Of a DNA stretch of 64,000 nt, positions 1 through 64,000 are shown one piece after another (position 1 is the first letter of the stretch; the number at the start of each line of letters is the position of its first letter). This DNA comes from an uncultured Actinomycetes bacterium (GTDB lineage Bacteria > Actinomycetota > Acidimicrobiia > Acidimicrobiales > RAAP-2): the NCBI GenBank assembly GCA_903871335.1, contig CAIQGE010000025.1, positions 1 through 64,000 of the forward strand. Direction: 5' to 3'. A program made the position numbers and the translations under genes. Under the pieces are notes generated by a model. It saw only the letters and a program-made list of their open reading frames with translations, made no database searches and had not been told where the DNA came from.

Positions 1-402
1 CAGCCTTCTCCGTTGACCTCACCGACTGGCTGGGGCACGATCTATGTTTAGAACTCGACGTTCTGTCCCATTCAGTGCTCACCAGTCAGCGGCTCGGTGG
101 CAAGTCTCTCTCACGATCAACTTTCCGGTCCCATTAGTCCCGTTAGCTCCACTTGCTGTCCTTTCTACGACGTGGTCCCAGATCAGAACAGTGACGGTCC
201 ACCAAGTGATGGCATTTGCACGGCCCGCTAAAAGAGCGGGCCACCGGAGCAGCCTTGACGGGTGGGTACACCTTCGCCGCAACATCGCGACAATGAGTCA
301 GTCCGATCGGGCTAAACCCGAGTGCTCCCTGCCCGTGGTCAAGGGTGTCTGGTCGTAACCTTTGGAACAGAGCTCAGCGCGAGATCGTTCGCCGTCCGAC
401 CT
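1..402. other. gene-poor left edge, no supported gene
   Basis: No reading frame here has convincing coding character. Frame 1 of the plus strand is open from the window edge to a TAG at 49-51 and could be the last 16 codons of a gene outside the window, but it is too short to judge. The longer frames on both strands are compositionally unlike the real genes. An 8-bp hairpin at 222-242 is the only structured element I see. Confidence 0.4.
222..242. terminator. GC-rich hairpin, possible terminator
   Basis: A perfect 8-bp inverted repeat (GGCCCGCT / AGCGGGCC) closes a 5-nt AAAAG loop. There is no T-run on either strand, so it is not a classical intrinsic terminator. It sits in a stretch without genes. 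Confidence 0.3.
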
Positions 403-861
403 TTATTTTTCGAGAGTTGCCGCCAAACGCTCAAGGGTCGAGCTCATGGTGACGTGATTCCTTCCCGCTCGATCGCTCACTCCCGACGTCTGCTCGCTGA
501 ATGCCAAGACGGACGCTGGTCGAAGATCATCGGTCCACTCTGTAACTCGGCATCCCGATTCAGTGGGCTCAATTCGGTAGCCCCACGTCGAGAAATGAAA
601 ATCCATCATCGAACATTCGAAGGCGAAGGCTCGACCGGGTTCTGCCTCAATGACTTTGCCCTGTGTCGTCCAAGTGAACTCGCCGTTTCGGTTGTGGCCG
701 TCAAACGTCGCTCCGATGACGGGACCGTCAAAGCCGTCGTGCCACTCGCAACTGATGCATTCCTGCGACCATTCGCCCATCCGGGTCACGTCGGAAATGG
801 CCGCGTACACCTGCTCGGGAGGCGCGGCGATGCTTCGGGAGATCTCGATTCGTTCGTGCAT
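403..861 (-). CDS. SRPBCC family (polyketide cyclase/START-like) protein
   Basis: This is a 152-residue single-domain protein of the SRPBCC helix-grip fold; members bind hydrophobic ligands in a deep pocket, and the ligand here is unknown. The N-terminal ISRSIAAPPEQVYAAISD segment and the following RMGEWSQEC are the typical entry of the fold, and the C-terminal helix (LERLAATLEK) closes it. Length is normal for the family. The gene stands alone. A CAAATT hexamer lies 6 nt before the ATG and no Shine-Dalgarno is visible, so the mRNA may be leaderless. Nothing beyond the fold can be assigned. Confidence 0.85.
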   Translation of the reverse strand: MHERIEISRSIAAPPEQVYAAISDVTRMGEWSQECISCEWHDGFDGPVIGATFDGHNRNGEFTWTTQGKVIEAEPGRAFAFECSMMDFHFSTWGYRIEPTESGCRVTEWTDDLRPASVLAFSEQTSGVSDRAGRNHVTMSSTLERLAATLEK

Positions 862-925
862 GACAAGAATTTGACCACACGGGTTCGTTGATTGCGCGGA
901 ACGAGTATGTCGTCAGCGGATTCGT

Positions 926-1360
926 TTAGCTCTCAGCCCGGTGCATCGTGCCGTCCTGGGAGGACACGTATTGGAATGACAATGTGAGGATCTCTTCGAG
1001 AACTCGAAGATCGATGTCGTCGAGCCGTCGGATATAGAGACACACTTTGCTGGTGCGATGACGCCCTAGCTTTTCGAGCAATTCGGTATGCCGCATGGTT
1101 CCATCCATGAGGTAGAAGGTGATTTTACCGATACGCGGAGAAAAGCCCAGGGTGTGCGATTCGCCGCGTCGTCCACTGGCGTAGTGGTATCGGTAACGAC
1201 CGAAACCAAGCGTTCTACCGTTCCACAACTCCGGTGGTGCGCCGCTGATGCGCTGCAACATCGCGACCAGGATGCGGCAGTCTGCGATGAGGTGGGCATC
1301 ACCCAACGACGCGTGGTACGTGAAGGCAGCTTCGGGTACATCGGCAGGAAGATTCTTCAC
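926..1360 (-). CDS. DUF1801 domain protein
   Basis: A 144-residue DUF1801 (YdhG-like) protein, function unknown. Recognisable family elements are LGFGRYRYHYASGRRGE near the middle, TLGFSPRIGKITFYLMDG, and the C-terminal LLEKLGRHRTSKVCLYIRRL followed by a short acidic helix. The start is GTG at 1360. It is supported by a TACGCT hexamer exactly 7 nt upstream and the lack of any Shine-Dalgarno. A second DUF1801 protein of a different subtype lies 2.4 kb away at 3780-4181. Confidence 0.85.
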   Translation of the reverse strand: MKNLPADVPEAAFTYHASLGDAHLIADCRILVAMLQRISGAPPELWNGRTLGFGRYRYHYASGRRGESHTLGFSPRIGKITFYLMDGTMRHTELLEKLGRHRTSKVCLYIRRLDDIDLRVLEEILTLSFQYVSSQDGTMHRAES

Positions 1361-1367
1361 GGGACTC

Positions 1368-1373
1368 AGCGTA
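1368..1373 (-). promoter_or_regulatory. -10 hexamer of a leaderless promoter
   Basis: TACGCT on the minus strand with 7 nt to the GTG at 1360. No clear -35 element. Confidence 0.45.
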
Positions 1374-1571
1374 TTTCTTGCGAGAGGAGATCATCGTGAA
1401 GTTCCAACGGGTCACTACTACCTCGAGTTGTCGTGACCCGCGGACGCAACCGTGTGACGACGTAGTGCCCGACGCCGAATAGTTCGATTCGCCGGACATT
1501 GTCAAAACTTCAGAAGATTGATCGGAACCGCGGGGTCACGAGTGACGTCGGCGAGAGTTCGAAACGTGTCG

Positions 1572-2264
1572 TCAAATAGTCGCTCCCAAGAGGCGACCAA
1601 TTCCGTACGTGATAACGAGAGCCAGTGATCCGCCGATACCGACGCGAAGAGCCCCGCGTAGAGGCGGAGCACCGCCGAGCCCCGCTCCGACTGCTCCGAG
1701 CACGCACATAGAAAGAACCGTGAAGATCGACACGGCGAGAATTCGAGTCGTCGCTGGTGCGAGAACGACTGTAAGGAGCGGAATAGCGGAACCGAGGGCA
1801 AAACTGCATCCGGATACAAGGGCCGCTTGCGACGGCCGAGCGCGACTGTGATCGAATTGTCCGAGTTCATCACGCAGATGAGCCGAAAGTGGATCATGTT
1901 CGTGAAGTGCTCGCGCGACACTCGCGGCCAGTTCCACCGAAAGACCACGCGCAACGTAGATGCCCTCCAGCTCAGCGATTTCTTGTTCTGGATCTTGCTG
2001 TAACTCACGTCCTTCGCGACGGCGGTCGGCTCGCTCACTATCTGCTTGAGTGCCGACGGAAACGTATTCGCCGATGGCCATTGCTAGGGCTCCCGCTACC
2101 AGCGCCGCGACAGCCGCCGTCATCACGGCATTGTCGGAGGCACCGGAAGCAACCAATCCGACCACGAGAGACGCCGTCGATACAAGTCCGTCGTCTGCGC
2201 CGAGGACGCCCGCACGAAGCCAACCAGAACGCCCGGTTCGGTGCCCTTCGGAGTGTGCTGCCAT
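1572..2264 (-). CDS. VIT1/CCC1-family iron/manganese transporter
   Basis: This 230-residue integral membrane protein belongs to the VIT1/CCC1 family, which moves Fe2+ or Mn2+ out of the cytosol. It opens with SGWLRAGVLGADDGLVSTAS, the family's first membrane helix with its conserved DG. A second helix containing MAIGEYVSVGTQ follows, then a charged cytosolic loop (about 85-140) and three C-terminal membrane helices ending in YGIGRLLGATI. Length is usual for the bacterial stand-alone form without a ferritin domain. The ATG at 2264 is preferred over the longer frame because TACTCT lies 7 nt upstream of it. Confidence 0.9.
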   Translation of the reverse strand: MAAHSEGHRTGRSGWLRAGVLGADDGLVSTASLVVGLVASGASDNAVMTAAVAALVAGALAMAIGEYVSVGTQADSERADRRREGRELQQDPEQEIAELEGIYVARGLSVELAASVARALHEHDPLSAHLRDELGQFDHSRARPSQAALVSGCSFALGSAIPLLTVVLAPATTRILAVSIFTVLSMCVLGAVGAGLGGAPPLRGALRVGIGGSLALVITYGIGRLLGATI

Positions 2265-2271
2265 GATCTCG

Positions 2272-2277
2272 AGAGTA
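2272..2277 (-). promoter_or_regulatory. -10 hexamer of a leaderless promoter
   Basis: TACTCT, 7 nt before the ATG at 2264. It excludes the upstream in-frame starts of the VIT gene. Confidence 0.45.
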
Positions 2278-2508
2278 ACGGTGGAGCGCCCGTCCGGGTG
2301 AACGCGCAGATGGACTCGCACTGACGGGGCTTTCCTGCGTCATCTCACGGCTTCTCGTACGTTAAGTCCGGGTACGCCTCAGAAATCCAATGGAAACAAC
2401 AAGATTTCGCGAGTCTTAGTGAATAGTTACTTTCTTCTTCGGAAACACCCAGAGTGAACATGCACAATCTCACTAGTTCGTTCACCGGAACGACGGAAGT
2501 GGTTGGTA

Positions 2509-3006
2509 ATGTACCGAAACTCGATAGTGAAGAATTTTCGCCAATTGGCCGTGAACTCGTCACTGGCTGTCGTAGCGTGCGTCGCAGGTTTCGGCCTCAC
2601 GTCAGCTCTGATGGGCCAGCCCGCCACCCTCACCGCGCTTCCGAGTCACGTCACGACGTCCACTCCCTCCGTTGTGGCGTCACCCGGAACGACCACATCG
2701 TCGACTCCTACGCCAACGGTCACGGCTATCTCGAAAAGTGTGCCGATTTCTGGTCGCGTCGTGGAAATTTCACGAGTCGGAATGATCGTCCAAACCGCCA
2801 CGGGTCGCTTGCTGCACTTCAATGTGAGCACCTCAACGTCGGTGATGTCGGGACGCACCAGGGTGTCCTTGTCGAACGTACGAGTGGGCACCCAGGTCTT
2901 CATCGTCGCGTCCACGACGCAGCCATCTCACGTCGTGGTGATCGGTCTCGTTCAGGCGTCGGGCGGAGAGCCCGCGGACTCCAATGGCAATTCTCGCGAC
3001 GCGTAG
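2509..3006 (+). CDS. secreted or anchored Ser/Thr-rich protein
   Basis: About 165 residues, function unknown. A basic N-terminus (YRNSIVKNFRQ) is followed by a hydrophobic stretch (LAVVACVAGFGLTSAL) typical of a signal peptide or anchor, then a Thr/Ser/Pro linker at about 40-75. The compact C-terminal half contains ISGRVVEISRVGMIVQTATG and VRVGTQVFIVAS. This beta-rich pattern resembles small OB-like DUF5666-type domains, an inference from pattern only. Start uncertain: ATG 2509 is used, but an in-frame TTG (2503) and GTG (2527) are possible. Codon use is less GC-rich than later genes. Confidence 0.65.
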   Translation: MYRNSIVKNFRQLAVNSSLAVVACVAGFGLTSALMGQPATLTALPSHVTTSTPSVVASPGTTTSSTPTPTVTAISKSVPISGRVVEISRVGMIVQTATGRLLHFNVSTSTSVMSGRTRVSLSNVRVGTQVFIVASTTQPSHVVVIGLVQASGGEPADSNGNSRDA

Positions 3007-3305
3007 AAGCGGGGTCTCGGACTCTCGAATCTGAGCCATTGATGATGCGAGTATCCGTCGAGAACCGTTGTATCGAGTCGTCGTGATCATGATCATTGAG
3101 CACGTGTCACTCGTGTCTCCTCGAGAGCGAATGTGTCGCGGTGGTCGCGCTCAGACGCCGTAAGCGGACTTTACCTTCGCGACCGTAACCTTCGAGATTC
3201 TCCAACTCAAGATTTCACGATCACGAAGAGACGACGCGAGAGAAACCTCGTCCGCCGTGTCCGTACTTCCGTCCCCGGGGTGTGCTCTTCGTATTCAGAG
3301 GGTCA
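3007..3305. other. intergenic region, no gene seen
   Basis: No supported gene lies between the secreted protein and the pseudogene. The only notable item is a 12-bp perfect palindrome, TGATCATGATCA, at 3084-3095, with no evident partner sites. Confidence 0.4.
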
Positions 3306-3769
3306 ATGAATCTGAACTACCTGGAGCGGGCGGTGGCCTCCACGCGTACCGTGCCCCGCCGATGCGATGACGGGCGACTCGACAAACCCACCGCACTTCC
3401 TGGATGGAGCGTGCGACGATTGATAACGCATGTGGTGGGCGCCACTTCATTTTTTGCTGATACCGAAACACGTGGCGCGTGTCGCGATGATCGCGCGTGG
3501 CCCCGACTATGGATCGGGTGACTATCGAGATGCTTTCGATGTCGAAGCGCGTCGCTTGTTGAATGTATTCGCCGTTGAGCGAGTCGACGAGAAGGACAAG
3601 ATGTTGCCGACTGGTGTCTGCGTGGGCCGAAATGTGCGACGGACTTCGCGTCGGTCCCGACGCAGCCTTTGCGTCTGCCGTTGAAGATAACGGCGTCGTC
3701 ATTGCCGCCGATCAACTAGCCCATTTTCTTGGCCGGAGCGTGCTCGAGCCGCGCGATATCCCTCTGTAA
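3306..3769 (+). pseudogene. decayed TIGR03086 (mycothiol-dependent maleylpyruvate isomerase-like) gene
   Basis: Three consecutive reading frames each carry a piece of the same family. The first (from the ATG at 3306) has LDKPTALPGWSVRRLITHVV and a following FFAD, then stops at 3521. The second, around 3500-3600, has DYRDAFDVEARRLLNVFAV and a following MLP. The third ends at 3769 with AWAEMCDGLRVGPDAAFA and ADQLAHFLGR, the family's C-terminal block. The central block with the H-x-W-D-L helix is missing. At least two frameshifts plus an internal deletion are needed, so the gene is dead. Intact members are about 190-200 residues DinB-like enzymes. Confidence 0.7.
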
Positions 3770-3779
3770 GGCGTAGGTA

Positions 3780-4181
3780 TTACTTCTTTTTCTCCGCGTT
3801 GAGTGCGGCCGCCGCTTTGACGAGGGCGGTCAGCGCGCGGATATTGAGTTTTTCGTTCTCGCGGATGTCAATGGCCCGGCGGACGTTTCCCTCGAGGCTG
3901 GAGTTGAACACGTGAGATGGGTCGGGCAGCGACGCACCTTTGGCGAAGGTCAATTTGACGACAGCTTTGTAGGTTTCGCCGGTGCAGATGATGCCGTTCG
4001 AGTACCAGGTGGGAACACCTCGCCATTTCCATTCTTCGACCACGTCCGGAACGGCCTTCTTGATGAGAGCGCGCACGTCGGCCAAGGTCGCACCTCGCCA
4101 ATCTCCGAGCTCGGCAATGCGCTGGTCGATTAATTGGGATGGGGAAAGCGGAGTCTCCGGGTTTTCAGTGTTCGTCGACAT
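3780..4181 (-). CDS. DUF1801 domain protein
   Basis: 133-residue DUF1801 (PF08818-type) protein of unknown function. The family pattern is clear: IDQRIAELGDWRGATLADVR, then VVEEWKWRGVPTWYSNGIIC, then VKLTFAKGASLPDPSHVFN, and a C-terminal RRAIDIRENEKLNIRAL block before a Lys-rich tail. The ATG at 4181 is selected over the in-frame start 24 bp upstream because TAGTCT lies 7 nt before it. The gene ends 11 bp from the convergent pseudogene. Confidence 0.9.
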   Translation of the reverse strand: MSTNTENPETPLSPSQLIDQRIAELGDWRGATLADVRALIKKAVPDVVEEWKWRGVPTWYSNGIICTGETYKAVVKLTFAKGASLPDPSHVFNSSLEGNVRRAIDIRENEKLNIRALTALVKAAAALNAEKKK

Positions 4182-4188
4182 GGCAGTG

Positions 4189-4194
4189 AGACTA
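4189..4194 (-). promoter_or_regulatory. -10 hexamer of a leaderless promoter
   Basis: TAGTCT, 7 nt before the ATG at 4181. Confidence 0.45.
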
Positions 4195-4215
4195 GGCGCC
4201 GCCACGCCGCCCAGG

Positions 4216-4758
4216 TTACGAGGAGGGGGAGAGGGGAGTGACGGAGAACGACTGAGCGGTGTATCCCACGCAGTAGTCCATATATGCGACCGGAATCACG
4301 AGAGAAGTGGTCTGATCGGGTGGATATACGCGTAGTGCATTCGCGACCGTGGCGTGATCACACACGGCCCCGGAGTCCGTGATGAAGATAGTCGCGTGCG
4401 CTCTCTGTGAAGGAGCCAGCGTGATGCTCGAAATTCGCTTCGGCACTCGTGTCGCCGGAATCCCAATGAGATGACCCATCGCGTTGATCAGCGACACTCC
4501 GGGGTAGCCCTCAGTGCGACACGTGGTGGCACCACGGTTGGTCAACGTCAGAACGTAACTGAAGGTGCCAGCCGCCCCCTGATCATTGGCGAGTGAGGCT
4601 GAGAGAACAGCGGTCGTACAGGTTGCTAGCGCGGGCACCACGGTGGTGGTCGCACCGGTGGTCGTCGGCGAACTTGCTGAGGTGCCGCACGCGGCCAGCA
4701 GAATTGACGCCGTACATGCCCCGAGGAAACCGACCACTCGACCTCGGTTGGACTTCAC
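4216..4758 (-). CDS. DUF4232 lipoprotein
   Basis: Exported lipoprotein of about 180 residues. The N-terminus is basic and hydrophobic and ends in a good lipobox, SILLAACG, so the Cys would be lipid-modified outside the membrane. After a Thr-rich linker comes a DUF4232 domain, an Ig-like beta domain common in actinobacterial surface proteins. Its marks are YVLTLTNRGATTCRTEGYPG, VSLINAMG and a late MDYC. Cys residues in the domain may form disulphides. The start could be ATG 4761 or GTG 4758; the GTG is 7 nt from a TACGCT hexamer and is preferred. Function unknown. Confidence 0.85.
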   Translation of the reverse strand: MKSNRGRVVGFLGACTASILLAACGTSASSPTTTGATTTVVPALATCTTAVLSASLANDQGAAGTFSYVLTLTNRGATTCRTEGYPGVSLINAMGHLIGIPATRVPKRISSITLAPSQRAHATIFITDSGAVCDHATVANALRVYPPDQTTSLVIPVAYMDYCVGYTAQSFSVTPLSPSS

Positions 4759-4765
4759 CATCAAC

Positions 4766-4771
4766 AGCGTA
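4766..4771 (-). promoter_or_regulatory. -10 hexamer of a leaderless promoter
   Basis: TACGCT, 7 nt before GTG 4758 (4 nt before ATG 4761). Confidence 0.35.
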
Positions 4772-4822
4772 GGGAGAGATCTCCGCACGCAAGCGAATTC
4801 AAGAGAATCAATGGCGGATCGG

Positions 4823-4828
4823 TAAATT
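4823..4828 (+). promoter_or_regulatory. -10 hexamer of a leaderless promoter
   Basis: TAAATT, 7 nt before ATG 4836. The in-frame TTG at 4827 lies inside this hexamer and is therefore unlikely to be the start. Confidence 0.45.
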
Positions 4829-4835
4829 GAGCCCC

Positions 4836-6206
4836 ATGGTCACCTCACCACCACCCATGCCCGCCACGTGGCCTACCGATGCACCACCCGCATTTCACGT
4901 GATGGCGAAACCATCGGGCGCCATATGCAACCTTGACTGCACCTACTGCTTCTTTCTCTCGAAGGAACTCCTGTATCCCGGAGACCGGTTCCGAATGGCG
5001 GACGAGATGCTCGAGGCGTACATTCGCCAGACCATCGAAAGCCACCGAGGTCCCGAGGTGGTGCTGGCCTTCCAAGGAGGTGAACCGACGCTCATGGGCG
5101 TCGACTTCTTCGAGCGCGCGGTGGCCTACGCGCAGTCGTGCACGCGACCCAATCAGACAGTGCAATTCACTATCCAAACCAACGGCGTGCTCCTCAACGA
5201 GCGTTGGGCGCAATTCTTCCGGGACAACCATTTTCTGGTCGGACTCTCTGTGGACGGTCCCGCAGATATGCACGATGCGTACCGGCTCGACAAACAAGGT
5301 CGAGGAACATTCGATCGGGTGCGGGAGGCCGCCAACCTCCTGCGACGATACGAGGTCGACGTCAATGTTCTCTGCACGGTGAACGCCGCCAACGCGGACT
5401 TCCCTTTGGAGGTGTATCGCTTCTTTCGGGATGAATTGGGAATTCGTTTCATGCAGTTCATCCCCATCGTCGAGCGAGCAACGGCGGTAACCCTGAGTAT
5501 CGCCAATCGCGGATGGGGCGAGGGGAACACCAAGCGACCTTTGTACCGCAACGAAGGCACGCACGTGACGGAGCGCTCGGTCAGGCCCGAACAGTGGGGA
5601 CATTTCATGTCACGCATATTCGACGAGTGGGTGCGCCGCGACGTGGGCGACGTGTACGTGATGCAATTCGAGTACGCGCTGGCTTCCTGGGCGGGCGAGG
5701 AGCCGGCGCTGTGCCTCTTTAAGGAGACCTGCGGGACCGCACTCGCGTTGGAACACAATGGGGACCTCTATTCGTGCGATCACTATGTCGATCCCGAACA
5801 CAAACTCGGCAATATCGCGACCTCTCACATGGTCGATCTGGTTGCCTCACCGCAACAAGTGGCATTTGGTCGGGCCAAGAAGGAGACTCTGCCACCACAG
5901 TGCCTGCGGTGCGATGTGCGATTCGCCTGCCACGGGGAGTGTCCTCGGAATCGTTTCGTGCGCACGAAGGAAGGTGACGAAGGTCTCAACTATCTGTGTG
6001 AGGGCTATTACGCGTTCTTTCATCACATTGATCGCGAGATGAAGATCATGGCCCAGTTGCTGCGATCCGGCCGACCCGTGCCCGACATCGCGGCGATCGT
6101 GCGCGCCCACGACGAGGAGCGCTTTCGTGGCGTGGGTCGCAACGACGTCTGTCCGTGTGGCAGCGGCGTCAAATTTAAGAGTTGTCACGGTCGTCCCGCG
6201 ACCTGA
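4836..6206 (+). CDS. anaerobic sulfatase-maturase-like radical SAM/SPASM enzyme with SEC-C tail
   Basis: 456 residues. Enzymes of the anSME group use S-adenosylmethionine and 4Fe-4S clusters to oxidise an active-site Cys or Ser of a sulfatase to formylglycine. Visible features are the radical SAM motif CNLDCTYC (Cys 31, 35, 38), AFQGGEPTLMG, TNGVLLNERW and LSVDGPADMHDAYR. The C-terminal auxiliary-cluster Cys set spans LYSCDHYVDPEHKLGN to CLRCDVRFACHGECPRNRF. The last 20 residues are a SEC-C zinc motif (CPCGSGVKFKSCHG), an extra module beyond the usual enzyme. No sulfatase gene is in the window. A hairpin at 6212-6234 follows the stop. Confidence 0.9.
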   Translation: MVTSPPPMPATWPTDAPPAFHVMAKPSGAICNLDCTYCFFLSKELLYPGDRFRMADEMLEAYIRQTIESHRGPEVVLAFQGGEPTLMGVDFFERAVAYAQSCTRPNQTVQFTIQTNGVLLNERWAQFFRDNHFLVGLSVDGPADMHDAYRLDKQGRGTFDRVREAANLLRRYEVDVNVLCTVNAANADFPLEVYRFFRDELGIRFMQFIPIVERATAVTLSIANRGWGEGNTKRPLYRNEGTHVTERSVRPEQWGHFMSRIFDEWVRRDVGDVYVMQFEYALASWAGEEPALCLFKETCGTALALEHNGDLYSCDHYVDPEHKLGNIATSHMVDLVASPQQVAFGRAKKETLPPQCLRCDVRFACHGECPRNRFVRTKEGDEGLNYLCEGYYAFFHHIDREMKIMAQLLRSGRPVPDIAAIVRAHDEERFRGVGRNDVCPCGSGVKFKSCHGRPAT

Positions 6207-6211
6207 GATCG

Positions 6212-6234
6212 CGTGGCGCACAGCACGCGCCACG
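6212..6234 (+). terminator. hairpin after the radical SAM gene
   Basis: A perfect 8-bp inverted repeat (CGTGGCGC / GCGCCACG) with a 7-nt loop starts 5 bp after the stop codon. It lacks a T-tract. Confidence 0.4.
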
Positions 6235-6294
6235 ATGACCTACGCTCGGTCGTAGCGCTCCACACCGTGTTCTAGCGCCCTGAAGGGGAGTGCC

Positions 6295-6417
6295 ATGGCT
6301 GATAAATCGCCGAAAAGTCACAACGACAAGAAGGTTGGAAAGTCGTTGAAAGAAAAGCGCAACGACAAGAAGGCCAAGAAGGATCACAAGTCCGGACTTC
6401 TGCCGGATTCGAAGTAG
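6295..6417 (+). CDS. small Lys-rich basic protein (40 aa)
   Basis: A 40-residue protein, ATG preceded by a good GAAGGGGAG Shine-Dalgarno at 6282-6290. About a third of the residues are Lys, arranged as KKVGKSLKEKRNDKKAKKDH and ending GLLPDSK. Very similar short Lys-rich proteins beginning MADKSP are common and unannotated in actinobacteria (from memory). Nucleic-acid or ribosome binding is plausible from charge alone. It runs convergent with the FAD monooxygenase, 41 bp away. Confidence 0.75.
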   Translation: MADKSPKSHNDKKVGKSLKEKRNDKKAKKDHKSGLLPDSK

Positions 6418-6458
6418 CGCGCCGGCGGCGGAACGTAGGTCAGTTCCGTCGCCGACAT

Positions 6459-8066
6459 CTACTCGCCGTCCTTGACGTCCCCTCCCAGAGCAGCGCGAAG
6501 TCGCACCAAGAGGGGAACGACGTCCTCGGCGGTGTGGGCGGTGCCGTACACGTAAAAGTCAGGTCGTTGGATCAGCGCCACGACGTCGTGAGTCCTTTGC
6601 CAGTGTTGGTACAGGCCGTCGACGTCTCGTACGCCGTCGACACCACCAAAGGTGATGATGCCACTGCCGATGGACGTGAACCATTGGTCCACATCGATGG
6701 GCAATTCGATGTCGACGCCCGAGAAGACAATCAGTCGCCAGCCAATGCCGAAAACGTCATCACAGAGACCTTCTTCATCACCCACGCCGACGACACCCTG
6801 AACAAAAAGTTCTCCCGCATCACGGGACTCGCGATCGATCAGACCCGCGGTCAACACGGGTGCTGGAGGAAGAGGCGTCAGCGCGCCGCCTTCGGACGTC
6901 GGCCGGAGTGCGGCGTCGCGCGCCGCCGCCTCAGTGGCGTCGGTGACGCAGACCACTCGTCCTAATTCGCTCGCCGCTTCGATGATGGAGCGGGCGTGGG
7001 GTAGGCGTTCGCTCTCGTACGTGTCGAGGAGGCCGTCGTCCGGTTGCGTGAGGACGTGGTCAATCTTCCACGCCAGGTTGGCGGCGTCCCGAAGACCGGT
7101 GCACATTCCCTGGCCCGCGAACGGCGGAGTCTGGTGCGCAGCGTCACCGGCCAAGAAGACGCGACCGCGACGCCACGACGTCGCCCAACGCGCGTGGAAG
7201 CGGTAGTTGGCCCGGCGCACGATGGTGGCGTTGGCGGCGGTGACATCCCAGGGCGCCAGTAACTGCCACACGTTGTCATCAGTGTTGAGCTCGGCGAGAG
7301 TCTCATCGGGACGGCACAGGAACTCCCACCGTCGACGACCGGGACCACCCGACACGGCGGTTGTCGGTCGTTGAGGGTCGCACACCTGCAAATTGATCGG
7401 AGAGAACTCGCGGGGTTCGTCCAGCGCCACGTCCACGACGAGCCAGTCGGCAAACTCCCCGCCGTCGTGCAAGGGAATGTCCAAGAGTTGCCGTACCGTG
7501 CTGTTCGCGCCGTCACAACCAATGACGTACGTTCCACAAACCGCGCCACCCAGTCTCGGCTCCTTGGCGTCGTCAGAGTTTGGGGTCCACTCCAATGAGA
7601 CGAGAACGTCGTCGTCTCGTTCGACTATCGACGTTGCTTCCATGCCCCTCATCATCGTGATGATGGGATGGTCTACCAGCAGCGCGTTGAAGGCATCTTC
7701 CAAGTCCGGCTGGTTGAACATATTGGCCACGGGCCAGCCCGAGATTCCCTTTCCCGCGGTATCGAAGCGCAAAAGCGTCTCACCCTGTGCGTTGCGCCAC
7801 TCATACGTGTCAGCGGATTCCGAGAGCTCTGCGAGCCGCTCGCCGAGTCTGCAGGCCTGCAAGATCCGTGCGGATTCGTCATCAAAATGGACCGCTCGCG
7901 GCAGTGGGTAGGGAGCTGGCTGGCGTTCCACGATGGCCACGCTCCATCCGTGTCGAGCGACGAGTAAGGCCATGGCGGCACCTACCGGTCCCGCACCGAC
8001 GATGACGACGTCATAGGACGTGGGTTCGTGAGCAAGAAAAGCAGCGTCTTCGCCATCACTGAACAT
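6459..8066 (-). CDS. FAD-dependent aromatic hydroxylase (MhpA/PheA-like)
   Basis: A 535-residue class A flavoprotein monooxygenase of the 3-(3-hydroxyphenyl)propionate hydroxylase group, which uses NAD(P)H and O2 to hydroxylate phenolic substrates. The Rossmann GxGxxG motif is VIVGAGPVGAAMALLVARHG near residue 20, with the ribose-binding acid after it (AIVERQ). The DG motif is VIGCDGANSTVRQ and the GD motif is RVFLAGDAAHQTPPFAGQGM. The C-terminal thioredoxin-like domain is present. The ATG at 8066 has a strong Shine-Dalgarno (GAAGGGGAG), ruling out the 93-codon longer frame. No ring-cleavage genes are adjacent, so the substrate is unknown. Confidence 0.9.
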   Translation of the reverse strand: MFSDGEDAAFLAHEPTSYDVVIVGAGPVGAAMALLVARHGWSVAIVERQPAPYPLPRAVHFDDESARILQACRLGERLAELSESADTYEWRNAQGETLLRFDTAGKGISGWPVANMFNQPDLEDAFNALLVDHPIITMMRGMEATSIVERDDDVLVSLEWTPNSDDAKEPRLGGAVCGTYVIGCDGANSTVRQLLDIPLHDGGEFADWLVVDVALDEPREFSPINLQVCDPQRPTTAVSGGPGRRRWEFLCRPDETLAELNTDDNVWQLLAPWDVTAANATIVRRANYRFHARWATSWRRGRVFLAGDAAHQTPPFAGQGMCTGLRDAANLAWKIDHVLTQPDDGLLDTYESERLPHARSIIEAASELGRVVCVTDATEAAARDAALRPTSEGGALTPLPPAPVLTAGLIDRESRDAGELFVQGVVGVGDEEGLCDDVFGIGWRLIVFSGVDIELPIDVDQWFTSIGSGIITFGGVDGVRDVDGLYQHWQRTHDVVALIQRPDFYVYGTAHTAEDVVPLLVRLRAALGGDVKDGE

Positions 8067-8128
8067 GACCACTCCCCTTCGCGTTCTGAGTCTCCCCGAC
8101 CACGTGAGGCCGAGGGAACTACGAAAGA

Positions 8129-8953
8129 TTAGGACGAGGGCGTTGGTCGGGGCGTGCGGCGTCCCACCCAATACCGAGTCCACATGGGAAGGTTCACTGT
8201 GCCGTGGGCGTCCACGCGCTCGAGCGACCGTTCTCGCACCGTGGTGAGGATGGCGTCGCGTTGTTCGGCGCTGGCGGTGAGCACCCCGGAAAATGTGGTG
8301 AAGAGTCGTTCGATGTCGTCGACTCGACGGGGCCACTGCCAACACACGGCGTCGTCGGCGACGAAGGTGAATGGGGCGTCATCGGGAAGCACCACCGAGC
8401 GAGGGTGGTGTCGCTCGTCGCCGTCACCAAATCGATACGGCCTTCGCAGCTCAAAGAGCCGTTGCACCCAGTCCACGCGCTGGTCGGCGCCATTCCAGGC
8501 AATAACGAGGAGTCCGTCGTCGCGGAGAATACGAGCCACCTCACGAACCACTCGTTCGTGGTCCATCCAGTGCCACGCGGACACGACCACGACGGCGTCG
8601 GCCGAGTTATCCGAGACAGGCATGGCTTCACCCACGCCGTCGCGAACGTCCAAGGTCGGCGACCGACGCTGGAGGACATTGCGCATTTCGGAGTCCGGCT
8701 CGATGGCGATGACCTCGATGCCGGCGTCGATCAGCGTTCGTGTCGCTAGGCCCGTGCCCGCGGCGAGATCGATCACCCGATCTCCCTCGCGAAGTCCCAC
8801 GGCAGCGACGAACTCGGGAGGAAGGGCCGGACGGAACGAGTCGTAGTCGTCGGCGACCGCGCCGAAAGAACGCGAACGTTCGTCGCGTGAATCCGGGTCC
8901 GGGGACGTCACCGAAAATTTACCGACGGCTACCGTGAGGCGTGACGGGCGCAA
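8129..8953 (-). CDS. class I SAM-dependent methyltransferase
   Basis: About 260-274 residues. A Methyltransf_11-type core is clear: the upstream block SRSFGAVADDYDSFRP, motif I VIDLAAGTGLATRTL, an acidic end of strand 2 (VIAIEPDSEM) and the post-motif ADAVVVVSAWHWMDHERVVR. The WHW segment is typical of actinobacterial small-molecule methyltransferases; the substrate is unknown. The longest start is TTG at 8953, overlapping the upstream membrane-protein gene by 35 bp. GTG at 8911 would avoid the overlap but neither has a Shine-Dalgarno. It is probably cotranscribed with that gene. Confidence 0.85.
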   Translation of the reverse strand: MRPSRLTVAVGKFSVTSPDPDSRDERSRSFGAVADDYDSFRPALPPEFVAAVGLREGDRVIDLAAGTGLATRTLIDAGIEVIAIEPDSEMRNVLQRRSPTLDVRDGVGEAMPVSDNSADAVVVVSAWHWMDHERVVREVARILRDDGLLVIAWNGADQRVDWVQRLFELRRPYRFGDGDERHHPRSVVLPDDAPFTFVADDAVCWQWPRRVDDIERLFTTFSGVLTASAEQRDAILTTVRERSLERVDAHGTVNLPMWTRYWVGRRTPRPTPSS

Positions 8954-9410
8954 GTCGCACCAGCGAGTTGTAGGTCACCAACGCAATGGCGAGGTGCATC
9001 CAGACCAGGACGAAGACACCCTTCGCCGACTGGCCCTGGTACCAGATCGCGAGATCCGGGAGAAGGAGCACCAGCGTGACCAGGATCGCGAGGCGGAAAA
9101 ACAGCCACCTCGGAGCAGACGAGATCCGAGTCACGACCGGCCACGCGGCGCACGCAATGAGGACGCCCACGACCGTCAATTTGGCGTAGTCGGCGGGCTG
9201 GAAGTGGGCGTATCCCTTGGTTGTGGGGAACACCGCGACACCCAGCTTGACCAGAAGGTAGTCGGCGAGGAGCGAACCCACCAGAGCCACCACCGTGGCC
9301 AGCGTCAGTTGCAGAGCGGAAGGCTGTCGGTGGCGGGGACTGAAGTCCACCTTGAACATTTTCAGGAGCTGGTCGATCGAGCGGGGCATCGTGCGTCGGT
9401 CCTTTGACAT
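8919..9410 (-). CDS. four-helix membrane protein (DUF6069-like)
   Basis: About 163 residues with four predicted membrane helices: LATVVALVGSLLADYLLV, LTVVGVLIACAAWPVV, LAILVTLVLLLPDLAIW and VLVWMHLAIALVTYNSLV. The pattern fits the small actinobacterial DUF6069-like membrane proteins, a tentative assignment. No catalytic motif is visible. ATG 9410 is preferred: a TACAAT hexamer lies 11 nt upstream. A perfect dyad at 9483-9501 lies between this gene and the divergent surface-protein gene. Confidence 0.7.
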   Translation of the reverse strand: MSKDRRTMPRSIDQLLKMFKVDFSPRHRQPSALQLTLATVVALVGSLLADYLLVKLGVAVFPTTKGYAHFQPADYAKLTVVGVLIACAAWPVVTRISSAPRWLFFRLAILVTLVLLLPDLAIWYQGQSAKGVFVLVWMHLAIALVTYNSLVRLAPVTPHGSRR

Positions 9411-9421
9411 GTTGGTACCCA

Positions 9422-9427
9422 ATTGTA
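9422..9427 (-). promoter_or_regulatory. -10 hexamer for the membrane protein gene
   Basis: TACAAT on the minus strand, 11 nt before ATG 9410, giving a leader of only a few nucleotides. Confidence 0.35.
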
Positions 9428-9482
9428 CGGGAGGTCCCGATGGAGCAGCGAAATGATGCTCGGGAGGAAGATTGCTCGTCGA

Positions 9483-9501
9483 TGAAATCTCGAAGATTTC
9501 A
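9483..9501. promoter_or_regulatory. perfect dyad, candidate operator
   Basis: TGAAATCT-CGA-AGATTTCA, an 8-bp perfect inverted repeat with a 3-bp centre. It is AT-richer than its surroundings and lies between two divergent genes, about 37 bp upstream of a TAGCGT hexamer (9538-9543) for the surface-protein gene. It could be an operator or an RNA hairpin. Confidence 0.4.
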
Positions 9502-9533
9502 CTCGTGGCCGGTGTGTCAGGACGCCCGCGACG

Positions 9534-10718
9534 GTGTTAGCGTTCCGGCCGAGGGATTCCTTGGCACACAGACACCGGCGCTTCCGATTGTCGCTGATCG
9601 TTTTTGCGATCGCGACCATGGTCAGCGTGACCTCTTACGCCCTAACGCCAAACCTCTCGTACGCGGCGAGCGGCTACCCGGGACCTGATGCCCTGCCCGG
9701 TGTTCCCACCTACGGCAACGCACTCGGCACCATCACCCCCGGTCACTCTTCTCACTTGACGTGGGTGTGTGGCTTTGACGCTCCTAATGCGACGAACCAC
9801 TCGCCGAAGTACGCGGTGGCGACAATTAACGGAAAAGTGGCGGCGCTACTGCCCATTTCAACCCAGTACGGATGTGCGTCGTTCTACGTGTCGGTTTCCT
9901 CGACAGACGGGCACGGGCATCACGCACCCCCGGGCTATTCGTACGTGTCGGTCAACGGAGGCCCGTGGATTCTGGTCAAGGATGGTCAGAACTGGGTTCT
10001 GGTGACGGGAGTGAAGCACTACCACCACGTAGGTGCCTACTTCGGTTTCTACATCCCGGTGCCCACCCCACCGACGACGACGACGACGACCTCCACCATT
10101 CCGAGCACCACGACACCCAATACGCTGCATCCGACGACTATTCCGGGTCAAACCACGACAACTCGATTGACGCCGCCGTCGACGACGACGCCGGGGTATC
10201 GCACGACGACGTCGCGGTACAACGCCGGTTCGACGTCCACGCGTCCGACGGTTCCCGGCTCGAGTCCCGGCTCCGTCGGCGGAGCACTGAACCAGGTGGT
10301 GACGGTCGTGGCTGTCGTCGTGGCTGCCGGCGCTGCCGCAACGGCTGCGGGCGGACTCGTCGACGGCATCCCTGAAGCACTCGTTGAGGAATATCTCACC
10401 GAGATTCCGCCGGGCGGTGGGTTGCCGTACTCGTTGTTCCCGACGGGCGGCGTCGGCATTGTTGACGACCTCGCCGAAGGCGACGGCATCCTGGGCGTCG
10501 TTGTCGATTCCGAGACACCTCCGGGTGGTGGCCTACCCGTTGGCAGTTCCGCTCCGGGTGGTTCGGACTTCGAAGGTGACGCGGGCGCCGTTGACGTCTT
10601 CGTGGCGGACGACGACGTTCCTGCGGGCGGCGGCATTCCCTTCGGACCCAGTGCCATTTTCTCCGGTGGCATCGACGAGCTCGAAGATGACAATGAATCA
10701 ACGGGAGGAGGTGACTAA
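9534..10718 (+). CDS. Thr/Pro-rich membrane-anchored surface protein with PGGG repeats
   Basis: About 394 residues, no family recognised. Order: a basic then hydrophobic export signal (to about 45), and a folded outer domain to about 175 with two Cys (WVCGF, YGCASF) that could form a disulphide. A Thr/Pro linker with long TTTTTT runs (about 176-250) leads to a membrane segment (VVTVVAVVVAAGAAATAAGG, about 262-282). The acidic C-terminal tail carries three repeats: PPGGGLP near 292, PPGGGLP near 329 and PAGGGIP near 363. Start uncertain: GTG 9534, or TTG 9561, which has a GAGGG Shine-Dalgarno and a TAGCGT hexamer upstream. Its stop is 2 bp from the next start, so the two are coupled. Confidence 0.7.
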   Translation: MLAFRPRDSLAHRHRRFRLSLIVFAIATMVSVTSYALTPNLSYAASGYPGPDALPGVPTYGNALGTITPGHSSHLTWVCGFDAPNATNHSPKYAVATINGKVAALLPISTQYGCASFYVSVSSTDGHGHHAPPGYSYVSVNGGPWILVKDGQNWVLVTGVKHYHHVGAYFGFYIPVPTPPTTTTTTSTIPSTTTPNTLHPTTIPGQTTTTRLTPPSTTTPGYRTTTSRYNAGSTSTRPTVPGSSPGSVGGALNQVVTVVAVVVAAGAAATAAGGLVDGIPEALVEEYLTEIPPGGGLPYSLFPTGGVGIVDDLAEGDGILGVVVDSETPPGGGLPVGSSAPGGSDFEGDAGAVDVFVADDDVPAGGGIPFGPSAIFSGGIDELEDDNESTGGGD

Positions 10719-10720
10719 GC

Positions 10721-13507
10721 GTGGCCATCACTGAATCAATGGAATCCGGTCGCGGACTAGCCATCGCCGAGGATGCCGGAGGTCTTCGCGAGCCTCTTCG
10801 GCGACCCTTTGGTCGCGTGGCTGTTGATGCCTTGACGGAACGAGTGGGCAATCCGCTCCACCGTATTTCTCCCGTCTTTGGAAATGCGTATAACGACGGT
10901 GCTCGTATTCGCGTCATCTTCGGCAACGCCTATTTCGTGTGGCTGGCCGCGGCGGCAGTGCTTGGTGGCTGGGCGGTCCAGAACACTCACGGAATCGCCG
11001 TCCCGCCGGTCCTCTGGTTGACGTTGCTTCTCATGGTGGTCGGTATTTTCGACGCCTTCGCGGGCCTCGTCGCCTCGATCGTCTTTGCGCTCGGCGTGAT
11101 CTTCTCTGGTCACTTCTTCTCGTCACATCTAGTCACAGGCCCTCCGGGGACCCAAGGGATGCTGTACGCCTTCACGGGTCTACTCAGCATGGCGTTCTTG
11201 TGGTTCATCGGACCGCAATTACCACGACGACTCCGGCTCCTCGGTTTCAACGCCATCAAGGACCGCTTCCAGCGTCGCTACATCATCATCGGCGACTTCT
11301 TCGTGGTCACCATCCTGGCGATTTTGATTCTTGGATCGCTGCCCGTTTTTCTTCCCAGCTTCACGGGTGCCGATAAGCAGGACCTCACTCAAGTTGTTCT
11401 CCAAAATCACCTGACGACCGTCAAGATCGTCGTGGCGATCGCGATGATCCTCCGCGTGGCCTACGAGACAATGGTGCACGCCAAGTTCAAGGCGCTTCCG
11501 TCGTCGACGGGTCGCGTTCGCAGTAACGCGGGTCGCTGGTTCATTCGAATCTCCGGCGCTCTCATCGCGCTGGCGCTGATCTGGGAGATTCTCGGGACGG
11601 TGTGGCAGTGGCCGGTGACGTGGTTGATCTTCGTCAGTTTGGATGTCTTCTCCGCGGTCGGTGAGCGCTTCTTACGACCGAGTTCCGTCTTCCGGTTCGT
11701 TCCTCGCAATCTCTTCCGTATCGTGACGCTGCTGCTGTTTGAGCAGTACATGGCACGCGTATTAAACGGTCAATACGTCTCCGGTGAGGCGTTGCTGGGT
11801 TGGCTGGCTCTGACCTTGGCGATCGTGATTGCCATGTACGCCTTCTTTGATGGCGTTGATGATGAGGAATCTGGCGACACTCGCGCCACGTGGTGGACAC
11901 GACTACTGGGCATCATCGTGGTGATCTTGCTCTTCATCATTTCCCAGGGATTGGTCTCGGTTGCCACGACGCCGTACGCCAATCCGACCGACGTCGCCGT
12001 CAGTACCAATGGTGTCTTGTACATCGCGGACTCGGGTAACAATCGCATCATTGAAGTCACCCCGGCGGGCGGGCGCACGACGGTGGGCTCGGGATATTCA
12101 AATCCTGGAGGCGTTGCGCCTGACCCCGGTAGCCCGTCTTTCATTTACGTCGCCGACACCAACAACAATCGCGTGCTCAAAGTGGAGACCACGCCGGTTG
12201 AGGCGCTGGCATTGTCGAACGGCACCAGCCACGTCGCGAACGCGGGAGCGGCGACAACGCAATCGGCGGTCGGCAGCGGATTCAAGCACCCGACCGGACT
12301 CGCCACTGACTCGACGGGACGGCTATTTGTTGCCGACACCGGCAATAACCGCATTGTGGAGATCTTGCCGAATGGCGACGAGAAGGTCTTCGTGACGGGT
12401 CTTTCGTCACCGCTGGCCATTTCGACGGATCCCTTTGGCCACTTGTTCGTCGCCAATACCGGCGCCGGTTCCGTGCTCGAATTTACGATCACCAAGGACG
12501 GGCACGCGACCAAGGAGCGCACGTTCGCGACGGGCCTGCAGAGCCCCTCAGGTGTTGCGGCCGACGCGAATCAAAACGTCTACGTAGCTAATACGGGCAA
12601 AGACCAGGTTCTGCAGTACACCCCCGATCACCAGCGTGACGTCATGGCCGGCGACTATCACTCGCCGCGTGGACTGGGGGTCGACGGCGCGGGTCACTTA
12701 TACGTCGCCGACGCGGGCAGTGGAGGCGTGGTCCTGGCCGCTCCGCTGTACGCCTCAACGAGTTCTGCCGTCGGACCGCACAGTCCCGCGACCGCCGTGT
12801 CTTTGGTGAGCGATGGTTCGAGTTACGTGGTGACGTCGAATAACACCCTCGAGCACGTCACCTCACAGGGCACCACGATTCTCGTCAACAACCTTGATCA
12901 ATCCCACGGGGTCGCGGTCTCGGCGTTGGGACGCATTTACGTGTCGCAGTCCGGAAACGGCACGATTGACCAAGTCCTTCCTGACGGCTCCCTCAAGATT
13001 CTCGCCTCGGGGCTGACGGGGGTCACGTCGATCACGCCGGATCCGTACGGCGGGTTGTTCGCCCTCGAGCCCGTGACCGGCGATATCGTCGCCGTCGATG
13101 CCCAGGGTCGTACTCGCGTCTTGGTCCAACACCTGAAGGATCCCGTCGCTATCACCCAGGACGCCTATGACAACTTGGACGTGACCTTGGCCGGTACCAA
13201 GTCGCACGGTGGTGAGGTCGTGCGCGTCGTATTTGGTGGCAAGACCGAGACGCTGGCGACGGGTCTGAGCGATCCCACGTCCATCACCGCCGACGGTAAC
13301 GGCGACGTTTTCTTCGTCGAGCACGGGACTCGTCGAGTCTGGGAAATCCGTGGACTCCTGGGAACTCAGATTGTCTTTGAGGGCACATCCGCGAAGACCG
13401 ACCCGGTCGCCATCGCTGCTGATCGAAACGGAAATGTTGTCGTGATGCCCGCGGCGGCCGGTGCGACCGTGCGACTGAACTCGTCAAACACGCAGACCAC
13501 GATCTAG
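10721..13507 (+). CDS. polytopic membrane protein with extracellular NHL-repeat propeller
   Basis: 928 residues. Residues about 60-410 hold roughly ten membrane helices in a pattern I do not recognise as a known transporter. From about 415 to the end is a long run of NHL repeats, with marks such as GVLYIADSGNNRIIEVTP, RLFVADTGNNRIVEILPNG, GHLFVANTGAGSVLEF and NVYVANTGKDQVLQY. There are enough units for one large or two beta-propellers, probably outside the cell. NHL propellers generally bind proteins, RNA or glycans or have lyase activity; no catalytic residues are evident. GTG start, 2 bp after the surface-protein stop. The stop shares CTAG with the convergent gene. Confidence 0.75.
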   Translation: MAITESMESGRGLAIAEDAGGLREPLRRPFGRVAVDALTERVGNPLHRISPVFGNAYNDGARIRVIFGNAYFVWLAAAAVLGGWAVQNTHGIAVPPVLWLTLLLMVVGIFDAFAGLVASIVFALGVIFSGHFFSSHLVTGPPGTQGMLYAFTGLLSMAFLWFIGPQLPRRLRLLGFNAIKDRFQRRYIIIGDFFVVTILAILILGSLPVFLPSFTGADKQDLTQVVLQNHLTTVKIVVAIAMILRVAYETMVHAKFKALPSSTGRVRSNAGRWFIRISGALIALALIWEILGTVWQWPVTWLIFVSLDVFSAVGERFLRPSSVFRFVPRNLFRIVTLLLFEQYMARVLNGQYVSGEALLGWLALTLAIVIAMYAFFDGVDDEESGDTRATWWTRLLGIIVVILLFIISQGLVSVATTPYANPTDVAVSTNGVLYIADSGNNRIIEVTPAGGRTTVGSGYSNPGGVAPDPGSPSFIYVADTNNNRVLKVETTPVEALALSNGTSHVANAGAATTQSAVGSGFKHPTGLATDSTGRLFVADTGNNRIVEILPNGDEKVFVTGLSSPLAISTDPFGHLFVANTGAGSVLEFTITKDGHATKERTFATGLQSPSGVAADANQNVYVANTGKDQVLQYTPDHQRDVMAGDYHSPRGLGVDGAGHLYVADAGSGGVVLAAPLYASTSSAVGPHSPATAVSLVSDGSSYVVTSNNTLEHVTSQGTTILVNNLDQSHGVAVSALGRIYVSQSGNGTIDQVLPDGSLKILASGLTGVTSITPDPYGGLFALEPVTGDIVAVDAQGRTRVLVQHLKDPVAITQDAYDNLDVTLAGTKSHGGEVVRVVFGGKTETLATGLSDPTSITADGNGDVFFVEHGTRRVWEIRGLLGTQIVFEGTSAKTDPVAIAADRNGNVVVMPAAAGATVRLNSSNTQTTI

Positions 13508-14145
13508 TTCGAGGGGGGCTCGCTCGCTTCGAGTCGGTGCACATTTTGGATCAAGTCAGCAACGAACGCTTCGCCTTGTCCCTGCCAACGAGCGAGACCG
13601 ATATTCACCCATAGGTCGACGAAACTGACCGCTTTCGGACCGACGTGAATCACGACGTTCTTGACGCGATTGCTGAGGGCGACGGTCAGGGTGCCTTCGG
13701 TCGAGTGTTGGATGCTGACGACGGCCTCGTAGTGGCATTCCTTAGTGGTAGTGGAACCGACGAAGACGATGCGTTGGTCGGTCACGTGAAGATCTCCGTG
13801 GTCAATAGCGGTGGGCGTTGGCGTGCCGGCGACGTAGTGACCACGGGTCTGACCGACGTGATAGCGGATCGTGCGGCCTCCGACCGCTCCGATGGGAATG
13901 GACACGCCGTGCGATCCCGCGCTGTAGTGTCCGCCGACTGATCTCTCCTCGATCAAACTCACGTTCCCGACGGTACCCACGAGAGCTTCGTTGTGGCGCA
14001 GGAGAAGAGAGGCAGACGCGTGCGGGGATTCCACCGCGCGTGCATATTCGAGGGCAGCACGCGCGTCCTCGAGTTCCGCGGCCCATTCGTCGTGGGCGTG
14101 CGAAGCGGCCTTGGCGGCCTGATGTTGACGGAATCTTTCGAACAT
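13504..14145 (-). CDS. hypothetical protein with PH-like C-terminal domain
   Basis: 213 residues, not recognised with confidence. The N-terminus is a charged Ala/Glu-rich helix (AAKAASHAHDEWAAELEDAR) that may coil. The C-terminal half has HGDLHVTDQRIVFVGSTTTK and VSIQHSTEGTLTVALSNR, the strand pattern of GRAM/PH-like or short-PH domains that read a protein's own surface or lipids. Gly/His-rich loops lie between (GGHYSAGSHGVSIPIG). The ATG has a GGAGG Shine-Dalgarno and a TACGCT hexamer 19 nt upstream. The stop shares CTAG with the NHL gene. Confidence 0.65.
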   Translation of the reverse strand: MFERFRQHQAAKAASHAHDEWAAELEDARAALEYARAVESPHASASLLLRHNEALVGTVGNVSLIEERSVGGHYSAGSHGVSIPIGAVGGRTIRYHVGQTRGHYVAGTPTPTAIDHGDLHVTDQRIVFVGSTTTKECHYEAVVSIQHSTEGTLTVALSNRVKNVVIHVGPKAVSFVDLWVNIGLARWQGQGEAFVADLIQNVHRLEASEPPSN

Positions 14146-14210
14146 GGTCCTCCGTTCCGCCGACAGCGTAGGCCACGCTCTATCGTGGGCTGAGCACTAG
14201 AGGAGATCCC

Positions 14211-15236
14211 ATGGAAAACCGACGCATCCTTTTGACCCAACGACCCGAGGGAATGGTGGACGAGACCACGACCCGACTTGACGTCGCCGAACGTCCGGAG
14301 TGTGGGGCTGATGAAGCGCTCATTCGAGTGGGTATGTTGTCCATCGATCCGACGATTCGTACGTGGATGAACGACGCACCGGGTTACCTTCCTCCGATTC
14401 AAATCAACGACGTCATTCGCGGAAGTGGCGCCGGTGTGGTGGTCGAATCACGCACATCGCGGTACAACGTGGGTGACATCGTTTTTGGGATGACCGGGTG
14501 GCAGGAGTGGGCGCTCGCTACAGAAGACAACAAGTTCTCCGTCGTGCCCGCCGGCATGGGGCTGGACTTGCCGACCGTGATGAATGTTCTGGGTGTGACC
14601 GGTATTACCGCCTACTTCGGACTTCTCGACGTGGGAGCGCTGCGCGAGGGTGACGTCGTTGTCGTCTCGGGCGCCGCCGGGGCGACCGGGTCTGTCGTGG
14701 GACAGATTGCCCGTGCTCGGGGAGCCAAGAAGGTCATCGGCATTGCCGGTGGACCCGAGAAGTGCGCGGAAGTGGTGGAGCGCTATGGCTTTGATGAGTG
14801 TCTCGATTACCGTGAGCCCCATTTGGCTCGTCGGTTACGCAGCGCGTGCCCCGAGGGCATCGATCTCTACTTCGATAATGTCGGCGGCGAGATTCTCGAT
14901 GATGTTCTCTTGAATCTCGCCATGCGTGGCCGTGTCGTTTTGTGCGGTGCGATCGCGCAGTACAACGACACGGACCAGCGCAGCGGTCTGAAGAACCACA
15001 CGATGTTGATCATGCGTCGTGGTCGCATGGAAGGTTTCATCATTCTCGACTACACCGCCCGCTTCGCTGAAGCGCAAATGGAGCTAGCGGGCATGGTCCT
15101 CTCGGGTGACCTACGACACCAGGAGCACCTCGTCAGGGGCCTCGAGAATGCGCCCAGCGCCCTGAACCTGCTGTTCTCGGGGGGCAATCACGGCAAGACA
15201 CTCGTCGTGGTGGATGACTCCGTCACACTGGCCTAG
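14211..15236 (+). CDS. zinc-independent NADP-dependent MDR oxidoreductase (PTGR/CurA-like)
   Basis: 341-residue medium-chain reductase of the leukotriene B4 dehydrogenase/CurA branch, which reduces alpha,beta-unsaturated ketones or aldehydes with NADPH. Visible: SIDPTIRTWMNDAPGYLPP, the branch-typical substrate loop; VSGAAGATGSVVGQIARARG, the dinucleotide-binding segment; YFDNVGGEILDDVLLNLAMR; and RMEGFIILDY in the C-terminal region. No zinc ligands. The start has an AGAGGAGAT Shine-Dalgarno. It is followed 9 bp later by the MFS gene, so an operon is likely. Confidence 0.9.
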   Translation: MENRRILLTQRPEGMVDETTTRLDVAERPECGADEALIRVGMLSIDPTIRTWMNDAPGYLPPIQINDVIRGSGAGVVVESRTSRYNVGDIVFGMTGWQEWALATEDNKFSVVPAGMGLDLPTVMNVLGVTGITAYFGLLDVGALREGDVVVVSGAAGATGSVVGQIARARGAKKVIGIAGGPEKCAEVVERYGFDECLDYREPHLARRLRSACPEGIDLYFDNVGGEILDDVLLNLAMRGRVVLCGAIAQYNDTDQRSGLKNHTMLIMRRGRMEGFIILDYTARFAEAQMELAGMVLSGDLRHQEHLVRGLENAPSALNLLFSGGNHGKTLVVVDDSVTLA

Positions 15237-15245
15237 GACGTCACC

Positions 15246-16487
15246 GTGTCCACCGCGGTAGTTCGACGGCTTGACCGACCGACGCTGGCCCTGGTCGCTA
15301 TCGCGATCGCGGCCGGCTACGGACAGTTCGGGGCGGTGGCATCTCTTGAGGAAGTGGCGCACCATTTCGGGCACACGTCCGCAACCGCGAATTTCAGTGG
15401 CGTGGTCGGTCTATCGGGATCGGTGCTGAGCGTCGGTCTCGCGATACTTCGCCTCTCCGCACTGTTTGCGCTTCCCATGACGTCACTGGCGGATCGCTGG
15501 GGACGCAAGAAGGTTTTGCGACGCGTCACGATCGCTGGTCTCGTGTTGACCGCGATCGCGGCAGGAAGCCCCTCGTACTGGGCTTTTGTTGCTTTTTTCG
15601 CTCTGGCGCGCCCGTTGTTGAGCGCCGCACAAACGCTCGTCGGTGTCCTGACCGTGGAGTTATCGTCGCCGTCGGTCCGCGTGTACCGTTTGGCCTGCGT
15701 CGCGGCCGGCGCCGGGGTTGGCGCTGGGCTATCGGCCATCTTGCACGGCGTCTTGCCCGGCGCCAACGCCTTTCGATGGCTCTTTGCCTCAGCGTTTATT
15801 CCGGCCTTGGCGGTACAACCACTCCTGAAACTGGTGCGAGAACCCGGTGCTGTTGAACGCGACCCTTCTTCGACGCCCGCTCGATTGGGATCGATCCCGA
15901 AGGACTATCGACGCGTGATGGTGATCGTCGCCACCGTGACGGTCGTGATCGGGATCATTACCGGTCCGGCCAACGGATTCGCGTTCGTGTACGGCGAGGG
16001 CGTTCTCAAGATCTCCCGCCACGTGGTGGCGCTCGTCGTGCTCATGAGCGCCGTGACTGGTCTCGCGGGACTCTTCGTGGGTCGTTGGTGTGCCGACGCA
16101 CTGGGACGACGTTGGACCGTGGCGCTCGGGACCGTCGCGACGGCCGTGACGTCGACCGTGGCGTACAGCGGCGGTCGTTCCAGTTTCATTGTGGGCTACA
16201 TGATCGGCGTCTTTGCGGCCGCGCTCCTCGCTCCAGCGGCCAGCGCACTCGTTAACGAATTGTTTCCGCACGTGGCTCGCGCGACGGCGGCTGGTTGGGT
16301 CGTGGTCGCGGGCGTCGTGGGCGCCGTGGTCGGCTTGTTGATCTTTGGTGTGGCCGGTGACGTGACCCACACCACCGTGACAGTCAACTCGTTGCGAGTC
16401 CCCGCTCTGTTGACGTTCTTGCCGGCGTTACCGGCTCTGTACTTATTGCGCCTGCTGCCCGAAACGCGAGGAACGACGATCGACTAG
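15246..16487 (+). CDS. MFS transporter
   Basis: 413 residues with about twelve hydrophobic helices split in two halves by a charged loop (about 195-220: VREPGAVERDPSS). The MFS signature between helices 2 and 3 is SLADRWGRKKVLRR, and its counterpart in the second half is FVGRWCADALGRRW. Probable proton-coupled export or uptake; the substrate is unknown. GTG start. The stop shares CTAG with the convergent EEP gene. Confidence 0.85.
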   Translation: MSTAVVRRLDRPTLALVAIAIAAGYGQFGAVASLEEVAHHFGHTSATANFSGVVGLSGSVLSVGLAILRLSALFALPMTSLADRWGRKKVLRRVTIAGLVLTAIAAGSPSYWAFVAFFALARPLLSAAQTLVGVLTVELSSPSVRVYRLACVAAGAGVGAGLSAILHGVLPGANAFRWLFASAFIPALAVQPLLKLVREPGAVERDPSSTPARLGSIPKDYRRVMVIVATVTVVIGIITGPANGFAFVYGEGVLKISRHVVALVVLMSAVTGLAGLFVGRWCADALGRRWTVALGTVATAVTSTVAYSGGRSSFIVGYMIGVFAAALLAPAASALVNELFPHVARATAAGWVVVAGVVGAVVGLLIFGVAGDVTHTTVTVNSLRVPALLTFLPALPALYLLRLLPETRGTTID

Positions 16488-17281
16488 TCGAGCGTCGCGT
16501 CCATGACGAGCGCGCGGTGGTCGCTAGAACCGTTGAACGACCGAGCATTGGTAATACGCCAGGGACCACGCAGCAAGAAGTGGTCAATCTGTGAATGAGG
16601 ACGCCACGCGGGCCACGTGCGCGCTCGCACCCCCGAACGCCAGCCGCGCAGGACCGTGCGCAGCAGGGGGCGCCAGCAGTTGAAGTCGCCACCGACAACG
16701 GTGGGGAGTTCGTCGCTGAGCGCATCGAGGTGGCGTGCGACTTCGCGATATTGCCACAGTGAGCCGTGACTTAAGTGGGCACCGTGGAGGGCGACGGCGT
16801 AGAACTCGTGACCATCGTGACGGAGGCGCGCGATAATAAGAGCTCGGCGCACTTTGTCGCGTCGAAGTTGGGTGAGTGGACGTGTCTCTAATGACACGAT
16901 CTCGCACGAAGTGAGTAACGCAACACCCCACGACCCGACCTCGCGCCCATTGGCGACTTCGAGTCGGGCTAATTGCCGGGGTGTCAGTTCGCGGTATCCC
17001 TCAAAAAAGAGCCCCTCTTCGCCGTGGAGGAGTGCGAGGGGGTGCTGCCAACCTCGCCCACCGGGTTGCGCCGTGACGCGTTCACCCTCGCCGAGCGGTA
17101 CGTACGCTCCCCGCAGATTGAGTCGCGTTTCGAGGATGGCGTACTGATCAACCTCGTCGCCGCGCCACAGTTCTTGTACGAAGAGGAGTTCGGGCGCGAG
17201 GGAAAAGAGCCCTTCGAGTGCGTCGGTCGCGCGACCGTAGCCGTCGACACCGGCGTGGATGTTGAAAGTCACCGTGCGCAC
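16484..17281 (-). CDS. endonuclease/exonuclease/phosphatase family hydrolase
   Basis: 265-residue EEP-fold metal-dependent phosphoesterase. Catalytic blocks are in order: TFNIHAG at the N-terminus, LLFVQELWRG (metal-binding Glu), VALHGAHLSHGS, VVGGDFNCWRPL (Asp/Asn), SQIDHFLLRG, and SSDHRALVMD with the terminal His. The substrate may be a phospholipid, nucleic acid or sugar phosphate and cannot be told. GTG start at 17281 with TAAGTT 6 nt upstream. Divergent from phzF. Confidence 0.85.
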   Translation of the reverse strand: MRTVTFNIHAGVDGYGRATDALEGLFSLAPELLFVQELWRGDEVDQYAILETRLNLRGAYVPLGEGERVTAQPGGRGWQHPLALLHGEEGLFFEGYRELTPRQLARLEVANGREVGSWGVALLTSCEIVSLETRPLTQLRRDKVRRALIIARLRHDGHEFYAVALHGAHLSHGSLWQYREVARHLDALSDELPTVVGGDFNCWRPLLRTVLRGWRSGVRARTWPAWRPHSQIDHFLLRGPWRITNARSFNGSSDHRALVMDATLD

Positions 17282-17287
17282 CGAGTC

Positions 17288-17293
17288 AACTTA
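17288..17293 (-). promoter_or_regulatory. -10 hexamer of a leaderless promoter
   Basis: TAAGTT, 6 nt before the GTG at 17281. Confidence 0.45.
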
Positions 17294-17331
17294 GATGGTT
17301 TGGGGGTTCACGGTGTGGCAATCTCTATGTC

Positions 17332-18138
17332 GTGACTTCCACTGGGACGACCTTCGGCCATCGCCTGTGGTGGGTCGATGCATTTATCGGTGATCAAGCT
17401 CGTGGTAATCCGGCAGTAGTCGTTCTGCTCGAGCGATCGATGACCGATCACGAACTCCAGCAGATTGCCTTCGAGCTCGGTGTCTCCGAAACCGCCTTCG
17501 TTCGACGCGTTGGCGACCAATGGTCTCTTCGGTGGTTCACCCCAACCGTGGAGACCAACCTCTGTGGCCACGCCACGTTGGCCACTCTGCACGTGCTGCT
17601 CACGGAATTGGGTGTGCCGGACGGTGAGTTCTTCTTTCAGACGCGATCGGGCACGCTCACGGGTCGACGTCTTCAGGAAGGCCTCCTGGGCGTTGATTTG
17701 CCACGCTCCTATCTCGAGCCGCTCGACGCGTCCATTTTGAACGGGGCGCTCGGCGACGTGAGCGAGGTGTACCAGGCGGGCAGCCAAAGCGCACTATGCG
17801 TCGTGCGCGATTATGACGCCCTCTGTGGACTCGTCGTCGACCCGATGAGTCTGTTTCTGGTGCCAGCGTCCATCGTGATCGCCGCCTGCGAAGGCGGACC
17901 CGGAGCGGATGCGTCGATTCGGGTGTTCGCCCCTCGACTCGGCCTGGCCGAAGATCCAGTCACCGGGTCAGCAATGTGTTCGGTGGCCCCGTGGTGGGCG
18001 GAGCGCACGGGGGCGCCCGTGGTGTCGGTCCGGCAAGCCTCATCCCGAGGTGGTGTGATGCACGCCCGACTGTTCGAAAAGAACGTCGAGGTGGCGGGAC
18101 ACGCTCGCACCTTCTTCGGTGGCGACCTGCGCGCATGA
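17332..18138 (+). CDS. PhzF family isomerase/epimerase
   Basis: 268 residues of the PhzF/diaminopimelate-epimerase fold. Family blocks: VDAFIGDQARGNPAVVVLLE at the start, LGVSETAFVRR with the catalytic Glu, FTPTVETNLCGHATLATLHV and, in the second half, LGLAEDPVTGSAMCSVAPWW. No phenazine genes are near; most stand-alone members are uncharacterised. GTG start, probably leaderless (CAATCT 7 nt upstream). The stop TGA overlaps the ATG of the next gene (ATGA), indicating translational coupling. Confidence 0.9.
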   Translation: MTSTGTTFGHRLWWVDAFIGDQARGNPAVVVLLERSMTDHELQQIAFELGVSETAFVRRVGDQWSLRWFTPTVETNLCGHATLATLHVLLTELGVPDGEFFFQTRSGTLTGRRLQEGLLGVDLPRSYLEPLDASILNGALGDVSEVYQAGSQSALCVVRDYDALCGLVVDPMSLFLVPASIVIAACEGGPGADASIRVFAPRLGLAEDPVTGSAMCSVAPWWAERTGAPVVSVRQASSRGGVMHARLFEKNVEVAGHARTFFGGDLRA

Positions 18139-19343
18139 GTGCGGACCTGGGTCCGGGCGCACGCACGCGCGTTCGACGACTTCCCGAAAAGGCGCGCTAC
18201 GACGAGGCCACGATATTTTCGATCCTCGACGCCACGCCGGTGTGCCACGTCGCGACGACGGTGGAGGGACACGCGGTGGCGCTGCCCACGTTGCATGTAC
18301 GCGAGGGCAACATCCTGTATCTGCACGGGAGCCAGTCCAACGCCGTCTTGCGGGCCGTTCGTGACGAGCAACGGGCCTGCGTGACCGTGACGATCTACGA
18401 CGGACTTCGCGTGGCGCGCAGTGGCTTCGAGTCATCGGCTGCTTATCGGTCGGTCGTTATTTTCGGTGCAGCGAGAGAAGTCCCCGAGAGCGAAGCGACT
18501 CCCATCTTGGACCGCTTCGTTGACGCGATCCTGCCGGGACGAGCATCGGAAGTCCGAGCGATGACGGAACGAGAAGCTCGGCTCACTCTCGTGCTGGCCG
18601 TCACGATTGACGAAGCGTCAGCCAAGGTGTCCGCCGGGCCCACCGATGACGACGAGACGGACCAAGAGCTCGACGTGTGGAGCGGTGTCGTGCCGGCGCG
18701 GTTGGTGCACGCTGCACCTATTCCTTCCACCGATGGACGGATGGCGCGCGAGGAACTCGCCGTGCCACCATCGGTGCGACGTCTCGTGAGCTCCACTGTG
18801 CCCCCCGCCACTGCCCGGGTCCTCCAGCAGATTGCGGACATCGTGCCGGTGGATCTTCGTGAGCGAGTATCCATCAACGCACTGCGCGACCGGTTGACTT
18901 GGGGGGATGACCCCTTTCGCGAATCAACCTCACCCTGGCACGTGACGGCCTCGGCATTTGTCGTGTCGCCCCGCGGAGTCATCTTGCACAAGCACCGTCT
19001 TCTCGGGATTTGGGTGCAGCCGGGCGGGCACGTGGACCCGGGCGAATCTCCGGAAGATGGCGCTCGACGCGAGGTCTACGAGGAGACGGGCCTGTTGACC
19101 GAACCCTTCGGCGACGGACGCATCTTCCACGTTGACGTCCACCGCGGGCCTCGTGGTCACACGCACTACGACCTGCGGTACGTGTTGTGGAATGACGGCG
19201 ATGAGCCGTCGCCGGGCGCCAACGAGAGTCCCGACGTCGAGTGGTTGTCATTCCCTGACGCCGTCGCACGAGCAGAATTTGCGCTACGACCGGCGCTCGA
19301 GCACCTGGCCGAGGTCGTTGGTCCAACGGACGTGGGACACTAG
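18135..19343 (+). CDS. fusion: PNPOx-like flavin domain + NUDIX hydrolase
   Basis: 402 residues, two enzymes in one chain. Residues about 15-200 are a split-barrel flavin-binding domain of the Pyridox_ox_2/NimA type (KARYDEATIFSILDATPVCH, ILYLHGSQSNAVLRAV, VTIYDGLRVARSGFESSAAY). After a linker, residues about 270-400 form a NUDIX domain with the full box GGHVDPGESPEDGARREVYE followed by ETGL. NUDIX enzymes cleave nucleoside-diphosphate-X compounds. The two domains usually occur as separate proteins. The frame is continuous with no sign of an error. It overlaps phzF by ATGA and is followed 4 bp later by the zinc-ribbon gene. Confidence 0.85.
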   Translation: MSADLGPGARTRVRRLPEKARYDEATIFSILDATPVCHVATTVEGHAVALPTLHVREGNILYLHGSQSNAVLRAVRDEQRACVTVTIYDGLRVARSGFESSAAYRSVVIFGAAREVPESEATPILDRFVDAILPGRASEVRAMTEREARLTLVLAVTIDEASAKVSAGPTDDDETDQELDVWSGVVPARLVHAAPIPSTDGRMAREELAVPPSVRRLVSSTVPPATARVLQQIADIVPVDLRERVSINALRDRLTWGDDPFRESTSPWHVTASAFVVSPRGVILHKHRLLGIWVQPGGHVDPGESPEDGARREVYEETGLLTEPFGDGRIFHVDVHRGPRGHTHYDLRYVLWNDGDEPSPGANESPDVEWLSFPDAVARAEFALRPALEHLAEVVGPTDVGH

Positions 19344-19347
19344 AGGC

Positions 19348-20058
19348 GTGAGCGATCTCGAAGTGTTACGCGCATTGCTGGACGCCGATCGATGGATTGA
19401 CCGCGTGACGTCACAGCGCGATCACTTGCCCGAAGCGGCCGAACTGCACGAGGTGGAAGACCAACTCCGCACGTTGGCGTCTCGTTCGAGGGCTCTCGAA
19501 GCCGATCGCAAGCCGACCCGCGATCGCTTCAACGAAGCCGCCGACAAAGCCAGCACCCTGCGTCATCGCCGTGATGACGTCGAAGTTCGGCTCGCCAATG
19601 CCACGGGTAGTCCTCGAGACCTCGTGGCCATGCAGGGCGAACTGGAGCATCTGAACAAGGCGCTCAGCGAGGCTGAAGACCGTGAGGTGGAACTGCTCTT
19701 GGAGCTCGAACCGTTGGACGAGGTGGCGCAGGAAATTACCGCCCAGGCGCAACCTCTCGTGCAACGACGTCACGCTCTACAAAGTTCCCTCAGTGAATTA
19801 CGTGACAGCCTTCAGGAAGAGATCAACCATCTCCAGTCGTCGCGTGAGGCCGCCGCCGCCACCGTACCGGAAGGTCTACGTCGCCGATACGAACAAGCGC
19901 TGAAGCGTTCCGGTGTATCGGGCGCCGCGTTGTTGGACGGCGGGCGATGTGATGGATGTCGGGTATCGCTGTCGCCACTTGATCAGGATCGCTGGCGCGC
20001 GGCCCCGGATGAATTCCTCCCCTGTCCGCATTGCGGCCGACTTTTGCTGCCGTGCTGA
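19348..20058 (+). CDS. coiled-coil C4 zinc-ribbon protein
   Basis: 236 residues. A long antiparallel coiled coil (about 10-185, rich in Glu, Arg and Leu) is followed by a zinc ribbon with two CxxC knuckles, GRCDGCRVSL and LPCPHCGRLLLPC. This is the actinobacterial PF02591-type protein, the neighbour of a phosphatase/RNase H gene in mycobacteria; it is thought to bind RNA or a partner enzyme. GTG start. Its stop overlaps the GTG of the histidine phosphatase. Confidence 0.9.
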   Translation: MSDLEVLRALLDADRWIDRVTSQRDHLPEAAELHEVEDQLRTLASRSRALEADRKPTRDRFNEAADKASTLRHRRDDVEVRLANATGSPRDLVAMQGELEHLNKALSEAEDREVELLLELEPLDEVAQEITAQAQPLVQRRHALQSSLSELRDSLQEEINHLQSSREAAAATVPEGLRRRYEQALKRSGVSGAALLDGGRCDGCRVSLSPLDQDRWRAAPDEFLPCPHCGRLLLPC

Positions 20059-20666
20059 TTCTGATTCGACACGGTCAAAGTACGGCGAACGCTGATGGCT
20101 TACTCGTGGGTCGCCTCGACGTCTCATTGACGGACAAGGGTCGAGACCAGGCGGTGGCCCTGGCCGGGATGCTCGACGGCGTCGTGGCGGTGCGCAGTTC
20201 GTCTTTGCAGCGCGCGCGGGATACCGCGTCCTTGGCGATGCCCGGGATTGTCTCGGACGTCGATGATGCGTTCATTGAGCAAGATTTCGGGATGTACGAC
20301 GGCGTTCGTGACAAGGACGTGCCCGCTGAGGTGTGGCGAGCCTTCCGCGAATCCCACGACGAGCCCTTCGGCGGGGGAGAGAGCCTGGCGGACGTCGATG
20401 CTCGTGTCCACGCCCGCTTGGACCAGTGGCACGAGGACTCCTCGTCGCTGCTGCACGATCCTCATCGCCACGTGGCCGTTGTGTCGCACGTGTCGCCGAT
20501 TAAGTCCGCCGTCGCGTGGGCCCTCGGCGTTGGTGGTCACGTGGCGTGGCGCCTTCGCTTGGACAATGCGTCGGTCACCACCATTTCGTCTCGGTCCGGC
20601 TCGCCATATTTGCTCTCGTATAACGACGTGTCGATCCGTCGAAGAGACCAAAGTGTGGATCGGTAA
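20052..20666 (+). CDS. histidine phosphatase (phosphoglycerate-mutase-like)
   Basis: 204 residues. The catalytic RHG motif is at the extreme N-terminus (LILIRHGQSTANADG), with SSSLQRARDTASLA and the second catalytic His in VVSHVSPIKSAVAW. GGGESLADVDARV marks the broad-specificity phosphatase branch (CobC/GpgP/acid phosphatase). GTG at 20052 puts the RHG at the usual position 7; a TTG at 20031 is possible. Overlap with the zinc-ribbon gene matches the conserved actinobacterial pair. Confidence 0.9.
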   Translation: MLILIRHGQSTANADGLLVGRLDVSLTDKGRDQAVALAGMLDGVVAVRSSSLQRARDTASLAMPGIVSDVDDAFIEQDFGMYDGVRDKDVPAEVWRAFRESHDEPFGGGESLADVDARVHARLDQWHEDSSSLLHDPHRHVAVVSHVSPIKSAVAWALGVGGHVAWRLRLDNASVTTISSRSGSPYLLSYNDVSIRRRDQSVDR

Positions 20667-20676
20667 GACTGTTTCT

Positions 20677-21261
20677 GTGAATGACTCCCAGGTGCCCACG
20701 CACCGGCGAACGATCACGATCGAGAGTTTCGACGTGGACGCCGGCTACGAGATCCACGCGACGCTGACCGACGAGCGACCGTGGGCTGACAACTCGGTCA
20801 ATGTCCACACGCTCCACCACATGGGTCTGGTGGTAACGATCGACCGCTCGACTCTGACGATCGTGGACGCGCGCGCTCATATGGAGGATTTTCCGCACGA
20901 GGAGTGTCAAACCATCGAGCCCGCGTTTCGCCAATTGGTCGGGCTCTCGGTGGTACGGGGCTACACGCGAGCGGTGCAAGATCGTTTAGGACGACAGAGG
21001 GGTTGCAGTCACCTCGAATTCCTCGCTCGGGCCATTGGGCCAGCCGCGATTCAAACAATGGCGTCGTCTCGTTCGCGTCGAGGTGACTCGGTCGTGACGA
21101 AATCATCGACCACCGATGAAGGCAGTTGGCTAGTGAACACCTGCCACCTGTGGGCCCAAGGGGGTATCGGCGCGGAGAAAGTGGCCACGGGATGGCACCC
21201 GGGAGCTGACCGGTATCCCACGCCGACCCTGGTGGAGTTGAGGTCTCGCGGTCGCTCCTAG
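20677..21261 (+). CDS. DUF2889 family protein
   Basis: 194-residue DUF2889 protein, function unknown. Family hallmarks: VPTHRRTITIESFD, TLTDERPWADN, LHHMGLVVTIDRSTLTIVDA, the Cys-containing HEECQTIEPAFRQLVG, and GCSHLEFLARAIGPAAIQTM. Conserved Cys and His residues suggest metal binding. The start could be GTG 20677 or the in-frame GTG at 20653, which would overlap the phosphatase stop. The stop shares CTAG with the haloalkane dehalogenase. Confidence 0.85.
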   Translation: MNDSQVPTHRRTITIESFDVDAGYEIHATLTDERPWADNSVNVHTLHHMGLVVTIDRSTLTIVDARAHMEDFPHEECQTIEPAFRQLVGLSVVRGYTRAVQDRLGRQRGCSHLEFLARAIGPAAIQTMASSRSRRGDSVVTKSSTTDEGSWLVNTCHLWAQGGIGAEKVATGWHPGADRYPTPTLVELRSRGRS

Positions 21262-22178
21262 CGGGCCGTGGTGTTGACGAATCGAACGAGCAACGCCCCG
21301 AGTTCGGTCCCGCAGTCTTCCTGGAGAAAATGACCACCACCAGTGAGGATGACGTGATCGAGCCCCTGTGCTCCGGGCACGCGACTCTGAAATTTACGTT
21401 CGGCTCCGGCGGTCACGGGGTCTTTGTCCGAGAAACACGTGAGGAACGGCTTGGTCCAACTCTCGAACGTCGCCCACGCGGCGACGTTCGCGTCGTGGGC
21501 GGGATCGTCAGCGCTCGTGGGAACCAGTGTCGGCATGATGCGAGCGGTTTCCTTGAATGTCTCATCAGGAAAAGGCGCGTCATACGCGGCGATGGCGTCG
21601 TCGTCCAATGGTGTCGTACAACCGCCCGCAACGATCCGACCGATCGGGAGTTCCGGAGTGGTTTGCGAGAACTCTTGCCACGTGCGAAAGGCTTCGGAGA
21701 CCCTTTCGTCACCGGTCGGCAGGCCGCCGTTGCCGATCGCGATGCGGGCGAAGCGATCAGGATGTTCGCCCACGAGCCGCAGACCAATCAAACTGCCCCA
21801 GTCTTGGCCGAAATACGTGAGATGCGACAGTTGCAAGTGATCGAAGAGTGCTTCGCGCAACCATTCCACGTGGCGGGCGTAGGTGACGTCGTTTCGATCG
21901 GCAGGTTTGTCGGATCGACCGAAGCCGATTAGATCGGGTGCGATAACGCGGTGGCCGGCGGCGACGAGTGGAGGAATCACCGAGCGGTACAGGAATGACC
22001 ACGTGGGTTCTCCGTGAAGAAGCAAGAAAGTTTCGTGGGCGTCATTCGGACCTTCGTCCACGTACGCCATGCGAAGGGGCTCGCCGCCCGTAGGGTCAAG
22101 AACCTTCAGGTAGCGGGGCTCGTAGGGGAAGTTCGGTAGATGGTGAAATCGCTCGTCGGGCGTACGTACGCGGTCCAT
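21258..22178 (-). CDS. haloalkane dehalogenase (HLD-I type)
   Basis: 306-residue alpha/beta hydrolase that replaces a halide on a haloalkane carbon with water. The oxyanion/halide region is HGEPTWSFLYR, the nucleophile Asp with the adjacent halide-binding Trp is in GQDWGSLIGL, the acid is in FSDKDPVT, and the base His is in GGGHFLQED. The Asp-His-Asp triad and the HGEPTWS sequence fit subfamily HLD-I. The close epoxide-hydrolase alternative is disfavoured by the QDWG/HGEP pair. ATG 22178 has a GAGGAG Shine-Dalgarno. Divergent from the aldo-keto reductase. Confidence 0.85.
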   Translation of the reverse strand: MDRVRTPDERFHHLPNFPYEPRYLKVLDPTGGEPLRMAYVDEGPNDAHETFLLLHGEPTWSFLYRSVIPPLVAAGHRVIAPDLIGFGRSDKPADRNDVTYARHVEWLREALFDHLQLSHLTYFGQDWGSLIGLRLVGEHPDRFARIAIGNGGLPTGDERVSEAFRTWQEFSQTTPELPIGRIVAGGCTTPLDDDAIAAYDAPFPDETFKETARIMPTLVPTSADDPAHDANVAAWATFESWTKPFLTCFSDKDPVTAGAERKFQSRVPGAQGLDHVILTGGGHFLQEDCGTELGALLVRFVNTTAR

Positions 22179-22227
22179 GGCAGTCTCCTCGTTGCGGTTG
22201 GCAGGAAACCTACCTGGAAACACCGAA

Positions 22228-22266
22228 GGCCACTCGATCCTCCGCGAAGCGGTGAACCGAGTGGCC
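22228..22266. repeat. long structured hairpin in a divergent promoter region
   Basis: GGCCACTCG (22228-22236) pairs perfectly with CGAGTGGCC (22258-22266). A CCGC-GAA-GCGG mini-hairpin sits inside the loop, and a further ATTGGC/GCCAAT hairpin lies just downstream. It lies between the haloalkane dehalogenase and aldo-keto reductase genes. Confidence 0.45.
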
Positions 22267-22350
22267 CGGCGATTGGCCCCCCTGCCAATAGAAATCACCG
22301 TAGTGTGGCTCACTAGAGCCGAGCAATTCGAGGGGGTCACTTTTGGCCCC

Positions 22351-22368
22351 TTGTGAGATACTTCACAA
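22351..22368. promoter_or_regulatory. CRP/FNR-family binding site
   Basis: TTGTGA-GATACT-TCACAA: a perfect dyad matching TGTGA-N6-TCACA, the consensus of CRP-type regulators including mycobacterial Crp. It ends 18 bp before the aldo-keto reductase ATG and 5 bp before its Shine-Dalgarno, a position more consistent with repression of that gene than activation. Confidence 0.6.
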
Positions 22369-22386
22369 TCTGACGAGGAGAGCATC

Positions 22387-23370
22387 GTGAAACAACGATT
22401 TTTGGGCCAAGGCTTGGCCGTATCGGAACAAGGACTTGGCTGCATGGGCATGAGTGAGTTCTACGGCGCCGGGGACGACGTCGAGTCGCTCGCAACGATT
22501 TCTGAGGCATTGGACAGTGGCGTGAACTTCCTCGATACCGCCGACATGTACGGGCCGTTCATTAATGAGGAACTCGTCGGGCGAGCGATCGCCAGTCGCC
22601 GTTCGGAAGTGGTGCTCGCGACGAAATTCGGCAATCAACGAGGAGTCGACGGGGCCTTTCTGGGCGTGAACGGTCGACCGGAATACGTCGTGGCGAGTTG
22701 TGACGACTCGCTGCGCCGTTTGGGTGTGGACTACATCGATCTGTACTACCAGCATCGCGTTGATCGCTCGGTCCCGGTCGAAGACACGTGGGGCGCGATG
22801 AAGTCCTTGGTCGAAGCAGGAAAAGTTCGCCATCTCGGTATCTCCGAAGCGTCGGCGGCGACGTTGGAGCGCGCCCACGCTGTTCACCCGGTGACCGCGA
22901 TTCAATCGGAGTACTCCTTGTGGACCCGGGATCCTGAAGACGAGGTCCTCGCGACCTGCCGTCGACTCGGCATCGGTTTTGTGGCCTACAGCCCGCTGGG
23001 TCGAGGATTTCTGACCAGCAATGATGCTGTGCGCTCACCGACCGACGAAAAGGATTTTCGTCGCTTTCAGCCCCGTTTCTCGGGCGACAACGGTGATGAG
23101 AACGCAAAATTGGTCGAAGCCCTGTCGGCGATTGCGGAGGCAAAGGGCGTATCGGTGGCCCAGCTGGCGCTCGCGTGGGTGCTGTCGCGTGGCGACGATG
23201 TGGTCCCGATTCCCGGAACGAAGCGACGACGATGGTTACGAGAGAACATCGCGGCGAGCGACATTGAACTGAGTGACGATGACGTGCGAGCGATGGAAGC
23301 CGCCGTCCCGCGCGACGCCGTTCGAGGTGATCGTTATTACGCCGCCGGCATGCTGACGCTTAACGGCTGA
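22387..23370 (+). CDS. aldo/keto reductase
   Basis: 327-residue TIM-barrel NADPH-dependent reductase, AKR13/YajO-like. The catalytic tetrad is visible: Asp and Tyr in FLDTADMYG, Lys in VVLATKFG and His in LYYQHRVD. The NADPH-phosphate region is [15 protein letters not shown]. Substrates are generally aldehydes and ketones; the exact one is unknown. A GAGGAG Shine-Dalgarno precedes the ATG and a CRP-type dyad lies just upstream. The last 11 bp overlap the 3' end of the convergent cydC-like gene. Confidence 0.9.
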
Positions 23371-24973
23371 GGAGCGTCACGCGTCCGTTGGCGAGCTCGT
23401 AGACGTCGTCGCAGAGGGCGATGACCTCCGGATCGTGTGAGGCGATCACGATGGTGGCCGACAGAGAGCCCAAGAGCGAGAGCACGAGGGTTCGCTCGTC
23501 GGGCCCGAGTCCATTCGTGGGTTCGTCGAGAAGGACAATCGTTGGCTCATTGAGCAACCCCCGGACCAACGACGCTCGCTGGGCCTCGCCCTGGGAGAGG
23601 TGCGCGAACCTGTCGGTCGCGTTGACGCGCAAGCCCACCGCCGCGAGCGATCTGGTGACGTCGTCCGTCGTGACGCGACCCACCCGAATGACGTCATCGA
23701 CGACACCATCCAGCAGTGACGGAACTGGTCCGACGTAGCTCACGTGCGCTCGCCAGGACTCTTCGCTGATGGCGGTCGCATCGAGGGTGTCAATCGTGAC
23801 GGTGCCGACGGGCAAGTCGTCAAGTCGAGCCAACAGCCGTAACATCGTGGACTTGCCCGCACCCGACGGTCCCGTGATGGCCACTCGTCGACCACGAGGA
23901 ATACTCATGGTCACTCGTTGAAAAAGAGGCTGCTCGTCGACGTTCCAGGTCAAGTTCTCAATGTCGATGAAGGCGTTCTCCGGGAAAACGTGAGTACCGC
24001 CATCAACATCGCCCTCTAGTACGTCCAGTCGCTCCGTGGCGGCAGTTACCGAGACGGCAATGACGAGAGACTGTTTGGTGACCGCCAAGAGTTCAATCGT
24101 GGCGATAGCGAGTAGGGCCACAACGACGGCGTCGGGCCCAACCATCACGATGGCGTGATTGGCGTATCCCTCGACCAAGAACAAGGTGACAAAGGGGCCG
24201 AGAGCCACCAGAAGGTTGAGGAGACGACGCGAGCGCCGTGACCGCCGTTCCGCGTTGGCGACGAGGACGTTCTGGCGCTCGAGTCGGCGGCGGACCTCAG
24301 TGCCGAGTTTGAGAAGTTCGAGCTCGCTGGCCGCGCTCTGGAGTTCCAGACGTGTCGCCGCACGACGGCTGCGCGCACTGCGCAAGTGGCGCTCGCGAGC
24401 CACCAGGGTCGGGAGTTGACTCACCATCAGCACGACGAGAATCACCTGCGCCGTTAACAGGGTGATCGCTGCAAGAGGTGCGTCGATCGTCGACGACTTC
24501 GTGAAGGCGACCACGAGGTCACCACCCAACATCGTGAGCGCGATGGACGTGAAGGGGATGATGGACCGCAACCACAGATCTTGTAAAACGTCGGTGTCCG
24601 CGAGCGCTCGCTCCAACAGGTCACCGGTGGCCGCGGACATAAATCTGGTGTACGGCCACGTTCCGACCGTTGCGGTCAGCCACCTTCGCCATCGCACGAC
24701 AGCACTGAGGCCGAGTTCGTGCGAACTCATTCTTTCGACAAATCGCAGTGGCGAACGCAGGAACGCCACTAGTTCGATGACGATCAGCAATCCGGCAATC
24801 GCGTGCCAGCCGGGCTGACCCGCGGCTTCGACGAGGAGATATGGAGCACCGATCAACAGCGTCAGTGACGCTGCGCTGGCGAGCGTGCCGGCGACGAGAG
24901 CTCGTAGGAGGGTCGCTAGGGGCGGGCGGGCTCGTGAAATCCACCGTGCGAGGTCGTGCCAGGGACGTCTCAT
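23360..24973 (-). CDS. cydC: CydC-like ABC exporter subunit
   Basis: 537 residues: six membrane helices (to about 310), then an ATPase domain. CydDC exports glutathione or cysteine and supports cytochrome bd assembly. Walker A is GPSGAGKST, the signature is the variant [11 protein letters not shown], Walker B is [13 protein letters not shown], and the H-loop is ASHDPE. ATG overlaps the cydD stop (ATGA), giving a coupled heterodimer. No cydA or cydB is in the window, so the physiological cargo is inferred from family only. Confidence 0.8.
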
Positions 24974-26460
24974 GCGCGCGACACCTCATACGTGTGATCC
25001 GGAGAACGCAGGATGAGAACGTCGTGCCCGGCTTCGACCACGGTGATGTCAGGTCGTTGCGCGAGCAGGCGTCGAACGTGATCGCGGCTGAGCTCGTCGA
25101 GAAACTCCGCCACGTCGTCAAGAATGAGGAGATCCGGATCGTGCAGCACCGCGCGCGCGATGGCGAGGCGCACCCGCTCGCCGGTCGAGAGTCGACGAGC
25201 ATCGTCGCCGAGGGGCCGGTCCAAATCTCGGAATGCGGGTGATGTGAGGCCGACGGATTGCAGCACCGCGAACAGCGAGCTATCAGTTCGTGTGGTGCCG
25301 AGAGCCAGATTCTCTCGCAGCGTGGCGTCCAGAAAGTGATTTTCGGCTCGCACGAGACCCACCCGAAACGCATTGCGCCGTACCACGCCACTGACCGGTG
25401 GCACGAGACCGAGGGCGGTATTCAACAACGTTGTCTTGCCGACGCCCGACGGACCGGTAATGACGACGCGCTCACCCTTGGACACTTGCAATGTCACCGG
25501 CGCGCTCGGGGCACCGGTCGTCACGGCGTGCAGGGCGAGAGATTCCCTCCCACTGATCGGGGCGATGGGCAGTGTCCAGTGCAGGAAGACCTCACGGGCG
25601 CGCTCGGCGTCTTCTCGCCGGTGGAACTCGAGGGCGTAGCGACGCACCAGTGCGAACATTTCCGCGGTGAGTAAAACCGCGACGAGCGCCCGCCATAGGA
25701 CGGTGGTGCCGTCGAGGAGCCGAAAGCCCACGACCATGGCGACGAGCCCGACGCTGACGCCGGCCAAAAACTCCGTGACCAGCGAGGACTTGATGGTGAC
25801 GCGAATGGCGTCGAGCACGGCGCGATTTTCCGCTTGTGACGCGGCCGCGATGTCGTCAGCACCGTGGGCGACCGCTCCGAGTGCCCGCAGGTCGGTGATG
25901 GCGCGCAGTATTTGAATCTGACGACCAACCAATTGTGCTCGACGGCGATGAAAATCCACCGCGAAGGCTTCACTTCTGCGACCCGCTCGAATGTAGAGAG
26001 GAATCGACAACGAGAGTAAACCGACCACGATCACGCCCGACAGCCATCCACCAATGACGAAAACGGCGGGCAGCGCCACGAGACCAACGACGGCGGAGCT
26101 TCGGACAAAAAGTAGCGACGATGCTCCCGCGACAGCGTCGATGGCCGCGTCGACGACGTGGAGCTCACCAGGGTTGCTGTACGCCAACTGGGTCGCGCTG
26201 GCGTCGTGCCACGACGTCCGCACCCGCTCCTCGTTCACCGAGAGGAAGTGCTGAAAGAAGAGATCAGGGAATCCGCGCACCGCCAGTGTGGCGAGGAGGA
26301 AAAGAAGGGCTCGGCCACCTTCGTTGTGGGCGAGCGCAGTGAGAGCGAAGGCCAGAAACACCGCCGCGGACAGAGCCAAGAGGGCATGAAGAGCCCCGAG
26401 CGCCGACCAAATGACGCCAGTCGGGCTGAGGCCGAGTTCGACCCGTTCGTTGTCCTCCAC
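24970..26460 (-). CDS. cydD: CydD-like ABC exporter subunit
   Basis: 496 residues, permease plus ATPase, somewhat short for CydD (usually 550-590). Walker A GPSGVGKTTLL and signature LSTGERVRLAIAR are intact. Walker B reads LLILDDVAEFLD, so the catalytic Glu is Asp. The H-loop is EAGHDV. GTG 26460 lies only 20 bp after the nuclease stop but has its own TAGCCT hexamer 6 nt upstream, so it can be transcribed separately from the upstream operon. Confidence 0.75.
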   Translation of the reverse strand: MEDNERVELGLSPTGVIWSALGALHALLALSAAVFLAFALTALAHNEGGRALLFLLATLAVRGFPDLFFQHFLSVNEERVRTSWHDASATQLAYSNPGELHVVDAAIDAVAGASSLLFVRSSAVVGLVALPAVFVIGGWLSGVIVVGLLSLSIPLYIRAGRRSEAFAVDFHRRRAQLVGRQIQILRAITDLRALGAVAHGADDIAAASQAENRAVLDAIRVTIKSSLVTEFLAGVSVGLVAMVVGFRLLDGTTVLWRALVAVLLTAEMFALVRRYALEFHRREDAERAREVFLHWTLPIAPISGRESLALHAVTTGAPSAPVTLQVSKGERVVITGPSGVGKTTLLNTALGLVPPVSGVVRRNAFRVGLVRAENHFLDATLRENLALGTTRTDSSLFAVLQSVGLTSPAFRDLDRPLGDDARRLSTGERVRLAIARAVLHDPDLLILDDVAEFLDELSRDHVRRLLAQRPDITVVEAGHDVLILRSPDHTYEVSRA

Positions 26461-26466
26461 GAACTA

Positions 26467-26472
26467 AGGCTA
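26467..26472 (-). promoter_or_regulatory. -10 hexamer of a leaderless promoter
   Basis: TAGCCT, 6 nt before the cydD GTG at 26460, inside the short gap after the nuclease gene. Confidence 0.45.
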
Positions 26473-26480
26473 ACGATCCT

Positions 26481-28232
26481 TCACGCGGTCGTCGGGACCT
26501 CGTGGCGACTGGGTAGAAGAGGAACGTCGGCGAGAATCCATTCCCGTAGCGCTTTGGTGGCTCGACAGTCGTCTTCGTTGTACTCGAGAATGCGCTGGCG
26601 GGCGGCTAGGCCCAAGGCGGTCGTGGCTCGGGCCTCCTCGAACCACACCATGGACGCTTCTCCGCTCGGATTCTCGTCGCGCCACGAGAAGCCGGCGGTC
26701 GTGGCGAGAACTTTCAGCCCGAGCGGACCGTCGGTTTGAATCTGGCGCTTCGCGACGTCGTGGAGATCAATCCATTCAGATGGTGTGCGCGCGCGAAACT
26801 CGTCGAGTTCCGCTCGTTGGGGCGACGACGTGGCGTTCGCGACGGCTCGGTTCATGGCACCGTCCTCCGCCTGCGCCCAAAAGCAGTAGCTCGCGAACGA
26901 CGCCCCCTGCGCGACCACCGTCCGCCGGAGATCTTGGAACCACGCCCAAAATTGGGCGAAGACCATGGCCTCGGAGATCGCTGTTGGTTCATCCCAGAGC
27001 GCAAAATGAACGTAGCCTTCTCGTACGCCGGGCACGTCGCGACGGGTGGTGACATAGGCCCCCCACAAGTAGGTCACGTCGTTGTAACTCTCCATGTCGA
27101 CGTCGACCTCGACGTCCGCGATGGGGCAGTCGACGTCCTGGGCGTCCACGATGCGCAACGGGCCTCCCCGCACGATTGATCGAGCACGATAGATGAGCTC
27201 ATCGAGCTTGTCGATGGATCGTCCGAGGTGATCTTCGGTGGTGTGCTCGCCTGCTCCCGTCATCAGACGTCCTCGAGCTTGTTTCGCGCGGTCAGGGTCC
27301 AGGCGAGCAAGGTCTCGTCGTGTAGTGATGCCGTGGTCTCGCAAGAGAAATTGCTGATCGAAATTCGTAAATCGCACCAACGAGACGTCATCGTGTTGTT
27401 CGAGTTCTTCTTCGCAATGTTCGCGAAACGGACAGGCCAGGCACTCGCGATGCCAGTAGGGCACCGTGGGAAAACTGCCCGAACCCGCTTGCCACCGATC
27501 GTGCTGCAAGAGGACGTCTTGACGCTGCGAGTACGCCTCGTCGTATCGTTCGAGCGTCCACTTACCCCAGTCCGGATTGGCGAGATCGAACCACCACAAT
27601 TGTTCGTGGCGGTCAATCACGCCGCCGAAACTGCCCGAGTCGGCCACCCCGAGTGATTGCAGTATTCGCGTGGCGTGAGCGAGGGCGAGTCCGTTGCGCG
27701 TCACGGTGTCGTTGCGGCGGACGCCGAGTCCGTCGACCCACTCCGCCGTGGCGGGCAGTGGGGATACCACATGTCCGCGACGCAAGCGCCGAGTCGAGGC
27801 CGCCTCGGTGACTTCGTTGTTCTTGATAATTACGGGCGCGTAGAGGTACGCGTCACCTCGTCGGCCAGTGCGCACGAGAAGATCGATCGTTGTGCTGCGA
27901 CGACCCTCGTCATCAAGGACGCGAGCGTCGGCGATGAGTGGCGCGCCCGTGGTCATGAGCTCACGCGTGGACGCCACCCCCTGCGCCCGCACTCCCTCCG
28001 GGTGTTCTACGAGGTAGGCCTCGACCACGCGCCGGCGAAGGTCTCCGGCGTCGCGGATTCGACGCTCAATTTCGACACCGAGAGTTGGTTCACTGAGAGC
28101 AACCGGCCCACCGCGATCGAGTGCGACACGATGGACGCAGTGGGAGATGTCCGCTGCACTGAGAAGAGGACCGCGGGGCACGAAGAACCAGCCTACGAGG
28201 CGGGCGTTCCGTCGTTGCGCCAGGAATGCCAC
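26481..28232 (-). CDS. TM0106-family RecB-like nuclease with DEDD domain
   Basis: About 583 residues. The N-terminal half is a Cas4/RecB-like region with a Cys cluster (ECLACPFREHC) that would bind 4Fe-4S. The usual Asp-x-Lys catalytic pair reads VIIKNNE here, so this half may be inactive as a nuclease. The C-terminal half is an RNase H-like DEDD exonuclease: VDVDMESYND, SEWIDLHDVA, YNEDDCRATKAL. The family is broadly distributed and uncharacterised. The longest start (GTG 28232) overlaps the upstream ABC gene by 40 bp; GTG 28181 would not. It is placed in the ABC exporter operon. Confidence 0.8.
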   Translation of the reverse strand: MAFLAQRRNARLVGWFFVPRGPLLSAADISHCVHRVALDRGGPVALSEPTLGVEIERRIRDAGDLRRRVVEAYLVEHPEGVRAQGVASTRELMTTGAPLIADARVLDDEGRRSTTIDLLVRTGRRGDAYLYAPVIIKNNEVTEAASTRRLRRGHVVSPLPATAEWVDGLGVRRNDTVTRNGLALAHATRILQSLGVADSGSFGGVIDRHEQLWWFDLANPDWGKWTLERYDEAYSQRQDVLLQHDRWQAGSGSFPTVPYWHRECLACPFREHCEEELEQHDDVSLVRFTNFDQQFLLRDHGITTRRDLARLDPDRAKQARGRLMTGAGEHTTEDHLGRSIDKLDELIYRARSIVRGGPLRIVDAQDVDCPIADVEVDVDMESYNDVTYLWGAYVTTRRDVPGVREGYVHFALWDEPTAISEAMVFAQFWAWFQDLRRTVVAQGASFASYCFWAQAEDGAMNRAVANATSSPQRAELDEFRARTPSEWIDLHDVAKRQIQTDGPLGLKVLATTAGFSWRDENPSGEASMVWFEEARATTALGLAARQRILEYNEDDCRATKALREWILADVPLLPSRHEVPTTA

Positions 28233-29953
28233 AAAGCGGCGTATTCGCCGCCGTGGGCGAGAAGTTCGTCGTGGGTACCGAGTTCGGCAATCAGTCCATC
28301 AATGACGACGGCAACACGGTCAGCGTCGTGAGCGGTGTGCAGTCGGTGGGCAATGGCGATGACCGTCCGTCCGTCCAGGACGGCACTCAATGATCGTTCC
28401 AAATGTCGGGCCGCGCGCGGATCGAGCAACGCGGTCGCTTCGTCGAGCACGAGCGTGTGGGGGTCAGTGAGTACCAAACGAGCGAGGGCTATCTGCTGCG
28501 CCTGGGCCGGCGTGATGGGGTGCCCCGTCGTGCCGAGCTCCGTGGCCCAGCCGTCCGGGAGCGCGTCGACCCACTCCAAGGCGTCCACGGCGTCGAGAGC
28601 CCGACGAATGTCGTCATCGGTCGCGCGGGGTTTTGCGAGCGCCAAGTTGTCACGCACCGAGCCAATGAAGATGTGGTGCTCCTGAGTGACGAGGGCAACG
28701 TGTTGGCGCAGAGCGTCGAGCGGCATGTCGGCGAGAGACACGTCACCGATCATCACGGCACCTTCGCGAGGTGAGTCGATGCCCGCGATCAGACGACCCA
28801 GCGTGGACTTACCGGCGCCGGACGGCCCCACGATGGCCAGCCGTTCGCCGGGACGAATCGTGAGACTGACGCCGTGGAGGACGTCGCGACCCGTCCGGTA
28901 GGCGTAGCGAACGTCGCGCACCGTGATGACTTCATTGTCGGGCTCGGGACCTTCGGTGGGACGGTCGTCGTGAATGACGGAGACACCGATGAGCCGCGCG
29001 AGCGAGGTCTGACCCACCTGCAGTTCGTCGAGCCAGGAAATGATTCGGTCGAGCGGGTCATTGAGTTGAACGACGTAGAGCGTCACCGTTGTTGCCGCGC
29101 CGACGCTGACGAGGTGAGGGTAGCGAATCGCGAGGAAACCACCCCATCCGATGGTGACGGCCACCGCGAGGCCGAACGCGGACTCGACCGACGGGAACCA
29201 TCGCATGCGCAATAACAGCGTGTACATCTCGGCGTAGAAGGACTCCCGGATGTCACCCTCCACGCGAGTCTGTTGTCGTCGCGACAGTCTCTGAGCGGCG
29301 ACAGTGCGTGAGCCTTCGGCCGTTTCGGACACCGTGCCGGACAACGTCGCGTACGAACTCCGTTCGCGCAAATAGCCCGGTGCGGCGTAGCGCAGGTAAC
29401 GGCGGGTGGAGACGTACAAGAACGGAATGGACACGAGACCGCCCACGGCGCATACAGGACTGACGAGGAGCATCGCGACGAGCGTCAAAGAAGCCTGAAT
29501 GATAGCGACCAGCCATTCCGGTGCGGCGAAGCGCACGGTGCGCGATATTGCTTCAATGTCATTGGTCGTTCGCGACAGGAGGTCGCCCGTTCCCGCCCGT
29601 TCGACGGTCACGAGCGGCAGTCCGAGAACGCTCTCGAGAAAATTTTCTCGGAGCTCCGCGAACACGCGCTCTCCGAGGATGTAACTACGACGACGACCGA
29701 GAAACTGCATCAGGGCATACGCCAAGGACGACACGAGAAGGATCGCGACGTTTTCGGTGATCACCGCGTGAGTCAATTGGTGTTTGACCGCCAAATTAGT
29801 GATACGGCCAATGACCCACGGCGCCACCAGCGCCGACACACTGGCGAGTGAGTAGAAAGCCAACATCGCGATGAGCTCACCGCGATGCCGTCGAACGATG
29901 GCCCGCGCGTGGATGCGCACGGTCTCGGTGTCGGCGACCGGGAGCATGCTCAT
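28193..29953 (-). CDS. ABC exporter subunit with degenerate signature (heterodimer partner 2)
   Basis: 586 residues: six-helix type IV exporter permease (to about 330) plus ATPase. Walker [10 protein letters not shown] (about 375), Q-loop VTQEHH, Walker B TLVLDEATALLDP (about 500) and H-loop AIAHRLH are all intact. The signature that should be LSGGQ reads ITPAQAQQ (about 480). Together with the partner's intact FSGGQ and ruined Walker A, only one composite ATP site can work. ATG overlaps the partner's stop (ATGA). Confidence 0.85.
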   Translation of the reverse strand: MSMLPVADTETVRIHARAIVRRHRGELIAMLAFYSLASVSALVAPWVIGRITNLAVKHQLTHAVITENVAILLVSSLAYALMQFLGRRRSYILGERVFAELRENFLESVLGLPLVTVERAGTGDLLSRTTNDIEAISRTVRFAAPEWLVAIIQASLTLVAMLLVSPVCAVGGLVSIPFLYVSTRRYLRYAAPGYLRERSSYATLSGTVSETAEGSRTVAAQRLSRRQQTRVEGDIRESFYAEMYTLLLRMRWFPSVESAFGLAVAVTIGWGGFLAIRYPHLVSVGAATTVTLYVVQLNDPLDRIISWLDELQVGQTSLARLIGVSVIHDDRPTEGPEPDNEVITVRDVRYAYRTGRDVLHGVSLTIRPGERLAIVGPSGAGKSTLGRLIAGIDSPREGAVMIGDVSLADMPLDALRQHVALVTQEHHIFIGSVRDNLALAKPRATDDDIRRALDAVDALEWVDALPDGWATELGTTGHPITPAQAQQIALARLVLTDPHTLVLDEATALLDPRAARHLERSLSAVLDGRTVIAIAHRLHTAHDADRVAVVIDGLIAELGTHDELLAHGGEYAALWHSWRNDGTPAS

Positions 29954-31674
29954 TCGTCATCTCCTCGCAACACGATGCTGCGGTACAGCGAACTCGAGGC
30001 GAGCAAGTCGTCGTGCGTTCCCGTCGCGACGAGAGCGCCATTGTGCACGACGTGCACGACGTCCACGTGTTCGAGCATGAGGGGACTCGTGGTGGCAATC
30101 AAGGTGGCGTGACCCGCTCGGGCCTCGCGCAATCGTTGCGCGATGCGACTTTCGGTGTGGGAATCAACGGCGGAGGTTGGTTCGACGAGAATGAGCAGGT
30201 CGGCACTCGTAAGTAACGCGCGAGCCAGGGTAAGGCGCTGTCGCTGTCCGCCCGAAAACGAGCGACCGCGCTCTTCGACTGTCGTGTTGAGCCCATCATC
30301 AAAGGCGTCGAGAACGTCGAGGGCGCTCGCCGCTTCGAGGGCGGCGAGCAACTCGTCGTCACGAAGAGAGACGTGGGGAGACAACTCGCCGCGCAAGTCA
30401 CCCGTGAATAGTCGAGGCTCAATTTCGCTCACGACAATGTGACGACGGACGTCGCTGAGCCGAAGTTCGCCGATGGGCACCTCGTTGACGACCACGCCAT
30501 CGACGTCGGGGCTGAATCGTCCGAGCCGATCGGCAATGGTCGCCGCTTCATTAGGTGTTTCGGTGACGAGTGCGACCAGAGTGTTGCTGGGCACCGTTAC
30601 TCCCGATCGTCCGTCACGATACTCACGGACGACGTCGGGCCATTCGCTCGGTGCGTCGACGTCCCGAATAGCCGACGCCGTGGTCAAGATCGCGAGCACC
30701 TTGCGCGCCCCCACCCGCGCGCGGGTCGTCGCGATGACGTACTCAATGGAGGTGCGCAACGGCGTGGTGAGGAAGGTGGCGTAGCCAAAGAATGCGACGA
30801 GTTGCCCTGGCTGGAGCGTGCCCTTCATGATGTCGGTGGCCCCGATGTAGGTGATGATCGTCATCAAAATCGCCGGGAGCAAGACTTGGCCGGATTCGAG
30901 TCCGGCTTGCGGGGCCGCGACCTTATTTCCGGCCACGCGGACGCGCTCAGACTGCTCTTTGTAATTCCCGAGAAAGACGTCTTCGCCCCCCACGCCCCGC
31001 AAGATACGTAAACCGGCGACCGTATCGGCGCCAATGGCTGCCAGTCGCCCGGCGACTTCGCGCTGGGCGGCCTGAGAAGCGTGCAGGGGCTTCATCAACG
31101 GGGTGGTGAAACTCGCGAGCACGGGCACGCCGATGAGGACGATAAGACCGAGTTTGAGGGAGGTCGTCAGGAGTATGACGCTCACGACGATCCACGCAAT
31201 GATGGCGCCGACAAAACGAGCGAGGACGTCAAAGGCCCCACCAATTCTCATGGCGTCGCTCGCGACGGTGTTCACTACGTCGCCGGCGGGGATCTCGTCA
31301 ACGACGGCGGTCCCGTGATCGGCCACGTGTCGGCCCACCAATTGAATCGAGCGGTAGGTGGCGGTCATCCAGTTTGTCACCGCGAGTTGGTGACGGTACA
31401 TGCCACAGATGGCCTGGGTGATGCCTAAGACCAGCACCACGGCGGTCCAGGCAAACAAGGTCGTTAGAGAAGCGACGTTGATGCTGTCAATGGCTTTGCC
31501 GACCGCGCCCCACAAGAGGGCCTGGGAGAGCATCCAACCGATGCCGAAGAGCATGTTGAGGGTCAACGTCACCCGCTGTTGGGTTGCCAGCCACCACAAG
31601 TAGGAACCGGGTGACGAGAGATTCGGCGTGCCGGGGTCCGCCACGGGCAACTCTTGATACGGCAATGTCAACAC
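29950..31674 (-). CDS. ABC exporter subunit with degenerate Walker A/B and H-loop (partner 1)
   Basis: 574 residues. The permease is normal. In the ATPase, the P-loop position reads VALVTETPNEAATIA with no GxxGxGK(S/T). Walker B is LLILVEPTSAVD (Asp to Val), and the H-loop is IATTSPL (His to Ser). The signature FSGGQRQRLTLARALL is perfect. So it supplies the signature to the partner's ATP site but cannot bind ATP itself in the usual way. GTG 31674 is chosen: it has a GAAGG Shine-Dalgarno 8 nt upstream, and the longer frame would run into the 3' end of rnpB. Confidence 0.85.
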   Translation of the reverse strand: MLTLPYQELPVADPGTPNLSSPGSYLWWLATQQRVTLTLNMLFGIGWMLSQALLWGAVGKAIDSINVASLTTLFAWTAVVLVLGITQAICGMYRHQLAVTNWMTATYRSIQLVGRHVADHGTAVVDEIPAGDVVNTVASDAMRIGGAFDVLARFVGAIIAWIVVSVILLTTSLKLGLIVLIGVPVLASFTTPLMKPLHASQAAQREVAGRLAAIGADTVAGLRILRGVGGEDVFLGNYKEQSERVRVAGNKVAAPQAGLESGQVLLPAILMTIITYIGATDIMKGTLQPGQLVAFFGYATFLTTPLRTSIEYVIATTRARVGARKVLAILTTASAIRDVDAPSEWPDVVREYRDGRSGVTVPSNTLVALVTETPNEAATIADRLGRFSPDVDGVVVNEVPIGELRLSDVRRHIVVSEIEPRLFTGDLRGELSPHVSLRDDELLAALEAASALDVLDAFDDGLNTTVEERGRSFSGGQRQRLTLARALLTSADLLILVEPTSAVDSHTESRIAQRLREARAGHATLIATTSPLMLEHVDVVHVVHNGALVATGTHDDLLASSSLYRSIVLRGDDE

Positions 31675-31707
31675 GGTTACAACCTTCGAACGACGTACTG
31701 CGACTAG

Positions 31708-32065
<358 letters not shown>

Positions 32066-32072
32066 GTCGAAA

Positions 32073-32101
32073 GTCTTTCACAGAAAACGACATGCTGCCA
32101 A
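32073..32101 (-). promoter_or_regulatory. rnpB promoter
   Basis: On the minus strand TTGGCA (32096-32101) is followed after 17 nt by AAAGAC (32073-32078), 7 nt before the first base of the P1 helix. The -35 is good and the -10 weak; spacing supports initiation near 32065. Confidence 0.45.
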
Positions 32102-32128
32102 GTGCCCGCCGGCGAAACACGTGACCAC

Positions 32129-32134
32129 TAGCCT
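32129..32134 (+). promoter_or_regulatory. -10 hexamer of a leaderless promoter
   Basis: TAGCCT, 6 nt before the xseA GTG at 32141, divergent from the rnpB promoter. Confidence 0.45.
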
Positions 32135-32140
32135 CGCTGC

Positions 32141-33406
32141 GTGGAACTCGATACGGCCCCCGACGAGCGCGTCCTGGACGTCTCGGAGTTCTATCAAGCA
32201 ATCACCGCCCACCTCGAATCTGCTTTCGGGCGCCGCCGAATGCACTGGGTCCGCGGTGAGATTCAAAAGACTTACGAAAAAGGGCATCTCTACCTCGACG
32301 TGGTCGATGCCTCAGGAGCCGAGGAATCGCAGCCCAGTGTGTTGAAGGTGCGCTGCTGGAGCTCGGTGTGGACGTCGCTCCGGCGACAGTTGGCGGACCA
32401 GGGGATCGTCCTGCGCGACGGCATGGTCGTGAGTTTCCACGGCTACGTCGGCCTCTATAAGCCCCGGGGAGAAATCAGTTTCGCGGTCACGGAGATCGAC
32501 GTCCAGGGGCTCCTCGGGGACGCCGCCAAACAGCGTCAGATACTGATCGACGCATTGACGCGCGACGGGTCTATGGAGCGCAATAAGAACATTTCGATGG
32601 CGAGTGTTCCCTTGCGGATTGGACTCGTGGCCAGCCCCAACACCGAGGGGTATAACGACTTCACCGGACAGCTCTTGCGTTCCGGCTTCGGATTCCAGGT
32701 CACGCTCGTTCCCGCGACCGTGCAGGGCGATAGCGCGCCGGATGACGTCGTGCGGGCACTGCAGAGGTTGCAGTCGACGGACGTCGACGTCGTGTGCGTG
32801 ATTCGTGGTGGTGGTTCTCGAGGTGATCTGGCGGCCTTTGACGACGAACGAGTAGCTCGCGCCATTGCGGATTCCCGCGTCCCCGTGCTCACGGGAATCG
32901 GGCACACCGGAGATATTTCGATTGCTGACCTGGTCGCCCATCGGCACGCCATTACACCAACCAAGTTGGGCGAAGAGCTCGTCACTCAGATTGCTGAGTG
33001 GCGCGATCGCCATGTCACGAGGGCCGCCGAGCGCGTGGCGCGATGGAGTGTGGCGTTGACGGAAGAAGCGACCGAATACGTAGCGGAGCGACGTCGTACG
33101 GTCATGCTGGCCGTTCGTGATCGCCTGACGGGGGAGCAGAATCGTCTCGGTCACGTGCGAGAGGGACTGGCTCGCCACGCGCGACACTTAGTAGAGACGG
33201 AATCGGCGCGTCTCGCGAGCACTCGACAATTACTGGCCGCCTATGACCCCGAACGGCGATTGGCGCAAGGGTGGACCATCGTGTCGAGTCTCGATGGCCG
33301 GGTGGTTCGTTCGGTCAACGACGTGCGTCTCGGCGAGACGGTAACTCTGCGGGTGGTTGATGGTCGAATCGAAACGACCGTAACGGACAAGAAGGGAGAC
33401 GCCTAA
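32141..33406 (+). CDS. xseA: exodeoxyribonuclease VII large subunit
   Basis: 421 residues. Exonuclease VII (XseA with several XseB) degrades single-stranded DNA to oligonucleotides from either end. An N-terminal OB domain (MHWVRGEIQKTYEKGHLYLD) is followed by the catalytic region: GLVASPNTEGYNDF, VIRGGGSRGDLAAFDDERVA, and GIGHTGDISIADLVAHRHAI followed by TPT. The helical C-terminus and the small end barrel (LAQGWTIVSSLDGRVVRS) follow. The GHETD seen in E. coli is GHTGD here. GTG start with TAGCCT upstream. The TAA overlaps the xseB ATG (TAATG). Confidence 0.95.
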   Translation: MELDTAPDERVLDVSEFYQAITAHLESAFGRRRMHWVRGEIQKTYEKGHLYLDVVDASGAEESQPSVLKVRCWSSVWTSLRRQLADQGIVLRDGMVVSFHGYVGLYKPRGEISFAVTEIDVQGLLGDAAKQRQILIDALTRDGSMERNKNISMASVPLRIGLVASPNTEGYNDFTGQLLRSGFGFQVTLVPATVQGDSAPDDVVRALQRLQSTDVDVVCVIRGGGSRGDLAAFDDERVARAIADSRVPVLTGIGHTGDISIADLVAHRHAITPTKLGEELVTQIAEWRDRHVTRAAERVARWSVALTEEATEYVAERRRTVMLAVRDRLTGEQNRLGHVREGLARHARHLVETESARLASTRQLLAAYDPERRLAQGWTIVSSLDGRVVRSVNDVRLGETVTLRVVDGRIETTVTDKKGDA

Positions 33407-33624
33407 TGGCTGATCAGAAGGACAGTTGGACGGACGCGTCGCGCGAATTGGACGAGATAGTGGCGTCCTTCGATGACGGGGACGTGAGCGTCGATGAATT
33501 GATCGTCAAGCTCGAGCGAGCGTCGGCGATCATTGCGGTCCTCGAAGAGCGTTTGACGGAGACCAGGGCCAAGGTCGAAGAATTAGTGCCCACCCTGACG
33601 CGCACGACGGACCTCGACGCGTGA
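33406..33624 (+). CDS. xseB: exodeoxyribonuclease VII small subunit
   Basis: 72 residues, the helical-hairpin subunit that binds the XseA C-terminal helices. Typical sequence: SRELDEIVASFDDGDVSVDE followed by LIVKLERASAI. Length is usual. It overlaps xseA upstream by one base (TAATG) and the MBL gene downstream (GTGA), so expression is tightly coupled. Confidence 0.95.
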   Translation: MADQKDSWTDASRELDEIVASFDDGDVSVDELIVKLERASAIIAVLEERLTETRAKVEELVPTLTRTTDLDA

Positions 33625-34334
33625 ACGAACGTTTCTATTTCCGCCAGTGGCTCGCCGGTCGAGATTTCGCCTTCGACGACACGGTGGCCAAGCAGATGGT
33701 CAATTTTGTCTACGCCCTCGGTGACCGCGAGACCGGTGAGGCTCTCTTGATTGATCCGGCCTACGCACCGGGGGAACTCGTGGACATGGTCACCGCCGAC
33801 GGCCTGGTTGTCGTCGGTGCGCTCGCGACGCACTACCACCCCGACCACGTGGGCGGCGACCTGATGGGTCACTCCGTCGCTGGCATTGTGGATCTCCTCG
33901 CCGTGGCCGACGTGCCCGTTCACGTCCAGCGTGACGAAGTGCCGTGGGTCACGCGACGAACGGGAGTGGGCGAGGATTCACTGGTGGCCCACGACGCCGG
34001 GGACATTGTCACCGTCGGTGACCTCGAGGTCACCTTGATTCACACCCCGGGTCACACGCCCGGGAGTCAGTGTTTTCTCGTGGAAGGGTGTCTCATTAGT
34101 GGTGACACCCTCTTTCTCGAGGGATGCGGACGCACGGACCTCCCGGGTTCCGATCCGGCGGAGATGTACCGCTCACTCACGGAGCGTCTCTCTCGCGTGA
34201 GCGACGACACGATCTTGTTTCCCGGACACTTGTACTCCGCGGACAGAAGTGCGCCGATGAAGGACGTCCGCGAGTACAACTACGCTCTCGCGCCCACGAC
34301 GGCCGAGCAGTGGCTGGCGATGTTTGCTCGATGA
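33621..34334 (+). CDS. metallo-beta-lactamase-fold hydrolase (glyoxalase II/persulfide dioxygenase-like)
   Basis: 237 residues. The metal-binding HxHxDH motif is ATHYHPDHVGGD, the second His block is HTPGHTPGSQCF, the bridging Asp is in LISGDTLFLEGCGRTDLPGS, and the last His is in LFPGHLYSADR. The GRTD element is shared by persulfide dioxygenases (ETHE1) and hydroxyacylglutathione hydrolases. Substrate cannot be fixed from sequence. Starts GTG in the xseB stop (GTGA) and ends in the start of the reductase gene (ATGA). Confidence 0.85.
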   Translation: MNERFYFRQWLAGRDFAFDDTVAKQMVNFVYALGDRETGEALLIDPAYAPGELVDMVTADGLVVVGALATHYHPDHVGGDLMGHSVAGIVDLLAVADVPVHVQRDEVPWVTRRTGVGEDSLVAHDAGDIVTVGDLEVTLIHTPGHTPGSQCFLVEGCLISGDTLFLEGCGRTDLPGSDPAEMYRSLTERLSRVSDDTILFPGHLYSADRSAPMKDVREYNYALAPTTAEQWLAMFAR

Positions 34335-35563
34335 AAATTCTCGGGAGTGACGACCACGTCATCGTGGTAGGTGCCGGACTCGCCGGGTGGCGTTTTGCGG
34401 AAGCGCTGCGTCGTGAGGGATACCTCGGTGCTCTCAGCATGGTGGGGGACGAACCGCATCTCCCGTACGATCGCCCCCCTCTCTCTAAGCAAGTCCTCTC
34501 GGGCAAGTGGGATGTGGAGCGGACAACCCTGGTTGAAGCGGAGCGGTTGGCGGAGCTCGACATCGTGACGCATTGGGGTACGGCCGCCGTCAGCCTTGAT
34601 CCCGAGACGGCGTCCGTGACGTTGGCGTCGGGTCGCGTTCTCGAGGGGACATTCGTCGTCGTGGCGACCGGCACACGCGCACGCCGCCTTCCGTTTCACG
34701 CGGCCGATCACCTTCACACCTTGCGCACGCGTGACGATGTCGTCACGTTGCGGGACTCGCTGTCGTTGCTCGAGTCGGGCGCCACGGTGGCGATCATCGG
34801 CGGCGGCTTCATTGGAGCCGAAGCCGCGACCGCGTTGAGTGCACTTGGATTCCAACCCGTTGTCCTCGAAGCCGCGCCGCTCCCTCTGGTGGCGGTTCTC
34901 GGAACAGAGGTCGCCGAGTGGCTCGCCCGCCTCCCGAGCGACGTCGGCGTTGAACTGCGCGTGGACCAGTCCATTACGGACGTGGTGTCGGCCGAAGGGG
35001 GATACGACGTTCTCTTCGCTGACGGTTCGCGCTTGTTCGCCGGCGCGGTGGTGCTCGGCGTGGGGGCAGTTCCGAATACCGAGTGGTTGGCGGGGAGTCG
35101 CGTGGAGGTCATGAACGGCGTTGTCGTCAACGACCACCTCTTCGCGCGCGAGGACGTCGCCGCGATTGGTGACGTCGCTCGATTCCCGTGGCGACACGGC
35201 GGAGAACGGGGGGATGTTCGTATCGAGCACTGGCAGACGGCGAACGACCACGCGCAGGCGCTGGCGGCGATGCTGACCCGCGCGGGGTCCGAGACAGACG
35301 TGCCGATAATGGTTCCGTATTTTTGGAGTGACCAGTACGGCAAGAAGATTCAGATGTTGGGACATCCCGCGCCCACCGACCAGGTGACGCGCGTGGTCGG
35401 CAGTCCCGACGAGGGCAAGTGGCTGGCGCTCTACAGTCGCGCCGATGTAGTGACGGGCCTGATCGCGTTGAATCAACCGCGCGGACTGATGCTGTCGCGT
35501 GGATTGCTGGAAAGCGACGTCACCCTGGCGCAGGCTCTGGCCACCGCACCCTGGAGCGTCTAG
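34331..35563 (+). CDS. FAD-dependent ferredoxin reductase (class I oxygenase type)
   Basis: 410 residues, NAD(P)H:ferredoxin/rubredoxin reductase of the CamA/ThcD type, which feeds electrons to P450s or dioxygenases. FAD motif VIVVGAGLAGWRFAEALRRE, then YDRPPLSKQVLSG (family hallmark), ATGTRARRLP, NAD motif VAIIGGGFIGAEAATALSAL and FAD-closing VAAIGDVARFP. The C-terminal ferredoxin-facing domain is present. Overlaps the MBL gene by ATGA; last gene of the xse chain. A 3Fe-4S ferredoxin lies 27 kb away at 62663. Confidence 0.9.
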   Translation: MKILGSDDHVIVVGAGLAGWRFAEALRREGYLGALSMVGDEPHLPYDRPPLSKQVLSGKWDVERTTLVEAERLAELDIVTHWGTAAVSLDPETASVTLASGRVLEGTFVVVATGTRARRLPFHAADHLHTLRTRDDVVTLRDSLSLLESGATVAIIGGGFIGAEAATALSALGFQPVVLEAAPLPLVAVLGTEVAEWLARLPSDVGVELRVDQSITDVVSAEGGYDVLFADGSRLFAGAVVLGVGAVPNTEWLAGSRVEVMNGVVVNDHLFAREDVAAIGDVARFPWRHGGERGDVRIEHWQTANDHAQALAAMLTRAGSETDVPIMVPYFWSDQYGKKIQMLGHPAPTDQVTRVVGSPDEGKWLALYSRADVVTGLIALNQPRGLMLSRGLLESDVTLAQALATAPWSV

Positions 35564-35578
35564 GTACGTCGCCTGTTT

Positions 35579-36325
35579 CTAGCGGCCCAATTGTTCCTTG
35601 AGCTCGGGCGGCATGAAATTGTTCTCTTCGGTGGTGTCGGCTTCGACGAGCTCGACCATTTTGTCAACAACGTCCTGCGGGTCGAGTTGACCCTCGGTCA
35701 CGAATTGGTGGACGACTTTAAAGAGTCCGGTCGCCGGCGCGTTGGATGCGTCATCGTCAAACCACTCCCACATGGAGGCGGCCATGCGATCGTTGAATCC
35801 CGTGTTGTACGGCCCCGGATTCAGTAGCGTCACGTCGACACCCTGGGCGGCCACTTCGGCTCGAAGTGACTTGCCCATGGCTTCGAGCGCGTGCTTGGTC
35901 ATGGAGTACGGCCCGAATGATGGTCCGGCGATCACGCCCGCGATCGAGGACACGATGATGATGCGACCGCTCCCTCGCTCCAGCATGCCGGGGAGGACTG
36001 CCTGGGTCACCGCGAGGGTGCCAAAGACATTGACGTCGAAGAGCCGACGAACTCGATCGAGCGGAACGTCCGCCATGGGTCCGGTTTGTCCCGCGCCCGC
36101 GTTGTTGATCAGGACGTCGATATTCCAATCGGCGGCTCGGCGCACGTCGTCAGTGGTGATGTCCATTTTTTCGACGCGCAATGTCGGGGCCTCTGCGCGC
36201 AGGGCGTCAGCCTGCTCGGTAGTTTCCGTGGTGGCGATGACGTCGTGGCCCCGGGACGCCAGGGCTAGGGCCGCGCCCTTGCCAAAGCCCGAGCCGGCGC
36301 CGGTGATGAGAATGGTGCGAGACAT
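35579..36325 (-). CDS. short-chain dehydrogenase/reductase
   Basis: 248-residue classical SDR. NAD(P)-binding TGAGSGFGKGAALALASRG, structural INNAGAGQ, catalytic Ser in VSSIAGV and the YxxxK pair in YSMTKHALE, then LNPGPYNTGF. Substrate unknown. It follows the FGGY kinase by 30 bp with its own AAGGAG Shine-Dalgarno, so it is probably the last gene of the glycerol-phosphate operon. It faces the ferredoxin reductase with a 15-bp gap. Confidence 0.85.
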   Translation of the reverse strand: MSRTILITGAGSGFGKGAALALASRGHDVIATTETTEQADALRAEAPTLRVEKMDITTDDVRRAADWNIDVLINNAGAGQTGPMADVPLDRVRRLFDVNVFGTLAVTQAVLPGMLERGSGRIIIVSSIAGVIAGPSFGPYSMTKHALEAMGKSLRAEVAAQGVDVTLLNPGPYNTGFNDRMAASMWEWFDDDASNAPATGLFKVVHQFVTEGQLDPQDVVDKMVELVEADTTEENNFMPPELKEQLGR

Positions 36326-36355
36326 ATTTCTCCTTGAGGTGTGGTGGTGTGTGGT

Positions 36356-37807
36356 TTAGAAGGCGACGGCGGAAAGGTCGGGGATGGTCTCTTCGGCTCG
36401 TGCCACGATGTTCGCCCACTGCGCTCGAGCGTGAGCGCGCTCGTCAACCGTGGTGGTGGGGGCGTAGTGCTCCGTGGGATGCCAATTGGCCGCGACGTCC
36501 TCCAGCGAGAGGGCGTCCACGGCGACGAGAGCCATGAGTCCGGCGCCACGCGTCGTGGCCTCTCGCTCCGGAGAGACGGCTACGTTGCAGCCCGTCACGT
36601 CCGCCAACATTTGCACCAAGAAGCGGTTGGAGGTCATACCACCGTCCACGCGTAATTCCGAAATGGTGGCTCCCGTTTCTTCTTCCGCCGCGGCGACCAG
36701 GTCAGCTCCGCGGTGCGCGATTCCTTCGAGCACCGCGCGCACCAGATGGGCCTTGGTGGAGCCTCGCGTGAGTCCCAAGAAGGCGCCACGAGCACCAAAG
36801 TCCCATTGCGGCGTACCCAGTCCCAAGAGTGCCGGAACGAAATACACCCCGTCGCTCGAATCGATGGACCGCGCCAGTGTTTCGGTCTCGGCGGCATCAG
36901 AGATCAAGCCGAGGTCGTCGCGCAGCCACTCAATGCAGGTTCCCGCGGAGAGCACAATGCCTTCCACACCCCAGGTCTTGGACTGTTCGCGACTTTGGGC
37001 GACAATCGGAAAGCACCCCGAGGTAAATCGCGTCATTCGGTCAGGTCCCGCGGGACCGCGCACGAGATTCAACATCGCTCCGGTACCAAAGGTGATCTTG
37101 GTTGCTCCCGGCGTGACGCACGATTGTCCGAAGAGCGACGCCGGTTGATCCCCGATGAGGGCGGTGATTCTCGGCGCACCGGGCAGCGCAGTCGCCCGTC
37201 CCACATCGCCCATGGTGTTGACAATGGTGGGCAACATGGCGTGGTCGAGCTGGAGAACATCGATGACGTCGTGGTCCCACGCCAGGTCCAAATTGACGAG
37301 TCCGTTGACACCCGCGTTTGAGTGATCGGTCACGTGGATGGCGCCCTCACTCAAGATCCACGCCACGTAGGTTTCGATGGTCGCGAATTTGAGTTCGGCC
37401 GCGGGCCGACCGCTGTGCTCCACAAGCCATTTTGCTTTCGTGGCGGACTGATTCGGGGCCAGTCGCAATCCTTGACCTTGCAACACCAAACAGTCGATGA
37501 CGGTGCGCAGATCCTGCCAACCCAAGGCGGGACCCACGGGTTCACCGGTCGCGGGATCGAACACGATGGTGGTGGCACGCTGATTCGCGATACCGACCAC
37601 GTCACACTCCCCACCATCACGCAAGCTCTGGCGGGCGAGTTCGAGAGACAACGAGCCAATCTCGCGGGCGTCCAGCTCGACTTCGCCCGGCTGGGGCGAC
37701 GTCACGGTGAGTGGGCGCTGATGGATGAAGCCCACCGAGCCGTCGGTCTCGACGATCCCGGTGCGCACTGACGTCGTTCCCACGTCCACCACCAAGGCCC
37801 TCACCAT
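36356..37807 (-). CDS. FGGY-family kinase, glycerol-kinase-like
   Basis: 483 residues of the FGGY sugar/polyol kinase fold: DVGTTSVRTGIV (phosphate loop), GWQDLRT, GDQPASLFGQ with the catalytic Asp, FGTGAMLNLV, and VDGGMTSNRFLVQMLADVTG in the second lobe. Overall closest to glycerol kinase, but the glycerol-contact pair differs: NQRETT of GlpK is NQRATT here, and the Tyr of the AYFSATK segment is Asn (PNQSATK). Position in a glpD operon argues for a glycerol-related substrate. The ATG overlaps the preceding stop by 7 bp. Confidence 0.85.
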   Translation of the reverse strand: MVRALVVDVGTTSVRTGIVETDGSVGFIHQRPLTVTSPQPGEVELDAREIGSLSLELARQSLRDGGECDVVGIANQRATTIVFDPATGEPVGPALGWQDLRTVIDCLVLQGQGLRLAPNQSATKAKWLVEHSGRPAAELKFATIETYVAWILSEGAIHVTDHSNAGVNGLVNLDLAWDHDVIDVLQLDHAMLPTIVNTMGDVGRATALPGAPRITALIGDQPASLFGQSCVTPGATKITFGTGAMLNLVRGPAGPDRMTRFTSGCFPIVAQSREQSKTWGVEGIVLSAGTCIEWLRDDLGLISDAAETETLARSIDSSDGVYFVPALLGLGTPQWDFGARGAFLGLTRGSTKAHLVRAVLEGIAHRGADLVAAAEEETGATISELRVDGGMTSNRFLVQMLADVTGCNVAVSPEREATTRGAGLMALVAVDALSLEDVAANWHPTEHYAPTTTVDERAHARAQWANIVARAEETIPDLSAVAF

Positions 37808-39255
37808 GCGGGTCCACCCAGTGAGAGCACGCCGGGGTTGCACACGGCGTTCGGGTCTAGTGCGGTCTTGAGAGCCTCCAGCACGGAGTAGCCCGATCCG
37901 AGGGCTTCACGAACAAAGCGCGCACGATTTCGTCCGACGCCGTGATGATGGCTGAGCGCACCCCCGGAGGCCAACACCGCGGTAGACGCCGCGTCCCACG
38001 CGCTGCGGTAGTACTCGTCCGAGGAACCTTCGGGCCGGCCGACAAAGGTGAAGTACAAGCACGCCCCGTCCTGATACGCGTGGGACTGGTGGACCGAAGC
38101 AAGGAGTGTCCCGGGAATGGCCCGCAGGGCCTCGGTCACTCGATCGTGGATGGTGACGAGTGACGCCCACGGGCCAGCAACCTCGATGGTGTCGACAACG
38201 AAACCCTTGGCCCACAGGGGTCCTAGGGCACTGACGTCGTTGCGGTGACCGAGCCAACGTTCCACGTGCGCCACGTCTTCGGACATGGCCGCTGTGCATT
38301 CTTCGTCAACGATCGACATGGTCGCCGCGAGGAGGCCCGGGTCGCCCTCATCGAGAACGATCAGCGCGCAGCGGTCCAGAGAGAAGTTGCGTTGTGATTC
38401 GGCGACGTCATAGAGACGAAGAACGGCGGGCCGAGCTCCTCGCTGCAGAATGCGGCGACAGGCATCGAGACCGTCGGCGACGGAGTCAAAGCTGTAGGCG
38501 GCGCGGGCTTCGTGCGCCGGCTTGTGGTGGACCACGAGTGTTGCTTCGACGATGACGCCCAGGGAGCCTTCGGCACCGACGAAGACTTGATTGAGGTCTG
38601 GTCCCACGGCACTGCGAGGACCCCGGCCACCCGTCGTGACGACGGAGCCATCAGCCAGCACGACCGTGAGTCCCCGCACCATGTCCTCGATCTTGCCGTA
38701 GCGATTGGAATACTGGCCCGCCCCGCGGCACGCCAACCAACCGCCCACCGTTGCGAGATCGAAGGATTGGGGGAAGTGCCCGACCGTGAATCCTCGTTCG
38801 TTCAAGAACGCTTCAAGTTCTGGGCCAAAGCAGCCCGCTTCGACGCGAACGGTGGCCGACACGGGATCAAAGTCGAGGATGCGGTTCAAGCCCGTCATGT
38901 CGAGCGCGATGCCACCGGTGCTCGGAATGGCGCCGCCCACGACACCCGAGCGTCCACCTTGCGGGGTGACCGGTACGTGGTGGCGCGACGCGATGGCGAG
39001 GGTGGCGCTCACGTCCTCGATGGACCGTGCGTGAACAACCGCGCCGGCCAGCGCCGGAAGACGTGCGTCATTAATCCATCCAATCGTCAGCGGCCACCAG
39101 TCACGCCCATGCTCTGCTCGGACGTGGTCGTCGGTGGAGACCGGGATGTCGCGCTGGGTGAGGTCGTAGACCACGGCGGCGGCGAGTTCGGGACCGGTAA
39201 AGACGGTGGTCATCGGCCCGTCGGGGAGGGCGTTGGGCATGGTCGGTGTGGTCAC
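37801..39255 (-). CDS. alkyl-dihydroxyacetone-phosphate-synthase-like FAD enzyme
   Basis: 484 residues, VAO/PCMH-type FAD protein. The FAD domain reads VPVTPQGGRSGVVGGAIPST, LDMTGLNRILDFD, VGHFPQSFDLATVGGWLACR and GAEGSLGVIVEATL. The C-terminal active site is GGALSHHHGVGRNRARF; the SHHHGVG triple-His element is that of alkyl-DHAP synthase, which swaps the acyl chain of acyl-DHAP for a fatty alcohol in ether-lipid synthesis. A D-lactate dehydrogenase role is the alternative. GTG 39255 overlaps the glpD stop (GTGA) and has an AGGGAG Shine-Dalgarno. Confidence 0.8.
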   Translation of the reverse strand: MTTPTMPNALPDGPMTTVFTGPELAAAVVYDLTQRDIPVSTDDHVRAEHGRDWWPLTIGWINDARLPALAGAVVHARSIEDVSATLAIASRHHVPVTPQGGRSGVVGGAIPSTGGIALDMTGLNRILDFDPVSATVRVEAGCFGPELEAFLNERGFTVGHFPQSFDLATVGGWLACRGAGQYSNRYGKIEDMVRGLTVVLADGSVVTTGGRGPRSAVGPDLNQVFVGAEGSLGVIVEATLVVHHKPAHEARAAYSFDSVADGLDACRRILQRGARPAVLRLYDVAESQRNFSLDRCALIVLDEGDPGLLAATMSIVDEECTAAMSEDVAHVERWLGHRNDVSALGPLWAKGFVVDTIEVAGPWASLVTIHDRVTEALRAIPGTLLASVHQSHAYQDGACLYFTFVGRPEGSSDEYYRSAWDAASTAVLASGGALSHHHGVGRNRARFVREALGSGYSVLEALKTALDPNAVCNPGVLSLGGPAW

Positions 39256-40904
39256 GAGGACTCCCTTTCGACACGCAGTCCCGCGGCCTCGAATTCCCGG
39301 GCGACGAGAGAACGGTAGTGCGAAACTTCGATTTCCTGCTGCTCGACGGACCATCCCATGTCGGCGGCAACCAACGAAGCGACGTCGGGGGCCGCAGCCC
39401 ACGTGGCCCGAGCGTCTTGTAAGTGCGCCCTCGTGCGTCGCGTCAACAAGTCCTCGAGCGTCGTGACCATCTCGTGGCGGGCGCTGTAGACGAACTCGGC
39501 GCCGCAATACGGCAGGCCTTCGATCACCGGCGCGGCCCATGCGGGTTTCTCGGCAATGAGATCGAGAATCTCAGCGGTGCGCGTTCCGAAGCGCCGGTAC
39601 AGGTGCAGGCTGATCTCGTCGGGAGTTGCGACGGGGCCATTGGTGGGGGCGCCGAATAGTTTCAGGTGGGCTGTCTTGCATTTGGTCCGTCGACCGAGCT
39701 GTTGGCAGAGGGCGTCGACTGTGTCTTCCGCCATCTGCCGGTACGTCGTCCACTTGCCCCCGGTGATGTGCACCACTCCGTCGGCGTTGACGATGACTTT
39801 GTGGCGGCGCGAGAGGTCGGCGGTCCTCTCCTTGACCTTCTCGCCGTCCTCCGGCGCCAACAGTGGTCGCAGCCCCGCCCACACACCCGTCACGTCGTCT
39901 TCGGTGAGTTGCGACGTCGTTGAACCATTGGCCGCCTTCAGGATGTACGCGATGTCCTCCGGTGTGCACAGGGGCTCATCCAAAGGTCCGTCGTAGGCCG
40001 TGTCGGTCGTGCCGAGATAGGTGAACCCCGCCTCTTCAAAGGGGACGACGAAAATGCTTCGCCGGTCACCCGGGACCGCGAACACCGCGGCGACGTCCGC
40101 AGGAAGTCGATTGTGCGGCACGCTGATGTGAATTCCCTTGGCGGGGGTAATTCGGTGCGACGCGTGTTGCTCGGCCATGGAGAAGATGGCGTCCGCCCAT
40201 ACACCAGTCGCGTTGACGACGCTCGCCGTCGCGATGGTGAATACTTCCCCCGTTCGTTCGTCACGAACACTGACGGCGGTGACACGGCCGTCAGTGTCGT
40301 GAGCAAAATCTGTCGCGCGGATATAGGTGGCGACCGTCGTGTCGAAGTTGTGCGCGGCGGTTTGCGCCAGCGTCAGGGCCACTCGGGCGTCGTCGCCTCG
40401 CGCGTCGAAGTACAAGAAGCCCGCGACCAGTCGATCGACTTTCAGAGTCGGAAGATGTTCGAGCGCTTGTTGGCGTGTGACTTTTTGGTAGCGCTTGCCA
40501 ATCCGCCATCCGCCCGTGACGTCGTAGATCCGCAGCGCCGTGCTGTAGCTGCGTGCGACGGTTTTCGAGACGACGCCGTCTTTTCCGAAGAGGGGAATGA
40601 GAAAGGGGAGGACGCGAACGAGGTGGGGCGCATTTTCGAGAAGGCGCTGACGTTCCCGGAGGTTTTCGTACACCAGACGAAATTCCTTTTGTTGCAGATA
40701 CCGCAAACCTCCGTGGACCATTTTTGACGACTTCGACGAGGTCCCCACCGCCACGTCACCGGCGTCAATCAGGGCGACTTTGAGACCGCGCTGGGCGGCG
40801 TCCACCGCGACGCCGGCACCAGTCATGCCCGCACCGATCACGACCACGTCGAATTGTTCACTTCGTAATCGATTGATCGCGTCGGCTCGGTTAAATGTCT
40901 GCAC
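39252..40904 (-). CDS. glpD: glycerol-3-phosphate dehydrogenase (FAD, quinone-linked)
   Basis: 550 residues. Oxidises glycerol 3-phosphate to dihydroxyacetone phosphate and passes electrons to the quinone pool at the membrane. FAD-binding VVVIGAGMTGAGVAVDAAQR, the GTSSKSSKMVHGGLRYL block, VNATGVWAD, ITPAKGIHISVPHNR, IFVVPFEEAGFTYLGTTDTA and GGKWTTYRQMAED are all GlpD signatures. Length is standard. GTG 40904 is used, with a CAnnnT hexamer (CAACAT) 6 nt upstream; it is divergent from the acyl-CoA dehydrogenase across 74 bp. First gene of a four-gene operon. Confidence 0.9.
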   Translation of the reverse strand: MQTFNRADAINRLRSEQFDVVVIGAGMTGAGVAVDAAQRGLKVALIDAGDVAVGTSSKSSKMVHGGLRYLQQKEFRLVYENLRERQRLLENAPHLVRVLPFLIPLFGKDGVVSKTVARSYSTALRIYDVTGGWRIGKRYQKVTRQQALEHLPTLKVDRLVAGFLYFDARGDDARVALTLAQTAAHNFDTTVATYIRATDFAHDTDGRVTAVSVRDERTGEVFTIATASVVNATGVWADAIFSMAEQHASHRITPAKGIHISVPHNRLPADVAAVFAVPGDRRSIFVVPFEEAGFTYLGTTDTAYDGPLDEPLCTPEDIAYILKAANGSTTSQLTEDDVTGVWAGLRPLLAPEDGEKVKERTADLSRRHKVIVNADGVVHITGGKWTTYRQMAEDTVDALCQQLGRRTKCKTAHLKLFGAPTNGPVATPDEISLHLYRRFGTRTAEILDLIAEKPAWAAPVIEGLPYCGAEFVYSARHEMVTTLEDLLTRRTRAHLQDARATWAAAPDVASLVAADMGWSVEQQEIEVSHYRSLVAREFEAAGLRVERESS

Positions 40905-40965
40905 CGACCCATGTTGGCACAGCGCCTTCGCCCGCTCGATCGGTCGTCGAAGGCCGTGATTCGGG

Positions 40966-40971
40966 TAGGTT
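40966..40971 (+). promoter_or_regulatory. -10 hexamer of a leaderless promoter
   Basis: TAGGTT, 7 nt before the acyl-CoA dehydrogenase ATG at 40979. Confidence 0.45.
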
Positions 40972-40978
40972 CGCTCAC

Positions 40979-42154
40979 ATGGACTTTGCACTGACCGATG
41001 AACTTGCGGCCCTTCAAGAAACGGTGCGGCGGCTCGCACAGGACAAGATCAAGCCTCGCGCTCGCGAGATCGACCTGACGGGCGAGTACCCCCAGGACAT
41101 CTTTGACGCCTTCCGCGACGCGGACCTCTTGGGGTTGTGTATTCCGAGTGAGTACGGCGGCTCCGGGGCCGGCATCTTGGGGCTCACCCTCGCGATTGAG
41201 GAGGTCACCAAGTATTCCAACGTGATTGGCCTGATGCTGTTGCTCACCCGCTTGCCGACGGGTCCCATCATGATTGCCGGGAGTGAAGAGCAGAAGCTGC
41301 GCTATCTCCCAGGTATCGCGAATGGAACGCAGCGTGCGTCGTTCGGTCTCTCCGAACCCGGTGCGGGTTCGGACGTCGCCGGCATGCAAACGCGCGCGAC
41401 ACCGGATCCGGACGTTGACGGCGGATGGATCTTGAACGGCACGAAATGTTGGATCTCCGGTGTTCGTCAGGCAGACTGGTTCACCGTGTTCGCCAAGACC
41501 GGTGAGCCGTCGTCACGACTCCACGACTCGATTACCGCGTTCATCGTCGACGCGGACACACCCGGCGTCTCTCGCCCACGGGTGGACGCCAAGATGGGTG
41601 TCAAGGGCATCGACACCGGTGACATCGTTTTTGACAATGTCCACGTCGGGCCGCACAACGTCATTGGCGCCGTCGGTGGCTTCCGGGTGGCCATGTTGGG
41701 CCTCAATGCCATGCGACCCATTGTCGCCGCGCGAGGGATCGGACTCGCGGAAGGAGCCCTCATGTACGCAACCGAGTACGTGAAGAACCGACCGGCGTTC
41801 GGCAAAACAATCGCAGAATTCCAGGGGATTCAGTGGGAGATCGCCAAGTGCGCGACCGAAATTGAAGCCGCCCGCCTGCTGACCTATCGCTCCGCGTGGC
41901 TCGCGGATCAGGGGAAGTACACCAAGGAGTACGTCCCTATGTTGTCAATGGCGAAGTACTACGCCACCGAAGTTGCGGTGAAGGCGTCGGGCCTGGCGGT
42001 TCAATTGCTCGGTGCGGCGGGGTACATGGAAGAACACCCCACCGAACAGTGGTATCGCGATGCTCGTCAGCTCACGATCGTCGAGGGCACGTCGCAAGTT
42101 CAGCTCGGACTGATTGGCAAGGGTGTCCTCGGGCACGATCTGTGGTGGGACTAG
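40979..42154 (+). CDS. acyl-CoA dehydrogenase
   Basis: 391 residues, homotetrameric FAD enzyme that introduces a 2,3-double bond in acyl-CoA. Signature 1 is ASFGLSEPGAGSDVAGMQT and the second FAD region is GVKGIDTGDIVFDNVHV. The C-terminal region YATEVAVKASGLAVQLLGAA is followed by the catalytic Glu in LTIVEGTSQVQLG. Chain-length preference is not evident. Followed without a gap by trpD; the functional link is unclear. Confidence 0.9.
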   Translation: MDFALTDELAALQETVRRLAQDKIKPRAREIDLTGEYPQDIFDAFRDADLLGLCIPSEYGGSGAGILGLTLAIEEVTKYSNVIGLMLLLTRLPTGPIMIAGSEEQKLRYLPGIANGTQRASFGLSEPGAGSDVAGMQTRATPDPDVDGGWILNGTKCWISGVRQADWFTVFAKTGEPSSRLHDSITAFIVDADTPGVSRPRVDAKMGVKGIDTGDIVFDNVHVGPHNVIGAVGGFRVAMLGLNAMRPIVAARGIGLAEGALMYATEYVKNRPAFGKTIAEFQGIQWEIAKCATEIEAARLLTYRSAWLADQGKYTKEYVPMLSMAKYYATEVAVKASGLAVQLLGAAGYMEEHPTEQWYRDARQLTIVEGTSQVQLGLIGKGVLGHDLWWD

Positions 42155-43174
42155 ATGGCCGATATTTCGTGGCCTGACGTCATCACGAAATTGGTGTCGC
42201 GCGTGGATCTCTCACGTGGTGAGGCGCGGGACGTTCTTCTCGCGATTCTCTCGGGATCGACGGACGACGTGTTCGTGGCGGCCTTCCTCGCGAGTCTGAC
42301 AACCAAAGGCGAGACTGTTGATGAACTCACGGGCTTTGTCGACGCTCTTATGACCGAAGCCGTTAGCTTTCGAGTGGACGATGACGCGATGGACATCGTC
42401 GGCACCGGCGGTGACCGGTTGCGGAGCGTCAATGTCTCCACCATGGCGGCGCTCACGGTGGCGGCCTGTGGCGTCCCCGTCGCCAAACACGGCAACCGAG
42501 CCGCGTCATCGTCGGTGGGCACGGCCGACGTCCTCGAGGAGCTCGGCGTGAAGATTGACGTGGACGCTGAGGTGGTGGCGCGGTGCGTGGCCGAAGCGGG
42601 CGTTGGTTTTTGTTACGCGCAGCGCTTTCATCCGGGACTGCGGTTTCTCGGACCAGTGCGTCGTCAACTCGGCTTTCGCACGGCTTTTAATGTGCTGGGC
42701 CCCTTGGCCAATCCGGCGAGCGTGCAACGCCTGCTTCTCGGTGTCGCCGACCCGACGGTGATGGACCGCATGGCGGCGGTTCTCCAGGCTCGCGGCGTCC
42801 AACGGGCTTTCCTCGTGCACGCCGACGATGGCCTCGACGAGCTGAGTCTGGGGGCGGCGGCCACGATCGTCGACGTGACACCCGAGACCATTGTCACGAT
42901 GCGCGTAGATCCGCCGGCCCTGCTCGGTCTTCGTCATGACGTGAGTGAGATCCGCGGGGGAGACGCCGCGCTCAACGCGAAGGCCGTTCGGGATTTCGTC
43001 GCGGCGACGCCGGGCGCCGTCTTTGACACGGTGTGCGCCAATGCCGGTCTGGCGCTGATGGTCGCGGGCCGCGTGTCGACTCTTGACGAAGGTTTCGAAA
43101 TGGCCGTGACCGCGGTGCGCGACGGCGGTGCCGCCCGAGCGCTCGAAGGACTCGTGGCGCTGTCGAATTCCTAG
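42155..43174 (+). CDS. trpD: anthranilate phosphoribosyltransferase
   Basis: 339 residues. Transfers phosphoribose from PRPP to anthranilate, the second step of tryptophan synthesis. PRPP motif DIVGTGGDRLRSVNVSTMAA, VAKHGNRAASSSVGTADVLE, anthranilate-site region RRQLGFRTAFNVLGPLANP and DDGLDELSLGA are diagnostic. It starts at the base after the acyl-CoA dehydrogenase stop and has no visible Shine-Dalgarno, so coupling is likely. No other trp genes are in the window. The stop shares CTAG with galK. Confidence 0.95.
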   Translation: MADISWPDVITKLVSRVDLSRGEARDVLLAILSGSTDDVFVAAFLASLTTKGETVDELTGFVDALMTEAVSFRVDDDAMDIVGTGGDRLRSVNVSTMAALTVAACGVPVAKHGNRAASSSVGTADVLEELGVKIDVDAEVVARCVAEAGVGFCYAQRFHPGLRFLGPVRRQLGFRTAFNVLGPLANPASVQRLLLGVADPTVMDRMAAVLQARGVQRAFLVHADDGLDELSLGAAATIVDVTPETIVTMRVDPPALLGLRHDVSEIRGGDAALNAKAVRDFVAATPGAVFDTVCANAGLALMVAGRVSTLDEGFEMAVTAVRDGGAARALEGLVALSNS

Positions 43175-44157
43175 GTGAGGCGCGCGAGCGCGCCGTTGGA
43201 CGGACGGACACGCCAGTGACGCACCCCCTCGATGCTCGGTTGAACGTCAGAGTCGTGCACCGCGAGAATGCATCCCCCAAACCCGCCGCCCATCAGCCGA
43301 GCGCCAAAGACGCCCGGGAGCGAGCAAATGGTCCCCACGAGCGCGTCGATGGTGGGCAGCGAAACTTCGAAGTCGTCGCGCAAGGACACGTGAGAACTCC
43401 GGAGCAGTGAGCCGATGGCTCGTAGGTCACTGGTCGTCAGCGCGACCTCCATGGCGAGAACCCGCTCGTTTTCGCTGAGCACGTGTCGCGCCCGACGGCG
43501 TAGAAGAGGCTCGCCCAGGCCCGCAACGTCGGACATCGTGAGCGTTCGGAAAGGACCCAGTTCCCTGCTCACGGCCCGACACTCATCGCGGCGGTCGCGG
43601 TAGCCCGACGTCGCCAGGGATCTCGAAATACCGGAGTGGAAAACTGTAAAGCCGATGTCAACGGGAATAGGGACGAATCGCGTCGCGAGGTTCGAGAAAT
43701 CAATAAGTAGTGCGCTGTGCTCCCGCCCCCCGAGCGTCGCGAGCGGATCCAGCAAGCCCACGTCGCTGCCCGCGAGAGACTCGTAGCGTTGCACGAGACG
43801 GGCAACGTCTTCCAAAGTGCCGCGAGCGCCACTGACCAGAGTGAGCGCGCCAATGTACGCGGCGGACGACGACATGCCGGCACCCGCCGGCAGCGTGCTG
43901 GAGACGTGCAAGTCGACGTTCGTGACGTGTCGATCAGTGAGGACAACCCGGGCCTGTCGCTCAAACTCGTGCTCGGCCTCGGTGTCGGCAAACCAGACAC
44001 CGAACCCATCGGCCGCGACCCGCACCCGGTCGTCGGCGCGAGCGCTACTGGTCACGTTGACGCCGAGATCAACCGCGAAGGGCAGAGCGAGTCCCTCGTT
44101 GTAATCAGTATGTTCGCCAATGAGGTTGACGCGACCGGGGACAAAGACCGATTTCAT
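43171..44157 (-). CDS. galK: galactokinase
   Basis: 328 residues, shorter than the usual 380 because it begins directly at the first motif, VFVPGRVNLIGEHTDYN. The ATP loop is LPAGAGMSSSAAYIGAL and the third GHMP motif is GARLMGGGFGGC. Phosphorylates galactose at C1. The ATG overlaps the beta-glycosidase stop (ATGA), forming a two-gene galactoside operon; galT and galE are not nearby. The missing N-terminal strand could alter specificity but the catalytic motifs are complete. Confidence 0.85.
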   Translation of the reverse strand: MKSVFVPGRVNLIGEHTDYNEGLALPFAVDLGVNVTSSARADDRVRVAADGFGVWFADTEAEHEFERQARVVLTDRHVTNVDLHVSSTLPAGAGMSSSAAYIGALTLVSGARGTLEDVARLVQRYESLAGSDVGLLDPLATLGGREHSALLIDFSNLATRFVPIPVDIGFTVFHSGISRSLATSGYRDRRDECRAVSRELGPFRTLTMSDVAGLGEPLLRRRARHVLSENERVLAMEVALTTSDLRAIGSLLRSSHVSLRDDFEVSLPTIDALVGTICSLPGVFGARLMGGGFGGCILAVHDSDVQPSIEGVRHWRVRPSNGALARLT

Positions 44158-45584
44158 CGGGCGACGGCCGGCTCCACGACGACACGAAAATCTTGCTCGC
44201 GCAGACCCGTGGCAATCTCGCGATAGACGCCGGCGACATTGTCACCCGCCGTATCAGTGGCGAGGAAAGTGCCGTCACGGGCCAGACCGTGAATGCCAAA
44301 GCGGGGTTGGTAGCTGCCCCACTCGAAATTGTCGATCAACGTCCAGTGCCAATAGCCCGTGACGTCCACGCCCAATCGGCGCGCGCGAACGAGCGCGCCG
44401 ATGTTCTCGCGCAAATAGCGCTCGCGCGTCCATCCATCTCGGCGGGGCCAGGCCCCGCGATCGTCGCGTCGCACGCACATGCCGTTTTCCACCACCCATA
44501 CGGGTAATTGATCCTGTCCCGCCTCGCGGACATAGGCGAGAAACATCGCCGGGTCGGGACGGTCGTCCCACAGCGGGCGACCGAGCTTGGGCCACCGCCC
44601 CCCAGCGGTGCGGTGCCCGGGCAGAGTTACGTGCTCGGCCACCGTCGGGGCGTAGTAATCGAGTTGCGCGACGTCCATGAGCCGTGGCGTCGTGGCCTCG
44701 CGAACGGCGTTCCGCGCCGTGGGGAGAGCCCGAGCGGTGTCGACCCGACGCGCGGTCCAGCGGCGGAGCGCTTCTTCGGGACCACGATAAATCCCTCGTC
44801 CCGCGGGCACGATGTCGTAGTGCGTGTCGCGCCGATGCTGCAACCACGCGTCGCGTTCCGCGTCACCAATGTTGTAGTGGTGCGCGTACAGCGTGTCGAG
44901 AATGAGCCGGTCCAGTTCGTAGATCGAAAAGGAGTAGTTGTTGGTGGCCACCACACTGTGGGGCTGTCGCTGTTTGATGGACTGGTAACCAACGACGTGG
45001 GCCGCGAGGAGGTGGTCAATCGTGGTCATCGTGGCGTCAAAGTCATTGCGTCGCCCCGGCGGAAAAATTCCGTGCATGTAGGTATTGAAAGCAAAAATAT
45101 TGATTTCGTTACTCGTGATCCACGTGTCGCAGAGATCGCCGAAGAGTTGAACCGCCAGGTCGTACCACTGGGCGAGACGTCGCCATCCTTCGTCATTCAG
45201 CCACGGATCACATCCCAGCCATTCGGGGTTGGTGAAATGGTGCAAGGTGACGAGTGGTCGTAGGTGTCGATCTCGCACAGCGCTCAAGATGTCGCGGTAT
45301 CGCGTCACGGCCGCGTGGTCGACGTCGCCGGGGCGAGGTTCGACGCGCGTCCACTCCACGGACAGGCGAAAACTGGTGAGTCCCATGGCGACCACCAAAT
45401 CAAGCTGACGTTCGTAGTCGTCCCAAAAACGATTCGCCACGCCCGCCCGAGCGACACGACCCTCGTCCTCCCACGCGGCCCAGTTGTTGCGAGGCTCGCC
45501 CGGTCCGTTGTAGCCGCCTTCGATTTGAAAACCGGCGGTCGCTACTCCGAAGTCGAAATCCCGGGGCCAGAGATCAGATGTCAT
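44154..45584 (-). CDS. glycoside hydrolase family 1 beta-glycosidase
   Basis: 476-residue TIM-barrel retaining enzyme: FGVATAGFQIEGGYN at the N-terminus, FRLSVEWTRVEPRPG, LHHFTNPEWL, the acid/base Glu in TWITSNEINIF (about 158) and the nucleophile Glu in VWVVENGM (about 363). The usual TFNEP around the acid/base is TSNEI here. GH1 covers beta-glucosidases and beta-galactosidases; coupling to galK points to galactosides. No signal peptide, so it acts in the cytoplasm. Leaderless ATG with TAGTCT 6 nt upstream. Confidence 0.9.
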   Translation of the reverse strand: MTSDLWPRDFDFGVATAGFQIEGGYNGPGEPRNNWAAWEDEGRVARAGVANRFWDDYERQLDLVVAMGLTSFRLSVEWTRVEPRPGDVDHAAVTRYRDILSAVRDRHLRPLVTLHHFTNPEWLGCDPWLNDEGWRRLAQWYDLAVQLFGDLCDTWITSNEINIFAFNTYMHGIFPPGRRNDFDATMTTIDHLLAAHVVGYQSIKQRQPHSVVATNNYSFSIYELDRLILDTLYAHHYNIGDAERDAWLQHRRDTHYDIVPAGRGIYRGPEEALRRWTARRVDTARALPTARNAVREATTPRLMDVAQLDYYAPTVAEHVTLPGHRTAGGRWPKLGRPLWDDRPDPAMFLAYVREAGQDQLPVWVVENGMCVRRDDRGAWPRRDGWTRERYLRENIGALVRARRLGVDVTGYWHWTLIDNFEWGSYQPRFGIHGLARDGTFLATDTAGDNVAGVYREIATGLREQDFRVVVEPAVAR

Positions 45585-45590
45585 CGGGCG

Positions 45591-45596
45591 AGACTA
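45591..45596 (-). promoter_or_regulatory. -10 hexamer of a leaderless promoter
   Basis: TAGTCT, 6 nt before the GH1 ATG at 45584. Confidence 0.45.
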
Positions 45597-45649
45597 CCGA
45601 AGCGCTCGCGCCGTCGCGGTACGCTCGCCCCGAGGCTGAAGGGGGCATC

Positions 45650-46780
45650 ATGGGCGGACCGTTAACGGGAATCAAGATTATTGAGCTGGCGGGCATTGGA
45701 CCATCGCCCTACGCGGCCATGCTGCTCGCGGACCTCGGGGCCGATATCTTGCGGTTGGAGCGTGCTGATCCCAACGCCGCGGCTGACCCCTACTGGGACC
45801 TACTCCTGCGTTCGCGTTCGTCAGTCGCGGTGAATCTCAAGCACGAGGACGGGCGCGCGCTCGTCTTGGATCTGGTGGAAAGTGCCGACGCTCTCATTGA
45901 AGGGTTCCGACCGGGAGTGACGGAACGCCTCGGACTGGGACCCGACGACGTGTGGGAACGTAACGACAAGTTGGTCTACGGCCGGATGACCGGTTGGGGA
46001 CAGGATGGTCCCTTGTCGGCGCGCGCGGGGCACGACATCAACTACATCTCGATCGCCGGAGCGCTGTGGCCCATTGGTCGCGAGGGCGACAAGCCGGTTC
46101 CCCCTTTGAATCTCGTCGGTGACTTTGGCGGCGGCGGTATGTTGCTCGCTTTCGGAATTGTCGCGGGAATCTTGAACGTCCGCAACGGCGGCGTGGGGCA
46201 GGTCGTCGACGCGGCCATGGTGGATGGTGCGTCGTCGCTAATGGCGATGACGCACTCCTTCTTGAATGCGGGCTTGTGGCGCGAAGAAAGAGGGACCAAC
46301 CTCTTGGATACCGGGGCGCACTTCTACGAGGTCTACGAAACGGCTGACGGGAAGTACATGGCGGTGGGAGCAATTGAGCGGCAGTTCTACGCGGAGCTCG
46401 TGCAAGGACTTGGTCTCGTGGCCGAGGAACTTCCCGGTCAAATGGATCGGGAGCACTGGGGAGCCATGAAAGAGCGTTTCGCCGCCATTTTTCTCACCAA
46501 GACTCGTGATGAGTGGTGCGCCATCTTCGATGACACGGACGCCTGCGTGTCGCCGGTGCTTTCGCCCCGCGAAGCGCCGGAGCACCCGCACAATGTGGCG
46601 CGATCCACGTTCGCGAGCGGGGACCTCGCCCCGAGTCCGGCGCCGCGATTCTCCAAGACGCCCGGATCCATCACCCGACCCGCCACGACCCCGGGATCGG
46701 GAACCGATGACGGACTTCGTCGTTGGGGCGTCAGTGAAGAACGAGTGGCGTCCCTACGGAGCGCGGGGGCCCTGGGCTAG
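45650..46780 (+). CDS. alpha-methylacyl-CoA racemase (CaiB/BaiF family)
   Basis: 376-residue family III CoA-transferase fold. AMACR inverts the alpha-methyl centre of branched acyl-CoAs before beta-oxidation. Opening LTGIKIIELAGIGPSPYAAM, the catalytic region ARAGHDINYISIAGAL with the proton-shuttling Asp, and ETADGKYMAVGAIERQFYAE match mycobacterial AMACR. ATG 45650 has an AAGGGGG Shine-Dalgarno, excluding the longer frame. The acyl-CoA dehydrogenase at 40979 could act in the same catabolism. The stop shares CTAG with the Lrp-type gene. Confidence 0.9.
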   Translation: MGGPLTGIKIIELAGIGPSPYAAMLLADLGADILRLERADPNAAADPYWDLLLRSRSSVAVNLKHEDGRALVLDLVESADALIEGFRPGVTERLGLGPDDVWERNDKLVYGRMTGWGQDGPLSARAGHDINYISIAGALWPIGREGDKPVPPLNLVGDFGGGGMLLAFGIVAGILNVRNGGVGQVVDAAMVDGASSLMAMTHSFLNAGLWREERGTNLLDTGAHFYEVYETADGKYMAVGAIERQFYAELVQGLGLVAEELPGQMDREHWGAMKERFAAIFLTKTRDEWCAIFDDTDACVSPVLSPREAPEHPHNVARSTFASGDLAPSPAPRFSKTPGSITRPATTPGSGTDDGLRRWGVSEERVASLRSAGALG

Positions 46781-47013
46781 ACGTTGACGACCGGACAGGT
46801 CAGCGTGCGGGTGATGCCCGGTACCTTTTGAATCGCGCCGACGACAAGTCCACCGAGTTCATCGACGCTCTCGGCGCTGCAGCTCACGATCACGTCGTAC
46901 GGACCAGTGACTTCGTGAGCCTTGGACACGCCCGGCACGGAACGCGCGGCAACGACGACGTCATTGGCCTTGCCGACTTCGGTCTGGATCAAAATGTAGG
47001 CATCAACGGCCAT
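46777..47013 (-). CDS. stand-alone Lrp/AsnC ligand-binding (RAM) domain
   Basis: 78 residues: only the RAM/ACT-like effector domain (YILIQTEVGKANDVVVAARS, VTGPYDVIVSCSAESVDELG), with no DNA-binding helix-turn-helix. Such proteins form rings and can sense amino acids or modulate full-length Lrp regulators. ATG with a GAAGGGAAGG Shine-Dalgarno region. Adjacent genes do not identify the ligand. Confidence 0.9.
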   Translation of the reverse strand: MAVDAYILIQTEVGKANDVVVAARSVPGVSKAHEVTGPYDVIVSCSAESVDELGGLVVGAIQKVPGITRTLTCPVVNV

Positions 47014-47066
47014 GAGGCACCTTCCCTTCAGGTCTCACCATCATGCCCGTTTCCGACCCTCGCGTG

Positions 47067-47285
47067 CTACTTCTCGCGAAATCGACGTCCGATGTGCCAC
47101 TGGTAGCAGTGGTCGCAACGGTAGGTGTTGAGGTCGACACCCTCGAGGGTCCAGGCCAATTGGGCGGCGCTCGCCGCCTCGGACTGGGTGCGGTACGACT
47201 TTTTGGGAGTGCCATCGTGCTTGAAGTGGGACGAGGAACGGCCGAGTGGGCGACTCTCGAGGCGGCGGGTCCGACGCTTCTTCAC
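47067..47285 (-). CDS. small basic protein with CxxC..WH metal-like motif
   Basis: 72 residues, family not named. The N-terminus is very basic (KKRRTRRLESRPLGR); the conserved-looking second half reads KSYRTQSEAASAAQLAWTLE and then YRCDHCYQWHIGRR. The CxxC plus a nearby His suggests a small zinc site; RNA binding is plausible. GTG 47285 is chosen over the longer frame because TAGGGT lies 7 nt upstream and the longer frame would overlap the divergent DUF3039 start. Confidence 0.6.
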   Translation of the reverse strand: MKKRRTRRLESRPLGRSSSHFKHDGTPKKSYRTQSEAASAAQLAWTLEGVDLNTYRCDHCYQWHIGRRFREK

Positions 47286-47292
47286 GTCGACG

Positions 47293-47298
47293 ACCCTA
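47293..47298 (-). promoter_or_regulatory. -10 hexamer of a leaderless promoter
   Basis: TAGGGT, 7 nt before the GTG at 47285; back-to-back with the hexamer at 47311. Confidence 0.45.
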
Positions 47299-47310
47299 GC
47301 CAGCACTGGG

Positions 47311-47316
47311 TAGAGT
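47311..47316 (+). promoter_or_regulatory. -10 hexamer of a leaderless promoter
   Basis: TAGAGT, 7 nt before GTG 47324. The alternative GTG at 47315 overlaps the hexamer. Confidence 0.45.
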
Positions 47317-47323
47317 GCGCGTC

Positions 47324-47608
47324 GTGACGACACAGTGGGAAACAATCCAAGAGATCGAGACCACCCCGACTCTGGACGATGGCGATCATGAGAGATTCAC
47401 TCACGTCGTTCTCGAGGGTTTTCATCCGAAAGAGGGTGACTTCATCCCTATCGATAACAGCGTGGTCGGTGGAATGATTAATTCAACACCCGTGCGCGCG
47501 CTGTGCGGCAAGGTCTGGGTGCCGGGCCGTGACCCGAAGAAGTACCCCATCTGCCCGACGTGTCGAGAAGTGGCCGAGGGACTCGGCTGGTCACTCCCCG
47601 CCGGTTGA
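47324..47608 (+). CDS. DUF3039 family protein
   Basis: 94-residue actinobacterial DUF3039 protein, function unknown. The core is ERFTHVVLEGFHPKEGDFIP followed by ALCGKVWVPGRDPKKYPICP and TCREVAEGLGW, with three Cys likely to bind zinc. The 3' end overlaps the convergent dienelactone-hydrolase gene by 18 bp. Confidence 0.9.
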   Translation: MTTQWETIQEIETTPTLDDGDHERFTHVVLEGFHPKEGDFIPIDNSVVGGMINSTPVRALCGKVWVPGRDPKKYPICPTCREVAEGLGWSLPAG

Positions 47609-48412
47609 GGAATCGCGAAGTCGGTCACCGAAGAAGGTGAGGACTTGTTCGAGCGCCTCGATGGTGGGGGAGCCGGGAGTGGTACCAAGGTCCTCGGTGA
47701 GCACCGAGTGCGCGCCTTGTCGGTACCCCCACTCGTTGCCGGCCGACGAATCGATTTCGACACCGACGAAGTTGTCGCCCAGGAGTTCGCGTAGGGCGGC
47801 GAATCTCTCGGGGCGCACCATAGGGTCTTCGGTGAACCTCAGACCGAGCACACACACGCCCGCGGCCGCCCGTGCCGCCACTTGACGTTTCTCCTCATCG
47901 GAAAGTCCAAGGTCGCTGGACGCGGTGGACTTCTTTCCGAGGGGAACCGGCAAACTTGGTTGACTGAGTACCGGAGCGACGACCACGGGATCCACCATCA
48001 TGGCCAGTGCGAAGCCACCGGTGAGACACATGCCCACGACACCCACGCCGGGACCGCCGGTGCGTGCATGTTCGTGGTGCGCGAGTTCGTTGAGCCACCG
48101 TGTCACGCGAGATGATTTGTGTGTGGCGAACAACGTGAAGTCGCGACTCACGCACGCCGTACCAATCGCTCGCGCGATTCGAGGTCCACTGGGTGATGCG
48201 CCGTCCGTGCCGAACAGGTGGGGCATCGCGACCGAGAATCCGCGCCGGACGACTTCCCGGGCGAAGGACGTCACGAGTGGCGTGATACCGGGAATTTCGG
48301 ACAGAACCATGACGGTCGGTCCGTCGCCCATGCGATAGACGTCTCGCGTTCGGCCCAACGCCGAGAAAGGCGACTTGGTGAAACCCTCCAAAACTCCCGA
48401 CGTTTCGGACAT
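47591..48412 (-). CDS. dienelactone hydrolase family protein
   Basis: 273-residue alpha/beta hydrolase. The nucleophile elbow is VGVVGMCLTGGFAL with Cys rather than Ser, typical of dienelactone hydrolases. VLSEIPGITPLVTSFAREV and FVGVEIDSSAGNEWGYRQGA (His near the end) complete the pattern. The substrate is uncertain, as most homologues are not true dienelactone hydrolases. Start is ATG 48412 or the preceding in-frame ATG 48415. Confidence 0.85.
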   Translation of the reverse strand: MSETSGVLEGFTKSPFSALGRTRDVYRMGDGPTVMVLSEIPGITPLVTSFAREVVRRGFSVAMPHLFGTDGASPSGPRIARAIGTACVSRDFTLFATHKSSRVTRWLNELAHHEHARTGGPGVGVVGMCLTGGFALAMMVDPVVVAPVLSQPSLPVPLGKKSTASSDLGLSDEEKRQVAARAAAGVCVLGLRFTEDPMVRPERFAALRELLGDNFVGVEIDSSAGNEWGYRQGAHSVLTEDLGTTPGSPTIEALEQVLTFFGDRLRDSSTGGE

Positions 48413-48471
48413 CACGGCACCCCCTCCGTCGCGCTGGCCTTCGCAGCACGACCCGTAGGCTACTCAGAATT

Positions 48472-49083
48472 ATGACCAAATCGATCCTCTTTCTGTCCGG
48501 CTCGCTACGGGCGGAATCGTTGAATACACGTCTCACCGCGATCGCCGCACGAACCTTGCCCACGGCCTACGAACCTGATTTCTTCGATTTGAGCGACATC
48601 CCTCCCTACAACGCCGACCACGACGGTGAACACGCTCCGGCGTCGGTAGTGGAGCTGCGGCGTCGGATACACAATGCCGCGGGCGTGTTCTGGGCCACGC
48701 CCGAGTACAACTACGCGGTGCCGGGTGTGGTGAAGAACGTCATTGACTGGGCGTCTCGACCGATATTCCCCCAAAACTGCCTCGTGGGCAAGCCAATGAA
48801 TGCCGCCGTAGCCACCATTTCCGCCACGAACGGCGTCCGCTCCCTGTCCGAACTCAAGCGGATGTGGAATACCTCGGGAGGTCTCAGTGCGCCCCTGCCG
48901 GATTGCGTGATCACTCTCGCTCCGACCAAGTTCATTGACGAGGGGGGTATCGAAAGTCTCGAGCCCCTTTCGCTCAAGATGATCACGTTGGCCGTGGCGT
49001 GCCTGGTGCGTTTGTGCGATTCGAACGCGTCCGAGGCTCTCGTGGAGAACTGGCATTCGTACGTGGCGGCCCTGTCGTCGTGA
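48472..49083 (+). CDS. NAD(P)H-dependent FMN reductase
   Basis: 203-residue flavodoxin-like reductase of the SsuE/ArsH/ChrR group. FMN-phosphate loop LSGSLRAESLNTRL, then the hallmark ATPEYNYAVPGVVKNVIDWA and a SATNGVRS loop. Reduces FMN, quinones or chromate-like oxidants. TAGGCT ends 10 nt before the ATG, giving a leader of a few nucleotides. The stop overlaps the GTG of the GATase gene. Confidence 0.9.
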   Translation: MTKSILFLSGSLRAESLNTRLTAIAARTLPTAYEPDFFDLSDIPPYNADHDGEHAPASVVELRRRIHNAAGVFWATPEYNYAVPGVVKNVIDWASRPIFPQNCLVGKPMNAAVATISATNGVRSLSELKRMWNTSGGLSAPLPDCVITLAPTKFIDEGGIESLEPLSLKMITLAVACLVRLCDSNASEALVENWHSYVAALSS

Positions 49084-49757
49084 GTCGCGCACTGGTCATT
49101 CGACATCACGAAGAAGACGACGCCGGACTGATCGGACGGGCCTTCGCTGATCGCGGATGGAGCTTCGACACGATTCTCTACACGTCGTCGTTGACGCCAC
49201 TGAGCAGCGACGGGTATGACGCGGTCGTCGTTCTGGGCTCGAACGCCGCCGTGTACGACCCGGCCGTACGCGAACAATGGTTACTCGCTGAAATGTCGTT
49301 CTTGGAGAAGGTGAGTGACACTGGCGTTCCCATTTTCGGCATCTGCTTTGGTGCCCAGGTGTTGTGCGCCATGAGTGGTGGGCAGGTTCGCCGGGCGGCC
49401 GAGGGCGAGGAGGGCTGGCAGATCGTTGACGTCGCCGATTCTGTAGGGCTTCCGCGAGGACCTTGGTTTGAGTACCACGGCGACGAATGTGTGCTCACGC
49501 CGGAGTCGAATGTGTGGGCCACGTCACCTCGTGCGGTGCAGGCGTTCACGTGGCGACAGCACCTCGGCGTCCAGTTCCATCCGGAAATCGATGCCGAACA
49601 ACTTCACCGTTGGTTCGAGAGTGAAAACGGCTCGCCACGCGCCCACAGCGAGCACCAGCGACGCTTGCTCGAGGAGACGACTTCCTTTGAAGCAGAGGCC
49701 GCCCTGCGTGCCGGCACCCTCGTCGACCTGTTCTTGGAGCACGCGGGACTCTCGTAG
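49080..49757 (+). CDS. class I glutamine amidotransferase
   Basis: 225 residues with the catalytic Cys in FGICFGAQVLCAMSGG, and His and Glu in LGVQFHPEIDAEQL. It lacks a synthetase domain and resembles GuaA-like stand-alone GATases. Family members take ammonia from glutamine, but many stand-alone forms are peptidases or have unknown substrates. GTG start in the preceding stop (GTGA), so it is coupled to the FMN reductase. The next gene, ABC ATPase, starts 34 bp on with its own hexamer. Confidence 0.85.
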   Translation: MSRALVIRHHEEDDAGLIGRAFADRGWSFDTILYTSSLTPLSSDGYDAVVVLGSNAAVYDPAVREQWLLAEMSFLEKVSDTGVPIFGICFGAQVLCAMSGGQVRRAAEGEEGWQIVDVADSVGLPRGPWFEYHGDECVLTPESNVWATSPRAVQAFTWRQHLGVQFHPEIDAEQLHRWFESENGSPRAHSEHQRRLLEETTSFEAEAALRAGTLVDLFLEHAGLS

Positions 49758-49779
49758 TCGCGTGACTCGATCCATGCGT

Positions 49780-49785
49780 TAGTTT
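49780..49785 (+). promoter_or_regulatory. -10 hexamer of a leaderless promoter
   Basis: TAGTTT, 6 nt before the GTG at 49792. Confidence 0.45.
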
Positions 49786-49791
49786 CAGCGC

Positions 49792-50640
49792 GTGGAGAAC
49801 GTGGTCGATGTCAAAGGGCTGACCCGACGGTACGGGGATTTCTGTGCGGTCGACGGCCTTGACCTCGTGGTGACGCAAGGTGAGTGCCTTGCGGTGCTGG
49901 GTCCGAACGGCGCCGGAAAAACCACCACGATCGAAATCCTCGAGGGTTATCGATACCGAGATGCGGGTGACGTTCACGTCTTGGGAATGGACCCCGCCAC
50001 GGCCGATCGTCGTTGGCGAGCGCGCCTGGGCATCGTGCTGCAGAGCGCGTCGGATCTCGGTGATTTGACGGTTCGCGAATCGATCCAACATTTCGCGCGG
50101 TTCTATTCGCACCCGCGCGGGACGTCGGAGGTACTCGACATCACTGGGCTCGCCGACAAGAGCGACGCTCGCAACTCGTCTTTGTCCGGCGGACAGCGAC
50201 GTCGTCTCGACGTCGCCCTCGGAATTGTCGGACGTCCGGAGTTGCTGTTCTTGGATGAGCCCACCACGGGTTTTGATCCCGAAGCCCGCCAGGTCTTCTG
50301 GCAATTGATCCATCGCCTGAAAAGCGAAGGAACGACCATCGTGCTCACGACCCACTATCTCGAGGAAGCCGACGCCCTGGCTGATCGTGTCGTGGTGATC
50401 GCGCGAGGTCGCAAGGTGGCGGACACTACGCCCGCGCTCCTCGGGCGCCGGACGAGCGACGACGTGCGGGTGAGTTGGTGGGAAGGGAACGAACGCCACG
50501 ACGAGCTCACTCGTACTCCCACCGCGTTGATTGCCTCGTTGGCGCAGCGATTGGGGGGCGAGATTCCTCACCTTGAAGTGTCGCGACCCACCTTGGAGCA
50601 GGCCTATCTGGAACTCCTCGACGGGGGTGGGCGAACATGA
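49792..50640 (+). CDS. ABC transporter ATP-binding protein (DrrA-like)
   Basis: 282 residues, ABC-2 type ATPase. Walker A LGPNGAGKTTTIEIL, signature LSGGQRRRLDVALGI, Walker B LLFLDEPTTGFDP and H-loop TTHYLEEADAL are all canonical. The C-terminal extension after residue 220 is typical of DrrA-type drug or lipid exporters. The ATG of the permease overlaps its stop (ATGA). Confidence 0.9.
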   Translation: MENVVDVKGLTRRYGDFCAVDGLDLVVTQGECLAVLGPNGAGKTTTIEILEGYRYRDAGDVHVLGMDPATADRRWRARLGIVLQSASDLGDLTVRESIQHFARFYSHPRGTSEVLDITGLADKSDARNSSLSGGQRRRLDVALGIVGRPELLFLDEPTTGFDPEARQVFWQLIHRLKSEGTTIVLTTHYLEEADALADRVVVIARGRKVADTTPALLGRRTSDDVRVSWWEGNERHDELTRTPTALIASLAQRLGGEIPHLEVSRPTLEQAYLELLDGGGRT

Positions 50641-51434
50641 ATCTCTTGTCGCTCTATGTCGACCGCTCACGTCTCGAAATCCGCGCGCTCCTGCGAGATA
50701 AGCGCTCCATAACCTTTTCCATGTTCCTACCGATCTTCCTCCTGCTCATTTTCGGTTCCGTGTTCGGACATCAGGAGATTGGCCAATCCGGCGTCAAGTT
50801 TTCCCAATACTTCGTCGCCGGGATGCTCGCGTCAGGACTCTTGTACAGCGCTTTTCAGCAATTGGCCATCATGATTCCCGAAGAGCGATCCAACGGGACC
50901 CTCAAGCGTTTGGTGGGTTCGCCGATGCCCAAGAGCGTGTACTTCGTTGGAAAATTTGCGTGCTCGTTGTTCATCTATGTGTTTCAGGCCATCTTCTTGC
51001 TCGGCATTGGCCACCTCGCTTTCGGCATCACGATGCCGCGCAGCGTGAATCTCTGGTTCGTGTTCGTATGGGTCAGTTTTCTGGGACTCGTCGTGAGCAC
51101 CTTGCTGGGTGTTGCCTTTTCTACTCTGGCCAAAGACGGCCGAGCGGCCTCAGCTCTCGCGACGCCCGTCGTGCTCTTCTTTCAGTTCACCTCAGGTGTG
51201 TACTTGATCTACACCCAACTGCCCCGTTGGATGCAAACCATTGCGGCACTGTTCCCTTTGAAATGGATGGCCCAAGCCATGCGTGGCGTGTTTCTCCCCG
51301 CCGCGTTCGCCGCCAACGAGGCTGGCGGCAGCTACGAGTTCACGAAAGCCGCCATCGTGTTGGGAATCTGGACGGTGGTGGGGGCGTTGTTGTGCGCTTT
51401 CACCTTCCGTTGGTTGCCGAAGGACGCGGACTGA
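50637..51434 (+). CDS. ABC-2 type permease (DrrB-like)
   Basis: 265 residues with six membrane helices of the ABC-2 permease family, partner of the preceding ATPase. Visible: the N-terminal cytosolic region ahead of ITFSMFLPIFLLLIFGSVFG, the SPMPKSVYFVGKF loop, and the family's mid-region TSGVYLIYTQLPRWMQTIAA and LFPLKWMAQAMRG. Export of a hydrophobic compound or polymer is likely. The stop TGA directly abuts the recD stop, forming a TGATCA palindrome. Confidence 0.9.
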   Translation: MNLLSLYVDRSRLEIRALLRDKRSITFSMFLPIFLLLIFGSVFGHQEIGQSGVKFSQYFVAGMLASGLLYSAFQQLAIMIPEERSNGTLKRLVGSPMPKSVYFVGKFACSLFIYVFQAIFLLGIGHLAFGITMPRSVNLWFVFVWVSFLGLVVSTLLGVAFSTLAKDGRAASALATPVVLFFQFTSGVYLIYTQLPRWMQTIAALFPLKWMAQAMRGVFLPAAFAANEAGGSYEFTKAAIVLGIWTVVGALLCAFTFRWLPKDAD

Positions 51435-53219
51435 TCATTCGCTTCTGGACGCCGCCAACGCCGCCATTCGTTCGCTCAGTCCGCTCACGCGCGCAATGCG
51501 CCGCGAGAGCGCGATCGACAACAAATCAATCGAGCCCACGATTCTGACGTGGTGGCGCGCGCGGGTGAGCGCCGTATAGATCAGTTCGCGGGTGAGGATG
51601 CTCACGTCGTGATCGGGCAATGACACGATGACGTCGTCATATTCCGAACCCTGCGACTTGTGAATCGTGATCGCCCAGGCGGGTTCGGCGTCATACAACT
51701 GGCGAAGCGGTCGTCGGCGCGGTGCGTCGAGGGGACCGAAGACGGCGTAGGGTCCTTCCGGATCATCCATGACCACGCCAATGTCACCGTTGGCGAGGGC
51801 CGAGCCGTCGGGTCGGAACTCTTCGTTGCGTGTGATGAGGACGGGTGTGCCCACGGCGAGGTCGGGTGCGTCCGCCGCCACCCGTGTCTGCCACCAGTGC
51901 ACGGACCCCACCCCTCGACGCGTCGCGCACAGGACCACGACGCGCGTCGCGTCGCGCAGTGCGCCCGCTTCGTCCGTGGTCGCCGCTCGTGCGCGCAGGT
52001 CGTCCGCGTGCTCCTCGAGGCGGGCGAGATCATGTCGTCGATCGGTGGAGATCGTGACCATCGAACTCGTCTCGCAGAGGCGCACGAGCCCTTCGAGGTC
52101 TCCGCGGTTGACGCACTGAGCGGCCTCGACGATGTCCGAACCACTACGGAAGTTCTCGGTGAGTCGCACGAGGCCGTGTCCCAAGTGGCCGGCGTCGGCC
52201 GCGTCGACGACATCGCGCAAGACAGCGCCGACGTTCACCGACGCCAGCTGATCGGCGTCTCCCACGAGCAGCAGCCGCGTGTGTTCGCTGCATGCGGACA
52301 ACAAAGTATCCATCATGTCGAGCTCGAGCATGGAGACTTCATCGACGACAACCAGATCGTCGTCGAGCAGCACCGTCGCGACGTCGGTGTCCGGCCGAAG
52401 TCCGAGAAGGCGGTGCACGGACCCCGACCGTTCGTGGAATTGGAGCCCCGTGTGTTCGTGGGACACAGTGTCGGCCAGAGCCTCTCGAAGCCGGACGGCG
52501 GCTTTGGCGGTCGGTGCCGCGATCGCCACGCGAACCTTCCGCTGATCCCGCAACGCCTGTTCTCCCAGCGCGGCGAGAAGCCGAGCAACGGCCGTGGTCT
52601 TGCCGGTCCCGGGTCCGCCGGTCATGACGGTGATCTTCTGCTGCGCGACCGCGGTCGCCAAGACGGCGGCCGGACCTTCCAAGTGTGAAAGACAGGTGGT
52701 CACAAGATCACCAACCCAGTCACCGTCACGAGGACCTGCGGACGTCAACAACGTGGTGGCCACTCGCCATTCGGCGTGGGCCAATCGCCGGACGTGACAG
52801 AACACCATCTCGCCGTCGTTCTCGGTGATCACAATCGGCGGACCGGCCGCGGGAATATCTCCGTCAAGGTTCCGTCGGTCGACGGCCGCGCGAACGAGCG
52901 GCCGCGACGTGTCCTGTAGCGCGCGGCGAAGGGTGTCCGCGTCCGGCAGGTCGCCCGGGTGACGACCACCCAGCTGGGTACCAATCAGTTCGCCAAGTTC
53001 ACGAGGTCGCAGAGAGAGCGCGGCGTGGTCGTATCGCACCGACTTGGCGAGGAGCAGGAGCGCCGCCAGGACGTCGTCGTCATCCTCGGTGAGTGGCAGC
53101 GTTTCGGAATCAACGCGGTGCGCGTAGCGAACGATCGAGGTAACGATGAGTCGGTCAGCTTCGCTGAAGACGTCGGACCAAGAAGGGTGACGCTCGAAGC
53201 ACTCGCGCAGTTCGTTCAT
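51435..53219 (-). CDS. recD: RecBCD subunit RecD (5'-3' helicase)
   Basis: 594-residue SF1B helicase. Walker A is MTGGPGTGKTTAVARLLAAL, Walker B VVVDEVSMLELDMMD, motif III LLVGDADQLASVNVGAVL, motif V TIHKSQGSEYDDVIVSLP and motif VI YTALTRARHHV. The N-terminal RecC-contact domain spans about 1-120. It is the last gene of the recCBD operon; its ATG overlaps the recB stop (ATGA). Confidence 0.95.
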   Translation of the reverse strand: MNELRECFERHPSWSDVFSEADRLIVTSIVRYAHRVDSETLPLTEDDDDVLAALLLLAKSVRYDHAALSLRPRELGELIGTQLGGRHPGDLPDADTLRRALQDTSRPLVRAAVDRRNLDGDIPAAGPPIVITENDGEMVFCHVRRLAHAEWRVATTLLTSAGPRDGDWVGDLVTTCLSHLEGPAAVLATAVAQQKITVMTGGPGTGKTTAVARLLAALGEQALRDQRKVRVAIAAPTAKAAVRLREALADTVSHEHTGLQFHERSGSVHRLLGLRPDTDVATVLLDDDLVVVDEVSMLELDMMDTLLSACSEHTRLLLVGDADQLASVNVGAVLRDVVDAADAGHLGHGLVRLTENFRSGSDIVEAAQCVNRGDLEGLVRLCETSSMVTISTDRRHDLARLEEHADDLRARAATTDEAGALRDATRVVVLCATRRGVGSVHWWQTRVAADAPDLAVGTPVLITRNEEFRPDGSALANGDIGVVMDDPEGPYAVFGPLDAPRRRPLRQLYDAEPAWAITIHKSQGSEYDDVIVSLPDHDVSILTRELIYTALTRARHHVRIVGSIDLLSIALSRRIARVSGLSERMAALAASRSE

Positions 53220-56200
53220 GAGACGTCTCCCGCCAGAATGTCCGAGGCGAGAACGACGACGTCCGCGGGGATTCGCCAGGTAGCCAGTCCGTCATCCGGG
53301 TGCTGGGCCGTCGCGACACCCCGCACGTAGAGATAACAGAGGCCCCCCAGTTGTTCGGCCGGTTGGTACCCGGCGAGGCGATCGTCGAGATAGCGATGCA
53401 GGGCGACGCTGTACAGCAATCCTTGCAAGGGGTAGCCCGACGTCGACATTTCGTTCACGAGAGAAGAGGGTGAGTAGTCGGATTCGCTGGTCAGGAGATT
53501 GGTCTTGTAGTCGACCACGACAAACCGAGGAGACGAGTCGCCTATTTGAGCGACGAGGTCAATGGAACCGGTGAGATAGCCAGTCGCGAGGAGCGAGGAA
53601 TCGTACCGGTCTCGTACGTGGGCAAAAAAGTCCCGGTACGGTCCCTCGGGATCCCCCGTGACCACGGCATCGCATAGGGCACGGAGACGACCATCATCTG
53701 AATTCGACGAACCTAGCGGCAACGTAAATCGCATCTCAGCGCTCGTGCGTCGAGCGCCGACGAAGTCGTCCAACGATGCACCGTCGAATAGTGCTCCCAG
53801 CGGACGTGACAGGAGGTGCCGAAACACGTCGACGAATTCGCTCGTCGCGGCAAAGTGGTGACGGGTAAAGATATCTCGCACGACGCGGTCCAACGCCTCG
53901 TCTCGAGAGCCCATTCTTCCGACAACGCGTTCGAGCACCTCGTGAACGGTGTTACCCAATCCCGTGCCGCGAAGATTCCCAAAGACGTGGGCACCTCGCA
54001 GGTCGAGTACATCCTCAACGAGCTCATCATCTTTTCGTTCGTCGCGCGCACCGCCTTCGTAGGCGGAAGGACTATTGGCGCGGAAAATGTCGCTCGCGAG
54101 ATCCGCATCATTATCGGCCGTGTGCAGCGAACTGTAGGACCATCTCCGCAAGGCCTCCGCCACGGCGGGGGCCCGCTGGGCGACGGGCGGTTGTTGGGGT
54201 GAGTTGTCGGGAAGCGCGTTCCACGGAATGTGCAGGGCGAAGGAATGTTCAGCGCGTGACACTTCTGGAATCGGGCCGTCCGACTCCAGGTCGTCCGCTG
54301 CGGACGTCGCCAGCGACGTGAGAAGTGTCGGCCACTCGCCTCTATCTCCCACGCGCCAGGCCACGAGCAGTGTCTCCGCTCTGGTGAGGGCCACGTATAT
54401 GAGTCGGCGGGTCTCGTCTCGATCGTCGAGACGAACCTCTTCACCAAAGCCCTCATTCGACAAGAGACTGCGGGTATCGAGAACTCGCCCGGTGCCGGTA
54501 GTCCACGACGCCACGCCGTCGGTGCGAAGTGAGCTCGTTCGTTCAATGTCCGGAATGAGCACCACGGGAAACTGCAGACCTTTCGCGGCGTGAATAGTCA
54601 TGAGTCGCACCGCGTCATCATCGCTTTCAACGCGGCGTTGGGCGGTCGTCCCCTCCTCATCGCCGACGCGGGCGTCGGACATCCTTTCGTCCATCCATTG
54701 CAGGGGTCGCTCGGCACTCACGGGACCATGCAGGTCAGCGGCGAGCAACTCGAAAATGTGCTCAAGGTCCGTCCAGTGTCGTTCGCCCTGGGGGAGACTG
54801 CGCACGTGAGCGAGAACCCCGCCGGCGAGTGCGGCGCGAATTAACGCGCCTGGTCCGGACCGGGCGAAACCGTCAACGATCGCCTGCAAATTTCCATCGT
54901 CGAAGTCCTGAAACCACGTGGCGCGCAAGAGATTTACTCGTCGAGCAGCGCGGTGGTCGGCGAGAATCCACAAGAGTGAACGTACGTGCATGGCCGCTAC
55001 GGACGTAAAGACTGATGCCCCGCCAACACTGACCGAGACGACGTTGCGCCGAGCCAGGTCGCGTTGCAACCTTCGCATGACGTCACCGCGTCGGCACAAA
55101 ATGGCGACATCTCGTGCCGGGACGCCCGCCTCGCGCAACACCGTCAGCACGTGGTGCACGTCCTCGAATACCGCGGGTCCGACCGTCGATGCGTCGACCG
55201 CACGAATCGTGAACTGACCAGGCAGATCACGTCGTCGCGCGCTCGGTTCGACCGGGTCGTAGGTAACCGGGTTGTCGCCCGATGACAGATGCCACCCGTC
55301 ACGTCGACCCGCGAGAAACAAGGTGTTGAGTGCGCTCAGGAGCGGCCCGGATGACCGATGATTCACTCGCAGCGCCACCGACGCCTGCCGACCTCGACTG
55401 CTGACGTCGTGCTCGAGGCGTTGATAAACGCGAACATCGCCACCGCGAAAGCCGTAGATCGCTTGTTTCGCGTCGCCCACCACAATCATCGGTGTGGGTG
55501 ATTCGCCATCGCGAAAGAGACGGCGAAAGACATCCCACTGCAGCGCATCGGTATCTTGAAATTCGTCGATCATGACCAATGCGAATTGAGACCGGAGACG
55601 GTCTCGTAATGCGGTTCCGCCAATCTCAATTTGGTGATGTAGTTCACCGATCAAGTCGTTATACGTTGTCACGTTTTCGAGTTCATGCAGTCGTGCGAGC
55701 CGTGTGGTGGCATCACGTAGTACCTCGGTGATGACAGAGAGTTGTTCGGCGCGCTCGGGGTCATCGCTCGGGTCGTGAAGCGACAGAAGTTGCGAACCTT
55801 CGCCGCCACTGGATTCGACGACGTCGAGCCCTTTGGTCAATTTGCTCGACAGTCTCTGCGCCGCGGGAGTGAGGGCCTTTCCGCTGCTCTCCATTTCGTC
55901 GAGCAGTTGAAGAAAGACGGGATCTGCGCTGGTGACCCGTCGCGTGATCGCCTCATACGACGCGCGCCGTTTCAGTCGACCACCGGCAACGACGTCCTCG
56001 TCCCGTCCGTGGCGAACGGCGCTCGCAAACGAGTGGATCGTTCGTGCGTGCACTTCGTCTAACTGGGCGGTCACTCTCGTCCAACGAGCCCGCACGACGT
56101 CGAGTCCTTGTTCGAGACAGACCGCAGCGAAAGCCTGCACCCACTCATCGGAGCTTGAAAGCGACGGATCAATATCGGCGAGGTCCCCGCGGGATTCAGT

Positions 56201-56449
56201 CTCCAGCCACGCGATCACGACACCAATTGCCGCTACGCGTTCTCGTAGGCGAGCCTTGAGCTCGAATGCCGCGGCGCGCGAAAAGGTGACCATCAGGAGC
56301 TCGTGTGGTTCGTGGTCTTCCTCGATCAGCCAGCGCGCCGCGACGTGGGTAATCATCCAGGTTTTGCCAGTGCCGGCGCTAGCGGAAACCACCAATATGT
56401 CGTCCAAGTCACCCACGCGACTGACGAACGGATCGAACGGGCGCGTCAC
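53216..56449 (-). CDS. recB: RecBCD subunit RecB (3'-5' helicase and nuclease)
   Basis: 1077 residues. Helicase motifs: VSASAGTGKTWMITHVAARW, MIDEFQDTDALQWDVF, VVGDAKQAIYGFRGGD, TIHAAKGLQFPVVLIPDI, and YVALTRAETLLVAW. The C-terminal nuclease has the His in LGNTVHEVLERV and the Asp/Asp-Lys set in TGSIDLVAQ and FVVVDYKTNL, so it should be active. Processes double-strand ends for recombination. GTG start overlapping the recC stop (GTGA). Confidence 0.95.
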   Translation of the reverse strand: MTRPFDPFVSRVGDLDDILVVSASAGTGKTWMITHVAARWLIEEDHEPHELLMVTFSRAAAFELKARLRERVAAIGVVIAWLETESRGDLADIDPSLSSSDEWVQAFAAVCLEQGLDVVRARWTRVTAQLDEVHARTIHSFASAVRHGRDEDVVAGGRLKRRASYEAITRRVTSADPVFLQLLDEMESSGKALTPAAQRLSSKLTKGLDVVESSGGEGSQLLSLHDPSDDPERAEQLSVITEVLRDATTRLARLHELENVTTYNDLIGELHHQIEIGGTALRDRLRSQFALVMIDEFQDTDALQWDVFRRLFRDGESPTPMIVVGDAKQAIYGFRGGDVRVYQRLEHDVSSRGRQASVALRVNHRSSGPLLSALNTLFLAGRRDGWHLSSGDNPVTYDPVEPSARRRDLPGQFTIRAVDASTVGPAVFEDVHHVLTVLREAGVPARDVAILCRRGDVMRRLQRDLARRNVVSVSVGGASVFTSVAAMHVRSLLWILADHRAARRVNLLRATWFQDFDDGNLQAIVDGFARSGPGALIRAALAGGVLAHVRSLPQGERHWTDLEHIFELLAADLHGPVSAERPLQWMDERMSDARVGDEEGTTAQRRVESDDDAVRLMTIHAAKGLQFPVVLIPDIERTSSLRTDGVASWTTGTGRVLDTRSLLSNEGFGEEVRLDDRDETRRLIYVALTRAETLLVAWRVGDRGEWPTLLTSLATSAADDLESDGPIPEVSRAEHSFALHIPWNALPDNSPQQPPVAQRAPAVAEALRRWSYSSLHTADNDADLASDIFRANSPSAYEGGARDERKDDELVEDVLDLRGAHVFGNLRGTGLGNTVHEVLERVVGRMGSRDEALDRVVRDIFTRHHFAATSEFVDVFRHLLSRPLGALFDGASLDDFVGARRTSAEMRFTLPLGSSNSDDGRLRALCDAVVTGDPEGPYRDFFAHVRDRYDSSLLATGYLTGSIDLVAQIGDSSPRFVVVDYKTNLLTSESDYSPSSLVNEMSTSGYPLQGLLYSVALHRYLDDRLAGYQPAEQLGGLCYLYVRGVATAQHPDDGLATWRIPADVVVLASDILAGDVS

Positions 56450-59400
56450 GCGAAGTCCTCCGTGAGGCGCCGAAATTCAAAAGTGTTCGACGTGTCCCTG
56501 TCAGTGTCGACGCGTTCACGACGGGACGGATAGCGCGACGACGTGGTGGTAGCGCTCACGCTGATGTTGTGAAGTAGGTCCCGCCAGCTAGCGGCGTATG
56601 GAAATTCCCCGTCCTCGCCCATCTCTGCCAATTCTTCGTACGCGAGAGGGAACAGGAGTTGATGAACGGTGTCGTTGCTCTCTCCGTATCCACGCTGTGA
56701 ACTCCACGTGTCCGAAGGTTTGACCTTCAGGATGGGTGCCATCGCCGCCACGCTCGTACGCCGGAACAACGGCAGTGCCCGCACCAAGGATTCTCGTCGC
56801 CAGTCATCGACGAGCGACAGCGCCGCGATGGCGTCATCGAGGCTTCCGTCGAAACGGAGAATGGAGAGGGGATTGAGTCGATCGTCCCCCGCGAAGCGAG
56901 TCCCCGTCTTCTTCTTGTAGGGCTCGTTCGAGTCGGGCAGGAAAGACGTCACGGAGAGTGGTTCGTGGTCGGGCTCGACAAGTTTGAGAATGCACAAGTC
57001 GACGAGGGCGGGAAAGACGTGGCGCACCTCACCCTTGTTTCCTCTCGGTTCGAGTTGCCACCGCATCAAAGTTCCTGACGTGGGGTCTCGTCGCACGCCA
57101 CGCCACCACGACGAGTCCGAGGGCGCGTCAATCAGTAGCTCACGCTCGTCCCAGCCCACGACGTGAGGTGTCGTCGTCACCTCGTCGAGGTCCTCGAGGT
57201 CCAGCACGTAGTTGTACGTCGCGAGATCAAGGAGGGGGAATTGCATCCGACGAAGGAACAGGCGGTGAGGAATCGTGCGTGCTCGACCGGGAGTTTCGAG
57301 AATCTGTCGTCGAAGTCGCCACACGATCTCGTGGAGTGGCGCACACGGTAATTCGCGACAGTGTGGCGATGGCGTGTGGCGAAGATCATTGCGATCCGGC
57401 AACGAGCCAGACTTTGCGAGGTTGCTCACTTCGTCGGTCAACGCCGTCAGATAGGCGCGTTGGAGTGCCGATCGCTCCAGTGGGTCCAGAGCAATGGGTG
57501 GCACGTCCAGACGGGCGTCGGGGTCGTCGGGTACACCGGCGGCGAGTCCGACGGCGACGTGGTAGCGCACCGGGTGACGTGCGAAACGGAGCAACTCACT
57601 CGCGGCCACGGACTTCTCCGAGGGTGGAGTGAGTGACGTCTCGCTCGCAGACGTCACGAGGGCCACGCGTGGATCAAACAGAGGCGGATGCCACTGGTCT
57701 TCTCTAACAGCGTCGAAGGAGTGGCGCGACGTGGTGTGAGAAGAAGTGGAGGTATCGCGGGTGACACTCCGAACGACGTCCACGAGTTCGGACAGGGGAA
57801 TGGCAAGATCCACCGATCGTCCGTTCTCTTCATTTCGAGCGTCGTAGGTGATGATGAGACTCTCGGACGCGCACCCGAGCGCGGCAAAGATGGCGCCGAG
57901 TACGGATCGACGGGGATCGGGGTCTCCTACTCGGGGAGGTTCGAGAAGGGGAGACCGCAACGAGGTTGGCGGTAGGGACAATTCATCGAAACCCAAGACG
58001 CATACGAGTCGGTACGGCGCGCCGACCAAGGCCGTGGCGCGCGTGACCGTCACGCCCCATCGCCCAAAGATTCGTTGGCGAGCCGAACTGGTCGAGAGGT
58101 CACCCCACAATTCGGCAAAGTCGTCAAAGGTGATGCGGGTTTCGTCACTCTGATCGTGGGGAAACCAGTCCCGCACCCGTGATGTCGCGACGTCAAATGA
58201 ATCATCGTCATCGAGGGACCCCGACGGCGCTAGCTCACTCATCCATTCGTTGAGGTGACCTAGCCACGCTGTCACCGGTCGGCGTAAGGGGTCGTGGCGC
58301 CACGTCGCACTGGCGTCGAGAATGCGAAGCAGCGGTTGCAGTGCCCCGATGACCTCGACGTCGCTCGCGACACCGACACCTCGGCTCGTCGAAGGAGGCC
58401 AGAGGAAACTGGAGACAACATCGTCAGTCCACTCCTGCCACGTTCCTGCACCATGGTCATCGGGATAGAGGTTGAAGATGGACCGCTGCTGAGCCGAGAC
58501 GCCAAAAGTGAGTGATCCATGATGTGCGAGACGCCACAGTCTGTCCCACTGTGACGGGTCCAGACCCATCTGAGTTCTTAGTGCCCGCGTTTCGCACAAA
58601 GACCGGATGTGTTCGATGGTGGCGTAGTTTCCAATGAGTCCGAGTAGTTCCGCCGACGCACGAAGGCGCGACGTCGTACTGGCCGCCGCGAGTTCGGTCG
58701 GTTCAAATGGGAGTCGCGGAAGACGTTGACCACGTTCGAAGCGAGGCAGATTCCAATGTCGTTCTAAATGGGCTTCGAATCGCTCGGGATCGGGTGTGAC
58801 GACGAGCACTTCGTGCGGCTCAATACCTCTCGTTGACATGGTCTCGAGAATGAGGTCACGAGATACTTCGGCTTGACGAGAAGCGCCCACGCATCCCACG
58901 ATGGTGAGAGTGTCATCACCGTCGACGGTGCTGGCATGACCGCCGCGCAGGCGATCTCGGAAGGCGCCCAGGAGGCTGGTGGGCATCGGCGATGGTGCGG
59001 AGCACACACATTCGCGAAAGAAATCCACCGGAGCGTCTCGCCAAAGTTGCAACGAGTCGAGCGATTCGCGTCGCCAGGAAGAAAGAACGGGGCTGGGAAC
59101 GCTGCCGTTCGGCACCGGGACAAAGACGTGGACATCACAGTGGCGAGCAAGTGCACTGACGAATCGCACGAATGCGGGTCCGCCGGGCACATTCGGAAGT
59201 CCGAACACAAAGACTCGTTCGGGAATACCGAGCGGGAGGGACGTCGACAACGCCACCTCGCAGGCCTGGCGTTGGGCGAGAGGGAGGGTGTGCTTCGGAC
59301 CGAGCGTGTCGTAGCGACGTCGCACCTCGACGTGGACATCGTCGTCAGCGTCCAACGCGTCCGGTCGCCACCGAATGACCTCGTCCAACTCTTCTGCCTG

Positions 59401-59736
59401 ACGCCTCGCATCGACGTAGGAGAGACCAGGAGCATTTCCCAATAGTCGAGCCGTCATGAGATCTCGATCCCAAGGAATCCGGTCTGGGCCGAGGGTCAAG
59501 TTTTCCACGAGGCCCACAAATTCCTCCGGAAAGATGTAGGTCAAGTTCGCCGTGATCCCCGCGCGGTCGTTGTTCTCACCCAAATGCCAATCGAGCCATT
59601 GACGCACGGGCGCGCTCGGCACCACGGTCCAGTCGGGCTCGAGAACGTTCGGGGCGTCGATACGTCGGCGCTCCGCGAAATGACGAGCGAGCGACGAGAG
59701 GTTCTCGCCGAGATGCAACGTGAGTCCGGGGTCCAT
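56446..59736 (-). CDS. recC: RecBCD subunit RecC (Chi recognition)
   Basis: 1096 residues; the catalytically dead helicase-like subunit that holds the complex and reads Chi. N-terminus LTLHLGENLSSLARHFAERR, then VVPSAPVRQWLDWHLGEN, a FGLPNVPGGPAFVRFVSALA block and the conserved VCVLGFDELSLPPT segment. The length is close to E. coli RecC (1122). ATG 59736; a TAGAGT hexamer 9 nt upstream suggests a near-leaderless start. First gene of recC-recB-recD, divergent from the RNA methyltransferase. Confidence 0.9.
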   Translation of the reverse strand: MDPGLTLHLGENLSSLARHFAERRRIDAPNVLEPDWTVVPSAPVRQWLDWHLGENNDRAGITANLTYIFPEEFVGLVENLTLGPDRIPWDRDLMTARLLGNAPGLSYVDARRQAEELDEVIRWRPDALDADDDVHVEVRRRYDTLGPKHTLPLAQRQACEVALSTSLPLGIPERVFVFGLPNVPGGPAFVRFVSALARHCDVHVFVPVPNGSVPSPVLSSWRRESLDSLQLWRDAPVDFFRECVCSAPSPMPTSLLGAFRDRLRGGHASTVDGDDTLTIVGCVGASRQAEVSRDLILETMSTRGIEPHEVLVVTPDPERFEAHLERHWNLPRFERGQRLPRLPFEPTELAAASTTSRLRASAELLGLIGNYATIEHIRSLCETRALRTQMGLDPSQWDRLWRLAHHGSLTFGVSAQQRSIFNLYPDDHGAGTWQEWTDDVVSSFLWPPSTSRGVGVASDVEVIGALQPLLRILDASATWRHDPLRRPVTAWLGHLNEWMSELAPSGSLDDDDSFDVATSRVRDWFPHDQSDETRITFDDFAELWGDLSTSSARQRIFGRWGVTVTRATALVGAPYRLVCVLGFDELSLPPTSLRSPLLEPPRVGDPDPRRSVLGAIFAALGCASESLIITYDARNEENGRSVDLAIPLSELVDVVRSVTRDTSTSSHTTSRHSFDAVREDQWHPPLFDPRVALVTSASETSLTPPSEKSVAASELLRFARHPVRYHVAVGLAAGVPDDPDARLDVPPIALDPLERSALQRAYLTALTDEVSNLAKSGSLPDRNDLRHTPSPHCRELPCAPLHEIVWRLRRQILETPGRARTIPHRLFLRRMQFPLLDLATYNYVLDLEDLDEVTTTPHVVGWDERELLIDAPSDSSWWRGVRRDPTSGTLMRWQLEPRGNKGEVRHVFPALVDLCILKLVEPDHEPLSVTSFLPDSNEPYKKKTGTRFAGDDRLNPLSILRFDGSLDDAIAALSLVDDWRRESLVRALPLFRRTSVAAMAPILKVKPSDTWSSQRGYGESNDTVHQLLFPLAYEELAEMGEDGEFPYAASWRDLLHNISVSATTTSSRYPSRRERVDTDRDTSNTFEFRRLTEDFA

Positions 59737-59789
59737 TTCAATCGAACTCTACGCAACGGGCGTTACATCAGGGATTCTGACGCACTCGT

Positions 59790-59795
59790 TAGGCT
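59790..59795 (+). promoter_or_regulatory. -10 hexamer of a leaderless promoter
   Basis: TAGGCT, 6 nt before the GTG at 59802. Confidence 0.45.
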
Positions 59796-59801
59796 GATCC
59801 G

Positions 59802-61016
59802 GTGACAGTGCACGTAGGAGATGAAATTCACATGCGTGCCCTACGCCCCGCGACCGGCGGCGCCGTGGGTCGTACCGACGATGGCCAGGTCGTGTTCCTC
59901 CGTCACGCGCTGCCGAATGAGTTCGTGCGCGCGACCGTCAGCGAAGTGGCGAAGTCCTTCGTTCGTGCCGACACGACGTCGGTGATCGAGGCGAGTTCCG
60001 AGCGGGTGACACCCCCTTGCCGCTATGCGCACGCGGGCGGGTGTGGGGGATGCGACTTGCAACACGCCAGCACTGAGGCGCAGCTCGAGTGGAAATCCCA
60101 GCTCGTCACGGAACACCTTTCGCGCATTGCGCATCTCGAATGGCGAGTGGACGTCGAGGAAGTTGGGGTACCCGCGCAGGGTTCCCGCACCCGACTTCGG
60201 TGCGGCGTGGACGAGAACGGACGTCTTGGTTTACGGCCCTACCGTTCCAACGAACTCGTCACGATTGACGAGTGTTGGATCAGTGCATCTCCTTTTGCCG
60301 ACGCCTTCGACGAAGAGTGGCCGGACGCGGAGGAAGTGGAACTTCGCGCCATTGGTGATACGTATTTTGCGGTGGCGCGGCACGACGTCGGCGAGGAATC
60401 GCAATTCGCCGTGTCCACCTTGGGAGGAGCACCACTCCCCGCAGACACGTCCACGATGGTTCGCGTGGGCGCGCACGAATATCGCGTTGGACCTTTGTCA
60501 TTTTGGCAATCCCATCGCGCTGCGCCCGACGTGCTCGTACGGACCGTGATGGAATTTGCGGACGTCGCCCCGGGGGATCACGTCGTTGACCTCTATAGCG
60601 GGGTCGGACTTTTTACCGTTCCTCTTGCGGCGGCGGTCGGTCCCACCGGTCGCGTGACCAGTGTGGAGAGTTCCGAGGATGCGGTTGCGGATGCGGAGTT
60701 CAACACGCGACATTTTCGAACAGTCACTCTGCGTGATTGGCGCGTCACTCCTCGTGCGATCAACGACACCGTGAGTGCGGGTGACGTAGTGGTTCTCGAT
60801 CCGCCCCGTAATGGTGCGGGCAAAGCCGTGGCCAGTGCGCTCGTGCGTCGCGCCCCTCGACGGATCGTGTACGTCTCGTGCGATGCGGCGACCTTCGCTC
60901 GTGATCTCGCTGTCTTGCTCGAAGGTGGGTACCGACTCTTGCAATTGCGTGCATTCGACCTGTTTCCCATGACGGAACACGTGGAGCTCGTGGGGGTACT
61001 TGACGCGCCCCTCTAA
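59802..61016 (+). CDS. TrmA/RumA-type RNA 5-methyluridine methyltransferase
   Basis: 404 residues. An N-terminal TRAM-like domain (about 1-60) is followed by a 4Fe-4S Cys cluster, PPCRYAHAGGCGGCDLQH, with a fourth Cys in IDECWIS. The Rossmann domain has VVDLYSGVGLFTVPLA, VVVLDPPRNGAG and the catalytic Cys in RRIVYVSCDAATFARDL. Methylates C5 of a specific uridine in rRNA or tRNA; the position cannot be told. GTG start with TAGGCT 6 nt upstream. Confidence 0.9.
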   Translation: MTVHVGDEIHMRALRPATGGAVGRTDDGQVVFLRHALPNEFVRATVSEVAKSFVRADTTSVIEASSERVTPPCRYAHAGGCGGCDLQHASTEAQLEWKSQLVTEHLSRIAHLEWRVDVEEVGVPAQGSRTRLRCGVDENGRLGLRPYRSNELVTIDECWISASPFADAFDEEWPDAEEVELRAIGDTYFAVARHDVGEESQFAVSTLGGAPLPADTSTMVRVGAHEYRVGPLSFWQSHRAAPDVLVRTVMEFADVAPGDHVVDLYSGVGLFTVPLAAAVGPTGRVTSVESSEDAVADAEFNTRHFRTVTLRDWRVTPRAINDTVSAGDVVVLDPPRNGAGKAVASALVRRAPRRIVYVSCDAATFARDLAVLLEGGYRLLQLRAFDLFPMTEHVELVGVLDAPL

Positions 61017-61035
61017 CGGGTGCAGAGTGCGGGTG

Positions 61036-61059
61036 GAGATCTGTTTCCATACGGATCTC
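61036..61059 (+). repeat. hairpin upstream of the HicA-like gene
   Basis: GAGATCTG pairs with CGGATCTC (one G-T pair) around an 8-nt loop. It ends 2 bp before the AGAGGAGG Shine-Dalgarno at 61061-61069. It could be a weak terminator for the methyltransferase gene or could influence translation of the next gene. Confidence 0.4.
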
Positions 61060-61077
61060 TAGAGGAGGTCCTCGTTG

Positions 61078-61359
61078 ATGTCGACGAAGCTTGATCACCA
61101 CCACCGCCACACCGTGGAGCGCTTGTTTGCGCACCCGATTGGGCACAACATTCAGTGGCACGATGTCGTGTGTCTCTTGGAGCGCTTCGGCACCATGCAC
61201 GAATCGCACCGAGGTGCATGGGTGTTTAGTGCGCCGGGGACCACCGTTTCGTTCGGCCGAAATCGGGGACGCGACCTGACGGAGGATCAAGTGATGAGAG
61301 TGCGTCACCTCCTCCAGACGCTGAACGTCGTGTCGCGTACGCAGAGCACCGCGGCGTAG
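61078..61359 (+). CDS. small HicA-like protein
   Basis: 93 residues. The core HTVERLFAHPIGHNIQWHDV, VCLLERFGTMHESHRGAWVF and GRDLTEDQVMRVRHLL has the alpha-beta-beta-beta-alpha layout of the HicA/dsRBD-like fold with a His in the usual region. Close relatives are widespread unannotated actinobacterial proteins (from memory). No hicB gene is next to it, so a toxin role is not supported. Strong Shine-Dalgarno (AGAGGAGG, 8 nt before ATG). Confidence 0.7.
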   Translation: MSTKLDHHHRHTVERLFAHPIGHNIQWHDVVCLLERFGTMHESHRGAWVFSAPGTTVSFGRNRGRDLTEDQVMRVRHLLQTLNVVSRTQSTAA

Positions 61360-61387
61360 TTCGTTCGGGGGAACTGACACCAGCCAC

Positions 61388-61393
61388 TACCGT
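61388..61393 (+). promoter_or_regulatory. -10 hexamer of a leaderless promoter
   Basis: TACCGT, 6 nt before the yaaA GTG at 61400. Confidence 0.4.
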
Positions 61394-61399
61394 GGCGCC

Positions 61400-62146
61400 G
61401 TGTCACTCGCGCCCTTGATCTTGTTGCCGCCCTCCGAGGGTAAATCGCCGGGTGGGCTTCAGCGTCGAGGTCGCGACGATTTCGAAACAGACTTAGGCGC
61501 CGCCCGGGAGCGGTTGCGTGCCGTTCTCGGGGCCGTGATGAAAGAGCGGACGCCAGAAGAATTGGCGAAACTCTTCGGCGTTCGCGGAGATTTTTTCGAT
61601 CGCGCGGTGAAGGCGAATATGGCTGCAGTGGCCGAGGAAGGCCCCTGGCTTCCCGCGTGGCGTCGATTCAATGGCGTCGTGTGGCAATACCTTGAACCAC
61701 AACGACTCACTCCCTCGGAACGAGGTCGCATACTTATCCCCAATGCCCTCACCGGACTCACCTGGGGAACGGACTCGGTTGCTGATTTTCGCCTGACGAT
61801 GAAAGTGTCACTCCCCGGCGTGGGCGTCCTGTCGCGGTGGTGGCAACCGGCAGTGACACCCGTTCTTTCCCGATTAGCTCGACGTCGAGTGATTGTGGAT
61901 TTCTTGCCCGCCGAGCACGCCCAGAGCGTGGCGTATCAGGACTTAGATCCTGAGCGAATCATCCGCGTGCGCTTCGTGTCCCTCGATGGGTCAAGAGCGG
62001 TAGGCCACGACGCGAAGGCAGTCAAGGGCGCGCTGGCCCACCACGTTGTTCGTCACGGGATCACCGACATCGCGTCGTTCCGTTTCGCCCACTTCAGCGT
62101 GGAGCGAACGGCCCACGAGGTCGTGGTGCGCGCCGGCGAACGCTAG
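61400..62146 (+). CDS. yaaA: YaaA family peroxide-stress protein
   Basis: 248 residues of the YaaA/DUF328 family, which in E. coli lowers free iron under peroxide stress and has DNA-binding structure. N-terminus LILLPPSEGKSPGG is diagnostic. The conserved middle reads RFNGVVWQYLEPQRLTPSER, NALTGLTWGTDSVADFRL and MKVSLPGVG, with VIVDFLPAEHA and HDAKAVKGALAHHVV towards the C-terminus. GTG start. The stop shares CTAG with the NTF2-like gene. Confidence 0.9.
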   Translation: MSLAPLILLPPSEGKSPGGLQRRGRDDFETDLGAARERLRAVLGAVMKERTPEELAKLFGVRGDFFDRAVKANMAAVAEEGPWLPAWRRFNGVVWQYLEPQRLTPSERGRILIPNALTGLTWGTDSVADFRLTMKVSLPGVGVLSRWWQPAVTPVLSRLARRRVIVDFLPAEHAQSVAYQDLDPERIIRVRFVSLDGSRAVGHDAKAVKGALAHHVVRHGITDIASFRFAHFSVERTAHEVVVRAGER

Positions 62147-62574
62147 AAGGTCATGCCAAGTCGTTCGAGCATGGCTTTCATATTGGCGTGCACTTGATTC
62201 ACGGCTTGGAGGGGACGAATCATGACGCGAAACTCAATGATCTTCCCAGCGTCGTTGCAACGAATGATGTCCACACCATTGACATACTTGCCCTGCATGC
62301 TGGTTTCGAATTCCAATACCGCCGTGTCGCCGGCGAGCACTTTCTTGGTGTAGTGAAATGACGAGCCCTTCTTCTCGCTCGACACCGAGGTTGCATCTCC
62401 CGGGAACGTTTGTCCGGCGGCGGTGAGGTACAACGTGGTGAGTTCTTTTCCGACCTGGGGCGTGTACACGATGGGGGAGTAGAAGATGACGTCGTCGTCG
62501 AGCAACTCATCCAGTCCACCGGGTAGGTCGCCACGCATGTGCTGCTCCCAACGATCTACGACGTCCTCAATCAT
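62143..62574 (-). CDS. NTF2/SnoaL-like protein
   Basis: 143-residue cone-shaped NTF2-like fold. It starts with a helix (MIEDVVDRWEQHMRGDLPGG) and then LDELLDDDVIFYSPIVYTPQ, with FETSMQGKYVNGVDIIRC and FRVMIRPLQAVNQVHANM in the C-terminal sheet. Members are isomerases, hydrolases or ligand binders; no catalytic set is certain here. ATG 62574 has a GAGGAG Shine-Dalgarno; the 29 extra codons upstream are excluded. Confidence 0.85.
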   Translation of the reverse strand: MIEDVVDRWEQHMRGDLPGGLDELLDDDVIFYSPIVYTPQVGKELTTLYLTAAGQTFPGDATSVSSEKKGSSFHYTKKVLAGDTAVLEFETSMQGKYVNGVDIIRCNDAGKIIEFRVMIRPLQAVNQVHANMKAMLERLGMTF

Positions 62575-62662
62575 GTTGGCTCCTCGAGTGCTGAACTGTG
62601 AGTGGATTACCCGCCCACGTGTGCCAGTATGCCCGAGACGAAATTCTTTTGTGGAGGTCAAC

Positions 62663-62860
62663 GTGAAATTGCGACTCGATGCCGATAAGTGCCAGGGCCA
62701 CGCACGCTGTTACGCCCTGTCGCCGGAACTCTTTGACGTCGACGATTACGGTCAGGCGTCAGTGCGTTCGGAGGGTCCGGTTCCCGTCGAGCTGGAAGAA
62801 CGAGCGCGCCTCGCCGCGGCGAACTGTCCCGAATTCGCCATTTCCGTCATTGAGGACTGA
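62663..62860 (+). CDS. 3Fe-4S ferredoxin
   Basis: 65-residue ferredoxin of the type that serves actinobacterial cytochromes P450. The cluster Cys are in DKCQGHARCYALSPELF and the C-terminal NCPEFAI; the fourth ligand position is His in CQGHARC, as usual for 3Fe-4S forms. GTG start with a GTGGAGGT Shine-Dalgarno. No P450 is in the window. The ferredoxin reductase at 34331 is a possible electron donor. Confidence 0.9.
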   Translation: MKLRLDADKCQGHARCYALSPELFDVDDYGQASVRSEGPVPVELEERARLAAANCPEFAISVIED

Positions 62861-62982
62861 GTCGCAACGCCTGGCCATCAGGACCCATCGTCAGGTGTCA
62901 AGTGTCGACAAGATCGAACCGCGCGAACGACGACGTGTTGACGTGGTGTCGTCGAGTCGGCGAGAGCCCCACCTCGGGTAGG

Positions 62983-63026
62983 AGTCACCACCGTGAGCGC
63001 CTAGTGGTGACTGAGTAATCACTACT
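62983..63026 (+). promoter_or_regulatory. two mutually exclusive hairpins upstream of the membrane-protein gene
   Basis: AGTCACCAC (62983-62991) pairs perfectly with GTGGTGACT (63004-63012). The same GTGGTGA also pairs with TCACTACT (63019-63026) as an 8-bp helix with one G-T pair. The two helices cannot form together. No T-run follows. Could be attenuator-like or only a ferredoxin-gene terminator. Confidence 0.35.
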
Positions 63027-63105
63027 TAAACGGCCGCGGCCGTCCAGATGAATTCCGTGGTGAGGGGCCCGCGGAGATCACTGCCTCACGTGAGAAATCG
63101 TCGGC

Positions 63106-63111
63106 TAGCGT
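63106..63111 (+). promoter_or_regulatory. -10 hexamer of a near-leaderless promoter
   Basis: TAGCGT, 8 nt before the ATG at 63120. Confidence 0.4.
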
Positions 63112-63119
63112 CCTTGCAA

Positions 63120-64000
63120 ATGGATGGGGCGGGCGTAGGCAAGGCGGTGCCGGCGGTCGTCTTTTCACGACGCGACTGGCTCGTCGCGACGGGCGTGTTC
63201 ACGTTGATGGCGGCGGCACTGGTATGGAATGTGTGGACGCTGAGTCCTTCGCACGCGACGACGTGTCCGTGTTCGGACACCTCGTGGGGCGTCTGGGTTA
63301 TTGAGTGGCCGTGGCAGGCTCTGCAACACGCGCTGAATCCTTGGTACTCGCGTGCGATGTTTCATCCACAAGGGACCAATTTGCTCACCTACCCGGGATA
63401 CAGCGCCCTGGGCGTGGCGCTTCTTCCCGTCACGGCACTCTTTGGCCCGGTGGCCAGCTTCAATGTCGCGGTGCTTCTCGGCCCGGTCGCTTCAGGTGTG
63501 GCGGCGACGTGGCTAACGACTCGTTGGGTCCACTCGCGGGTCATGTGTGTTGTCGCCGGCGCTTTCTACGCCTTTTCCCCTCTCGTTCTCTTGAATGAAC
63601 CCCTGGGTCATCTCAACCAGACCGTCCTCGTGGTGCCACCCCTCGTCGTGGGATGTCTCTACGAACTCCTCTGGGTACGCGCACGTCGTTCCTTGCGAGT
63701 CGGAGTAGCGCTCGGACTCCTTCTCACGGTGCAATTCTTCATCTCCACCGAGGTACTGGTGCTGATCGTCATTGCGTCGATCGCGGGAATTGTCGGCTTA
63801 GGGATTTTTTCGCTGTGGTCGAACGCCGGTGAGGTGCGCGTCGCTCTCCGCGAAGCCACGCCCGGCTTGCTCGGGGCGGCCCTGACGACGGGGGTGCTGC
63901 TAACGGGACCTGTGCTGTTTGCGCTCTACGGCCCCAGCCATTACTCCGGAGTCGTCTGGCCGGGCGAATCACTGTCAACCGCATCCATCAAGGACTTTTT
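63120..64000 (+). CDS. large polytopic membrane protein, GT-C-like (runs off the window)
   Basis: At least 293 residues, open at the right edge. The first helix is WLVATGVFTLMAAALVWNVW. The following outer loop, DTSWGVWVIEWPWQALQHAL and AMFHPQGTNLLTYPGY, resembles the acidic/aromatic first loop of GT-C glycosyltransferases and related actinobacterial membrane proteins that use polyprenyl-linked sugars. At least six further helices follow (ALGVALLPVTALFG, VVAGAFYAFSPLVLL, LLLTVQFFISTEVLVLIV and others). Assignment is by layout only. GTG 63090 is an alternative start. Confidence 0.75.
   Translation, partial: MDGAGVGKAVPAVVFSRRDWLVATGVFTLMAAALVWNVWTLSPSHATTCPCSDTSWGVWVIEWPWQALQHALNPWYSRAMFHPQGTNLLTYPGYSALGVALLPVTALFGPVASFNVAVLLGPVASGVAATWLTTRWVHSRVMCVVAGAFYAFSPLVLLNEPLGHLNQTVLVVPPLVVGCLYELLWVRARRSLRVGVALGLLLTVQFFISTEVLVLIVIASIAGIVGLGIFSLWSNAGEVRVALREATPGLLGAALTTGVLLTGPVLFALYGPSHYSGVVWPGESLSTASIKDF

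Follow-up and report, generated by a model that had tools for sequence, protein, structure and literature searches.

Two co-directional genes that lie 2 nt apart, with AGGAGGTGA upstream of the second one, raise the question of whether they encode a single surface system and, if so, how this system is built. They are located in the window, i.e. the whole 64,000-nt stretch of DNA that was analysed. An earlier note on this DNA had described the domains of both proteins, and the reading frames, Pfam and AlphaFold2 bear out that description. We consider it probable that their products form a two-chain complex at the cell surface and that this complex arose from a surface protein made as a single chain. 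Searching the literature for NHL repeat, beta-propeller and Acidimicrobiia in combination retrieved no paper, and a wider search gave one, on teneurins. A tblastn comparison with 72,556 plasmids brought up no relatives. The flanks of gene 2, read by eye, contain DUF6069, a 213-aa ORF, an oxidoreductase, and an MFS protein.

The two genes and their products

Gene 1 encodes a protein that is predicted to be anchored in the membrane and to lie mostly outside the cell, in line with the earlier reading. The following features were assigned to the gene and its upstream region:

9483 to 9501, no strand assigned: perfect dyad TGAAATCTCGAAGATTTCA upstream of gene 1, a candidate element only
9534 to 10718, plus strand: gene 1, an ORF with a GTG start, 394 aa; predicted stalked Ig-like ectodomain, one membrane helix, and acidic cytoplasmic tail
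9534 to 9668, plus strand: signal-peptide-like N-terminus of gene 1, a basic start and then a hydrophobic stretch to near the conserved YPGP motif
9669 to 10091, plus strand: gene 1 ectodomain, a predicted nine-strand beta sandwich, Ig-like, with two invariant Cys
10068 to 10280, plus strand: Thr/Pro-rich stalk, read from the sequence; a T-rich stalk is present in all 8 of 8 orthologues
10287 to 10349, plus strand: TM0, a single Ala/Val-rich membrane helix (KD21 2.14; comparison with the one-chain helix profile)
10407 to 10427, plus strand: membrane-proximal PPGGGLP motif, the sole one of three motifs that recurs in relatives
10428 to 10715, plus strand: acidic low-complexity cytoplasmic tail with further PGGG motifs at 10518 and 10620, fast-evolving and variable in length

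The dyad that had been noticed upstream of gene 1 is indeed perfect, and it is rare by chance in the window and unique in the genome at up to two mismatches. A role as a conserved operator was rejected because it has a single copy in the genome and is missing upstream of the closest orthologue, G006. The promoter-like hexamer that had also been proposed was not confirmed, as a scan for sigma-70-type promoters found none.

The outer domain with two Cys (C79 and C114), the Thr/Pro stalk and the membrane helix were all confirmed in the sequence of gene 1. The ectodomain was modelled with a mean pLDDT of 87 and a pTM of 0.81. Nearly all top rows of a VIA-align comparison were Ig-fold domains, with a best Z of 6.8, which is under the tool's significance guidance, and the best Foldseek match had an E of 0.019. 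The label Ig-like thus denotes a predicted arrangement and is not a family assignment. Gene 1 falls into no known family of the libraries searched, in agreement with the earlier note, which could not place it, and the sequences of solved structures gave no relative.

The tail of gene 1 is strongly acidic, with 25 D/E and no K/R over the final 119 residues. The three repeats of the xPPGGGLP type that had been described as about 36 residues apart were found as P[PA]GGG[LI]P at residues 292, 329, and 363 (spacings of 37 and 34), and none of 20,000 shuffles of the tail had more than one match. The idea that these repeats could dock on the membrane part or scaffold copies was not supported by the comparison with orthologues, in which only the membrane-proximal motif recurs, as PPGGGLP or PTGGG. 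Elsewhere, the orthologous tails consist of 100–400 residues of Ser/Gly/Pro/Ala low complexity; at one extreme they are acidic and contain GGG, at the other they have Ser/Gly residues by the hundred. Some contain dozens of SGGG/TGGG and some contain none, and docking modules were rejected on these grounds. The tail of gene 1 appears to behave like a flexible linker or cytoplasmic tether. Tail length and composition vary and thus point to no particular contact between the two chains, which weighs against the proposed complex.

For gene 2, the features are:

10721 to 13507, plus strand: gene 2, an ORF with a GTG start, 928 aa; predicted ten-helix membrane domain and NHL propeller
10817 to 11944, plus strand: ten-helix membrane platform, from a 36-sequence alignment, an AlphaFold2 model, conservation, and loop charges
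11966 to 13504, plus strand: NHL-repeat region, 513 residues, free of Cys, predicted to be extracytoplasmic

The roughly ten helices and the propeller of about 510 residues that had been read from gene 2 agree with these values. AlphaFold2 predicts ten membrane helices (mean pLDDT 84, pTM 0.84) at residues 61–88, 98–128, 147–170, 182–215, 226–255, 269–291, 296–317, 331–349, 355–377, and 391–408, the second of which is kinked at D111. Six residues are invariant in the 36-sequence alignment (D111, R172, D192, G292, P328, and G397); gene 2 carries all of these family features as well as G68, and R245 is kept in 34 of the 36 sequences.

The NHL region matches PF01436 of Pfam with an E of 4e-30 (102.8 bits, cut-off 20). 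Seven repeats are clear, and there is room for about twelve. A match to ScyD/ScyE of NCBIfam (NF033206; 115.6 bits, cut-off 80) covers the NHL part only. A defence system was rejected as an explanation, as the comparison with such systems gave only a match of the NHL region to PD-T4-6 (E 1e-11) and a weak match to a 2TM effector; gene 1 had no match in it.

Both genes are under purifying selection. Between the window and G006, dN/dS is lowest in the ectodomain (0.03) and rises through the platform (0.09) and the NHL region (0.16) to the tail (0.23); all of these values are rough because dS is above 1.

The ten-helix domain found no match in Pfam (with E up to 1 for gene 2), NCBIfam or the sequences of solved structures, again in agreement with the earlier note, and its relatives likewise gave nothing above cut-off for this domain in Pfam and NCBIfam. 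STING came up among solved structures with an E of 0.07–0.3 over 73 residues, which was taken as chance. The platform appears to be a lineage-restricted membrane domain that is absent from Pfam, NCBIfam, and solved structures.

D111, D192, and R245 fall inside predicted membrane helices, and a merely passive anchor would hardly require two invariant Asp (36 of 36) together with a near-invariant Arg. These residues, together with the invariant R172, favour an alternative reading, in which the ten-helix domain works as an active machine in the membrane (a transporter, an ion-coupled protein, or a signal-transducing protein), with the Ig-like and NHL domains as ligand-binding arms on the outside. 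The same direction is indicated by a VIA-align comparison of platform residues 65–259, in which the five best rows are ECF S-components with Z values of 6.4–7.1, all others being 4.6 and below. However, these Z values, which span 140–152 residues of helices 1–5, are under the tool's guidance for helical bundles, and Foldseek of the ten-helix model in the PDB gave no match with an E below 0.2 (best 0.21). In addition, no transport family was matched in Pfam or NCBIfam, no conserved neighbour clearly indicates transport, and the highly varied adhesin-like ectodomains of the relatives (see below) better suit a display platform. We regard an active machine as unlikely. The same holds for the proposal that the platform couples binding by exchangeable outer domains to transport or signalling via the intramembrane Asp/Asp/Arg, the pair being a two-subunit, two-sensor version, which we would give a similarly small chance.

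Conservation of the pair and its one-chain relatives

The two genes are conserved together in relatives. Neither of the outcomes that the earlier note had named as refuting it was seen: the pair stays together, and the membrane domain matches no known family. A profile of the gene 1 ectodomain detects gene 1 in 8 of 99 congeneric genomes (one marginal match with an E of 9e-4 is left out of this count), and in all eight a homologue of gene 2 is the immediate neighbour. The 2-nt gap of the window is replaced by an overlap of 1 or 4 nt in the other seven pairs, and most overlapping pairs have a purine-rich, ribosome-binding-like stretch within the end of gene 1. Pairs with enough flanking sequence have the same oxidoreductase and MFS genes downstream, with one extra small gene between in the window and in G006. 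A scan of genome contigs gave one true orthologue, L021, which is on the same contig as in G006; the others match the NHL part only.

A further pair may exist in the sister genus (G061). There, contig C17 stops within the tail repeat of a gene 1 homologue. Contig C61 begins within the same repeat, completes a frame, and then carries a ten-helix gene lacking the NHL part. We read the two contigs as a putative ninth pair that was interrupted at this repeat during assembly; this reading joins two contig ends and does not rest on a closed sequence.

Alternatively, the products could be two surface proteins that function separately and have no more than an operon in common. The interaction of the two chains is something that we infer, and the tail of gene 1 is poorly conserved, both of which would suit this reading. 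Against it stand the strict pairing in 8 of 8 genomes with coupled reading frames and the existence of one-chain counterparts, so that it seems very unlikely.

Homologues of the ten-helix domain were detected in 21 of 397 sampled genomes of the order (~5%) and in 16 of 296 genomes of the class, with few in the phylum outside the order. Outside the pairs, the platform is nearly always the C-terminus of a single long chain, composed of a signal peptide or leading helix, an adhesin-like ectodomain, a stalk, one Ala-rich helix, a Gly/Ser-rich linker, and the ten helices. L219–L221 show the same layout, and a hydrophobic helix and a linker precede the platform in all 23 of the 23 one-chain relatives that were examined for it. 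The ectodomains include fn3, MBG, RCC1, FG-GAP, lactonase/NHL propeller, and choice-of-anchor Q domains. The genome of the window also encodes a one-chain protein, on the same contig (C25:98423-101629), and such a copy is present in seven of the eight pair-bearing genomes, the eighth genome being only 65% complete. Stand-alone copies of the platform with no visible partner gene occur in G061 and G843.

In the window, it is the partner, gene 1, that brings the platform its signal peptide, ectodomain, and stalk as well as TM0 and the Gly-rich linker. The better explanation of the pair would be a one-chain protein that was cut at its cytoplasmic linker, TM0 of gene 1 probably being the counterpart of the helix found ahead of the platform in one-chain proteins. 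TM0 of the window, G006, G837, G016, and G061 scores better against the one-chain helix profile than 500 of 500 shuffles. For G013, G814, G110, and G847, whose segment is nearly pure Ala/Ser, TM0 is not, or only weakly, above shuffles, an observation that speaks against a complex.

A maximum-likelihood tree of 36 platforms was calculated, with a midpoint root for drawing only. The NHL-bearing members of pairs form one clade (100/100), which is sister to the NHL-less platform of G061 (99/95) and stands apart from the one-chain forms. The simplest order of events suggested by these sequences is that the linker was split first and that the C-terminal propeller was gained later within the genus. 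That the single chain came first and the split form later is deduced from how widely one-chain proteins occur.

Topology and a proposed assembly

To predict the topology of the platform, the mean numbers of K+R in 36 sequences were used. They are 4.1 before helix 1 and 4.1, 3.4, 4.0, and 3.2 in loops 3-4, 5-6, 7-8, and 9-10, and 0.1, 0.0, 0.4, 0.2, 0.9, and 0.3 in loops 1-2, 2-3, 4-5, 6-7, 8-9, and the C-terminus. These charges fit an N-terminus on the inner and a C-terminus on the outer side of the membrane, provided that helix 2 does not cross fully; it needs to be re-entrant or only half-crossing. An N-terminus inside with all helices crossing is disfavoured, as four Lys/Arg-rich loops would be external. 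The alternative form, with the N-terminus outside and ten crossings, likewise leaves the C-terminus outside. Because both topologies share this end, the NHL part is predicted to be outside. The propellers of one-chain ectodomains are outside, too.

In the two-chain complex that we favour, gene 1 would contribute the signal peptide, the membrane helix, and a flexible tail in the cytoplasm, along with a small Ig-like domain carried by a Thr/Pro stalk. Gene 2 would provide the ten-helix platform, N-terminus inside and C-terminus outside, with the NHL propeller on its outer end. The two chains would be translated from reading frames that overlap or adjoin, and they may associate via the membrane helix and juxtamembrane linker of gene 1, because TM0 and the linker are covalently continuous with the platform in the relatives. 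A single membrane assembly would thereby present two arms on the outside, the Ig-like domain and the propeller, which most likely bind an external partner or an envelope polymer. The sequences themselves show that the genes are paired, that the platform is homologous to the one-chain proteins, that TM0 is shared in the better-scoring orthologues, and how the clades are arranged; the physical complex, its topology, and its binding function are predictions built on these results.

Across many families of this actinobacterial order, the platform carries fn3, MBG, RCC1, pectin-lyase-like, and propeller domains, and the surface proteins that contain it reach several thousand residues. From the split pair one can read at which point the chain can be divided, and also that a second domain can be accepted at the outer end; the pair further offers a testable model of assembly as well as a way to annotate surface proteins that otherwise could not be placed.

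Comparison with known systems

Systems for surface attachment often include a dedicated enzyme, and gene 2 could be a processing or sorting enzyme for gene 1, like a rhombosortase or exosortase. Exosortase has a catalytic Cys. Gene 2 does not contain any Cys, and the platform family has no conserved Cys. Rhombosortases and rhomboid proteases have an invariant active-site Ser and His in their membrane helices (PMC3237569), but the helices of 36 platform homologues contain neither a conserved His nor a near-invariant Ser (S50 precedes helix 1). By the residues tested, the platform seems not to be of the rhomboid or exosortase type. One small anchored target beside one multi-helix protein, with a Gly-containing motif near the membrane helix, would suit such an enzyme, and dedicated enzyme–target pairs are often adjacent (PMC3237569). 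However, in GlyGly-CTERM proteins the Gly motif precedes the helix and the C-terminus has basic residues (PMC3237569), whereas in gene 1 the motif comes after the helix and the C-terminus is acidic. As target and platform are moreover a single chain in the relatives, this reading is already largely refuted and has hardly any probability left.

The sorting systems LPXTG/sortase, PEP-CTERM/exosortase, and GlyGly-CTERM/rhombosortase (PMC3237569) serve the same need, i.e. varied ectodomains are held at the membrane. They differ in that here the anchor is a ten-helix domain, attached either covalently or as a pair, with no recognisable protease or transpeptidase. The likeness to ScyD/ScyE (NF033206) is confined to the propeller, which here follows ten helices and is paired with gene 1. 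ECF S-components weakly resemble helices 1–5 of the platform (Z 6.4–7.1), but they have six helices instead of ten and no sequence match, and ectodomains are attached here. The one-chain actinobacterial proteins (e.g. C25:98423-101629) have the same homologous platform (profile E about 1e-149) and have the preceding membrane helix, Gly-rich linker, signal peptide, and ectodomain in common with the pair. In contrast to the pair, they are single chains with no C-terminal NHL region, and their ectodomains are different and usually larger.

One-chain relatives of the pair

The source genome carries, in addition to the pair, a one-chain relative on the same contig beyond the window (C25:98423-101629; 6423-9629 of locus L101), the product of which has an fn3 ectodomain and ten C-terminal helices. 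A DoxX-like gene follows. In three congeners (loci L104, L105 and L197), the end of the one-chain gene is overlapped by a second secreted gene, which encodes 2040 aa where complete and, at L197, contains many fn3-like units.

Other settings of the ten-helix domain

In genome G061 of the sister genus, contig C39 encodes tandem stand-alone ten-helix proteins. Both lack an ectodomain and begin with an extended, basic Ala/Arg/Gly segment:
L154 830-2329, stand-alone ten-helix protein
L154 2495-3937, stand-alone ten-helix protein

The domain (C1:59878-60996 in genome G1044; C9, locus L220, in genome G1036) also terminates open frames of 6930 and 3783 residues, respectively; these are very large surface proteins.

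The downstream ORF and the naming of gene 2

One ORF separates the pair from the oxidoreductase gene:
13504-14145, minus strand, 213-aa ORF

It had no match in Pfam; a similar gene occupies the same place in the congener G006 and is absent there in the other pair loci read. Gene 2 (10721-13507) would be named a ScyD/ScyE family protein by NCBIfam because of its NHL part alone, a name that masks the membrane domain.
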